IMG/VR virus record: IMGVR_UViG_3300030114_000028
Coordinates: 1-34,201 of that record
Reading direction: 5' to 3' (one strand)
From: a virus
Length of the DNA stretch: 34,201 nt
The notes under the pieces are model-generated. The model was not told the DNA's origin and made no database searches. It saw only the letters and a program-made list of their open reading frames with translations. Below are positions 1 through 34,201 of the stretch, one piece after another (positions within the stretch are counted from its first letter, which is position 1; each line of letters starts with the position of its first letter). The translations under genes were made by a program, and so were the position numbers.

Positions 1-2
1 TT

Positions 3-2204
3 ACGTTCTTAAAAACTGCTGACGCTATGGAATTGGCACTTTCTCAGGATCATGTTGAGTTGGCTACACGTGCATTTAATCTTAAGAAACAACAAATGGA
101 AGAAGAGGGCAGAACCTATGAAATGTTTACTAAAGATGAAAAGGATGCTTATGTTAATATGGAAGCTGAAATATACAAAGCAAAATCTGAATACTTTCAG
201 AAAACAACACGATTAAAGAGTATGCAAGCTACTTTGGTGATGGAAGATCAGCAAGATCAAATAGCAGTAGTAGAAAGCAGTAATAAATTAAAATTAGAAC
301 AATTAAAAACAAATGCGAATTTTGATAATTTAAATTCCAAACAAAAAATTGCATTTAATAAAAAATATTCTGATCAAGATATAAAAGATCAAATGAGTTT
401 AATTAAAGCCAAAGAAAATCTAGCCGGCGCTAATGTAGAAGATTTACAAGGTCAATACGACATTTTACTTACGCAATTAAAGCAAAATAACCAAAAGATG
501 AGTGCAGAGATATCTTCTTATAATATTCAAATGTTGCAAAAACAAAATGATTCAAATCTTTTAAAATTTCAATCGGATCACAATTATGATACAATGACTT
601 TTGAAGAAAAAGTAAAGTATGATAATGATTATTTTGCATGGGATCAACAGGGAAAACAAAAAGTACTTGATTTACAAAAAAAATACAATAAAATTACAAG
701 TGATGAATACCGAATTGCAAATGAAAATTTAAAATCAGAAAAAAAGATATTCATTACTCAGCAGGCAAATACTATGATTCAACAATCTGAACTGCTATTG
801 AGTGAACAAAAATCATATCTTGATTCTCAAGTGAAATTGGACCAGGATTATGGAAATAAAAGTGTAGGATATCAACAGGAAATTACTCGTAAATTGTTCG
901 AAATACAAGCGGATCTTGATACCCGATTGGCTGAAGAACAATATAAAAATAATCAGATCGATATTGTCGCATTTCAAACAAAACTGAGTAATATTAAGGC
1001 TCAAAGAGCTGCGTTATTGGAGGCACAAAAAACAGGTTCAGAAAATGATGAACGAACTCGTATTATAGCATTAGAATCTGATACATCTGTAAAACGTCGT
1101 AAAATTCAGGATGATCTTTATTTATCAGGTAAAATATCATCATTAGAATATCAAACATCAATATTAAAAATAAATAAAGATGGATCAGACAATCAATTAG
1201 CAATTGAAATTTGGTTAGATAAAGAAAAACTGGCAACATTGCGTGAAGGATCAGAAGAACAAATTAAATTACAACAAAAAATTAATAATGAAGAGGAAAA
1301 TCTTGAGGAGAAAAAAGCAAATAGAAAAATACATGCAGAAAAAGAACTTCAAAAGAAAATAATTGAGCTTATTAAAGCCAGCGCTTCGGCTATTCAAACA
1401 ATAGGTGATGATCAGTATCAAGATAAGCTTGATAAGATTGATGCACTTAAAACAGCTAATAGTGATGCAGCAACAAAAGAAAATGATGAAATAACTAAAA
1501 AACTTAATTCAGGAATTCTATCTCAAAAAGAAGCCGATGCACAAAGTGCTGCTATCGATGCCCAAAAAACAGAAAGAGATAAACAACTAACAGCTCAAGA
1601 GAATGAAATTAAAACTAAACAGGCTATTTTTGACAAGGAATCATCAGCTTTTAATATTATTCTTTCTACAGGAGAAGCTATAATGGCGTCGGTTGCGGCG
1701 TTTCCGCTAACTGCCGGTATGCCATTTGCAGGTATTGATGCTGCTATCGGAGCGGTTGAATTAGCCGCCGTACTTGCTAAACCTCTTCCTGCATATGCTT
1801 TTGGTACATTAGACCATCCGGGAGGTCCAGCTTTAGTGGGAGAAGTAAAACCGGAAATGATACAAACTCCTGATAATAAAATAATGAAAGTTGATGTTCC
1901 TACAATTATGAGTTTACCGGCGCACACGAAGGTATTCCCTGACTATGACAAAGCGTTACAGGAAATGGCATTTAATGCTTCGATAAGATCAATGTATGAT
2001 AGTGTCCCAGATATCGAAATAAGTACGTACAACGATGCAATGATGCGTAAATATATGGGTTCGTTGGTTGGTCAGACTGAGAAACAAAATAGTAAACTTG
2101 ATAAATTAAATAATTTAGATAAACACCTTGGAGATATAGCCAATAATACAAGAAATTTAGAAGGCGTATTAAAAGGTTTGAAAAAAAATCCATGGTTTTC
2201 ATAA
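3..2204 (+). CDS. Phage tail tape-measure protein, C-terminal part (5' end outside window)
   Basis: The frame is open to the window edge, so the visible 733 codons are the C-terminal part of a longer protein. Most of it is charged, Gln/Lys/Glu-rich helical sequence likely to form long coiled coils, as expected for the protein that sets tail length. Around residues 560-595 (counted from the ATG at 27) there is a hydrophobic Ala/Gly-rich segment. It is followed by a Gly-rich DHPGGPALVGE motif and then LPAHTKVFP; this succession is typical of the C-terminus of tape-measure proteins. The position just before tail-tip and fibre genes agrees. The ATG at 27 is internal, not the real start. Confidence 0.8.
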   Translation, partial: TFLKTADAMELALSQDHVELATRAFNLKKQQMEEEGRTYEMFTKDEKDAYVNMEAEIYKAKSEYFQKTTRLKSMQATLVMEDQQDQIAVVESSNKLKLEQLKTNANFDNLNSKQKIAFNKKYSDQDIKDQMSLIKAKENLAGANVEDLQGQYDILLTQLKQNNQKMSAEISSYNIQMLQKQNDSNLLKFQSDHNYDTMTFEEKVKYDNDYFAWDQQGKQKVLDLQKKYNKITSDEYRIANENLKSEKKIFITQQANTMIQQSELLLSEQKSYLDSQVKLDQDYGNKSVGYQQEITRKLFEIQADLDTRLAEEQYKNNQIDIVAFQTKLSNIKAQRAALLEAQKTGSENDERTRIIALESDTSVKRRKIQDDLYLSGKISSLEYQTSILKINKDGSDNQLAIEIWLDKEKLATLREGSEEQIKLQQKINNEEENLEEKKANRKIHAEKELQKKIIELIKASASAIQTIGDDQYQDKLDKIDALKTANSDAATKENDEITKKLNSGILSQKEADAQSAAIDAQKTERDKQLTAQENEIKTKQAIFDKESSAFNIILSTGEAIMASVAAFPLTAGMPFAGIDAAIGAVELAAVLAKPLPAYAFGTLDHPGGPALVGEVKPEMIQTPDNKIMKVDVPTIMSLPAHTKVFPDYDKALQEMAFNASIRSMYDSVPDIEISTYNDAMMRKYMGSLVGQTEKQNSKLDKLNNLDKHLGDIANNTRNLEGVLKGLKKNPWFS

Positions 2205-2211
2205 TTATTAT

Positions 2212-2219
2212 TAACTTTG
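2212..2219 (+). promoter_or_regulatory. Bacteroidota -7 element (TAACTTTG) before the lipoprotein gene
   Basis: TAACTTTG fits the TAnnTTTG consensus and ends 22 nt before the ATG of the lipoprotein gene, in the short gap after the tape-measure stop codon. No TTTG is found at the expected -33 spacing, so the promoter may be weak. With the hairpin after the gene it forms a self-contained transcription unit. Confidence 0.45.
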
Positions 2220-2241
2220 CCGAATAAATAAATTTAAAACT

Positions 2242-2691
2242 ATGAAAAAAATAATTTTATTATTTCCTATTTTTATTATTATATTATCATCGTGCGGTTT
2301 AAGTAATCAACAAAAGGCAGAAAAGGAAGTAAAAAGATATTTACTTACAACATTGAAAAATCCGGATTCATATAAGTCTGTGAGTTATTCTGAAATAAAA
2401 CCTTATACCCTAGATTTTAAAAATACAAAAATAGGAGAATCAATGTATGAAATGTTGAGTTCTGAAATTGAAAGCATATCTTCTTCAGGTGAATCTTTTT
2501 CAAATGATCCAACCTATATTAAAGATAAATCCGAATTTGATAAAAAAGATAAGGAATATAAAAATTCAACAGAATCAAATGGTTGGATTATAATACATAA
2601 ATATAGTGGAACAAATGGAGAAGGTGCTATTATTACAGAAGTAACGACATTTTATTTAGACTCTTCATTTTATTGTGTTTACAGTAAATAA
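2242..2691 (+). CDS. Small lipoprotein, probable phage moron
   Basis: The 149-residue protein begins with a hydrophobic signal and a lipobox ending LSSC, Cys at residue 18, so it should be exported and lipidated. The mature part is polar and includes a KNPDSYKSVSYSEIKPY stretch of a kind seen in small Bacteroidota lipoproteins; I do not know a function. It sits between tape-measure and tail-tip genes, where no structural lipoprotein is expected, and has its own -7 element and a strong terminator. A lysogenic-conversion or superinfection-exclusion role is inference only. Confidence 0.8.
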   Translation: MKKIILLFPIFIIILSSCGLSNQQKAEKEVKRYLLTTLKNPDSYKSVSYSEIKPYTLDFKNTKIGESMYEMLSSEIESISSSGESFSNDPTYIKDKSEFDKKDKEYKNSTESNGWIIIHKYSGTNGEGAIITEVTTFYLDSSFYCVYSK

Positions 2692-2714
2692 ATACGATCC
2701 ATTATTCCCTTTTC

Positions 2715-2746
2715 AAATAGCCTCTACAGAAATGTAGAGGCTATTT
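2715..2746 (+). terminator. Hairpin terminator after the lipoprotein gene
   Basis: A perfect 14-bp stem (2715-2728 with 2733-2746) closes a GAAA tetraloop. The following sequence is AT-rich (ATATTTTA) without a long T run. It ends the moron transcript and lies only 13 nt before the next start codon. Confidence 0.75.
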
Positions 2747-2759
2747 ATATTTTAAGGGT

Positions 2760-5096
2760 ATGGAAAACCATATTACACCACCTAAGATTCAATACATTTT
2801 ACAGTATACGGATTCAAATAACGTACTGCAGAATATCGATGTTACCCCTGATTTCAGCACCTGGGATGCGTTTGAAACTGATATAGTTCGGGATGACCTA
2901 TCCGGGGCTTTTATTCAGATTCAGGACGGGGGTATAACATTCACCGGTGAATCATTTGAACTTGTACGCTCTATCTATGAAACACAGGGATTCAGAGCGA
3001 TTGCTAGACTCATTGTAAACCTCCGTAAAGATACATTTCCCGATTTATGGACGTACGTTCAAAAGGTATCCTTGGATCTCAATTTTGCAAAGTACGTTCG
3101 AGATAATACAACAGTGAGTTTGACCGCGAACGAGAATGGTTTAAAGGCGATGGTTAAAGCAAACGCCTCTCAGAAATATGATATACCGGTTACTGATCTA
3201 AATCCTGATACATTGGATTATGATGGGCTAGATATTAAAGAAACTCTTTCATGGTTTCCGGCACCGATAACCGGAGTGCCCGTACTTACAACTTTAACCG
3301 GATCCGTTGGAGATACGAAAACGTTTGAATTTGCGCCTGGAATACAAGCGTCAGATCAAGATGTTAATGCCAATTACCTAAACTATTTAGAACAAAAGAG
3401 TCAGGTTCTGAGCAAGGTGTATAAATCAACACCTGGTTCATGGATCACTACTGATGGCTATCAAAATTGGAACGGAACGTCGTGGGTAAATAACCTACCC
3501 ATTACCGGACCTTATTTCCCTGAATTAATTCTAAGCCCAGGATATAAAGGTTACGACCTAACCATAAAAGCACATTTAACGGCTGATTTTGGCTATCCTA
3601 TTCAAAACGCTTCTTTATATTGGGTGGAGGCGTGGGTTGATGCTCCTTCTCCTGGTCTTGATTTAGGATTTAATAGAATGAAGATATGTGATCTTCCAAC
3701 AAGTTCAACCGGAATCGATACTATTATTGATTCTACGATCGCATGTTATCCTAACTCACAAGGTAAATATCATTATCTTACAATCGTATTCGATCGCGTT
3801 CTTGCTTCTACATCTGAAGATATAGTACTTAATAAATTCGAATTTGAAACCGGTGGATTAATTCAGGCAAGTTGGACAGCAAAAGTGAGAAATAACATAA
3901 GTATTCCGATCGTATCCGAACAGAAGTTATGCCAGGATCTGATCAATAAGATAACGGGTACAAAATATGTTTATAAGGCAGTTGTAGACGAACACTTAGA
4001 GACTATCCGTATTGCAGCAGGTGAGTCTGTGCGTAACTTCCCAAAGCAGTATGTACATACCTCGCTAAGTGACTTTGCAAATTATATGAAATCATGCTGG
4101 GGTTATGAATATGAGATAACCAATAATGAGAATCTTGTAATTAATACCTACGATTTTAAAGGGGTATGGAGTGTTTTAACTCCATATTTAAAAGATAATG
4201 CAGTCAGTTTTCAAGGATCGACCTATGCCGCAATTTCCGACGTGACAGGTGGAGACTATCCATCCGGCTCAGCAAGTTGGAAAAAGATAACAGAATACAT
4301 TGTAAATGGAAATACATACACTGAATATGTAGGAGGTATAAGTATTATTCATTTTGCGCCCCGTGATAGATTCTTTGTCCCTGAAACTGTAATAACTATC
4401 CCGGAGATAAATAATATCAAGCTATCGGTCAACGAGACCTATATTTATACAGGGGTCAAGATCGGAATCGCACTCGTTCAATATCTTTCAATTAACGGAA
4501 CTGATGAGTTTAGATTTTTAGAGGAATGGTCAACCGGCGTTCAAAATGTGGTTAACGTACTGGATCTTACATCACCTTATCGAACGGATAGTTACGGTTT
4601 TCAGCTTCTTAGTGAAAAACAATTTGTAAGTAATTCAACCGATGATCAATCCGACAACGGGATATTTGTACTTCACGTCAAACTAAGTGGTGATAATTAC
4701 ATACTAGATAGGACTGCAGTTCTTACAGGTGTGGCTAGTCCACTAACGATGTTTAATGCGATATTTTCACCTCGACAATGTTTAATTCGGAATAAAAGTC
4801 TTTTGGGTATATCCACCAGTCTACTCAAATTTACCTCAACTGCCGGACAGGCAGATATAACCATAAATGGGATAGAAGAAAAGGCGGATATTTCAATCAC
4901 AGAATCATTATTTTCCCCCGATGTACTTGATATGGATGTAGGACAGATATTAGACTTACCGGCTCTTCAAAATGGGTTGGTTAGTTGTCAGTATAGAGGC
5001 GAACAATTTACAGGATATATTAAAAAACTATCTCACTTTTGGGGTTCAGATCAAAAAACAAGTTGTACGCTGTTTCTCAAGAAATTAGTATTATAA
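2760..5096 (+). CDS. Tail tip / hub-like structural protein
   Basis: This 778-residue protein follows the tape-measure gene, the usual place for distal-tail or hub proteins in siphophages. I recognise no full-length family. Residues about 470-520 resemble a small carbohydrate-binding module of the CBM5/12 type: aromatic-rich sequence with DNAVSFQGSTYAAISDV followed by a Trp. That could help contact cell-surface glycans. The C-terminal part is beta-rich. No signal peptide or membrane segment is visible. The ATG at 2760 is the first in frame after the upstream terminator. Hub assignment is from position; the sugar-binding idea is an inference from a local match. Confidence 0.65.
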   Translation: MENHITPPKIQYILQYTDSNNVLQNIDVTPDFSTWDAFETDIVRDDLSGAFIQIQDGGITFTGESFELVRSIYETQGFRAIARLIVNLRKDTFPDLWTYVQKVSLDLNFAKYVRDNTTVSLTANENGLKAMVKANASQKYDIPVTDLNPDTLDYDGLDIKETLSWFPAPITGVPVLTTLTGSVGDTKTFEFAPGIQASDQDVNANYLNYLEQKSQVLSKVYKSTPGSWITTDGYQNWNGTSWVNNLPITGPYFPELILSPGYKGYDLTIKAHLTADFGYPIQNASLYWVEAWVDAPSPGLDLGFNRMKICDLPTSSTGIDTIIDSTIACYPNSQGKYHYLTIVFDRVLASTSEDIVLNKFEFETGGLIQASWTAKVRNNISIPIVSEQKLCQDLINKITGTKYVYKAVVDEHLETIRIAAGESVRNFPKQYVHTSLSDFANYMKSCWGYEYEITNNENLVINTYDFKGVWSVLTPYLKDNAVSFQGSTYAAISDVTGGDYPSGSASWKKITEYIVNGNTYTEYVGGISIIHFAPRDRFFVPETVITIPEINNIKLSVNETYIYTGVKIGIALVQYLSINGTDEFRFLEEWSTGVQNVVNVLDLTSPYRTDSYGFQLLSEKQFVSNSTDDQSDNGIFVLHVKLSGDNYILDRTAVLTGVASPLTMFNAIFSPRQCLIRNKSLLGISTSLLKFTSTAGQADITINGIEEKADISITESLFSPDVLDMDVGQILDLPALQNGLVSCQYRGEQFTGYIKKLSHFWGSDQKTSCTLFLKKLVL

Positions 5097-5124
5097 TTAT
5101 ATTTTAAATTAAACGAGCTTTTCC

Positions 5125-5151
5125 AAGCCATCATCTAACCAGTGATGGCTT
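5125..5151 (+). terminator. Hairpin terminator between tail genes
   Basis: A 9-bp stem (5125-5133 with 5143-5151) with a 9-nt loop is followed by TTTATTTTA. The T-rich tail runs straight into the ATG of the next gene at 5159, so termination here is probably partial and would set the ratio of tail proteins. Confidence 0.65.
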
Positions 5152-5158
5152 TTATTTT

Positions 5159-6016
5159 ATGGGACAATTTATACACATATCAAAGTTTTCTTCACTCAAT
5201 TTTGAACCTACAAACGTAAAAAGTTGGGAGGATCAAGTAAGTTATTGTCAGAAAGTATTCGTTAATGATCCAATTTTAATTCAATTTGCGGCTGATTTCG
5301 ACGAAACATTCAGATATGATGTGATAAATTCCCTTGGAACGGTCATTCAAACAGGATTATTTACTATTACCGCTATAGGTGCAACTATTAATATACTCGA
5401 AAAAGAGATTACGGAACTACCTCAGGATATTTATACTCTTCGAATATACCAAACTACCCGTCAGACTCTTTTAATCGCTGAAAGCTCTCCTTTTTGCGTA
5501 ACAGATCAGGTTGATAATACAACTCTCCTTGCTTATACGAATTCTTCAAATGACTTTGATACTATTTTTATAAACGGAACTACCAGAGTCTTTAATTTTC
5601 GTTTTGAGGGTGGATTTTTAAACAGTGATACAAGTTATCTGGTTGAAAGTAATTCATTCAGGAATCAATTTCAGGAGGGCAGACAACTTTATCAAAGGCC
5701 TTATAAAACTAAAAGTCTAACAATAGGCAATGCTTTTGGTGTTCCTGATTGGGTAGCAGAAAAGATAAATTTTATATTCTGTTGTTCAAATATTTACTTA
5801 AATCGTGTAAAACACTCAAGAAGCGAAAAATCAGCTCCTGAACGAACAACTATTGAAGAGGGATATCCATTTTCAAACTTCAAACTATTACTTGAGGGCG
5901 AAGCCGAATTATATACTACCGGTATGCAAATATTTGGAAATGATTGGATCGTGAAAAAATCGAATTGGAATGGTTATGGAACATGGTTAACTAACGGAAT
6001 TATAAACAGAAATTAA
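5159..6016 (+). CDS. Phage tail-associated protein of unknown function
   Basis: A 285-residue protein, beta-rich in the first ~120 residues, where short strands alternate like an immunoglobulin-type fold (inference). No signal peptide, membrane segment or catalytic motif is visible. It lies between the hub-like protein and the fibre gene and ends one base before the fibre ATG, so it is very likely a virion tail component, perhaps a fibre connector. Confidence 0.6.
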   Translation: MGQFIHISKFSSLNFEPTNVKSWEDQVSYCQKVFVNDPILIQFAADFDETFRYDVINSLGTVIQTGLFTITAIGATINILEKEITELPQDIYTLRIYQTTRQTLLIAESSPFCVTDQVDNTTLLAYTNSSNDFDTIFINGTTRVFNFRFEGGFLNSDTSYLVESNSFRNQFQEGRQLYQRPYKTKSLTIGNAFGVPDWVAEKINFIFCCSNIYLNRVKHSRSEKSAPERTTIEEGYPFSNFKLLLEGEAELYTTGMQIFGNDWIVKKSNWNGYGTWLTNGIINRN

Positions 6017-6017
6017 T

Positions 6018-8189
6018 ATGATACTCAAGAGAATAATTCCAGACACGGGTTCAAACACTGATTACGATACAGGACTAAGTTCAGCTACTAAGTTGAATCA
6101 AAATGCTGCTGACATAGAAGCTGCTTTAACTGATGCTGAAATGAAATCTGACGAACTTGCACAAGGACTGGCAGATGAAATCACTGCTCGTGAACTTGCC
6201 GATACCGATCTCGATTCCCGGATGACGATGAATGAGATTGAAATCGAAAATATTGGATCGGCGATGGCTGACGGATTTGAAAATGAATCTACCACCCGCC
6301 AACAGGCAGATGCTTCAATAACTGCTCAAATAGCCACCAAGGTAACCCGTCAGCCTCTTGTATCCATTACCGGAACTATACAAGCTACAGCAGGCGGTCA
6401 ATACGCATACGACCCTGCTACTAAGAAAATGAATGTGTCAGGATCTAACCTAATGTGGGGAATTCAGACTACTCCATCAAACGGGGTAATATATACCTTT
6501 AACGGGACTAACTACGTTTGGGACGGAACGGCGTTAATAGAAATAGGTACAGGCGGTGGAGGAACAGGAATAAAAACCATTGCAGCCGACTACCTGACTT
6601 TTTTTGATACCTTTTTGAATTCCGGATTTTACGAAAATACTGGAAATTTAGGAGGAACTTACACGGGATTATTCACATCGCCTTTTTTAAAACAGAGGAT
6701 AGATGCAATCGACAAGATTTATATACGAACGATTGATGTAAGTGTACCAGGCGCACCTAAACCTAATTTTACAATATATGGATCTACCACTCCCGCTCCT
6801 GTAGTTGTAGAGGCATCGGAACTAAAATTGATTTTAGGACATTTATCCTATACGATTAAAGCCGATGACCCGGACAATTGGAAAATCAGCGCCGATACTG
6901 ATGGTGGCAGTATAATCTTTCCGTCATTAGGAGGAATAACGAAATCAATGACGTTCATTGTTCCAGCAACCTCTTATCCTATACTTTTTAACGAGGTGTC
7001 CATTGCAGCCGGGAATACAGTCTTTGCGATTTATACGCTGAACGCGTGGACAATAGATTCAACTATTGTAGAAATACCTATTATTCCAAATTATTCGGAC
7101 ATATCAGTTCAAAAAAAAATAGATATCGATGCATACTTATCATATAGAGCAGATGGTACGTTTATGTGTCTCGTTCCATCAGTGGTGGCTAGCGCACAGA
7201 ATGATAAGATATTTCTTTCTGCACAAGATAATAAGTTACAAATTGGTATTTATCAGGTAGTTCTTAAACGAAGCAACTACGTCATTTTAAAATTAATCGT
7301 AAGCGGATCTTCTTTAAATACTATTCGTGTTGCAGGGAGTGGAACATGGGAGAATAAATATGACGGTTTTGATTTGGCGACAATAGCGTTTGAGAAGATA
7401 GGATCGGTTAATATACCCGATAATTTGATAACGTACAACCCTATTCATTATGTGGTTGGTCAGATTGTTGACGGCGTTAAAAAAGTAGCATATGTTTTCA
7501 AAGATGGAGATGTAGGGTATGATGTAAATATTCAAAAAGGATTCATGATGCATACCCCTGCTAGTATGCTTACACGTACGTGGCAGGACGCAATGAATCT
7601 GACTTTCGCAGATAAAAGTTGGAGACTACCCACTCAAACAGAGTTGCTTTTAATTTATGAAAACAAGGTTGCAGTAGGTGAATTTGACGCTGCACCTTAT
7701 TGGACTTCGACACAAGACAGTGGAAGTACTGCTATATGTATTAATATGGGTACGGGAGCGGTTGAGTCGCATCTGCAAGGTTCAGCGTATCAAAGCCGGA
7801 ATGTATTCTTTTTTGAAAATTATGTGGGTGGAGTCAAAGAGGGTGAAATTGCCACTTATTCAGACGAAACAGGCGAAAGTATTAAGGGATCAGGGGTAAA
7901 ATTGAGCGATTTGGTTACAAAGAATAGTTTGAAGATAGGAATTTCAAAGAATGGTGCAAACGGACTTGTTAACCCTCAACTTATTCCCGCAGAAATTTAT
8001 GAACGAAAAGTTTCTACAATTAATTTAGCTTCTAATTGTTCTGATTTTTCTATAACAATCGGAGGTACTGCATACGGCAAATCATCACTATTAAATATTA
8101 TAGTTCCAATCGATACAGAGATAATAATTAACGACATAACTCCTAAGGCTGGATTAAACAATGCTAACGCAACAATTATATTAACATGA
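6018..8189 (+). CDS. Tail fibre protein with C-terminal DUF1566/C-type-lectin-like domain
   Basis: A 723-residue protein. The first ~110 residues are alpha-helical and Ala/Asp/Glu-rich (LADEITARELADTDLDSRM), a common tail-attachment stalk. A Gly-rich linker (GTGGGGTG) follows near residue 180, then beta-rich modules. At about residues 500-600 there is a DUF1566-type signature: WRLPTQTEL, then PYWTSTQDSG, then a strand pattern ending YQSRNVFFFEN. This fold belongs to the formylglycine-enzyme/C-type-lectin group and is used for ligand binding by phage fibres. The stop overlaps the next start (ATGA), indicating translational coupling. No reverse transcriptase accompanies it. Confidence 0.75.
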   Translation: MILKRIIPDTGSNTDYDTGLSSATKLNQNAADIEAALTDAEMKSDELAQGLADEITARELADTDLDSRMTMNEIEIENIGSAMADGFENESTTRQQADASITAQIATKVTRQPLVSITGTIQATAGGQYAYDPATKKMNVSGSNLMWGIQTTPSNGVIYTFNGTNYVWDGTALIEIGTGGGGTGIKTIAADYLTFFDTFLNSGFYENTGNLGGTYTGLFTSPFLKQRIDAIDKIYIRTIDVSVPGAPKPNFTIYGSTTPAPVVVEASELKLILGHLSYTIKADDPDNWKISADTDGGSIIFPSLGGITKSMTFIVPATSYPILFNEVSIAAGNTVFAIYTLNAWTIDSTIVEIPIIPNYSDISVQKKIDIDAYLSYRADGTFMCLVPSVVASAQNDKIFLSAQDNKLQIGIYQVVLKRSNYVILKLIVSGSSLNTIRVAGSGTWENKYDGFDLATIAFEKIGSVNIPDNLITYNPIHYVVGQIVDGVKKVAYVFKDGDVGYDVNIQKGFMMHTPASMLTRTWQDAMNLTFADKSWRLPTQTELLLIYENKVAVGEFDAAPYWTSTQDSGSTAICINMGTGAVESHLQGSAYQSRNVFFFENYVGGVKEGEIATYSDETGESIKGSGVKLSDLVTKNSLKIGISKNGANGLVNPQLIPAEIYERKVSTINLASNCSDFSITIGGTAYGKSSLLNIIVPIDTEIIINDITPKAGLNNANATIILT

Positions 8190-8449
8190 AAATAACAGAA
8201 ACAATAAATTTTGAGGAAAACGTATTTCTCTCAAAGCAAACTATGGAATTTCAAACATGGTACAATGATAATGTAAATGTTTTAATCAACGATACACTTG
8301 TACCTGATTCATTAGACATATTTAAACGACCTCAAAGTTATACTGTAGTTGTTGAAAAATTAACTATACAAGTTGTTCCTCAATATATTTATAGAGATCA
8401 ATCAAATTGGGCTTGCTCTGACTTCTACTTAACTATTAAATCTGTTTAA
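8186..8449 (+). CDS. Small protein coupled to the tail fibre gene
   Basis: An 87-residue protein whose ATG overlaps the stop of the fibre gene by four bases and which ends one base before the tail-spike ATG. It is rich in Asn, Val and aromatic residues and looks beta-rich. Its place between two receptor-binding-type genes suggests a fibre chaperone or small tail subunit, but no family is recognised. Confidence 0.55.
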   Translation: MKITETINFEENVFLSKQTMEFQTWYNDNVNVLINDTLVPDSLDIFKRPQSYTVVVEKLTIQVVPQYIYRDQSNWACSDFYLTIKSV

Positions 8450-8450
8450 T

Positions 8451-10175
8451 ATGGCAAATTTATTTAAAACAAGATTTGTTCCAAATCCTGATGGTACAGA
8501 TTCAGCTAGAGCTATAACAAATGCTAATACAGTTTTTGTGCATACGTATGTGGGAGATGATTTTTCAGGTGATGGAACTCGTGAATATCCATTTAAAAGT
8601 ATGTTTAAAGCTGTACAAAAAAGTGGTATTAGTAATATCGTTTTTAGAGGGGTTATAAATGAATATTTTAATTTAGGTGATAAAAATTTAATAGGTGATG
8701 AGATAAATCAGCAATTACTATTTTTAAATTATAATCCTATTATCCATGAAGGACTATCTTGTTTTAATATGACTGTTGACAGCGTTAGTGGAATAAACAA
8801 TAGTAGATCTTGGTTTCATTCAATAATTAATAATTATAATATAGGGGGCCTAAATGATTTTAGCTATTTATTTATTAACCATATAGTGCATGGTAGTTCT
8901 AATGATGGTAGAAGAGATCATTATCTTTATCAGTCTACATTTTTGGGAAATGAAATATCATGGTGTACAGCAAAAAATAGTATTCAAATAGTTGAGTTTA
9001 ATTTTCTAGGAATATCACTTTATGGTTATAATACTTACATGGTTTTCCCATCAACCTGTATTTTTAAATACCTATCGGTACCTATTACTCAACCCGTATG
9101 GACTAATGACTCAAAAGCAAATATTCAATTAGTTCGTAATGCTTATGTTTCTGCTGGAATGTCTGTTGCTGATTCAATATTATTGTTTGCAAAAGATAGT
9201 TTTGGAAATGAAACATGTCGAATTGTAAAAGAACAAAGAAATGGAGGAACATCTGCAAATATATTTAATGCGTACAATACAGATGGCACTGTATCAGATT
9301 ATTCACTGAATCCACAATCAAATAATGAAGCACTTTACGCTTCCGATTTAGGAGGTTACGTAGGTTGTTTTAAACCTGCTGCAAAAATAGATTTAATTAA
9401 TGATTTAAGCGAAGCAATTAATGTGAATGCAGATGGTACAGAATCTTCAGAGCAAGGGCTTCTATTAATGCGTAAAATGGTTAGTGGAGTTAAATCTATT
9501 GAATTTGATACTACATCTAATCAGGTATGGAATCGTTGTACTTCTAATACCGTTAACATTCCGAATGGAGTTAAGTATAATGGTAGTAATGTAAATAGTG
9601 ATGATGGTAGTGCTTTTGGATATTATTTTGGGAAACATCAAAATCTAATGAATCCACTTTCTTTACTTCCTACAGACATTTTAGAGCCTAATACAATTTA
9701 CAAAGTTTGTAATTTGAATCGAGATATTTATTCGGCTGTTGTTTTTAATGGTACTCAGTATCTACCTGATTATTTTTTTAAGACAGGTACATCCGTTTTA
9801 AATTTTACATTACTCAATGGAGATTCAGGAACTAATGTAAAAAAAGTTTTAGCAACTCCACTTGAAAGTATAGAAATTCTTCCGTATGATAATATGGATA
9901 CTCCATCACTTGATTTTCCAAGGTACAGTGCACCTTTTTTTGGAGATGTGCAAATGCTGTTTCATAAAGTAGGGGTAAATATTGATAAGCCTGTTTTATT
10001 CAGTGAAGTAGAGAATGACAAGATTTCTTACTATGATAATTGGGCAGTTACTAATGCAGACCAGGAATTTGTTACACTTGCTAATGATACTGCGAATTAC
10101 TATTATAAGATTCCTGTACTTAAATTTATGCGTGTCGAATTGAATGCCCATTTTAATGCGGATTACGATCAATAA
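8451..10175 (+). CDS. Tail spike, probable right-handed beta-helix receptor-binding protein
   Basis: A 574-residue protein with a short N-terminal region followed at residues ~28-55 by VFVHTYVGDDFSGDGTREYP and then FKSMFKAVQ. This resembles the entry of many parallel beta-helix proteins (DUF1565/pectate-lyase-like: a Gly/Asp turn, then PF-xx-xxKAVQ). Asn-rich repeated strands follow. No catalytic residues of a lyase or hydrolase can be identified. Position and composition fit host-surface binding. The region is richer in A/T and Asn codons than the preceding tail genes, which may reflect exchange of the host-range module. Confidence 0.65.
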   Translation: MANLFKTRFVPNPDGTDSARAITNANTVFVHTYVGDDFSGDGTREYPFKSMFKAVQKSGISNIVFRGVINEYFNLGDKNLIGDEINQQLLFLNYNPIIHEGLSCFNMTVDSVSGINNSRSWFHSIINNYNIGGLNDFSYLFINHIVHGSSNDGRRDHYLYQSTFLGNEISWCTAKNSIQIVEFNFLGISLYGYNTYMVFPSTCIFKYLSVPITQPVWTNDSKANIQLVRNAYVSAGMSVADSILLFAKDSFGNETCRIVKEQRNGGTSANIFNAYNTDGTVSDYSLNPQSNNEALYASDLGGYVGCFKPAAKIDLINDLSEAINVNADGTESSEQGLLLMRKMVSGVKSIEFDTTSNQVWNRCTSNTVNIPNGVKYNGSNVNSDDGSAFGYYFGKHQNLMNPLSLLPTDILEPNTIYKVCNLNRDIYSAVVFNGTQYLPDYFFKTGTSVLNFTLLNGDSGTNVKKVLATPLESIEILPYDNMDTPSLDFPRYSAPFFGDVQMLFHKVGVNIDKPVLFSEVENDKISYYDNWAVTNADQEFVTLANDTANYYYKIPVLKFMRVELNAHFNADYDQ

Positions 10176-10177
10176 TT

Positions 10178-10384
10178 ATGATACGAATAAACTCAATCGG
10201 AATTGCTTTAGATACTGGAATTATACCTCCCGTAAGTCGTGTAAGGAGTAAAATTTACTCTATAGGACTGAACTTGGAATATGGAGTGATACCTCCTAAA
10301 AATTATTATAGAACTAAAATTTCAAGTATAGGAATCAGTTTAGAATCAGTTGAGGATAGTGAATTTAATTATCAAATAATGTAA
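10178..10384 (+). CDS. Small protein built from three ~22-residue repeats
   Basis: A 68-residue protein starting 2 nt after the spike stop codon. It contains two and a half copies of a repeat with the pattern I-x-SIG-[IL]-x-L-x-x-G-[IV]-IPP, then x5-R-[ST]-K. The units begin near residues 4, 26 and 48. No signal or membrane segment is seen. It is probably a tail-associated or assembly protein by position; the function is unknown. Confidence 0.6.
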   Translation: MIRINSIGIALDTGIIPPVSRVRSKIYSIGLNLEYGVIPPKNYYRTKISSIGISLESVEDSEFNYQIM

Positions 10385-10393
10385 AATAAAACC

Positions 10394-10585
10394 ATGATAC
10401 AATTTATAAAAAATGTATTCTCTGCAGAAAGCCCGACATCTTCAAAAAGATTTTTTGGTTCAATAGGGTTTATTTGTGCGATTGTATTTATTGCTATCTG
10501 GGCACATAATTTAATTGATGAATTGCTTTACGTTTCAGCGGGTTTGATAGGATTAGGTATTTTAGACCGATGGATTAAAAAATAG
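10394..10585 (+). CDS. Small two-helix membrane protein, holin-like
   Basis: The 63-residue protein has a short polar N-terminus and two hydrophobic helices at about residues 19-38 and 42-58, ending in a basic tail (RWIKK). It directly precedes a larger holin candidate and the endolysin, so it may be a second holin or antiholin. Assignment rests on topology and position only. Confidence 0.6.
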   Translation: MIQFIKNVFSAESPTSSKRFFGSIGFICAIVFIAIWAHNLIDELLYVSAGLIGLGILDRWIKK

Positions 10586-10621
10586 AATTAAACTACCTCG
10601 AGAGAGGATAAATGAATTATT

Positions 10622-11092
10622 ATGTTAGAAGCATTTTACAATTACATGAAGCCATTCATTCTGTTTGCAATAACAGGAGTAATAGGGGCATTCAGCCCAC
10701 TACGGGATACAATAATTGTCTTAAACATTGCTTTTGCTACTAACATAGCAATGGGAGTAATAGCAGATTTTCATGTAAACAAAGCAAAATTCAACATGAA
10801 AAAATTCTGGGAAGCATTCTTACACATCACACTTTTTATCCTGTTTATTTTTATTGTAAATGAAACGACAACCCGAATGGGTGACCTTGCATCCGGTAGG
10901 TTGTGTGTAAAATGGACTACTTACATTGTCGTAACCGGTTATCTTATTAATATATTGCGAAATGCTCATGATACTTGGCCGAATAACGCTACAATTTCAT
11001 TTTTATACATGATTGTTAGCACGGAGGTAGTGACTAAGATTAAAGATATGATAGGAATAAAAAAAGAGACTGTTACACCATTTGATAAATAA
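10622..11092 (+). CDS. Phage holin, multi-spanning (Phage_holin_4-like)
   Basis: A 156-residue membrane protein with about four predicted transmembrane helices (~10-28, 30-48, 64-82, 96-113) and a charged C-terminal tail. Length, helix layout and position next to a muramidase fit the toxin-secretion/lysis holin family. It would form lesions in the inner membrane that release the endolysin at the time of lysis. The start codon is preceded by an AT-rich gap with a short CCTC/GAGG hairpin. Confidence 0.7.
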   Translation: MLEAFYNYMKPFILFAITGVIGAFSPLRDTIIVLNIAFATNIAMGVIADFHVNKAKFNMKKFWEAFLHITLFILFIFIVNETTTRMGDLASGRLCVKWTTYIVVTGYLINILRNAHDTWPNNATISFLYMIVSTEVVTKIKDMIGIKKETVTPFDK

Positions 11093-11110
11093 AATTTGAT
11101 AAATAAAATT

Positions 11111-11524
11111 ATGGCAGACTATAGAAAAGCAATTGCAAAAGTACTTCTTATCGAGGGCGGGTACGTCAATGATAAGGACGATAACGGAGGTGAAACTTAC
11201 AAAGGTATTGCACGTAAATTTTGGCCTAAATGGTCAGGATGGGTAATTATAGATATCTGTAAAAAAGATTCAAAGAATTTTCCAAAAAACTTGAAATTAA
11301 ATCCAACTTTGAATGAACTGATCATTGGTTTTTACAAACTCAATTTTTGGGATAAAATAGGCGGTGATGGCATAAAGTCCGAATCTATTGCTTCGATCTT
11401 AGTTGATACTGCAGTTCTCGAGGGTATTAAACCGGGAGTAAGGAAAGCACAGGAAATCGTAGGGTTAGCTCAAAATGGAATTGTAGATATTAATTTAGTA
11501 ACCAAATTAAATTTATTAGCATGA
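11111..11524 (+). CDS. Endolysin, GH108 N-acetylmuramidase, catalytic part (C-terminus missing)
   Basis: I use the ATG at 11111 (137 residues); an upstream in-frame TTG at 11096 is less likely. Residues 15-33 carry the GH108 signature EGGYVNDKDDNGGETYKGI with the expected catalytic Glu15. Later, residues ~100-135 match the start of the PG_binding_3 region, ending where homologues read DGIIGPKTL. Family members normally continue some 40-60 residues, including a conserved GW-x-x-R end. Here the frame stops with an ATGA overlap, and a similar C-terminal segment appears at the end of the next gene. Substrate is peptidoglycan; there is no signal peptide, so a holin is needed for release. Confidence 0.8.
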   Translation: MADYRKAIAKVLLIEGGYVNDKDDNGGETYKGIARKFWPKWSGWVIIDICKKDSKNFPKNLKLNPTLNELIIGFYKLNFWDKIGGDGIKSESIASILVDTAVLEGIKPGVRKAQEIVGLAQNGIVDINLVTKLNLLA

Positions 11525-11796
11525 AAAAAATACTCTTATTACTGGTTTTTATACCGGTATTTTGTTTTTCGCAAATGGATGTCACTAAACAAGTAAATGA
11601 AAGCGTTCTTAGGCTTAAAGTACTTGTACTTCAGGATTCAATTGCAAGGCTAAATAACAGACCTGTTATGACAGAAAAACAATTTATAATTCTTTACAAG
11701 TACAGCCGACTTTTAAAGTACTATAAAATCTGCAAAAATAAACCCTCTCAGTGGAAATATTACAAAGGTTGGTCAACAAGAGTCTTTGAAAACTAA
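11521..11796 (+). CDS. Secreted protein with a GH108-like C-terminal tail
   Basis: This 91-residue protein starts in the ATGA overlap with the muramidase stop. Residues 1-18 are a clear Sec signal peptide ending FCFSQ. Residues 20-50 are helical. Residues about 54-91 (FIILYKYSRLLKYYKICKNK, then GWSTRV) look like the end of a GH108/PG_binding_3 protein, the part that the upstream gene lacks. It may supply the missing half to the muramidase in the periplasm, or be an independent lysis accessory that captured that tail. Reading the two as one gene would need a frameshift. Confidence 0.65.
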   Translation: MKKILLLLVFIPVFCFSQMDVTKQVNESVLRLKVLVLQDSIARLNNRPVMTEKQFIILYKYSRLLKYYKICKNKPSQWKYYKGWSTRVFEN

Positions 11797-11848
11797 ACAC
11801 AATTTAATTCAAATATTATATACAATTTCATCTATAAATTATATAATT

Positions 11849-12457
11849 ATGAAAAAGCTAATTTACATCCTATTTACGCTATTATTTATTATTAGTTGTT
11901 CAAGTCTTAAGAAAACTAATCAAACGTCCTTAAAAACGTCCGTGGATAGCAAAGCGAGTCTTTCAAAGGATATAAAACAATCTACTGATTCATCTTTGAC
12001 CGATAAATCGAAAACAAACAAAGAAAAGGAGATTGTAAAAACATTTGATCAGGTAAGTTCACAATCTGGAAATATAACAGGCACGCTGAAAACCTACGAT
12101 CCAACATTACCCATTGATCCAAGTACGGGCAAACATCCGTTAGTTTCTGAGTTAGATTTTACAAATAAAACGGTTTCGGATAATAAAGTAAATAATACAG
12201 AGAAAATAAATGTCAATTCCGGTATTGTAAACGATATTAAAGTAGCTGTAAAAAAGGGGTTAGATGTAAAAGTAGACAGTTCAGCAGAGGTTAAAGCAAT
12301 AGTAGATCAAAAGGTCTTAACTACAAAATCACGAACTTCGAGTTGGTGGTGGATTGCGATAATAGTAGCCGGGGGAGTTGGTGCTGGAACGTTTTTATTG
12401 AAGAAATTCCCTTTAGTAGTTATTTGGGATAAAATAAAGGGGTTATTTAAAAAGTAA
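11849..12457 (+). CDS. Candidate unimolecular spanin (lipoprotein with C-terminal membrane anchor)
   Basis: The ATG at 11849 puts a lipoprotein signal directly at the N-terminus (MKKLIYILFTLLFIISC, Cys17). A TTG at 11786 would add 21 residues before it and is unlikely. The mature chain is Ser/Thr/Lys-rich for about 145 residues. A hydrophobic helix follows at ~166-184 (WWWIAIIVAGGVGAGTF) and then a basic tail KIKGLFKK. A lipid anchor for the outer membrane plus a C-terminal inner-membrane helix is the known layout of unimolecular spanins, which fuse the two membranes in the last step of lysis. Position after holin and endolysin genes fits. Confidence 0.7.
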   Translation: MKKLIYILFTLLFIISCSSLKKTNQTSLKTSVDSKASLSKDIKQSTDSSLTDKSKTNKEKEIVKTFDQVSSQSGNITGTLKTYDPTLPIDPSTGKHPLVSELDFTNKTVSDNKVNNTEKINVNSGIVNDIKVAVKKGLDVKVDSSAEVKAIVDQKVLTTKSRTSSWWWIAIIVAGGVGAGTFLLKKFPLVVIWDKIKGLFKK

Positions 12458-12461
12458 CACC

Positions 12462-12596
12462 ATGAAAGCACTTAATCTTATAGCTGAATTAGAGGAATTA
12501 ATCAACTCATTTGGCCCTCAATGGAATTTATTCGGGGTTTTAGATAAAATTAAATCGCTGCTAAAGGATTTAAGGGCAGAAATTGAAAGTATTTGA
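12462..12596 (+). CDS. 44-residue helical protein after the spanin gene
   Basis: An ATG four nt after the spanin stop opens a frame for MKALNLIAELEELINSFGPQ and ends in KDLRAEIESI, a Leu/Glu-rich helical peptide. It is the last gene of the rightward late unit, just before a convergent terminator. No function is recognised; the tight spacing supports it being translated. Confidence 0.5.
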   Translation: MKALNLIAELEELINSFGPQWNLFGVLDKIKSLLKDLRAEIESI

Positions 12597-12660
12597 TATA
12601 TATTAAGGTGGTTAGTTGAATTCATAATGTGATTTTTTCATAGTATTAGGTTTAATTGTA

Positions 12661-12692
12661 AGAAAAGCCCCGTTGTGAAACGAGGCTTTTCT
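12661..12692 (+). terminator. Late-operon terminator between convergent genes
   Basis: The hairpin pairs AGAAAAGCC with GGCTTTTCT (9 bp). One C-A mismatch follows, then CGTT with AACG, around a GTGA loop. The TTTT within the 3' arm gives a terminator-like end on the + strand. It separates the late genes from the leftward HTH gene and may work in both directions. Confidence 0.75.
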
Positions 12693-12696
12693 GTAT

Positions 12697-13002
12697 TTAT
12701 AAATTCAATAACGCTAACAATCTCTCTAAATACTTATCCGGTATTGGTCTATGACCATTTAGATACTTTGTTAAACTATTATTATCATATCCTAAAAAAA
12801 TGGCTACTTCGCGAATAGATAACTTTTCTTTATAAATTGCCTCTTTGATTTCTTTACGTAGGTCCCTGGCAACAAAGTATTTTTCAAGTTTTGTATCATA
12901 AATAATCCTGTATCCTTCCTTATCTAATTCAGCCGAAACGCTGATAAAAGTATCCGGTGAATCAATTTCTTGTAATTTATTTATTAAATCTATTGTTTTC
13001 AT
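12697..13002 (-). CDS. Small HTH (XRE-like) DNA-binding protein
   Basis: A 101-residue protein. Residues ~52-92 read like a Cro/CI-type helix-turn-helix: KEKLSIREVAIFLGYDNNSL, then a recognition-like segment with NGHRPIPDKYLERL. The N-terminal half may be a dimerisation or sensing domain. It lies alone at the junction of late and early regions, read toward the late genes. I see no good leftward promoter immediately before it, so it may depend on read-through from the acidic-protein promoter at 14045-14077. Confidence 0.6.
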   Translation of the reverse strand: MKTIDLINKLQEIDSPDTFISVSAELDKEGYRIIYDTKLEKYFVARDLRKEIKEAIYKEKLSIREVAIFLGYDNNSLTKYLNGHRPIPDKYLERLLALLNL

Positions 13003-13022
13003 AAAATAATTATTTATATTTG
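12992..13022 (+). promoter_or_regulatory. Candidate promoter for a rightward small RNA
   Basis: ATTG (12992-12995) and TATATTTG (13015-13022) are separated by exactly 19 nt; the second is a perfect TAnnTTTG element. The promoter faces away from the HTH gene it overlaps and toward an intergenic stretch without a + strand reading frame. Confidence 0.5.
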
Positions 13023-13025
13023 TCG

Positions 13026-13139
13026 CTCTAATTGAACCGTTTGGAATTGAAATAAATTTAATTGTTAGACGCTTTTTAATTATTTCGTCTGAATCTTCAA
13101 AATTGTAAGGGAACCGGTGTAAATCGGTTCCCTTTTTTT
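13026..13139 (+). ncRNA. Candidate ~110-nt small RNA
   Basis: Between the promoter at 12992-13022 and a classical intrinsic terminator at 13107-13139 lies about 110 nt with no open frame of note. A 7-bp hairpin (TTAGACG at 13065-13071 with CGTCTGA at 13086-13092) precedes the terminator. Both flanking genes are on the other strand, so the T-tailed terminator can only serve a rightward transcript that starts here. The RNA would be antisense to the 5' leader of the HTH gene. No known RNA family is recognised. Confidence 0.5.
13107..13139 (+). terminator. Strong intrinsic terminator on the + strand
   Basis: A perfect 10-bp stem (AAGGGAACCG with CGGTTCCCTT) and an 8-nt loop are followed by seven T residues. 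The T run lies only on the + strand side. On the other strand the hairpin follows the acidic-protein gene but has no comparable U tail there. Confidence 0.8.
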
Positions 13140-13142
13140 GGC

Positions 13143-13997
13143 TTAATTTTCTTCATCACGTTCACTTACGGTTGCAATTTCCCAACTTGTTGCCCAAGCT
13201 GATTTTACAAATCCGTATTTTTCGCCTTTATAATATATGAAACCGTTTGATTCGCTTTCAGAACTGCAATTTTCATAATCTTCAAGTATTTCATCTTCTA
13301 ATTCTGAATCAATTCTTTCCAAATCGGTTGGGTAATCAGTATCTAATGTAACGGTCTGATGATTGTTCCCATTCCAATAATTGTAGGTCTCTGAAATTTC
13401 TGTATGAGTTTCGTTTTCTTCTTTCCAGTTTTCAAAGAATTCAACCATTTTCCCAAATTCAGGGAATATACCGGAATCTTCATTATCTGACAACAATTCC
13501 ACTAAATCACGACTTGTTAAATCATTGTCATCCATCAAAGATCCAATTCCAAAATTACCGGATAAAGCGATATAAAAATCTAAGTGAATATCGCATGATG
13601 AATTTTCAAAAGCATAGCAACCTGCATTATAGCAACCTACTTGTTGACCGTTATTATCATAAGTTTCGCATAATTTTTTTGTTTCAAACCATCCTTCTCT
13701 TACTAATAGTAATTCGTCTGACATTGTATTACGAATTATCATTAAATCATCACTTTTAAGTTTATAATTGAAATTTGAATTTACAAAGTCTCTAATTTCT
13801 TGAATGTAACGTTTTCTTGCATCTTTATTTTCTTCAAAATCGGTTATTTCTTCGTCAGATAAGAACCATAACCATCCCTGGTCCTGTGCTTCTGTGTCAG
13901 CTAAAATATACTCAGCAGCATTACCACCATTTTCAATAATTGACTTTTTGTTATCAGATACGTAAGAATTCAATAATGTTTCGATTGAAGTTTTCAT
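13143..13997 (-). CDS. Acidic protein of unknown function
   Basis: A 284-residue, strongly acidic protein (many Asp/Glu, e.g. LEDEILEDYENC) with several Cys (NAGCYAFENSSC) and Trp/Tyr residues. No signal peptide or membrane segment is seen, and I recognise no family. It has its own strong promoter with an inverted repeat between the two boxes and is separated from the early operon by a terminator, so it is expressed on its own. A DNA-mimic or anti-defence role would suit the acidity and separate control, but that is only speculation. Confidence 0.6.
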   Translation of the reverse strand: MKTSIETLLNSYVSDNKKSIIENGGNAAEYILADTEAQDQGWLWFLSDEEITDFEENKDARKRYIQEIRDFVNSNFNYKLKSDDLMIIRNTMSDELLLVREGWFETKKLCETYDNNGQQVGCYNAGCYAFENSSCDIHLDFYIALSGNFGIGSLMDDNDLTSRDLVELLSDNEDSGIFPEFGKMVEFFENWKEENETHTEISETYNYWNGNNHQTVTLDTDYPTDLERIDSELEDEILEDYENCSSESESNGFIYYKGEKYGFVKSAWATSWEIATVSERDEEN

Positions 13998-14044
13998 AAT
14001 GTTTATTTTTTAATTGTTAGACGTTTAATTTCTTTTTGATGATA

Positions 14045-14077
14045 CAAAGATAGTCATATTTGACTATATAAACCAAA
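14045..14077 (-). promoter_or_regulatory. Promoter of the acidic-protein gene
   Basis: On the - strand TTTG (14074-14077) and TATCTTTG (14045-14052) are separated by 21 nt, matching the Bacteroidota primary-sigma pattern. Transcription would start near 14038, giving a leader of about 40 nt before the ATG at 13997. That leader contains CGTCTAACAATTAA, which also occurs before the HTH gene at 13002. Confidence 0.7.
14050..14067. promoter_or_regulatory. Palindromic operator candidate (ATAGTCA-n4-TGACTAT)
   Basis: A perfect inverted repeat with 7-bp arms and a 4-nt centre lies between the -33 and -7 boxes of the acidic-protein promoter and overlaps the -7 box. A dimeric repressor bound here would block the promoter; the HTH protein encoded nearby (12697-13002) is one candidate. 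Confidence 0.55.
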
Positions 14078-14130
14078 TTATTTGTGTTAAATCTTAGTTA
14101 AATCTTTCAATAAGCTATATAAAACAAAAA

Positions 14131-14152
14131 AAACCGCCATTTCTGACGGTTT
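14131..14152 (-). terminator. Terminator of the long leftward operon
   Basis: Read on the - strand, AAACCGTC pairs with GGCGGTTT (one G-U pair) around AGAAAT, followed by TTTTTGTTTTA. It directly follows the stop codon of the VRR-NUC gene and closes the early operon. Confidence 0.75.
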
Positions 14153-14155
14153 CAC

Positions 14156-14638
14156 CTATTTTAAATACTCTTTCATCTCGTCAATCGCATTTCCAACGCT
14201 CCGAACAATTACATACTTACTACCACAACTCTCTGCCTGTTGTTGAAATAATAGTTGTTCATCCGATTGATTGCCTTGTTGAGTTTTAAACTCCATTAGA
14301 AGGCTTGCAAATCCTTTTTTAGGTATAAGAAGGATTACGTCGGGAACTCCTGGCTTCAATCCTTGCCTTTTAAGATTCTTAGCTTCAATCGGATTCCTGG
14401 ATCCACCATTCGGAACGGAAAAAAGTAACTTATCTGGTAATTTCGGGAAGAACGTCGGAACAACTTTAAAAAACTCTGATTGGATATCCGCTTCTTCATG
14501 ACCTATTTTTCTTTTTCCTTTCTTTGGTTCTGCAGCATCCTTTTTATTTGTATAACAAAGATAACAAACAAATCCTTCAGGAGTTTCAATGACCGATACT
14601 TTCGGTTTATGGCAATGTATGCAAATTTCTTCTTTCAT
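14156..14638 (-). CDS. VRR-NUC domain nuclease with N-terminal zinc ribbon
   Basis: A 160-residue protein. Residues 6-29 hold two CxxC/CxxC-like pairs (CIHCH and CYLC), a zinc-ribbon pattern. Residues ~48-160 are a VRR-NUC nuclease domain: EEADIQSEFF, then SVPNGGSRNP, GVPD (Asp100), the EFK motif (Glu116, Lys118) and the Gln-rich helix SDEQLLFQQQAE. These are the PD-(D/E)XK catalytic positions. VRR-NUC proteins in phages are taken to cut branched or ss/ds DNA during replication or packaging. It is the last gene of the leftward operon. Confidence 0.85.
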   Translation of the reverse strand: MKEEICIHCHKPKVSVIETPEGFVCYLCYTNKKDAAEPKKGKRKIGHEEADIQSEFFKVVPTFFPKLPDKLLFSVPNGGSRNPIEAKNLKRQGLKPGVPDVILLIPKKGFASLLMEFKTQQGNQSDEQLLFQQQAESCGSKYVIVRSVGNAIDEMKEYLK

Positions 14639-14640
14639 AG

Positions 14641-14952
14641 TTATAAATTAAATGTATCTTCAGCAGTTGGTCTACATGGATTAAATTGGACAGTGTAACC
14701 AAGTGCTTTCATTTTTAGAATATCAGTTTCGATTACTCCGACAAATGCAGGGAATTTATTATGTCCACAACAGCACCCCGTTGTTATAATACCCATCTTC
14801 CATAACTCCTGAATTTCTTCCAATATGCAGGAGTCGATACAAATTGTATGAGATGAGGTTCCTTCGCATCGACCTATCATATGTTTAGGTCGATTGACTT
14901 CGATTTGATTGGCATAACTGCCTGATTCAACGTTTTTACAATTGCACATCAT
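14641..14952 (-). CDS. Cys-rich phage protein of unknown function
   Basis: A 103-residue protein with many Cys and His residues (CNCKN near the start, ICIDSCILEEI, GCCCGHNK, NPCRP), which suggests metal binding. Two ATG codons are adjacent (14952 and 14949), and either could be used. It lies between the SPFH gene (2 nt gap) and the VRR-NUC gene (2 nt gap). Function unknown. Confidence 0.65.
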   Translation of the reverse strand: MMCNCKNVESGSYANQIEVNRPKHMIGRCEGTSSHTICIDSCILEEIQELWKMGIITTGCCCGHNKFPAFVGVIETDILKMKALGYTVQFNPCRPTAEDTFNL

Positions 14953-14953
14953 A

Positions 14954-15502
14954 TTATTTACTTGTTTGCTTATTCATATTCATGCCCTCACTCATCCAAC
15001 TCTGATCCTGGATAAGTCTAAAAGTCTTTACCTCCGCCCATGAAGTTATTCTCACCGTCAAATCGCCAAGACCGTAATTTTTTTCAATCAACTTATCCAA
15101 AATATTTTGCTCCATTTTGATTGTATCTACGACATCTGAATTAGTTATTCGAATATACCCGGATATTTCACTCATTACAATTCCGGCCAATGTTAGTTCC
15201 GGATGCGAAATTGTATTATAAAGAGTAAATATATCTACGATTGAATACGTCATTACCGATTTGACTGTTATTGTTTTATTATCCAACGTAGAAATGGTCT
15301 GAATGGGTAAATCTACAGTTCTTAATCTTATTTGCTGAACATATATTTGATCAATAAACGGAATTTTAAAGTAGAACCCCTCTTTCAAAACCTTACAGTT
15401 TTTACCAAATCGAATAAATACAGCTTGCTCCCATGGAGTGACGGTAAACCACCAAGAAAATATTTCTTTTATAAACGAAATCAATTGTCCAAATACTTCC
15501 AT
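14954..15502 (-). CDS. SPFH/band-7 (stomatin-prohibitin-like) membrane protein
   Basis: A 182-residue protein. Residues ~1-22 are hydrophobic/amphipathic (FIKEIFSWWFTV) and would attach to the membrane. The SPFH core follows: PWEQAVFIRFGKNCKVLKEG, then FYFKIPFID, a strand-rich stretch with DNKTITVKSVMTYSI, and a helix with SEISGYI. It lacks the long C-terminal coiled coil of cellular HflK/HflC or stomatins. SPFH proteins scaffold membrane proteases or microdomains; phage copies might alter FtsH-type control or the membrane during infection (inference). Confidence 0.8.
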   Translation of the reverse strand: MEVFGQLISFIKEIFSWWFTVTPWEQAVFIRFGKNCKVLKEGFYFKIPFIDQIYVQQIRLRTVDLPIQTISTLDNKTITVKSVMTYSIVDIFTLYNTISHPELTLAGIVMSEISGYIRITNSDVVDTIKMEQNILDKLIEKNYGLGDLTVRITSWAEVKTFRLIQDQSWMSEGMNMNKQTSK

Positions 15503-15523
15503 AATTTATTTGTTTATAGTTAT

Positions 15524-15760
15524 TTACTCTTCGTCATTTAATGATTTAAACTTACCAAATACAGTCTCACAAACTTTTTTCATTCCGGAAATTAATCCGG
15601 ATCCACCTTCTTTACATCTTGAAAGAAATATCCATTTATTTCCATCATCATAAACCAACATAGCTGCTTTAGTTTGCAATCTATCGACAGCTGCTTTAAG
15701 TATTTCTTCATCTGTTAGTTGAGATACAGGTAAATCTCTTATTTCACGAATGTTTCTCAT
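15524..15760 (-). CDS. Small hypothetical protein
   Basis: A 78-residue protein whose ATG overlaps the stop of the preceding PD-(D/E)XK-like gene by four bases (ATGA), so it is translationally coupled. It has a helical N-terminal half and a basic, Cys-containing middle (FLSRCKEGG). No family is recognised. Confidence 0.6.
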   Translation of the reverse strand: MRNIREIRDLPVSQLTDEEILKAAVDRLQTKAAMLVYDDGNKWIFLSRCKEGGSGLISGMKKVCETVFGKFKSLNDEE

Positions 15761-16287
15761 AATGCTCTCCTTAGTGAGTGATAACGATAATATGTGCTTT
15801 CAAGTAGCTTTAAAATTATTCTATCAGTAGCTTTTTCCTTTGAAAGTTTAGGAGCGACCTTGACAACTTTAAAATATGGATTTACATAAGAAGTATCGAT
15901 ATAAATTAATCCGGCGAACTCCGGAACTTCATCGACTGAAATAAGATCTTTCGGAACTATATAATAAAAGTAATTCACGCGGGATCCGGATTGAAGGATA
16001 TCATATTTTACATGTTTGCAAGGCTGCCATACACCATCTATTTCTTTGTTTCCAGATCGTTGTTTCTTTGCATCGGCTTTAAAATCCGCCCGGGTAATTT
16101 TCACCTCATATTCGTACAAATATCCGGACTTAGTCAGTTCAACGATATCACACTCCCAACTACCAATGTATGTATTCGGGAAAACCTTCGTTTGAGGCTT
16201 ATTCCGTAGCACGTCATTGATATACGATTGTATGATATCGTTAGCTGAAAGCTTTTGATCTACAAATAGATTAGGTTGATTGTTCAT
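15757..16287 (-). CDS. MmcB-like PD-(D/E)XK nuclease-fold protein
   Basis: A 176-residue protein with a nuclease-like core: GSWECDIVEL (Asp47), then YEYEVKITRADFKAD with Glu61 and Lys63. A KH-rich region and beta strands (FYYIVPKDLI, GLIYIDTSY) follow. This spacing fits the MmcB group of PD-(D/E)XK proteins associated with DNA repair. The gene overlaps the end of the ASCH gene by 17 nt and starts the next gene by ATGA overlap. Catalytic activity is inferred. Confidence 0.7.
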   Translation of the reverse strand: MNNQPNLFVDQKLSANDIIQSYINDVLRNKPQTKVFPNTYIGSWECDIVELTKSGYLYEYEVKITRADFKADAKKQRSGNKEIDGVWQPCKHVKYDILQSGSRVNYFYYIVPKDLISVDEVPEFAGLIYIDTSYVNPYFKVVKVAPKLSKEKATDRIILKLLESTYYRYHSLRRAL

Positions 16288-16801
16288 TGTTATTCACATA
16301 ATTAATTATGGATTCATGAGAAAAAGTATTCAAATATGCTTCTTCGCTTAATTCATAATCCCAAAAACTTAGTTTTCCTTTTACGTTTTCAATTGGATTA
16401 TCGAAAAGGATAGGATTTGCAAGTACCCAATTATAAACAGGGACTTCAACCATGAATATTTCGCCAGCAATCTTTTTTTTCTTAATGGCTGTATGTTGAG
16501 CCCAAATAGATTCATGATTGGGTACGCAATCAACTATTTCAACCGAACCGATAATTCGAGAAGTTTGTTTATATGAATCAAATACATGGATCATAGTATC
16601 TACATCCTCCCCTTCAAAGATTAATTCGGCTTGATCTCCTGTAAATATTTTATATGGTTCTTTATCTGGTATTCCGCTCGAATGAATAAGTATACGTTGT
16701 CCTATATACTTTTCAGGGCATTTCCAAGTACGGTTTTCAATAGGTTTGATATTAGCACAGATTAACCATGCCCAGGGATTTTTTACTGATAGTACTTTCA
16801 T
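16271..16801 (-). CDS. ASCH domain protein
   Basis: A 176-residue protein with the ASCH start pattern LSVKNPWAWLI followed by IKPIENRTWKCP and RILIHSS, then the later strand IIGSVEIVDC. ASCH is a small beta-barrel related to PUA and thought to bind RNA or modified nucleosides; it occurs in many phages. A role in RNA handling is inferred from the fold. The last ~25 residues are Asn/Glu-rich and variable. Confidence 0.8.
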   Translation of the reverse strand: MKVLSVKNPWAWLICANIKPIENRTWKCPEKYIGQRILIHSSGIPDKEPYKIFTGDQAELIFEGEDVDTMIHVFDSYKQTSRIIGSVEIVDCVPNHESIWAQHTAIKKKKIAGEIFMVEVPVYNWVLANPILFDNPIENVKGKLSFWDYELSEEAYLNTFSHESIINYVNNNEQST

Positions 16802-16805
16802 AGTC

Positions 16806-16940
16806 TTAATTATAACGCCCGTTAGAGTTAACGTGGTGGGTCTTCACGTGTTGTCTGTGTTGAGGTTTACCGTATAAACCATGATCAACACACCCGGAAA
16901 GGAATAAGGATATTACAGCCAAAAGAATTAGTTTTTTCAT
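16806..16940 (-). CDS. 44-residue lipoprotein
   Basis: The ATG at 16940 opens MKKLILLAVISLFLSGC, a lipoprotein signal with Cys17, followed by only 27 His/Gln/Asn-rich residues (GKPQHRQHVKTHH). It overlaps the stop codon of the upstream membrane micro-protein by four bases (ATGA). It could be a small cell-envelope effector made early in infection; the His-rich tail might bind metal. Confidence 0.65.
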   Translation of the reverse strand: MKKLILLAVISLFLSGCVDHGLYGKPQHRQHVKTHHVNSNGRYN

Positions 16941-17083
16941 ATTTTATTTATTAAATCGTAAATAAATGCGAGAAGTAGTAGTACAATTACGAATAAACCA
17001 AGAAAAATGGCTTTTAAATTACCCAAAGAATTCTGTTTCCTTAGTTCTTCGTTTTCAAATCGATATTGATCAGGTGTTTTCAT
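16937..17083 (-). CDS. 48-residue single-pass membrane protein
   Basis: The frame starts MKTPDQYRFENEELRKQNSL and then has one transmembrane helix (AIFLGLFVIVLLLLAFIY, ~25-42). It starts 14 nt inside the preceding gene and ends in an ATGA overlap with the lipoprotein gene. This tight packing supports real translation. Function unknown; with the adjacent lipoprotein it may form an envelope pair. Confidence 0.6.
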   Translation of the reverse strand: MKTPDQYRFENEELRKQNSLGNLKAIFLGLFVIVLLLLAFIYDLINKI

Positions 17084-17321
17084 TTTGTATTATTTTGTAA
17101 CCCATTTCTTTTAAAAATTGATCAACAGGTACCGGGTTAAATCGCAATAACCCTTTTGGATTAGATTTTAAATTTTCCGGATACGCGCTTACTTTATGTT
17201 CTTCAGCCCACTTTATGAATTGAGCAGTTTTTGAAAACTCAATTTTAAGAGCGAAAAACTCCCAATTAAATAAATCCTTCGATTGTCCGGTCGGATTAAT
17301 TAGAGTGATTGATTTAGCCAT
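17070..17321 (-). CDS. Small hypothetical protein
   Basis: An 83-residue protein, possibly a small helical bundle (FALKIEFSKTAQFIKWAEEH). It overlaps the stop of the radical SAM gene by eight nt and contains the start of the next micro-protein in its last 14 nt. No family recognised. Confidence 0.6.
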   Translation of the reverse strand: MAKSITLINPTGQSKDLFNWEFFALKIEFSKTAQFIKWAEEHKVSAYPENLKSNPKGLLRFNPVPVDQFLKEMGYKIIQNENT

Positions 17322-18303
17322 TTTTTAAAGATTCTTCATATTCAGTTCTCATAACCGGTTCGAGCACTTTCCAACATTCCGGACAAAACCAATTACCAGC
17401 TGAGTCGCTTTCCATATCTTCAATATCAAATTCTTTGTTGCATGAAGTACATTCTTCAAGGCATTCATCCCCGCCAGTGAATATGTTGTACTTTCGAGTT
17501 ACATTACATCTGGCATCGGGAAATATCCCAAAATGCTTTTGAATTGATTCTTTCCAATATACTTTTGCAGGAAAGTGAGCGAGCGTATTCACTACTTGTA
17601 AATTGAAAGATCTAAGTTTATTATAGAAGTGTTTATCTACTTTTTGACCTGACATAAGGCCTATTTTGTATAAATCACAATATCCCAACGATAGACGAAT
17701 CATTTCGTAGCTTCTTTCAAAATCAATGATAGGTTCAATACTTGCAAAGGTCTTGAAACCCGCTTCATGTAACAGTTTCATGCCTTCAATCCGTTCCTGA
17801 TTAGTTGATGCTCCCCTTTCAAGTTCATCATACCCTGTAAGAGTAAACCCAAATGCAATAAGTTTTCTCCATTCCCGATCGGCATTATCAGAATTGGAAT
17901 GATTAAAATAATTCAAAGTACTTTCGACCCAACCGGCTAGTTTTGTAAGTACTTTAACTGGAATTTCGTGTGCATTACAAAACATAATTGCCTTCCAGGT
18001 TAAATCCCAAAATTCAGTCAACATCGGATCTGTTGTAAAAGAAAAGAAAAGACCGTGTTTTTGAAGTTCTGTTTTATTGATTAATACCTCTTTTTTAAAT
18101 ATTTCAAAAGCGGTTATTTCATTAACCAAACATTTTTTAAGTTGAGGTCTATCCATTCCCATAACACCTTTAAGAATACCTTTTTTGCAATAACAGTATT
18201 CACATCCATTTGAGCAACCTACTACTAAATTACAACCCCAATAACTATATTCCCTCGCTGCTCCGCTTGGATTATATATCGCCTTACCATTGAATTTTTT
18301 CAT
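17314..18303 (-). CDS. Radical SAM protein with C-terminal zinc ribbon (SPL-like)
   Basis: A 329-residue protein. Cys30, Cys34 and Cys37 in VVGCSNGCEYCYCKK form the CX3CX2C motif that binds the [4Fe-4S] cluster and S-adenosylmethionine. Downstream FSFTTDP, FGFTLTGYDELERG and FASIEPIIDF match strands of the radical SAM barrel in spore-photoproduct-lyase-like enzymes. Residues ~285-310 hold CTSC and FCPEC, a zinc ribbon. The substrate is unknown; nucleic-acid repair or modification is plausible given the fold and the replication neighbourhood. It starts in a 4-nt overlap with the upstream Cys-rich gene. Confidence 0.8.
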   Translation of the reverse strand: MKKFNGKAIYNPSGAAREYSYWGCNLVVGCSNGCEYCYCKKGILKGVMGMDRPQLKKCLVNEITAFEIFKKEVLINKTELQKHGLFFSFTTDPMLTEFWDLTWKAIMFCNAHEIPVKVLTKLAGWVESTLNYFNHSNSDNADREWRKLIAFGFTLTGYDELERGASTNQERIEGMKLLHEAGFKTFASIEPIIDFERSYEMIRLSLGYCDLYKIGLMSGQKVDKHFYNKLRSFNLQVVNTLAHFPAKVYWKESIQKHFGIFPDARCNVTRKYNIFTGGDECLEECTSCNKEFDIEDMESDSAGNWFCPECWKVLEPVMRTEYEESLKNG

Positions 18304-18521
18304 ACTATTTTTCCTTTTGATTTTTGAAAATAAACACTTTCCAGGTCTTCTCTTTCAGTTGCGAAACAAAGCGGGTCTTTTACTCCTTGAGGGCAGTTTT
18401 CACCCTTCTCTTTGAAATAGCACACTCCGCAATGAAATCTATCATACGTTCGTCTACAAGTTAGTTTGATTCCTTGTAAAACTGTGAGTTTATCGATCTG
18501 CAAATTCCTTAAATTTTTCAC
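18300..18521 (-). CDS. Cys-rich small protein, copy B of a tandem pair
   Basis: A 73-residue protein with GTG start at 18521 inside the stop of the preceding gene (GTGA). It contains CRRTYDRFHCGVCYFKE, then C-PQGVKDPLC, then ATERED and VYFQK. The neighbour at 18518-18736 shows the same order of Cys residues, an ER-x-D motif and a YF pair, so the two are likely diverged duplicates. Four or more Cys suggest zinc or Fe-S binding. Confidence 0.65.
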   Translation of the reverse strand: MKNLRNLQIDKLTVLQGIKLTCRRTYDRFHCGVCYFKEKGENCPQGVKDPLCFATEREDLESVYFQKSKGKIV

Positions 18522-18736
18522 GCTTCCTGATGTATTAGTTCAAAATAAATCCTTTTACCGTCTTTTCTTTCAGTTGGCATACAATTTACTTTATCACAGG
18601 TTTCGCCCATTCCAGTGTGATCAAAACAACACTTGCGGCACACTGGCAAGTGATTATTTCCTACATGTTCCTTACATACGACATTTTCGCCTCCAATTTG
18701 ACCCTGTTGATCAATTATAAATTCTTGCTTTCCCAT
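18518..18736 (-). CDS. Cys-rich small protein, copy A of a tandem pair
   Basis: A 72-residue protein: VCRKCCFDHTGMGETCDKVN, then C, PTERKD and IYFEL. It shares the C-x2-C-x-F ... C ... C ... ER-x-D ... YF order with the next gene. It lies just before a radical SAM gene, so a link to iron-sulphur chemistry or substrate delivery is conceivable but unproven. Confidence 0.65.
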   Translation of the reverse strand: MGKQEFIIDQQGQIGGENVVCKEHVGNNHLPVCRKCCFDHTGMGETCDKVNCMPTERKDGKRIYFELIHQEA

Positions 18737-18756
18737 TTTAGATTAAGATTAGTGAT

Positions 18757-18942
18757 TTAAACTGTAGTTGCTTCAATGGGTTCCGGTACTTTTTCTTCAA
18801 ATACAAATAAAATACTGGTGCAAACATGCTTTGCGTGTAGTTCTGCTCTGTAAATCTCGATATCCTGAGTCTCAATTCTTTCTTTAAGGACTAATTTGTC
18901 CCCGTTTACCATTTTTAAAGTAGCTTTTGTAATTACGTACAT
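18757..18942 (-). CDS. Small hypothetical protein
   Basis: A 61-residue protein of mostly beta-strand type (MYVITKATLKMVNGDKLVL, then SILFVFEEKVPEPIEATTV). It starts 12 nt after the stop of the SNF2 gene and belongs to the leftward operon. No family recognised. Confidence 0.5.
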   Translation of the reverse strand: MYVITKATLKMVNGDKLVLKERIETQDIEIYRAELHAKHVCTSILFVFEEKVPEPIEATTV

Positions 18943-18954
18943 AATTTTATTATT

Positions 18955-20583
18955 TTAGTTAAACATATCTGCTAATAAATCGAGAGTACTTTCACTTACT
19001 TCATCACTTCCACCCATAACGGCGTTGGCGATTCCTTTTTTTGTTTGAATTATTTGATAAACACGTTCGTCAATTGTATTTCTACCTGAGAAATACCGTG
19101 CTGTAACACTGTCCTTCTGTCCCATACGGTGTGCCCGGTCCTCGCATTGGCAACAATCTGCATCAGTCCAGGGAAACTCAACAAACGAAACATCTGAACT
19201 GGCGGTAAGCGTTAGACCGACTCCGGCAGCTTTAATCGAGCAAATGATAATATTTGTTTTAGAACTATTTTGAAAACTATCAACGGCTCTCTGTTTTTGT
19301 TCTTGATTTTCCCTTCCTGTTACACATACGGACGATGGAAAAGCGTGTTTAAGTTGATCAACTACGATATGAAGAGAGCAAAATATAATCATCTTTTTTC
19401 CACTTAGCTGGAAGTCCTTTACGCAGTCTATAACCTCTTTTACTTTCCCTCTTGCAGTAATTTGTCTAAGTAGAGTTAACCGGACCATTGCAGCACTTTT
19501 GAGTGCATTTTTTATATTTTTATCAGTTGCTTCTTTATACTTCTTAAGATATTCTTTCAAATTATTTTCAGCGAACTGGTATTCTTCACGGTTACTAATC
19601 TCAACTGTTACAAGTTGTCGAACTTTTGCGGGCAACTCTTTTAATACTTTTGCTTTTTCCCTTCGGAACATGCAATTTTCGTAAAGCATTGCGCTCAATA
19701 CTTTCAAATTTGATGATTCGGTAGGACCGGCACAGAATTGTTTTTGAAAATTAATGGATCCACCAAAATCATTAAGCCGGCCAATGATTGAAAGTTGTGG
19801 TACCAGGTCCTTTGGTTTATTTACAATCGGGGTTCCTGTTAATCCGATTACATAATCTTTCCCTTGTGCTATTCCTTTGCAATAATTACTTTGTTGAGTA
19901 GAAGAAGATTTACAGCGGTGTATTTCATCAATAATGACCGACTTAAAAATCTTCACATTCTCCTTAAAAATCACATTTTTGAGTGAAAAATGCTCTGATT
20001 GTTTTTCATGCAATACAAAGTATTTCTTCAAAGATTCGTAATTGACTATGAAAACCTGATAAATACCCTGGTTAAAGTAATAAGGCCAATTATCACGCAT
20101 TTCATCGGTTAATATCATTGCCTTTTTATCGGTAAACTTTGACCATTCACGCTCCCAATTGATCTTTAAAGAACTTGGACAAATAATAAGACAAGGGAAT
20201 GATTGCGCTATGTTGATTGTTGCAATGCTTTGCATACTTTTTCCAAGGCCAGGCTCATCGGCATTAATGCACCTCTTTAAAACAAGTCCTCTTGCTATTC
20301 CTTTGAGTTGATAGTCGCGCGGCTTTAGCTTTAATTGATGCGGAACCAATAAATCTGGCATTTCAGACTCAATACTTTTCTTTTGCCAATCAACCGGTCC
20401 AAATCCTTTAGCACATTCAGCGTAATGTTGAAGTTGAGCTAAAGAGGAGCGGGGTACATTCCAGGTCTTTAAACTTGGAATGTATTTTGCCCCCTCAATC
20501 TTCTTTATTTCACTTGACAATCTTGGATGAAAGTCAAATTCAACAATATATAAATCCGTTGATATGTCAAGTTGTATAGTCAT
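18955..20583 (-). CDS. SNF2-family DNA translocase/helicase, paralogue 2
   Basis: A 542-residue protein. Residues 1-75 form a small N-terminal domain (KYIPSLKTWNVPRSS) of the type found before SMARCAL1-like helicases. The ATPase core has Walker A DEPGLGKS (109-116), motif II DEIH (219-222), motif III GLTGTP (247-252) and motif VI QCEDRAHRMGQ (~479-489). SNF2 enzymes move on dsDNA and remodel forks or proteins. It is read after the 213-residue gene with a one-base TAATG overlap. It is clearly related to the protein at 22401-24089. Confidence 0.9.
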   Translation of the reverse strand: MTIQLDISTDLYIVEFDFHPRLSSEIKKIEGAKYIPSLKTWNVPRSSLAQLQHYAECAKGFGPVDWQKKSIESEMPDLLVPHQLKLKPRDYQLKGIARGLVLKRCINADEPGLGKSMQSIATINIAQSFPCLIICPSSLKINWEREWSKFTDKKAMILTDEMRDNWPYYFNQGIYQVFIVNYESLKKYFVLHEKQSEHFSLKNVIFKENVKIFKSVIIDEIHRCKSSSTQQSNYCKGIAQGKDYVIGLTGTPIVNKPKDLVPQLSIIGRLNDFGGSINFQKQFCAGPTESSNLKVLSAMLYENCMFRREKAKVLKELPAKVRQLVTVEISNREEYQFAENNLKEYLKKYKEATDKNIKNALKSAAMVRLTLLRQITARGKVKEVIDCVKDFQLSGKKMIIFCSLHIVVDQLKHAFPSSVCVTGRENQEQKQRAVDSFQNSSKTNIIICSIKAAGVGLTLTASSDVSFVEFPWTDADCCQCEDRAHRMGQKDSVTARYFSGRNTIDERVYQIIQTKKGIANAVMGGSDEVSESTLDLLADMFN

Positions 20584-21224
20584 TAGATAACAGGTTCGAG
20601 TACTAAACCTGATCCTTCAAGTACCGTTTCAAGTTCTTCAAGTTTTTTCTTTCTCTTGCCATGACCTTTAATGATAAGATTACCATTAATCCCTGAAGCA
20701 GCATTAGAAAGTTCAATAGTCGCTTCGTTGGCTTTATCAAATTCAAATTCCTGTTGTTTTATACCGAACTTATCATGAAAAAGATATTGATCTACTTCGT
20801 ACGAACACATTTGAACATCCTGTCCAAGTTCTTCAGAGAATTCATAATCATCCTCGTACTTTGTAAAAGGAGCGATAAGATTCAGCACTTTTCCTGACTT
20901 GAGCAATTTTTGACCGATAATTGTCACACCTTCATGTTCGTCAGTTCCACCAATCACATAACCTGTGATCACATAATTATCCAATTGACTGATATCAAAA
21001 TCACTGATTGTAGCGTGAGAGATTAAACTCATTTCAGGCTGCTCACATAACATTACTAAATGCACTTTCATGCGATTAAACGAAGCGAGAAGATCAGCAT
21101 GAATAATTCCGCTACAATCCTTGTTAACGGTATTAATATCAGTTGCTGTGTTCTCTTTAAAGATCACGTTACAACGATCGTTTTTGATAGTCGCTTTACT
21201 AATTTCATTTTTTGTTACTTCCAT
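20583..21224 (-). CDS. Conserved-looking phage protein between SNF2 genes
   Basis: A 213-residue protein with a mixed alpha/beta pattern. Its central part reads like an ssDNA- or replication-associated small domain (YVITGYVIGGTDEHEGVTII, then FTKYEDDYEF), and the C-terminal part is basic (HGKRKKKLEE). No catalytic motif is recognised. Its stop overlaps the SNF2 start (TAATG). Its position immediately downstream of the tRNA-like gene means processing of that RNA would release its 5' end. Confidence 0.6.
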   Translation of the reverse strand: MEVTKNEISKATIKNDRCNVIFKENTATDINTVNKDCSGIIHADLLASFNRMKVHLVMLCEQPEMSLISHATISDFDISQLDNYVITGYVIGGTDEHEGVTIIGQKLLKSGKVLNLIAPFTKYEDDYEFSEELGQDVQMCSYEVDQYLFHDKFGIKQQEFEFDKANEATIELSNAASGINGNLIIKGHGKRKKKLEELETVLEGSGLVLEPVI

Positions 21225-21252
21225 AAAATTTATTTTGTTTAAAATTGAATTG

Positions 21253-21376
21253 TGGTGTGTACAGGATTCGAACCTGCACGTGTTCCTTTTCCAGTTTATT
21301 ACGAGGGCTCGAACCTCGTCACACGTTAGCTATATTTCAAGCCTACTGTTGCGTCTACCAATTCCGCCAACACACC
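21253..21376 (-). tRNA. Unusual tRNA-like gene, Leu-like ends, identity not assignable
   Basis: On the - strand the ends fit a tRNA: a 7-bp acceptor stem (GGTGTGT with ACACACC, then A73), TG at positions 8-9, and a D-arm GCG-GAATTGGTAGA-CGC that is almost identical to class II Leu tRNAs. The T-arm is GCAGG-TTCGAAT-CCTGT. CCA is not encoded. The middle is 72 nt where ~31 is normal. It holds a second T-arm-like hairpin (ACGAGG-TTCGAGC-CCTCGT) and no clear 5-bp anticodon stem; a CTTGAAA loop-like segment has poor flanking pairs. An insertion or intron, a fusion of two tRNAs, or a decayed gene are all possible. Confidence 0.6.
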
Positions 21377-21382
21377 GATTTA

Positions 21383-21616
21383 CTAAATATCTAACCACAT
21401 TGCATTTGAAAAAGCAGATCGACCACAGACAGTACAGCATACACTACCACCACGTATCTCTTTTTCATACTTAACTTGATTATCGGGGGTATCAGGAACT
21501 TCTTCTTCATCTGAAAGAATTAGTACTAATCCATCCTCATTGCAAGTATGATCGGTAGGTTGTCCACCACACATGAAAGCTGTAGATGTTTCGCTTAATT
21601 GAATTATTTCACACAT
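21383..21616 (-). CDS. Small Cys-rich acidic protein
   Basis: A 77-residue protein with FMCGGQPTDHTC near the start and a C-terminal SVCCTVCGRSAF, so two Cys pairs could form a zinc site separated by an acidic stretch (LSDEEEVPDTPDN). It ends 6 nt before the tRNA-like gene. Function unknown. Confidence 0.6.
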   Translation of the reverse strand: MCEIIQLSETSTAFMCGGQPTDHTCNEDGLVLILSDEEEVPDTPDNQVKYEKEIRGGSVCCTVCGRSAFSNAMWLDI

Positions 21617-21626
21617 AATTTTATTT

Positions 21627-22007
21627 TTAAAATTGAGCCCCCGATAACTTCATTTCTTCTTTTGCATAACTAAGTAAAGTTATCATAGATGCTGATTGAT
21701 GTGTACAGCTTGCGTTTAACCGGTCCAACCAATCAACTAAATAACTTTCTTCAATACAGATACTTTTTAATAGCGCGCTTTGAACAGCAGCCGCTAAATG
21801 AGCCTCTTTTGCGATGCTAATAATAGTCTTTTGAATCTCTGAAGTTTTCTTTGTGTTCAAAACCATTTTTGCATCTGCCAACATTTTTCCTGTGCGTGCC
21901 GTATATACAGCCAGTTCCCGAATTCGTTGTTGAATTTCTGCCGGATTATCCGAACAATGGATTTCAAGATAATCTTGTATTTGCGTTGCTTCTTCGTTAA
22001 GTGTCAT
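21627..22007 (-). CDS. Helical phage protein of unknown function
   Basis: A 126-residue, almost wholly helical protein (QQRIRELAVYTARTGKMLAD, then MVLNTKKTSEIQKTIISIAK). Such four-helix-like proteins are common near recombination genes of Bacteroidota phages, but no function is recognised. Its ATG lies within the last 11 nt of the 54-residue gene upstream. Confidence 0.6.
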   Translation of the reverse strand: MTLNEEATQIQDYLEIHCSDNPAEIQQRIRELAVYTARTGKMLADAKMVLNTKKTSEIQKTIISIAKEAHLAAAVQSALLKSICIEESYLVDWLDRLNASCTHQSASMITLLSYAKEEMKLSGAQF

Positions 22008-22161
22008 TTATAATTTGTTTATTTGTGTCTGACATTAAAATATCGATTACTTTAAAAATACTCTGATCTCCAGTGTCGCAAAAAGCTGAGTCGAGATGAA
22101 GCATTATCTGATCAAGTTCGCCGGTTGTAATTAGTATCGTATTATCTGAATTTTTGACCAT
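21997..22161 (-). CDS. 54-residue small protein
   Basis: The ATG at 22161 lies 31 nt inside the preceding gene and the stop lies 11 nt inside the following one. The product (MVKNSDNTILITTGELDQIM, then FCDTGDQSIFKVIDILM) is an ordinary helical/strand mix. It fills a gap of 123 nt that would otherwise be the only non-coding stretch here, which supports it. Function unknown. Confidence 0.5.
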   Translation of the reverse strand: MVKNSDNTILITTGELDQIMLHLDSAFCDTGDQSIFKVIDILMSDTNKQIINDT

Positions 22162-22394
22162 GTGAGCTGTTTTTCAAGATCCTTGTTCTTATTCGTTACT
22201 TCTACTATTTCACGCTGTAAACGCTCGCATTGACGTTTGTAATAGGCTTCATTCGTCTTGTGAATTTTACACTCTTTTTCAGCCTGATCAACTCTTGCAG
22301 TTACTGGATCGGTGAACTTTCCGTCTCCGGCTTTATAGAACTTCTTTTTCTTTGTTGAAATTTCCTGAATTTCGAATGGGAATAGATCGCTCAT
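22131..22394 (-). CDS. Small coiled-coil protein
   Basis: An 87-residue protein with a basic N-terminal part (STKKKKFYKAGDGKF) and a C-terminal coiled coil (NEAYYKRQCERLQREIVEVT, then KDLEKQL). It follows the first SNF2 gene by 6 nt. It might be a partner subunit for a DNA-acting enzyme of the operon; this is inference. Confidence 0.55.
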   Translation of the reverse strand: MSDLFPFEIQEISTKKKKFYKAGDGKFTDPVTARVDQAEKECKIHKTNEAYYKRQCERLQREIVEVTNKNKDLEKQLTWSKIQIIRY

Positions 22395-22400
22395 AGGATT

Positions 22401-24089
22401 TTATTTTAATGAAAATAAATTTATAATTGAGTCAATAGTAGATTCTTCAGTATTATCAACAGCCCCCGTACATGCTGAACTCATTTCGCGCTTATCATTT
22501 ATAACCTGGTAAATATCTTCATCAATCGTATTTTTACCTAAGAAATAAGATATCTGTACAGCGTTTTTCTGACTAATACGGTGACAACGGTCTTCACATT
22601 GATCGGTATCGGCTGAATGCCATGGAAGCTCAATAAATGCCACGCGTGAAGCTGCTGTAAGGGTAATACCAACACCACCGGCTTTGTAGTTTACGAATAT
22701 CAAATTATGATCGGTGGGAACAAATTCATGATCAGAATTAGAATGCCTTTCATATCGAGTATCACAGACAGTACAGCGTTGGAATTTATGTATATTAGTA
22801 TTCCTTTTTTCTGAACTTTCCGAACCGGTATAAAATAATGCAGTTGGATAGTAGCTTCTTAGTACATCGGCCACCTCATTAAGATAGATGAACACGACAA
22901 TCTTTTCACCGGATTCAAGTACATCATCAATATATTCCTTCACATCAGCAAGTTTTCCACGTGCCGAAATGTTTTTAAGTACTCCTATCTGAACCATTAT
23001 TTTACCCTTCATACTTTTTGCAATCTGAGGTTCAGTTGCTTTTCGATATTCTCTCAAATAACTTTCAAGATCTGCCATTGCAGCATCGTATTCAGGTTGA
23101 TTTGAAATATTGCAAAATACCTTTTGTCGAAATTTATCAGGTAACTCTTTGAGTACATCTTTCTTTTCTCTTCTGAAATAGCATTTATTCCGGAGTATTG
23201 AATTAATTTCCGGCCAACGCTCTTCATCGGCACACATTTCACGAAATGCAACGGATCCACCAAACTCTTTCAGTTTATCAATGATCATAAGTTGAAACAT
23301 TAGATCAACCGGTTTATTTACAATCGGGGTACCGCTGAGTAACTGGGTGAACTTACCTAATGCTATCCCGTAGGATAATTTACTTTGTCGTGTTGTTTTA
23401 TCTTTTACCCTGTGACTTTCATCGATAATTACCGATTTGAAAACATTTATACTTGGAAGAAAATTAATGTGTTTAAGTAGCATTGTTTCCCCTTTTGGGG
23501 TCTCAATATTCAAAACGAAATACTTCTGTATTGATTCATAGTTGACGATAAATACATCATATACACCCATGTTATAAAATGTTTCCCAGGTGTGCTTTAT
23601 TGAATCCGTAAGTATAACCGGTTTATGATCGGAGCAAAGTTTCCATTCCATTTCCCAGTTCAATTTTAAAGAAGCCGGGCAAATAATAAGACAGGGAAAT
23701 TCATTTTTAGCTATAACCGTTGCGATGCTTTGAAGAGTCTTTCCAAGTCCAGGAGCATCCCCATTGATACAGCTACCGTGTTCAATCCCGTAAGCAATAC
23801 CTTCTTTTTGATAATCGTAAGGTTTTAGCTTAAGATCAATATTTTGATTAAGCTTTGGCATTTCAGCAGGTGCATCGAAAACACGACGTTTTGAAATCTT
23901 TCCAGTCATATCAAAAGCATATTTCTGAGCGAACATCTGAACTTCAAATTCCCAACGGCGTGGAAGTTCCCAACGCTTCAATTTCGAATCATAATTTACA
24001 TCCGGAAGTTTGGCTACAGCTGCCGATATCTTCCGATCGTAATCAAACTGAATTAAATACTTATTTTCTTTTTCAACTACTATTCTCAT
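22401..24089 (-). CDS. SNF2-family DNA translocase/helicase, paralogue 1, with zinc-site insertion
   Basis: I choose the ATG at 24089, which gives 562 residues and a 4-nt ATGA overlap with the upstream stop; the ATG at 24119 would add 10 residues deep in the previous gene. The N-terminal domain (~1-80) has NYDSKLKRWELPRR. Motifs are Walker A DAPGLGKT (111-118), motif II DESH (223-226), motif III SGTP (~252) and motif VI QCEDRCHRISQ. In the second RecA-like domain an insertion carries Cys439, Cys442, His449, His454 and His461, a possible zinc site that paralogue 2 lacks. Both proteins share long conserved stretches (LKLKP-x-DYQ, FPCLIICP-x-SLK, VFIVNYES). Confidence 0.9.
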   Translation of the reverse strand: MRIVVEKENKYLIQFDYDRKISAAVAKLPDVNYDSKLKRWELPRRWEFEVQMFAQKYAFDMTGKISKRRVFDAPAEMPKLNQNIDLKLKPYDYQKEGIAYGIEHGSCINGDAPGLGKTLQSIATVIAKNEFPCLIICPASLKLNWEMEWKLCSDHKPVILTDSIKHTWETFYNMGVYDVFIVNYESIQKYFVLNIETPKGETMLLKHINFLPSINVFKSVIIDESHRVKDKTTRQSKLSYGIALGKFTQLLSGTPIVNKPVDLMFQLMIIDKLKEFGGSVAFREMCADEERWPEINSILRNKCYFRREKKDVLKELPDKFRQKVFCNISNQPEYDAAMADLESYLREYRKATEPQIAKSMKGKIMVQIGVLKNISARGKLADVKEYIDDVLESGEKIVVFIYLNEVADVLRSYYPTALFYTGSESSEKRNTNIHKFQRCTVCDTRYERHSNSDHEFVPTDHNLIFVNYKAGGVGITLTAASRVAFIELPWHSADTDQCEDRCHRISQKNAVQISYFLGKNTIDEDIYQVINDKREMSSACTGAVDNTEESTIDSIINLFSLK

Positions 24090-24733
24090 GGTCTTCCGTT
24101 TCCAAAAAATAAATGCCATTTGTAGGCTAATTCTAAATACTTTTGTTTCCCTTCTAAGTAGAAGTCTGATTCTTTATTTATAAATATTTTGAAGACTTTG
24201 TGATTTTTCTTCGAAATTCCTATTATCACATCTCTATCAGCTCCTTCAATGTCCATATACCATGCACGTGAGCGATCGTATTGAAAGAATTTACAAGCTG
24301 CTTCAAACTGCATCTGTGTTTCGGCAGCCGTACTCTTTATATCGCCTCCCCATTTCCAGTCATCCCGCCAAATATCCCACTTACATCTCCGATCGAGTTC
24401 AAATTCAACACCATTAAAATTCATTAACGCATTGCGCTGGATACTTATTTTTTGTGCATTTGCTCCACTCATTAGGTCAGAACAGAAAGGATCCCGCCAA
24501 AAGGCTTGTTTCATTTTAATGGTATTCTCAAAAGTTGCCTTTTTATAAATCACATCTTCCCGGGTTCTTTTGAAATAATCAACCTTATAAGATTCGGTTA
24601 TCATGGCATCAAGAAGATTTCCATCGGCAAAGGCTTGTGTAGGATCCATCGGGTTTGATTTCGGATTGAGTTGGTCCAATAACCAACCCAAATCCGAATT
24701 TGATACTTCAGGACGTTTAAAATAAGCGTCCAT
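24086..24733 (-). CDS. PD-(D/E)XK exonuclease-like protein (RecE/lambda-exo type partner of RecT)
   Basis: A 215-residue protein. The C-terminal half has the nuclease pattern: CKWDIW (Asp120), WGGDIKST (Asp131, Lys133) and the QYDRSRAWYMD helix. This is the DUF3799-like/PD-(D/E)XK exonuclease group that often pairs with RecT and resects dsDNA ends to give 3' single strands. It overlaps the upstream gene by one base and the SNF2 gene by four, and RecT lies two genes upstream. Length is at the short end for the group. Confidence 0.75.
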   Translation of the reverse strand: MDAYFKRPEVSNSDLGWLLDQLNPKSNPMDPTQAFADGNLLDAMITESYKVDYFKRTREDVIYKKATFENTIKMKQAFWRDPFCSDLMSGANAQKISIQRNALMNFNGVEFELDRRCKWDIWRDDWKWGGDIKSTAAETQMQFEAACKFFQYDRSRAWYMDIEGADRDVIIGISKKNHKVFKIFINKESDFYLEGKQKYLELAYKWHLFFGNGRP

Positions 24734-24996
24734 TACTCAGTTGCTTTTTTGATTGCTTTATCAATAATGTTGTACGTGCTTGCGTTATCGTAGTTTACCC
24801 CAACTTTAAGCATTTCTGTCCTTGCAGACTTTAAAGCTTCAAGCAATTCAGGTGCAGCAGCGATAAGCTTTGCGTTGGCTTCCATTTCTTCTTTATCCAT
24901 CCAATCTGACATCTCGCAGATTCCTGACAAACCATCAGCAATATCTACATCGACTCTATAGCCTAGATTAATCCAATCTCCTTGTGTGTGTTTCAT
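24733..24996 (-). CDS. Small phage protein with EANAKLIAAAPELLEAL motif
   Basis: An 87-residue protein whose middle carries MEANAKLIAAAPELLEALK, a motif seen in many small phage early proteins of unknown function. It sits between the DUF1351-like gene and the exonuclease gene, with 2-nt and 1-base junctions. Confidence 0.7.
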   Translation of the reverse strand: MKHTQGDWINLGYRVDVDIADGLSGICEMSDWMDKEEMEANAKLIAAAPELLEALKSARTEMLKVGVNYDNASTYNIIDKAIKKATE

Positions 24997-24998
24997 AG

Positions 24999-26546
24999 TT
25001 ATTTCGCTTTATAAACCGGTTCGTAAACAAGTAATTTACTTTCAATTGTCACATCGTTTTTGACAGCATACTTTTCGCAGAATGCCTTAATACGAGTGAT
25101 TGACATGGATTCTATTTTGTCGTTGGTAAGGTTTTTACCTTCGTTTTCGAACCAAAAAGATATAAGTTGAAGATAACCGGCCGGATTCAGTACTTTGATA
25201 TCATATCCCTCTTTTACTTTTGGTGCTTCAGTAAATAAATCAGCCTGAGTATCAACCATTGCATTTACTGATTGTCCGGTTGCCTGAACAGTGGCAGCAG
25301 CTTCAGCTTTTAATTGTGATAACCTGGCTTCTTCCTTAAGTTTTTGCTTCTCCTCTTCTTTCCGAATACGTTCATTTTCTTCGTTTTCAGAAACAATACG
25401 TTGGCGTTCTTTTTCAGCGTTTATTGATTCAATACGTTCGGATTCTTTTTTTTCCATTGATTTTGCAAATTCAATCAAAGAAGGTATTTCTTTACATTCT
25501 TCTTTAATTGAAATAAAATCATTTTCGAGTTCCGGAATTGATTTTGTAGGCGTTACAAATAGTTCCAAATTATTTGATTCACTCGGAATGACATATCCAG
25601 TTCTTGCATAAACAAGCTGTTCAAAAGCAATTTTTAATTTCTCAGTTTTTTCTTTTTGTTCTGTTTCTGCCTTCTGTCTTGCCTGTTCGGATGCTAAATC
25701 TGCGAGCCGTTGACGTTCTTTTTCTTCCTCTTTTGCCTTTATATCGGCTAGACGTTGACGTTCCACTTCTTCCAGTTGGTTTTTTTTCGAAGGAATCATA
25801 TCGAGTAGTTCACGTTTGAATTCGGTAATTGATTTTTTAAAATCATCCATTGCCGTGTAGCAAAGTTGTTGAGCGATTTTTCCGGTAATCAATACTTTTT
25901 CTTCAGCAGTATGATGCCGAATAGCTAATTCTATTTGGACATAGAAAACAAATTGAGCATCGCTAAGATTATTATCAAATTTTTCTATTTCACTAGATGC
26001 AGTTTCGATATTGGAAAGAATAAGACCATTAAACCAGGCATTTTTTGTATTTTTAAAATTCATGATATATTCAGAACTTGCCTGAGCATATCCAATACGA
26101 TAAAGTCTTTCGATTTCGATAGCTTCCTGTTCTTTGGCAAGCTTCAATTGAGCCTGTTTTTCTGCTTCCTGTCGTTCTTTCATGATCTTAGTTGCATAAT
26201 CGTTCCGGAGTGATTGGAGCGTGTCAATAGGAGTGTTTAAATCATTTTCCAATGATGTAAATTCCTTAGCAACTAATGTCATCATTTGAGTAAATGAAGA
26301 ACGTTTATCGTTCATTGCCTTTTTTGTCTTCTTTACCTTATCAATATAGGATGCAAGTTGAGCATCGATAATATCATTCATTCCCTGTTTTGCTAATGCA
26401 ATTAACTCATTCCCTTTTTCAAGTGCTTTGGAGTATGATGTTTTGTTTTCTGCAAGAACTATTGGGGCTTGAGTCATAAGAGTTTTAAACTCTTCAATTT
26501 TTACTACGGATGTAGTTTCTGCGGGTAATGTTTGTGTTGTTTCCAT
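24999..26546 (-). CDS. Coiled-coil recombination-associated protein (DUF1351-like)
   Basis: A 515-residue protein, largely helical with long Lys/Glu/Arg-rich coiled coils (~100-150, 250-310, 370-430). A nearly repeated ERQRLADIKAKEEEK / ERQRLADLA pair lies near residues 262-288. A small C-terminal globular part follows (~455-515). Phage proteins of this kind (DUF1351) lie beside recT. It overlaps the recT stop by one base (TAATG). It may bind DNA or organise the annealing complex; no catalytic site is seen. Confidence 0.65.
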   Translation of the reverse strand: METTQTLPAETTSVVKIEEFKTLMTQAPIVLAENKTSYSKALEKGNELIALAKQGMNDIIDAQLASYIDKVKKTKKAMNDKRSSFTQMMTLVAKEFTSLENDLNTPIDTLQSLRNDYATKIMKERQEAEKQAQLKLAKEQEAIEIERLYRIGYAQASSEYIMNFKNTKNAWFNGLILSNIETASSEIEKFDNNLSDAQFVFYVQIELAIRHHTAEEKVLITGKIAQQLCYTAMDDFKKSITEFKRELLDMIPSKKNQLEEVERQRLADIKAKEEEKERQRLADLASEQARQKAETEQKEKTEKLKIAFEQLVYARTGYVIPSESNNLELFVTPTKSIPELENDFISIKEECKEIPSLIEFAKSMEKKESERIESINAEKERQRIVSENEENERIRKEEEKQKLKEEARLSQLKAEAAATVQATGQSVNAMVDTQADLFTEAPKVKEGYDIKVLNPAGYLQLISFWFENEGKNLTNDKIESMSITRIKAFCEKYAVKNDVTIESKLLVYEPVYKAK

Positions 26547-27406
26547 TAAAATATTTCCTCCTCATCTGTTTGGTTAGTAATTTGAATTGTTGCTGTTTTT
26601 TGTATTTCCTCAACGAATGTTTTTGGCTGTATTTCTTCCTGCTCATCGCCTTCGAAAGATATATTCTCAGATACCTTCAGTTTGGTATAGGCCCTCATAG
26701 CATGTTTAATGCATTTTGCTTCCAAAAACCCAGGATCTATTTGGCCGTCATTCGCTTTGTAAAGAGAATTACCATCCTTTTGAGTTTTGGTTTTTGAGTA
26801 ATTTGCTAACCTGGTAATATCATCTTCTAATAGCCATTTAAAATCAAGTCCATTGTGAGGAAGGACAATACAGACATAAGCTCCAATAATTTTATTTGTC
26901 TTTCTTGGAATTGCAGGTAAGTAATCAACTTTAAGTTCTCCTCGTTCATTTGTACATGGTTGAAATTTATCTCCATCATAAATAACTATTGGATTATTCA
27001 TTCGGATGATTTGTCCTGACTTGATCCTGAGATTAAGCTCTCCGTAAGCAGTTACTACCAACCGAGCCACTTTTACCCAATTATCACGACCTTCTTTAGG
27101 TTGGTTTGCGGCTCTTGCTTCGAGATAGGAATCTGACTTACTTCCAGGTTGTAGAGAAAGTCCGGTAATAGCAACTTCGAAAAAAGCGGAACACAATGAA
27201 ATTCCGGTGCTTTCTTTTAACCAGTCATTTTGAGATACCAGTCTTTTGAAATACCTGGATTCGCGTTCGTATGTTGCTTCAGAATCTTCCGGAGTAAACC
27301 GGTGCATTCTTACCAGTGTATCAATGAATGAATCTTTGATTGGTTGCTGATCCACGAGCGTGGTTTTGTCGACTACATTAAAGTCGGGTTTTAATTTTTC
27401 TGACAT
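26546..27406 (-). CDS. recT: RecT-family single-strand annealing protein
   Basis: A 286-residue protein with the RecT core: FEVAITGLSLQPGSKSDSYL at ~76-95, the strand LVVTAYGELNLRIKSGQI, YDGDKFQP, then IGAYVCIVLPHNG. RecT binds ssDNA made by a 5'-3' exonuclease and anneals complementary strands in phage recombination. The C-terminal 30 residues are acidic, as often in SSB-interacting or DNA-mimic tails. The exonuclease-like gene two positions downstream is the probable partner. Confidence 0.9.
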   Translation of the reverse strand: MSEKLKPDFNVVDKTTLVDQQPIKDSFIDTLVRMHRFTPEDSEATYERESRYFKRLVSQNDWLKESTGISLCSAFFEVAITGLSLQPGSKSDSYLEARAANQPKEGRDNWVKVARLVVTAYGELNLRIKSGQIIRMNNPIVIYDGDKFQPCTNERGELKVDYLPAIPRKTNKIIGAYVCIVLPHNGLDFKWLLEDDITRLANYSKTKTQKDGNSLYKANDGQIDPGFLEAKCIKHAMRAYTKLKVSENISFEGDEQEEIQPKTFVEEIQKTATIQITNQTDEEEIF

Positions 27407-27433
27407 GACTTTATTATTAGGTAAATTGTTGAT

Positions 27434-27658
27434 TTAATTTTTTGAAGTATTTTCGTAAAAACTGATCAGTCGATCTACTGATATTTGTTTGATCTGCATG
27501 GTTTTGTAATTTTGAGAAGTATTGAAGAAGAAATATATTTGACGGGCATCTTGAAGTCTGTTTATCGCTCCAACTATCATTTCTGATATGCATCGTAATT
27601 TTATTGCTTTATTACGCATTACAGAATTTATGTCTTTGTATTCATCAACTGATTTCAT
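27434..27658 (-). CDS. Small hypothetical helical protein
   Basis: A 74-residue, basic, helical protein (RNKAIKLRCISEMIVGAINR). It is preceded by a 29-residue membrane peptide gene and followed by recT. No family recognised. Confidence 0.5.
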   Translation of the reverse strand: MKSVDEYKDINSVMRNKAIKLRCISEMIVGAINRLQDARQIYFFFNTSQNYKTMQIKQISVDRLISFYENTSKN

Positions 27659-27672
27659 TATATTATATGAAT

Positions 27673-27762
27673 TTAGTGTGCTGTTAGTTGAAGTAATATA
27701 AGCGTTAAAAATCCGAGAAAAAACAATGCGATAAGCGCATATTTAAGACTATCTTTTTTCAT
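27673..27762 (-). CDS. 29-residue single-pass membrane peptide
   Basis: The ATG at 27762 opens MKKDSLKYALIALFFLGFLT and continues with LILLQLTAH: a short basic head and one membrane helix. It starts 14 nt inside the preceding gene, the same overlap seen at 17070-17083 and 32555-32568, which supports translation by termination-reinitiation. Confidence 0.5.
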   Translation of the reverse strand: MKKDSLKYALIALFFLGFLTLILLQLTAH

Positions 27763-28036
27763 TTTCAACTATTTTAGGTGATTTTATAAAAAGTCCTTTT
27801 TCATCCCGGTACCGGTGAAGCTTTGCTTCGAGATTCTCATTGACCTTAGTGAGCATTTTAGCTTTAAATTCCAGCGTTTTAATTTCGCTATTTACTTTGA
27901 TAATCATTTTATCTCGAATACTGATTTGCTCTTCCAGTTTCTCAATAATTGATTTTGATTCTTTAGCCAGGGACTTTTCAATAATTACAAAACAAACGAT
28001 TAATAAAATTACTGATAGTACGTAGATTGCTGTCAT
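27749..28036 (-). CDS. Membrane-anchored coiled-coil protein
   Basis: A 95-residue protein with an N-terminal transmembrane helix (residues ~2-19, AIYVLSVILLIVCFVII) and a coiled coil to residue ~75 (SIIEKLEEQISIRDKMIIKV). The layout resembles inner-membrane spanin-like or phage membrane proteins, but it lies in the early operon next to recT, so a lysis role is unlikely. Confidence 0.6.
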   Translation of the reverse strand: MTAIYVLSVILLIVCFVIIEKSLAKESKSIIEKLEEQISIRDKMIIKVNSEIKTLEFKAKMLTKVNENLEAKLHRYRDEKGLFIKSPKIVENEKR

Positions 28037-28040
28037 ACGA

Positions 28041-28283
28041 TTAGTTTTGAATTGAATAACTAACAGGGATTAAAGATCCGTTTTTGGCGAAATTGGTGAG
28101 TAGTTGCTCATAGGTTTCAAGCAACATTCCAGTAGTAGTAAATGAACCGGTTGTTTTACCGTCTACCATGGTCGTGGCTTGATTATTTGTCTTGTCTAAT
28201 ACAATTACACGATTCTTCTCAAAAGTGTGAATCATGCGGGTGTCTGTGTGAATTGTTGTCCACTGAAAATTAGGTTTTGCCAT
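28041..28283 (-). CDS. Small hypothetical protein, beta-rich
   Basis: An 80-residue protein with alternating strands (RMIHTFEKNRVIVLDKTNNQ, then TMVDGKTTGSFTTTGM), possibly an RNA- or DNA-binding small barrel. It begins after a 97-nt gap that holds a sequence block also found in the leader at 31884. Function unknown. Confidence 0.55.
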   Translation of the reverse strand: MAKPNFQWTTIHTDTRMIHTFEKNRVIVLDKTNNQATTMVDGKTTGSFTTTGMLLETYEQLLTNFAKNGSLIPVSYSIQN

Positions 28284-28336
28284 TGTGATTAAGTTTATGT
28301 GAGTTTAATTGATTTTGGTAGGTTTGAAACTGACTT

Positions 28337-28376
28337 TGCGAGTTATATTTCAACACCCTGCAACACTTTGCCGGGG
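28337..28376. repeat. Intergenic block shared with the leader at 31884-31978
   Basis: TGCGAGTTATATTTC (28337-28351) is identical to 31884-31898. The next bases AACACCCT...CCGGG (28352-28375) match 31957-31978 apart from a two-base length difference and two substitutions. Here the two parts abut; at the other site 58 nt lie between them. The gap between the genes at 28283 and 28381 contains no other signal I can identify. Confidence 0.55.
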
Positions 28377-28380
28377 TACC

Positions 28381-28575
28381 TTATTTATTTTGTCTTCTTA
28401 ATTGTTTTTTATCGAAATTATTAGAAAGTCTGGCGAATAGTTCATCTCTTTTGCTTACTTTCTTTATTTTTTCAGGAGCGTTGATAATTGAGTTTAATTC
28501 ACCCATTATGCCTTGTAGTTGAGATCCTAATTCCTGAAGTCGGATAGCTGCTATTTTTTCCTTATCTACTGTCAT
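28381..28575 (-). CDS. Small hypothetical helical protein
   Basis: A 64-residue protein with a Leu-rich helix (AAIRLQELGSQLQGIMGELN) and a basic tail (FDKKQLRRQNK) that could bind nucleic acid. It starts 3 nt after the stop of the 52-residue membrane protein gene. No family recognised. Confidence 0.5.
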   Translation of the reverse strand: MTVDKEKIAAIRLQELGSQLQGIMGELNSIINAPEKIKKVSKRDELFARLSNNFDKKQLRRQNK

Positions 28576-28578
28576 GAT

Positions 28579-28737
28579 CTAAATGAAATGAGAATAACAT
28601 CGATTGCAAAATGCTTCATAAGATTCTCCATTTTCAGAGTTCTTTTCAAAGTCTTCTTTTTGCATTACTGAAGCTATTGCGATAGGTCCGAAAACACATA
28701 ATAAAATGAATGCTAAGAATAATAAGAATAGTATCAT
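28579..28737 (-). CDS. 52-residue membrane micro-protein
   Basis: The ATG at 28737 gives MILFLLFLAFILLCVFGPIA followed by a polar tail with two Cys (FCNRC). It is a single-pass membrane protein with its tail possibly metal-binding or disulphide-linked. It lies between the membrane-anchored HTH gene and the 64-residue gene with gaps of 11 and 3 nt. Confidence 0.6.
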   Translation of the reverse strand: MILFLLFLAFILLCVFGPIAIASVMQKEDFEKNSENGESYEAFCNRCYSHFI

Positions 28738-28748
28738 AGAAGTAGTAT

Positions 28749-29168
28749 TTAAGAGTATATTAGATAATCGATTAATAACTCACTTTCCATTTCCTTTAGT
28801 CTTCCGGATGTCCTTGTCCGGCTTGTTTTTTCAGTTCGGTTTTCTTTTGCTGAAATAGATCTTCTTCTATTCATTTTGCAATCCGAAAAGTAAAGTTGTG
28901 CTGAAAACAGGAAGAGAAGAGCGATACATCCAAGTTGTCGCTTAAGTGGGGAAAGATCCATTGATATATTGAATTCGTGGCAGAAAAACCATGCTGATAA
29001 TTCATTTACTTTCGTGACTCCTGTTTTTTCAAATACCTTTCTAAAAGTATTTTCAACCGTTCTGATTGATACGTGGAGTAGATTAGAAATATCCTTCTTA
29101 GTCGCTCCCCATGCAGCATATTTCGTCATTTCAAATTCACGCTTACCAAGCTTAGCTGTCATATTCAT
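28749..29168 (-). CDS. Membrane-anchored LuxR-type HTH regulator
   Basis: I choose the ATG at 29168 (139 residues); a TTG at 29183 would overlap the preceding gene. Residues ~6-65 form a LuxR-like helix-turn-helix (LGKREFEMTKYAAWGATKKD, then VSIRTVENTFRKVFEKTGV). A hydrophobic helix follows at ~80-96 (LGCIALLFLFSAQLYF), then a basic Arg/Lys tail. A DNA-binding head attached to the membrane suggests a sensor regulator controlling phage or host genes. It starts 2 nt after the upstream stop. Confidence 0.7.
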   Translation of the reverse strand: MNMTAKLGKREFEMTKYAAWGATKKDISNLLHVSIRTVENTFRKVFEKTGVTKVNELSAWFFCHEFNISMDLSPLKRQLGCIALLFLFSAQLYFSDCKMNRRRSISAKENRTEKTSRTRTSGRLKEMESELLIDYLIYS

Positions 29169-29170
29169 AT

Positions 29171-29383
29171 TTACACCCCCCAAATAGATTTAATCCCATG
29201 TGCTTTAAAGATCCTTTCGATTGCTTCAGCTTCAGAAACTCTAGGTTCAATTTCACCTTTTAGCCTCATACCCCATGCATAGCGGGTTGTGATACCCAAT
29301 GCTTCCATAATTTCGGTCTTGACAATTTTAATGTCTTTCTGTTGTACTTGACCGAATCCTTTTTTAAATGAATACTTGTTCAT
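29171..29383 (-). CDS. First gene of the leftward operon, Cro-like small regulator
   Basis: A 70-residue protein that contains a possible helix-turn-helix: TEIMEALGITTRYAWGMRLK, then EPRVSEAEAIERIF. Its position as the first gene across from an S24-type repressor is that of Cro. The promoter at 29500-29530 gives it a leader of about 110 nt. DNA-binding is inferred. Confidence 0.65.
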   Translation of the reverse strand: MNKYSFKKGFGQVQQKDIKIVKTEIMEALGITTRYAWGMRLKGEIEPRVSEAEAIERIFKAHGIKSIWGV

Positions 29384-29428
29384 ATATTTTGTAGTTTTTA
29401 TTTTAATTTTTCGTTGTTATATTCAAAT

Positions 29429-29448
29429 AATAGCGTATTTTTGCTATT
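29429..29448. promoter_or_regulatory. Inverted repeat AATAGC-n8-GCTATT, operator candidate
   Basis: The 6-bp arms at 29429-29434 and 29443-29448 enclose TATTTTTG (29436-29443), which itself fits the TAnnTTTG -7 pattern on the + strand. A repressor bound here could control rightward transcription of its own gene. Confidence 0.4.
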
Positions 29449-29477
29449 TCATATTGTTTGTAGCTGCATTACATTTG
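29447..29477 (+). promoter_or_regulatory. Possible promoter of the S24 repressor gene
   Basis: TACATTTG (29470-29477) fits TAnnTTTG, with TTTC at 29447-29450 exactly 19 nt upstream as an imperfect -33 box. The start site would give a leader of ~105 nt before the ATG at 29591. TATTTTTG at 29436-29443 is an alternative. Confidence 0.4.
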
Positions 29478-29499
29478 CATATTCATTTATTACATGGTG

Positions 29500-29530
29500 C
29501 AAATATATACTAATGCTATGTAACTACAAA
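29500..29530 (-). promoter_or_regulatory. Main leftward early promoter
   Basis: On the - strand TTTG (29527-29530) and TATATTTG (29500-29507) are exactly 19 nt apart. It faces the Cro-like gene and the whole leftward operon. The start site would be near 29493. The -33 box lies inside an inverted repeat. Confidence 0.7.
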
Positions 29531-29541
29531 ATAATACATAG
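29516..29541. promoter_or_regulatory. Operator candidate over the early promoter (CTATGTA-n12-TACATAG)
   Basis: Perfect 7-bp arms (29516-29522 and 29535-29541) enclose the -33 box of the leftward promoter. This is the position where the S24 repressor would be expected to bind. Confidence 0.5.
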
Positions 29542-29590
29542 TATATCTATGCACGTTTAACTTTATTTATACTTCTGAAAATTTTAAAAA

Positions 29591-30253
29591 ATGGAAACTA
29601 CAGTGAAACAAAGACTTATAATTTTTTTGGCCTATAAGAAAATAGGCCAAAAAACGTTTGCTTTGTCATGTAATTTATCAGGAGGCTTTGTAAATAGTAT
29701 AAGAAGCTCAATTCAACCAAAAACTATGCATGCAATTGCCATGCAATATCCGGACTTAAATTCCGGTTGGTTATTGACTGGTGAGGGTGAAATGCTTAAA
29801 GAAAAATTAACCGATAATTTATTAATAAGTGAACCTAAATTAAACTATGAAAAAAAAGGTGTTCCGTATTACGATGTTGACTTTATAGGAGGGTATGATA
29901 TGGTAATAAATGACAAGACAACAACTCCATCTTATTATATAGATTTTCAACAATATAATAAAGCTGATCACTGGGTAAATATAACCGGTCATTCAATGGA
30001 ACCACTGATCTCACATGGTGACATGATAGCTATCAGAGAGCTTCAGGATTGGAATACATACTTGTTATCCGGTGAAATATATGTTGTGGTTACGGATGAG
30101 TATAGAACCGTTAAGAAGGTGCGAAAATCAGGAAAGGGAGATGATTACATCAGACTTGTACCCCTTAACTTGGAATTTGATGAACAGGATATTCCGAAAT
30201 CAATTATAAGAAAGGTATTCCAGGTTCTTGGAACGGCAAAGAAGATATTCTAA
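29591..30253 (+). CDS. CI-like repressor with S24 (LexA-type) protease domain
   Basis: A 220-residue protein. The N-terminal ~65 residues are a divergent helix-turn-helix (QKTFALSCNLSGGFVNSIRS). Residues ~88-215 are an S24 domain with GHSMEPLISHGD (Ser135) and RTVKKVRK (Lys175 likely) as the Ser-Lys dyad. A Gly-Gly at 100-101 is a possible self-cleavage site. Such repressors hold lysogeny and cleave themselves when RecA is active on damaged DNA. It faces the Cro-like gene across a 207-nt regulatory region. Its stop overlaps the next ATG (TAATG). Confidence 0.85.
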   Translation: METTVKQRLIIFLAYKKIGQKTFALSCNLSGGFVNSIRSSIQPKTMHAIAMQYPDLNSGWLLTGEGEMLKEKLTDNLLISEPKLNYEKKGVPYYDVDFIGGYDMVINDKTTTPSYYIDFQQYNKADHWVNITGHSMEPLISHGDMIAIRELQDWNTYLLSGEIYVVVTDEYRTVKKVRKSGKGDDYIRLVPLNLEFDEQDIPKSIIRKVFQVLGTAKKIF

Positions 30254-30372
30254 TGTATAAGCCCTCAAAATTAAACTGGATCCCGGATAGGTTATTTAAA
30301 ATACTTATTGCAGTATTAGCAATTGGGGCGATAATCAGATTAATATACGAATTAATTAAACTAATGATATAG
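30253..30372 (+). CDS. 39-residue membrane micro-protein after the repressor
   Basis: The ATG overlaps the repressor stop by one base. The peptide has a basic head (MYKPSKLNWIPDRLFK) and one hydrophobic helix (ILIAVLAIGAIIRLIYELI). Translational coupling to the repressor means it would be made in lysogens. A superinfection or prophage-defence function is possible but not shown. Confidence 0.5.
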   Translation: MYKPSKLNWIPDRLFKILIAVLAIGAIIRLIYELIKLMI

Positions 30373-30376
30373 ACCT

Positions 30377-30547
30377 ATGTCAGATAATATCGAGAATTTA
30401 AAAATCATTGCTCTTCAGAAAAAACTAATTGAAGATCAAAATAGTGAAATATCAGTTCTCGAGCAAGAAGTTGCACTTCTAAATTTCGAGTTAAATTCCG
30501 TACATGCACCAGTACATAAAGTACATGAATACTCAGCATCTATATAA
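30377..30547 (+). CDS. 56-residue coiled-coil protein before integrase
   Basis: It reads MSDNIENLKIIALQKKLIED, then a Leu-zipper-like EISVLEQEVALLNFELN, and ends with VHAPVHKVHEY. The three Val-His pairs are encoded by three GTACAT repeats, so the 3' end may be constrained as DNA rather than protein. It could be a small excisionase-like or repressor-partner protein; no HTH is visible. Confidence 0.5.
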   Translation: MSDNIENLKIIALQKKLIEDQNSEISVLEQEVALLNFELNSVHAPVHKVHEYSASI

Positions 30548-30677
30548 AAATTAGTTATTGATAATCAATCAATTAAAAATTGAAAAATACGCTTTGTGAA
30601 GTCTCATCCTGCGTACTTTTACATATTTAGGTCTGATTATCAATGCATAAATAAAAAAAGTACATAAAACAGTACAT
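30500..30677. repeat. GTACAT repeats and inverted repeats upstream of integrase, attP candidate
   Basis: GTACAT occurs at 30500, 30512, 30521, 30660 and 30672, usually as AGTACATAAA. Between the two clusters ATTGATAATC (30557-30566, itself in a 13-bp palindrome) is repeated in inverted form at 30635-30644. Repeated arm-type sites flanking a core with inverted repeats beside int are what an attP site looks like. No core duplicate is seen in the window, so the crossover point cannot be fixed. The 30548-30684 gap holds no gene. Confidence 0.45.
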
Positions 30678-30684
30678 AATTATT

Positions 30685-31812
30685 ATGATTAATCGGAATT
30701 ATACCACACCTAAATTAAACAATTGCAAGGGCGATCTATCTAAATCCTGGTATATCTATTTTGTTTTCGAATACGAAGGAGAAAAGAAACAATTTCGAGT
30801 TAAAGATGGGATTAATTTTCTTAAGACAAAAAAAGAGCGAGAAGAATTTGCCTCCGTCTTAATTAATATATACGTCTTACGACTAAAAGAGGGATGGAAC
30901 CCATTCACCAAAGAAATAAAGGAAGAAATACCTGATATTACCATCTCTCAGGCTCTTGATGATATACTATCAGTAAAGAAGAGCTATATAACCCCCCGGT
31001 CCTATAAGACCTATAAGGATGAAATAAACCTTTTCAAGAAATGGCTTGTAATTGCCAAATTCGATAAACTATTTGTTCACAATTTTACTAATAAGCAGGC
31101 CCGGGGGTACTTCGATTGGCTACTTAAAGTAAAAAAATATTGTGGTAAAACTCACAACGGTCATTTAAGTATTCTCAGCACTTTTTTTAATTCTTTTGTT
31201 GAACGTCAGCTTATAACTGAAAGCCCTATAAAAGGAATTAAGAAAGTCAGACAGGATACTGGGAAAAACATTACTTACTCACCGGTAGAAGAACAGAAGT
31301 TCATTAAATACACTTATACAAATGATAAACCATTTTACTACGCAACCCGTTTTGTTAAATATGGGTTCTTTCGTCGTACAGAATTAGGGTTACTTCAAAT
31401 TAAACATATCAAATGGGAAAATAAAACCATTGTTATTCCTTCAGAGAACTCAAAGGGGAGGGATCAAAACAGCGTTACAATTCCGGAGTCGTTGGAAAAG
31501 ATTATTATTGAAATGAATATACTTGAGTTGGATCCGGAACTTTATATTTTTGGCGAATATTTTAAACCAAATACGGAACCTATTAAAATGATCGAGTATT
31601 TTTCTAAAACTCAACGAGAAATTAATAAACTTATCGAAGTTCCATCAAAAGGATTCTATGCGTGGAAGCATACGGGCTGTATAGAACTTTATAATATTGT
31701 AAAAGATCCTTATGTTATTATGAGGCAATGTAGACATTCAAATATTAAAGATACAATGACATATTTACGATCATTGGGTTGTGGAGTAAATGAAGAAGTT
31801 AGGAGATGGTAA
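30685..31812 (+). CDS. int: Tyrosine recombinase / phage integrase
   Basis: A 375-residue protein with an N-terminal arm-binding region, a SAM-like core-binding domain (~90-175) and a catalytic domain. Visible catalytic positions: Arg230 in GFFRRTEL, Lys257 in SENSKGR, Lys328-His329 in AWKHT (box II, Lys in place of the usual Arg, as in many Bacteroidota integrases), His351 in QCRHSN and Tyr360 in TMTYLR. It would insert and excise the phage at an att site. The upstream GTACAT clusters are candidate binding sites. Confidence 0.9.
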   Translation: MINRNYTTPKLNNCKGDLSKSWYIYFVFEYEGEKKQFRVKDGINFLKTKKEREEFASVLINIYVLRLKEGWNPFTKEIKEEIPDITISQALDDILSVKKSYITPRSYKTYKDEINLFKKWLVIAKFDKLFVHNFTNKQARGYFDWLLKVKKYCGKTHNGHLSILSTFFNSFVERQLITESPIKGIKKVRQDTGKNITYSPVEEQKFIKYTYTNDKPFYYATRFVKYGFFRRTELGLLQIKHIKWENKTIVIPSENSKGRDQNSVTIPESLEKIIIEMNILELDPELYIFGEYFKPNTEPIKMIEYFSKTQREINKLIEVPSKGFYAWKHTGCIELYNIVKDPYVIMRQCRHSNIKDTMTYLRSLGCGVNEEVRRW

Positions 31813-31842
31813 AAAAATAATTTAAAAATAATTGCGTGAATG

Positions 31843-31873
31843 TTTGGTGAATAAAAAATAACCTCTATCTTTG
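31843..31873 (+). promoter_or_regulatory. Strong rightward promoter after integrase
   Basis: TTTG (31843-31846) and TATCTTTG (31866-31873) are exactly 19 nt apart, a full match to the Bacteroidota consensus. It drives the unit of small genes and dnaN, with a start near 31880 and a ~117-nt leader before the first small ORF. Confidence 0.75.
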
Positions 31874-31883
31874 CAAAATCAAA

Positions 31884-31978
31884 TGCGAGTTATATTTCTT
31901 AGAAATAAGAGGTGTAACTCGCTTTTTGCGTTATATCTACCTCTGTTTTTCTACATAACACCCTCACACTAAGCCGGG
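31884..31978 (+). ncRNA. Structured leader or short RNA with terminator-like hairpin
   Basis: Directly after the promoter, GCGAGTTA (31885-31892) pairs with TAACTCGC (31915-31922). An inner TCTTA-GAAA-TAAGA hairpin lies between them, and TTTTT follows. This could terminate transcription after ~50 nt, so it may be an attenuator or make a short RNA. The two ends of the region (31884-31898 and 31957-31978) recur side by side at 28337-28376. No known riboswitch class is recognised. Confidence 0.5.
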
Positions 31979-31996
31979 AATCATAATAATGATTCC
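31977..31996 (+). promoter_or_regulatory. Perfect hairpin abutting a start codon
   Basis: GGAATCAT (31977-31984) pairs with ATGATTCC (31989-31996) around AATA, and the ATG of a small ORF starts at the next base. The stem covers the ribosome landing site, so translation would need it to open, or it may protect the mRNA 5' part. Confidence 0.5.
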
Positions 31997-32107
31997 ATGA
32001 AAGCGACTAAAATTCTTAAATTACATTCACTTATAGGACAAAATAACCACCTCAATTTTACAGAACGTCAAAACCGATGCTCTGTCATTCTTATGTCAAA
32101 AAATTAA
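31997..32107 (+). CDS. 36-residue small ORF after the leader hairpin
   Basis: MKATKILKLHSLIGQNNHLN, then FTERQNRCSVILMSKN: a basic peptide ending one base before the next ATG. The spacing to the next gene favours translation, but composition does not help and it may instead be a leader peptide or non-coding. Confidence 0.4.
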   Translation: MKATKILKLHSLIGQNNHLNFTERQNRCSVILMSKN

Positions 32108-32108
32108 T

Positions 32109-32291
32109 ATGAATACACGACTATTAATCAGAGCTCTTTGTAGATATCGAAAGAGCAAACAAGAAGCTTTAAAAATTAACATAAAGCACGGAAGAACTGA
32201 TTTATCTGATAAAAATATACGTCAGATTTTAGAGATAGACACTTCTATTGATGAGTTGGAAAATCAGCTAATCGAAGAAAGATTAAATTAA
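32109..32291 (+). CDS. Small basic helical protein
   Basis: A 60-residue protein with a very basic N-terminal part (NTRLLIRALCRYRKSKQEAL) and an acidic C-terminal helix (SIDELENQLIEERL). It may bind nucleic acid. It ends one base before the next ATG. Confidence 0.5.
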   Translation: MNTRLLIRALCRYRKSKQEALKINIKHGRTDLSDKNIRQILEIDTSIDELENQLIEERLN

Positions 32292-32292
32292 T

Positions 32293-32568
32293 ATGAATCT
32301 AAACTTTAATAATCCAATTTCTATCACGGGTACCCGGTTAACTCCATTACCAAAACAAAACATTTCAGCAGTCAATTACAATAAGAAATTTACTTTATGG
32401 TTAATCGAAAATGCAAAATTAGAGTGTAAAGGTAAGGATCATTTGACGCTTTTACTCAGCTTTATAAAGCCGAATAAGCGTGGTGAAATTACAGTTTTTG
32501 ATAAAGACAATTTAAACATGGTCCTATTTGGATCAGTAAACATTAAAATAGATTATGAAAATATGTAG
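32293..32568 (+). CDS. Hypothetical protein
   Basis: A 91-residue protein with an unusual N-terminal ISITGTRLTPLPKQ and a helical middle (KKFTLWLIENAKLE), then a beta-like C-terminus. Its last 14 nt hold the start of the next gene. No family recognised. Confidence 0.5.
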   Translation: MNLNFNNPISITGTRLTPLPKQNISAVNYNKKFTLWLIENAKLECKGKDHLTLLLSFIKPNKRGEITVFDKDNLNMVLFGSVNIKIDYENM

Positions 32569-32938
32569 TAGTTGTGGAGAACCAAAAGCGGACTCCGAAT
32601 TTATAAGAAGATGTGGTCGATGTAAACATTGTCTATACCTTGAAAATCTAGCCTGGAGAGAAAAGAACAAAGATAAGGTGAGCAAATTTAATGCTTCTCG
32701 TTATAAAACCAATCACTCCGTAACAATCAATAAAATTTCAAAGATACCGGTTAAAGAAAAACCGATCAAAGAAATAAAAGTGAAAATTATAAAACCTGAA
32801 CGCCCAAAATCTAAAAAGGTGACCATGGTACGAGTTCATTCAACAGAGAATAGGAGCGTAAAGCTCGTAAATAACCATTGGGAAAAACAGTTACTTGAAA
32901 TTAAGAACAGGGTAAAAGTTTGGGAGGATCAGCAATAA
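32555..32938 (+). CDS. Zinc-finger protein with basic linker
   Basis: A 127-residue protein. Residues 4-27 carry CSSCGEPKADSEF and then CGRCKHC, the four-Cys knuckle found at the N-terminus of phage endonuclease VII/HNH-like proteins. Here it is followed not by a nuclease domain but by a strongly basic Lys/Pro-rich region (VKEKPIKEIKVKIIKPERPK). Nucleic-acid binding is likely; catalysis is not indicated. Its stop overlaps the next start (TAATG). Confidence 0.65.
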   Translation: MKICSSCGEPKADSEFIRRCGRCKHCLYLENLAWREKNKDKVSKFNASRYKTNHSVTINKISKIPVKEKPIKEIKVKIIKPERPKSKKVTMVRVHSTENRSVKLVNNHWEKQLLEIKNRVKVWEDQQ

Positions 32939-33249
32939 TGAGACAAATATCAGTAAAACAAGCTTCAAAAAATTATACGCTTGCAAAAATAAAAAAAAGA
33001 TTAATAGCAAAGAACGGATGTACATGCGTGATATGTCAGAGACGCGGAGAAGACTTAATGCATTTATTACCTAAAAGTATTTACCCTGAATACTATTTAA
33101 AGCCTGAAAATTTAGTTATTGGCTGTCGATCATGTCATAATCAGTTTGACGATCAACAGAACTTTAGAAAGCTTCAAATTGACCTTTATGAGCAGGTGTG
33201 CACGTTTGATGTACTTAACGCTTCCCGATATTTTGGATTTAATAACTAA
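32938..33249 (+). CDS. HNH-like endonuclease domain protein
   Basis: I choose the ATG at 32938 (103 residues) in the TAATG overlap; a TTG at 32920 would add six residues. Residues ~28-75 show CTCVICQRRGEDLMHLLPKS, then ENLVIGCRSCHNQFDD: two zinc CxxC pairs with His and Asn positions as in HNH nucleases (His in LMHLL, Asn in PENL, His in SCHN). It could nick DNA during replication or packaging. GGGAGG at 32922-32927 is one of the few Shine-Dalgarno-like sequences in the window. Confidence 0.7.
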   Translation: MRQISVKQASKNYTLAKIKKRLIAKNGCTCVICQRRGEDLMHLLPKSIYPEYYLKPENLVIGCRSCHNQFDDQQNFRKLQIDLYEQVCTFDVLNASRYFGFNN

Positions 33250-33267
33250 CAATTAAAAATAAACACA

Positions 33268-34201
33268 ATGAAAATTACAGTTTCTAAAAATGAGCTACTA
33301 AAAAAGCTCCTGATGGTTAGAAAAATCATCACAACGAGTAAAACAACTCCTGATCTTGAATTTTTCAAGTTTGATTGTGGTGAGCATCTCAGAGTAACCG
33401 GTTCGGATATCAATGGATCAATTACTGCTTCGATAGATTGCAAAATTGAGAACCTTGAACTATTCACACTTCTTATCGATGCAAAGATCATGATTGATGC
33501 ATTAAAAGAATTATCTGAACAACCGATCGAAATTGATGTAAAAGGTTCTAAGGTGACTGTAATCTACCATAACGGTACATTTGAACTCATTGGAGGTAAT
33601 GCGAACTCTTATCCTGTTGTTACCATTCCTGAAGATGCTTTTCCTATCGTAATCGAAAAACAAAAGTTAATCGATGGAATTAAATCAGTCTCTTTATTCA
33701 CGGCTACCGATGAACTTCGCCCGGTTATGTCAGGAGTAAACATTCAATCAAAAGATGGTGTCCTTACTTTTGTTGCCACCGATGCAACGAAATTAGGAAT
33801 CCATGAATACGAATCGGATTATCCGGATTTCAGTTCAATTATTCCTAAAAAAACTGCTAAACTGATTTGCGATCTGATTTCTGAAATGAAAGAAGATACA
33901 CTCACCCTCACCATTTCCTCTAAAAATATTTCTCTAAACACCGGTGTATACTCCCTTATTTATAGACTCATTGAGGGTCGTTATCCTAACTTTAGAGGCG
34001 TAATACCTCAGAATAATCCTATCGAGTTACAAACGAATCGAAGTGATTTAATGGGATGTATTCGCCGTATATCGGTATTCTCAAACAAAAATACATCACT
34101 TATAAAACTTGATCTAAGTTCTGACAGTTTGAAAATCAATTCTCAGGATATCGATTTTAGTTTGGCAGCTGAAGAACTATTGAAAGTAGATTATTCCGGA
34201 G
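33268..34201 (+). CDS. dnaN: DNA polymerase III beta subunit, sliding clamp (3' end outside window)
   Basis: The frame is open from the ATG at 33268 to the window end, 311 codons of a usual ~370. It starts MKITVSKNELLKKLLMVRK and contains the clamp signatures RPVMSGVNIQSKDG, FVATDATKLG and, in the last domain, LIEGRYPNFRGVIP. The protein forms the ring that holds a polymerase on DNA. A phage copy implies its own replisome tuning. It is the last visible gene of the unit from the 31843 promoter; 18 nt separate it from the HNH-like gene. Confidence 0.9.
   Translation, partial: MKITVSKNELLKKLLMVRKIITTSKTTPDLEFFKFDCGEHLRVTGSDINGSITASIDCKIENLELFTLLIDAKIMIDALKELSEQPIEIDVKGSKVTVIYHNGTFELIGGNANSYPVVTIPEDAFPIVIEKQKLIDGIKSVSLFTATDELRPVMSGVNIQSKDGVLTFVATDATKLGIHEYESDYPDFSSIIPKKTAKLICDLISEMKEDTLTLTISSKNISLNTGVYSLIYRLIEGRYPNFRGVIPQNNPIELQTNRSDLMGCIRRISVFSNKNTSLIKLDLSSDSLKINSQDIDFSLAAEELLKVDYSG

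Follow-up and report, generated by a model that had tools for sequence, protein, structure and literature searches.

The gene for a short GH108 muramidase and the small gene overlapping its 3′-end probably encode two subunits of one endolysin, the halves of which would meet in the periplasm. This reading is drawn from sequence comparison: the first protein (P1) represents the catalytic core, and the second (P2) combines an N-terminal export signal with the end that the core lacks. The window, that is, the whole stretch of DNA analyzed, is the 34.2 kb virus record IMGVR_UViG_3300030114_000028 (positions 1 to 34,201). Its relevant features are:

10622..11092, + strand: candidate holin, a 156 aa membrane protein with TM segments, directly upstream of P1
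11111..11524, + strand: P1, GH108 muramidase core, 137 aa (PF05838 and phrog_315 matches)
11521..11524, + strand: ATGA overlap of the P1 stop and the P2 start (sequence)
11521..11796, + strand: P2, 91 aa, whole gene (export signal, linker, GH108 tail)
11521..11571, + strand: putative P2 N-terminal export signal, ~17 residues (MKKILLLLVFIPVFCFS; hydropathy)
11572..11667, + strand: P2 linker, the length and sequence of which vary among relatives (alignment)
11668..11796, + strand: P2 C-terminal GH108 tail, residues 50-91 plus the stop codon (single-chain-tail profile, phrog_315, hhalign)
11849..12457, + strand: candidate unimolecular spanin with an N-terminal lipobox (IISC) and a TM segment near the C-terminus

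Genomic setting

Judged by its gene content, the setting of P1 and P2 is a lysis cassette, with a candidate holin gene on the 5′ side and a unimolecular-spanin-like lipoprotein gene on the 3′ side. The product of the former exhibits a weak match to Phage_holin_4_1 (Pfam; E 0.054) and a match to phrog_15037, a family of unknown function (E 1.5e-19). The latter, with TM segments at residues 2-20 and 166-184, gave a weak Rz-like spanin match (E 0.15) and no confident family match; unimolecular spanins are the only spanin type reported for Bacteroidetes phages (PMC12596118). The ATGA overlap is likely to couple the translation of P1 and P2. Elsewhere in this small phage genome, two similar helicase-like genes are found on the minus strand (18955-20583 and 22401-24119), both with DEXH-type and QCEDRxHRxxQ motifs. 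A repressor-like gene (29591-30253) and an integrase-like gene (30685-31812), read by eye, suggest a temperate phage.

The muramidase core

P1 begins with ATG at 11111 and stops at 11522-11524. Residues 9-105 match Glyco_hydro_108 (PF05838; E 3.6e-18, Pfam), and E15, G26, G27, and T29 are invariant across all 20 relatives compared; both the conserved Glu and GGxT are present. P1 retains its catalytic residues and could possess some activity alone. The protein ends where its relatives go on: the last ~42 residues of the GH108 family are absent, and P1 is without the last helices and the GW..R segment. Nor is the C-terminal PG_binding_3 domain complete on the P1 chain, the last part being located on P2 in all split loci.

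TM prediction revealed neither a TM segment nor an export signal in P1. SAR endolysins, where muramidase export and activation are also controlled, carry their signal on the catalytic chain. P1, unlike them, has no such signal, and its assignment as a SAR endolysin was rejected for want of an N-terminal signal-arrest-release segment and of any TM segment.

A further characteristic of the window-type split P1s is an altered DG..G..T peptidoglycan-contact loop (window 11471-11521 and aligned relatives). Compared with single-chain GH108 proteins the D is changed to N or T and the T to L, suggesting changed wall recognition.

The C-terminus of P2 is the missing end of GH108

P2 is composed of the N-terminal signal (MKKILLLLVFIPVFCFS-Q), a variable linker, and a conserved end. 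On phrog_315, the PHROG endolysin profile, P1 covers positions 333-438 and P2 residues 50-90 cover positions 447-486; the two proteins are thus consecutive on one endolysin profile. Together with the PF05838 core in P1, this bears out the preliminary description in its central claim of a GH108 endolysin split over two genes. The phrog_315 family is matched by 20 of 20 P2 relatives, and when the P2 profile was compared by hhalign with that of single-chain GH108 the probability was 97.5 (E 7.3e-12) across 50 columns at the C-terminus.

As a non-circular test, a profile based exclusively on C-terminal sequences from 23 single-chain GH108 proteins was used to search the 20,243 ORFs of the loci. 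The window P2 scored 36.6 bits (E 2.1e-9) against 12.7 bits (E 0.084) for the best unrelated ORF, from which we conclude that the match is not due to chance. All 108 P2 ORFs, representing 50 distinct C-termini, were recovered at E < 1e-3, each above the best other ORF. Alignment of relatives reveals 21 invariant columns in the tail, including Q77 and GW..R. The match of the window P2 and its N-terminal signal support the earlier proposal that the missing end resides on a separately exported protein.

The same proposal named PG_binding_3 (PF09374) as the family to which the end of P2 should belong, and here the outcome was mixed. The window P2 alone gave no match in Pfam, this family included, and 7 of 20 close relatives matched it weakly. 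By comparison, crAssphage gp82 (positions 28-75 of 76; 29.5 bits) and the P2s of cr3_1 (positions 33-75; 30.5 bits) and MA9V-1 (positions 40-75; 27.0 bits) all exceed the curated cut-off of 24.6. One single-chain relative, included for comparison, matches positions 10-75. Since the P2 matches start only at positions 28-40, P2 carries just the C-terminal part of the domain, and the split point, as placed by these alignments, runs through the peptidoglycan-binding domain.

The same tail region of the window P2 also matches phrog_20454, annotated as "baseplate wedge subunit" (E 4.5e-4); this family is matched near the C-terminus of its profile by the window P2 and 18 of 20 relatives (best E 1.5e-5), and some virion proteins may therefore carry a GH108 tail.

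Like o-spanin (Rz1) and the unimolecular spanins, P2s are small exported proteins or lipoproteins of a lysis cassette. Their identification as spanins was rejected: the window P2 has no clear lipobox and, in contrast to spanins, no C-terminal TM segment; many of its relatives do possess a lipobox, yet end in the GH108 tail, and a separate spanin-like gene is present at 11849-12457.

Predicted export of P2

Hydropathy analysis indicated an N-terminal hydrophobic signal, lipobox, or TM anchor in 48 of 48 distinct P2s, by a measure that ~24 % of control ORFs also pass. The signals of two P2s (L025 and L103), which apparently start at a non-ATG codon, were judged by eye, as was the cleavage site of the window P2. 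We infer that these signals work in export. Because P1 is without an export signal and P2 has an export or anchor signal, completion of the enzyme is probably possible only beyond the inner membrane.

Short cores and separate tails among relatives

Relatives were obtained from viral contig scans, one genome scan, 396 Bacteroidota genomes, and named phages. The 151 distinct GH108 cores comprise 51 short (122-151 aa) and 100 long (165 aa or more) forms. None of the short cores carries its own tail, and 50 of the 51 have a separate nearby tail gene on the same strand; for the 51st (L067) the contig end falls inside P2. A short form that is complete without the second gene, which the preliminary description had named as evidence against its interpretation, was thus not found in this collection. 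The single-gene version for which it had suggested a search is represented by the ~100 distinct long cores: the tail is found in the same ORF in 85 of the 100, and 15 gave no tail match, a few of these ORFs showing visible divergent GW..R ends. A separate tail gene was found beside none of the 100. The split loci of this collection always contain the two together, as separately translated chains from the lysis region.

In the cellular genomes of this collection single-chain GH108 is the rule; the sole short ORF belongs to the L039 genome, where the pair is present. Searching named phages by tblastn with the window P2 gave nothing useful; a crAss-like P2 as query did find matches. In a Helicobacter cinaedi prophage (L224; BK070092.1, 1501-2065) GH108 is annotated as two adjacent pieces, which from the annotation is probably a case of gene decay.

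Gene order

P2 is downstream of P1 in 34 of 48 distinct P2s and upstream in the other 14. The ATGA (-4) overlap is the commonest arrangement (28 of the 34 distinct downstream-type loci), the remaining downstream P2s being situated +4, +64, +153, or +226 nt from P1. In each of the Chryseobacterium phages MA9V-1 and MA9V-2, a short P1 gene precedes one for 222 aa, the product of which, as read in MA9V-1, ends in the GH108 tail. The upstream type includes crAss-like phages. The split pair of p-crAssphage (L118; BK010471.1, 2116-3099) is gp80 plus gp82, with gp82 (P2) upstream of gp80 (P1) and one gene between them; gp82 is likely a lipoprotein, with the C-terminal end FLRGWIRRTLDE. For cr3_1 and cr11_1, P2 is upstream of P1 and separated from it by two genes.

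The pair persists through changes of gene order, which points to a functional link and rules out a frameshifted fusion. Strict co-occurrence and the varied placement of P2, with gaps or upstream, exclude frameshifting, sequencing error, and chance adjacency. An arrangement peculiar to the window phage, such as an insertion, was rejected, as the pair is widespread among relatives.

Evolution of the split

A free tree suggested at least 3-4 changes between split and single-chain forms. Placing all 51 split forms in one clade gave a tree of higher likelihood than the free tree (AU p 0.95); since the single clade is likelier and not rejected, one old fission is the simpler reading, and several independent splits were set aside. 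One old fission followed by spread and reordering is the simplest account of these sequences, and on this phylogeny the split is an old, conserved arrangement among phages of Bacteroidota, crAssphage included. P2 could have arisen either by the tail joining an existing secreted-protein gene or by the tail gaining a signal afterwards. Since P2 is in some loci separated from P1 or located upstream, the history first envisaged, in which a gene for a secreted protein was inserted into that for the endolysin, is only one of those possible. As an event of one phage such an insertion does not agree with the same split in 51 distinct short cores, for all of which a single origin is compatible with the data (AU p 0.95).

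Substrate groove and structure models

The C-terminal domain of TtsA is a six-helix bundle with a groove lined by I116, D118, Q120, Q164, and N166, and the D118A, I116D, and N166D variants lose function in transport through the wall (PMC6996933). With residue positions counted by hand, the D118 region aligns to the end of P1, and Q164 and N166 align to P75 and Q77 of P2, the latter being invariant in 20 of 20 relatives. As these two groove residues fall in P2, P1 alone lacks part of the groove as well as the last helices. Two TtsA residues in contact with DAP, D118 and T125, correspond to N and L in the window P1; not being kept, they indicate a changed groove, and the specificity of the window P1 may have changed with it.

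The P1 and P2 of locus L035 are in one frame and, for modeling only, the stops between them were read through to give one chain. When P1 and P2 formed separate rows of the alignment, the fused model had a pTM of 0.66 and a tail pLDDT of about 70-85; with single-chain rows added these values were 0.69 and 78-91. This second model, with single-chain rows in its input, aligned end-to-end with single-chain viral lysozymes over 270 columns (TM 0.73 by the 172-residue target), and in fold searches of the AF2 models against PDB the alignments did not bridge the linker. The fused model fits the docking of P1 on P2 rather than proving it, because the single-chain rows in the alignment themselves suggest it and the PDB searches did not cross the linker.

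Comparison with known endolysins

Single-chain GH108 endolysins (PF05838 + PF09374) exhibit the same order of catalytic domain, helical domain, and GW..R as P1 and P2 placed end to end, whereas the chain of the window pair breaks off ahead of the last helices and its end is found on a separately exported protein. Solved relatives are NMB1012 (2IKB, 2IS5), Brucella SagA (7DNP), P. gingivalis PG_0293 (2NR7), TtsA (6V40), and Sen1395 (6V3Z). In one survey all the PG_binding_3 domains were on the same chain as GH108 (PMC8223927). Our searches of open-access papers yielded the pieces under separate annotations and no account of a split GH108. The same two parts occur in crAssphage (BK010471) as gp80 ("putative lysozyme") and gp82 ("putative membrane protein, contains peptidoglycan-binding domain"), and cr3_1 and cr11_1 hold like parts, the crAss-like order with P2 upstream being the reverse of that in the window. 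The crAss-like pieces are annotated separately, "secretion activator protein-like" also being among the labels, and a statement that gp80 and gp82 are halves of one enzyme was not found.

Endolysins of two polypeptides do exist. We know of none that has one domain cut in two and one of the pieces exported. PlyC is assembled from two polypeptides encoded by two genes. LysIME-EF1 likewise consists of two polypeptides, both produced from one gene (PMC7098653). In both the second chain is a whole binding domain in the same compartment, whereas in P1 and P2 one domain is cut and part of it exported; as part of PG_binding_3, P2 is not a complete binding domain.

Proposed mechanism and alternatives

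We propose that a GH108 endolysin has been divided, at the loop before the last helices, into P1 and P2. P1, possessing the catalytic domain and the first part of the peptidoglycan-binding helix bundle, would remain cytoplasmic until holin action opens the membrane. P2 would be exported by Sec as a soluble protein, lipoprotein, or membrane-anchored protein and would present the missing helices and the GW..R segment in the periplasm, where released P1 would dock on it, completing the helix bundle and the substrate groove; in many members P2 would hold the enzyme at a membrane. Docking in trans, a need for P2 in activity, and a benefit in timing or placement are what we infer from this arrangement. 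The "safety lock" on lysis put forward in the preliminary description is possible; an equally or more likely advantage is that the enzyme is positioned at a membrane. It seems to us evenly balanced whether the pair goes further and forms a compartment-gated split enzyme, an old one distributed across phages of Bacteroidota with crAssphage among them, in which neither the cytoplasmic nor the envelope half is active alone and cutting starts when the holin lets them meet.

Since single-chain enzymes contain the segment that P1 lacks, completion is the simplest role for P2. P1 might instead be a complete, active muramidase, and P2 an independent exported tether or localizer that binds peptidoglycan, has kept or gained the tail, and makes no contact with P1. 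P1 does hold the whole Glyco_hydro_108 Pfam domain with the catalytic Glu and Thr, P2 has its own signal and linker, and gp82 is annotated simply as containing a peptidoglycan-binding domain. The P2 tail, however, is only part of a helical domain, and an independent protein should sometimes go missing or join the long form, while no short P1 without P2 and no long GH108 with P2 was seen among the loci; we regard this alternative as unlikely. We give still less weight, and consider it quite improbable, that P2 binds P1 in a regulatory role, serving in the periplasm as a brake or anchor by which the muramidase is delayed or confined and not completed. Such a role would suit an exported protein that is often a lipoprotein or anchored, and lysis timing is commonly controlled; in single-chain relatives, however, the same segment belongs to the enzyme, and a brake alone leaves unexplained why P1 never keeps its own tail. 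The 4 nt overlap of the reading frames in most loci could also point to an artefact or a one-gene product, i.e., a sequencing frameshift, gene decay, or a programmed frameshift joining P1 and P2. This we consider close to inconceivable given 51 distinct and strongly conserved cores from many contigs, intergenic distances of +64, +153, and +226 nt, and an upstream P2 in crAss-like phages; any fusion, moreover, would have the signal peptide inside. Separate genes with gaps and changed order led us to reject both programmed frameshifting and gene decay.

If P1 and P2 are indeed subunits of one enzyme, this would be the first endolysin known to us to have one of its domains shared between cytoplasm and envelope, an arrangement that would either supplement holin timing with a second control or keep the enzyme attached to a membrane. 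A role would also be found for gp82, annotated as a "putative membrane protein" in crAssphage, which ranks among the most abundant viruses of the human gut. When made recombinantly, P1-type endolysins of Bacteroidota phages may show apparently little or no activity, as they lack part of the enzyme.
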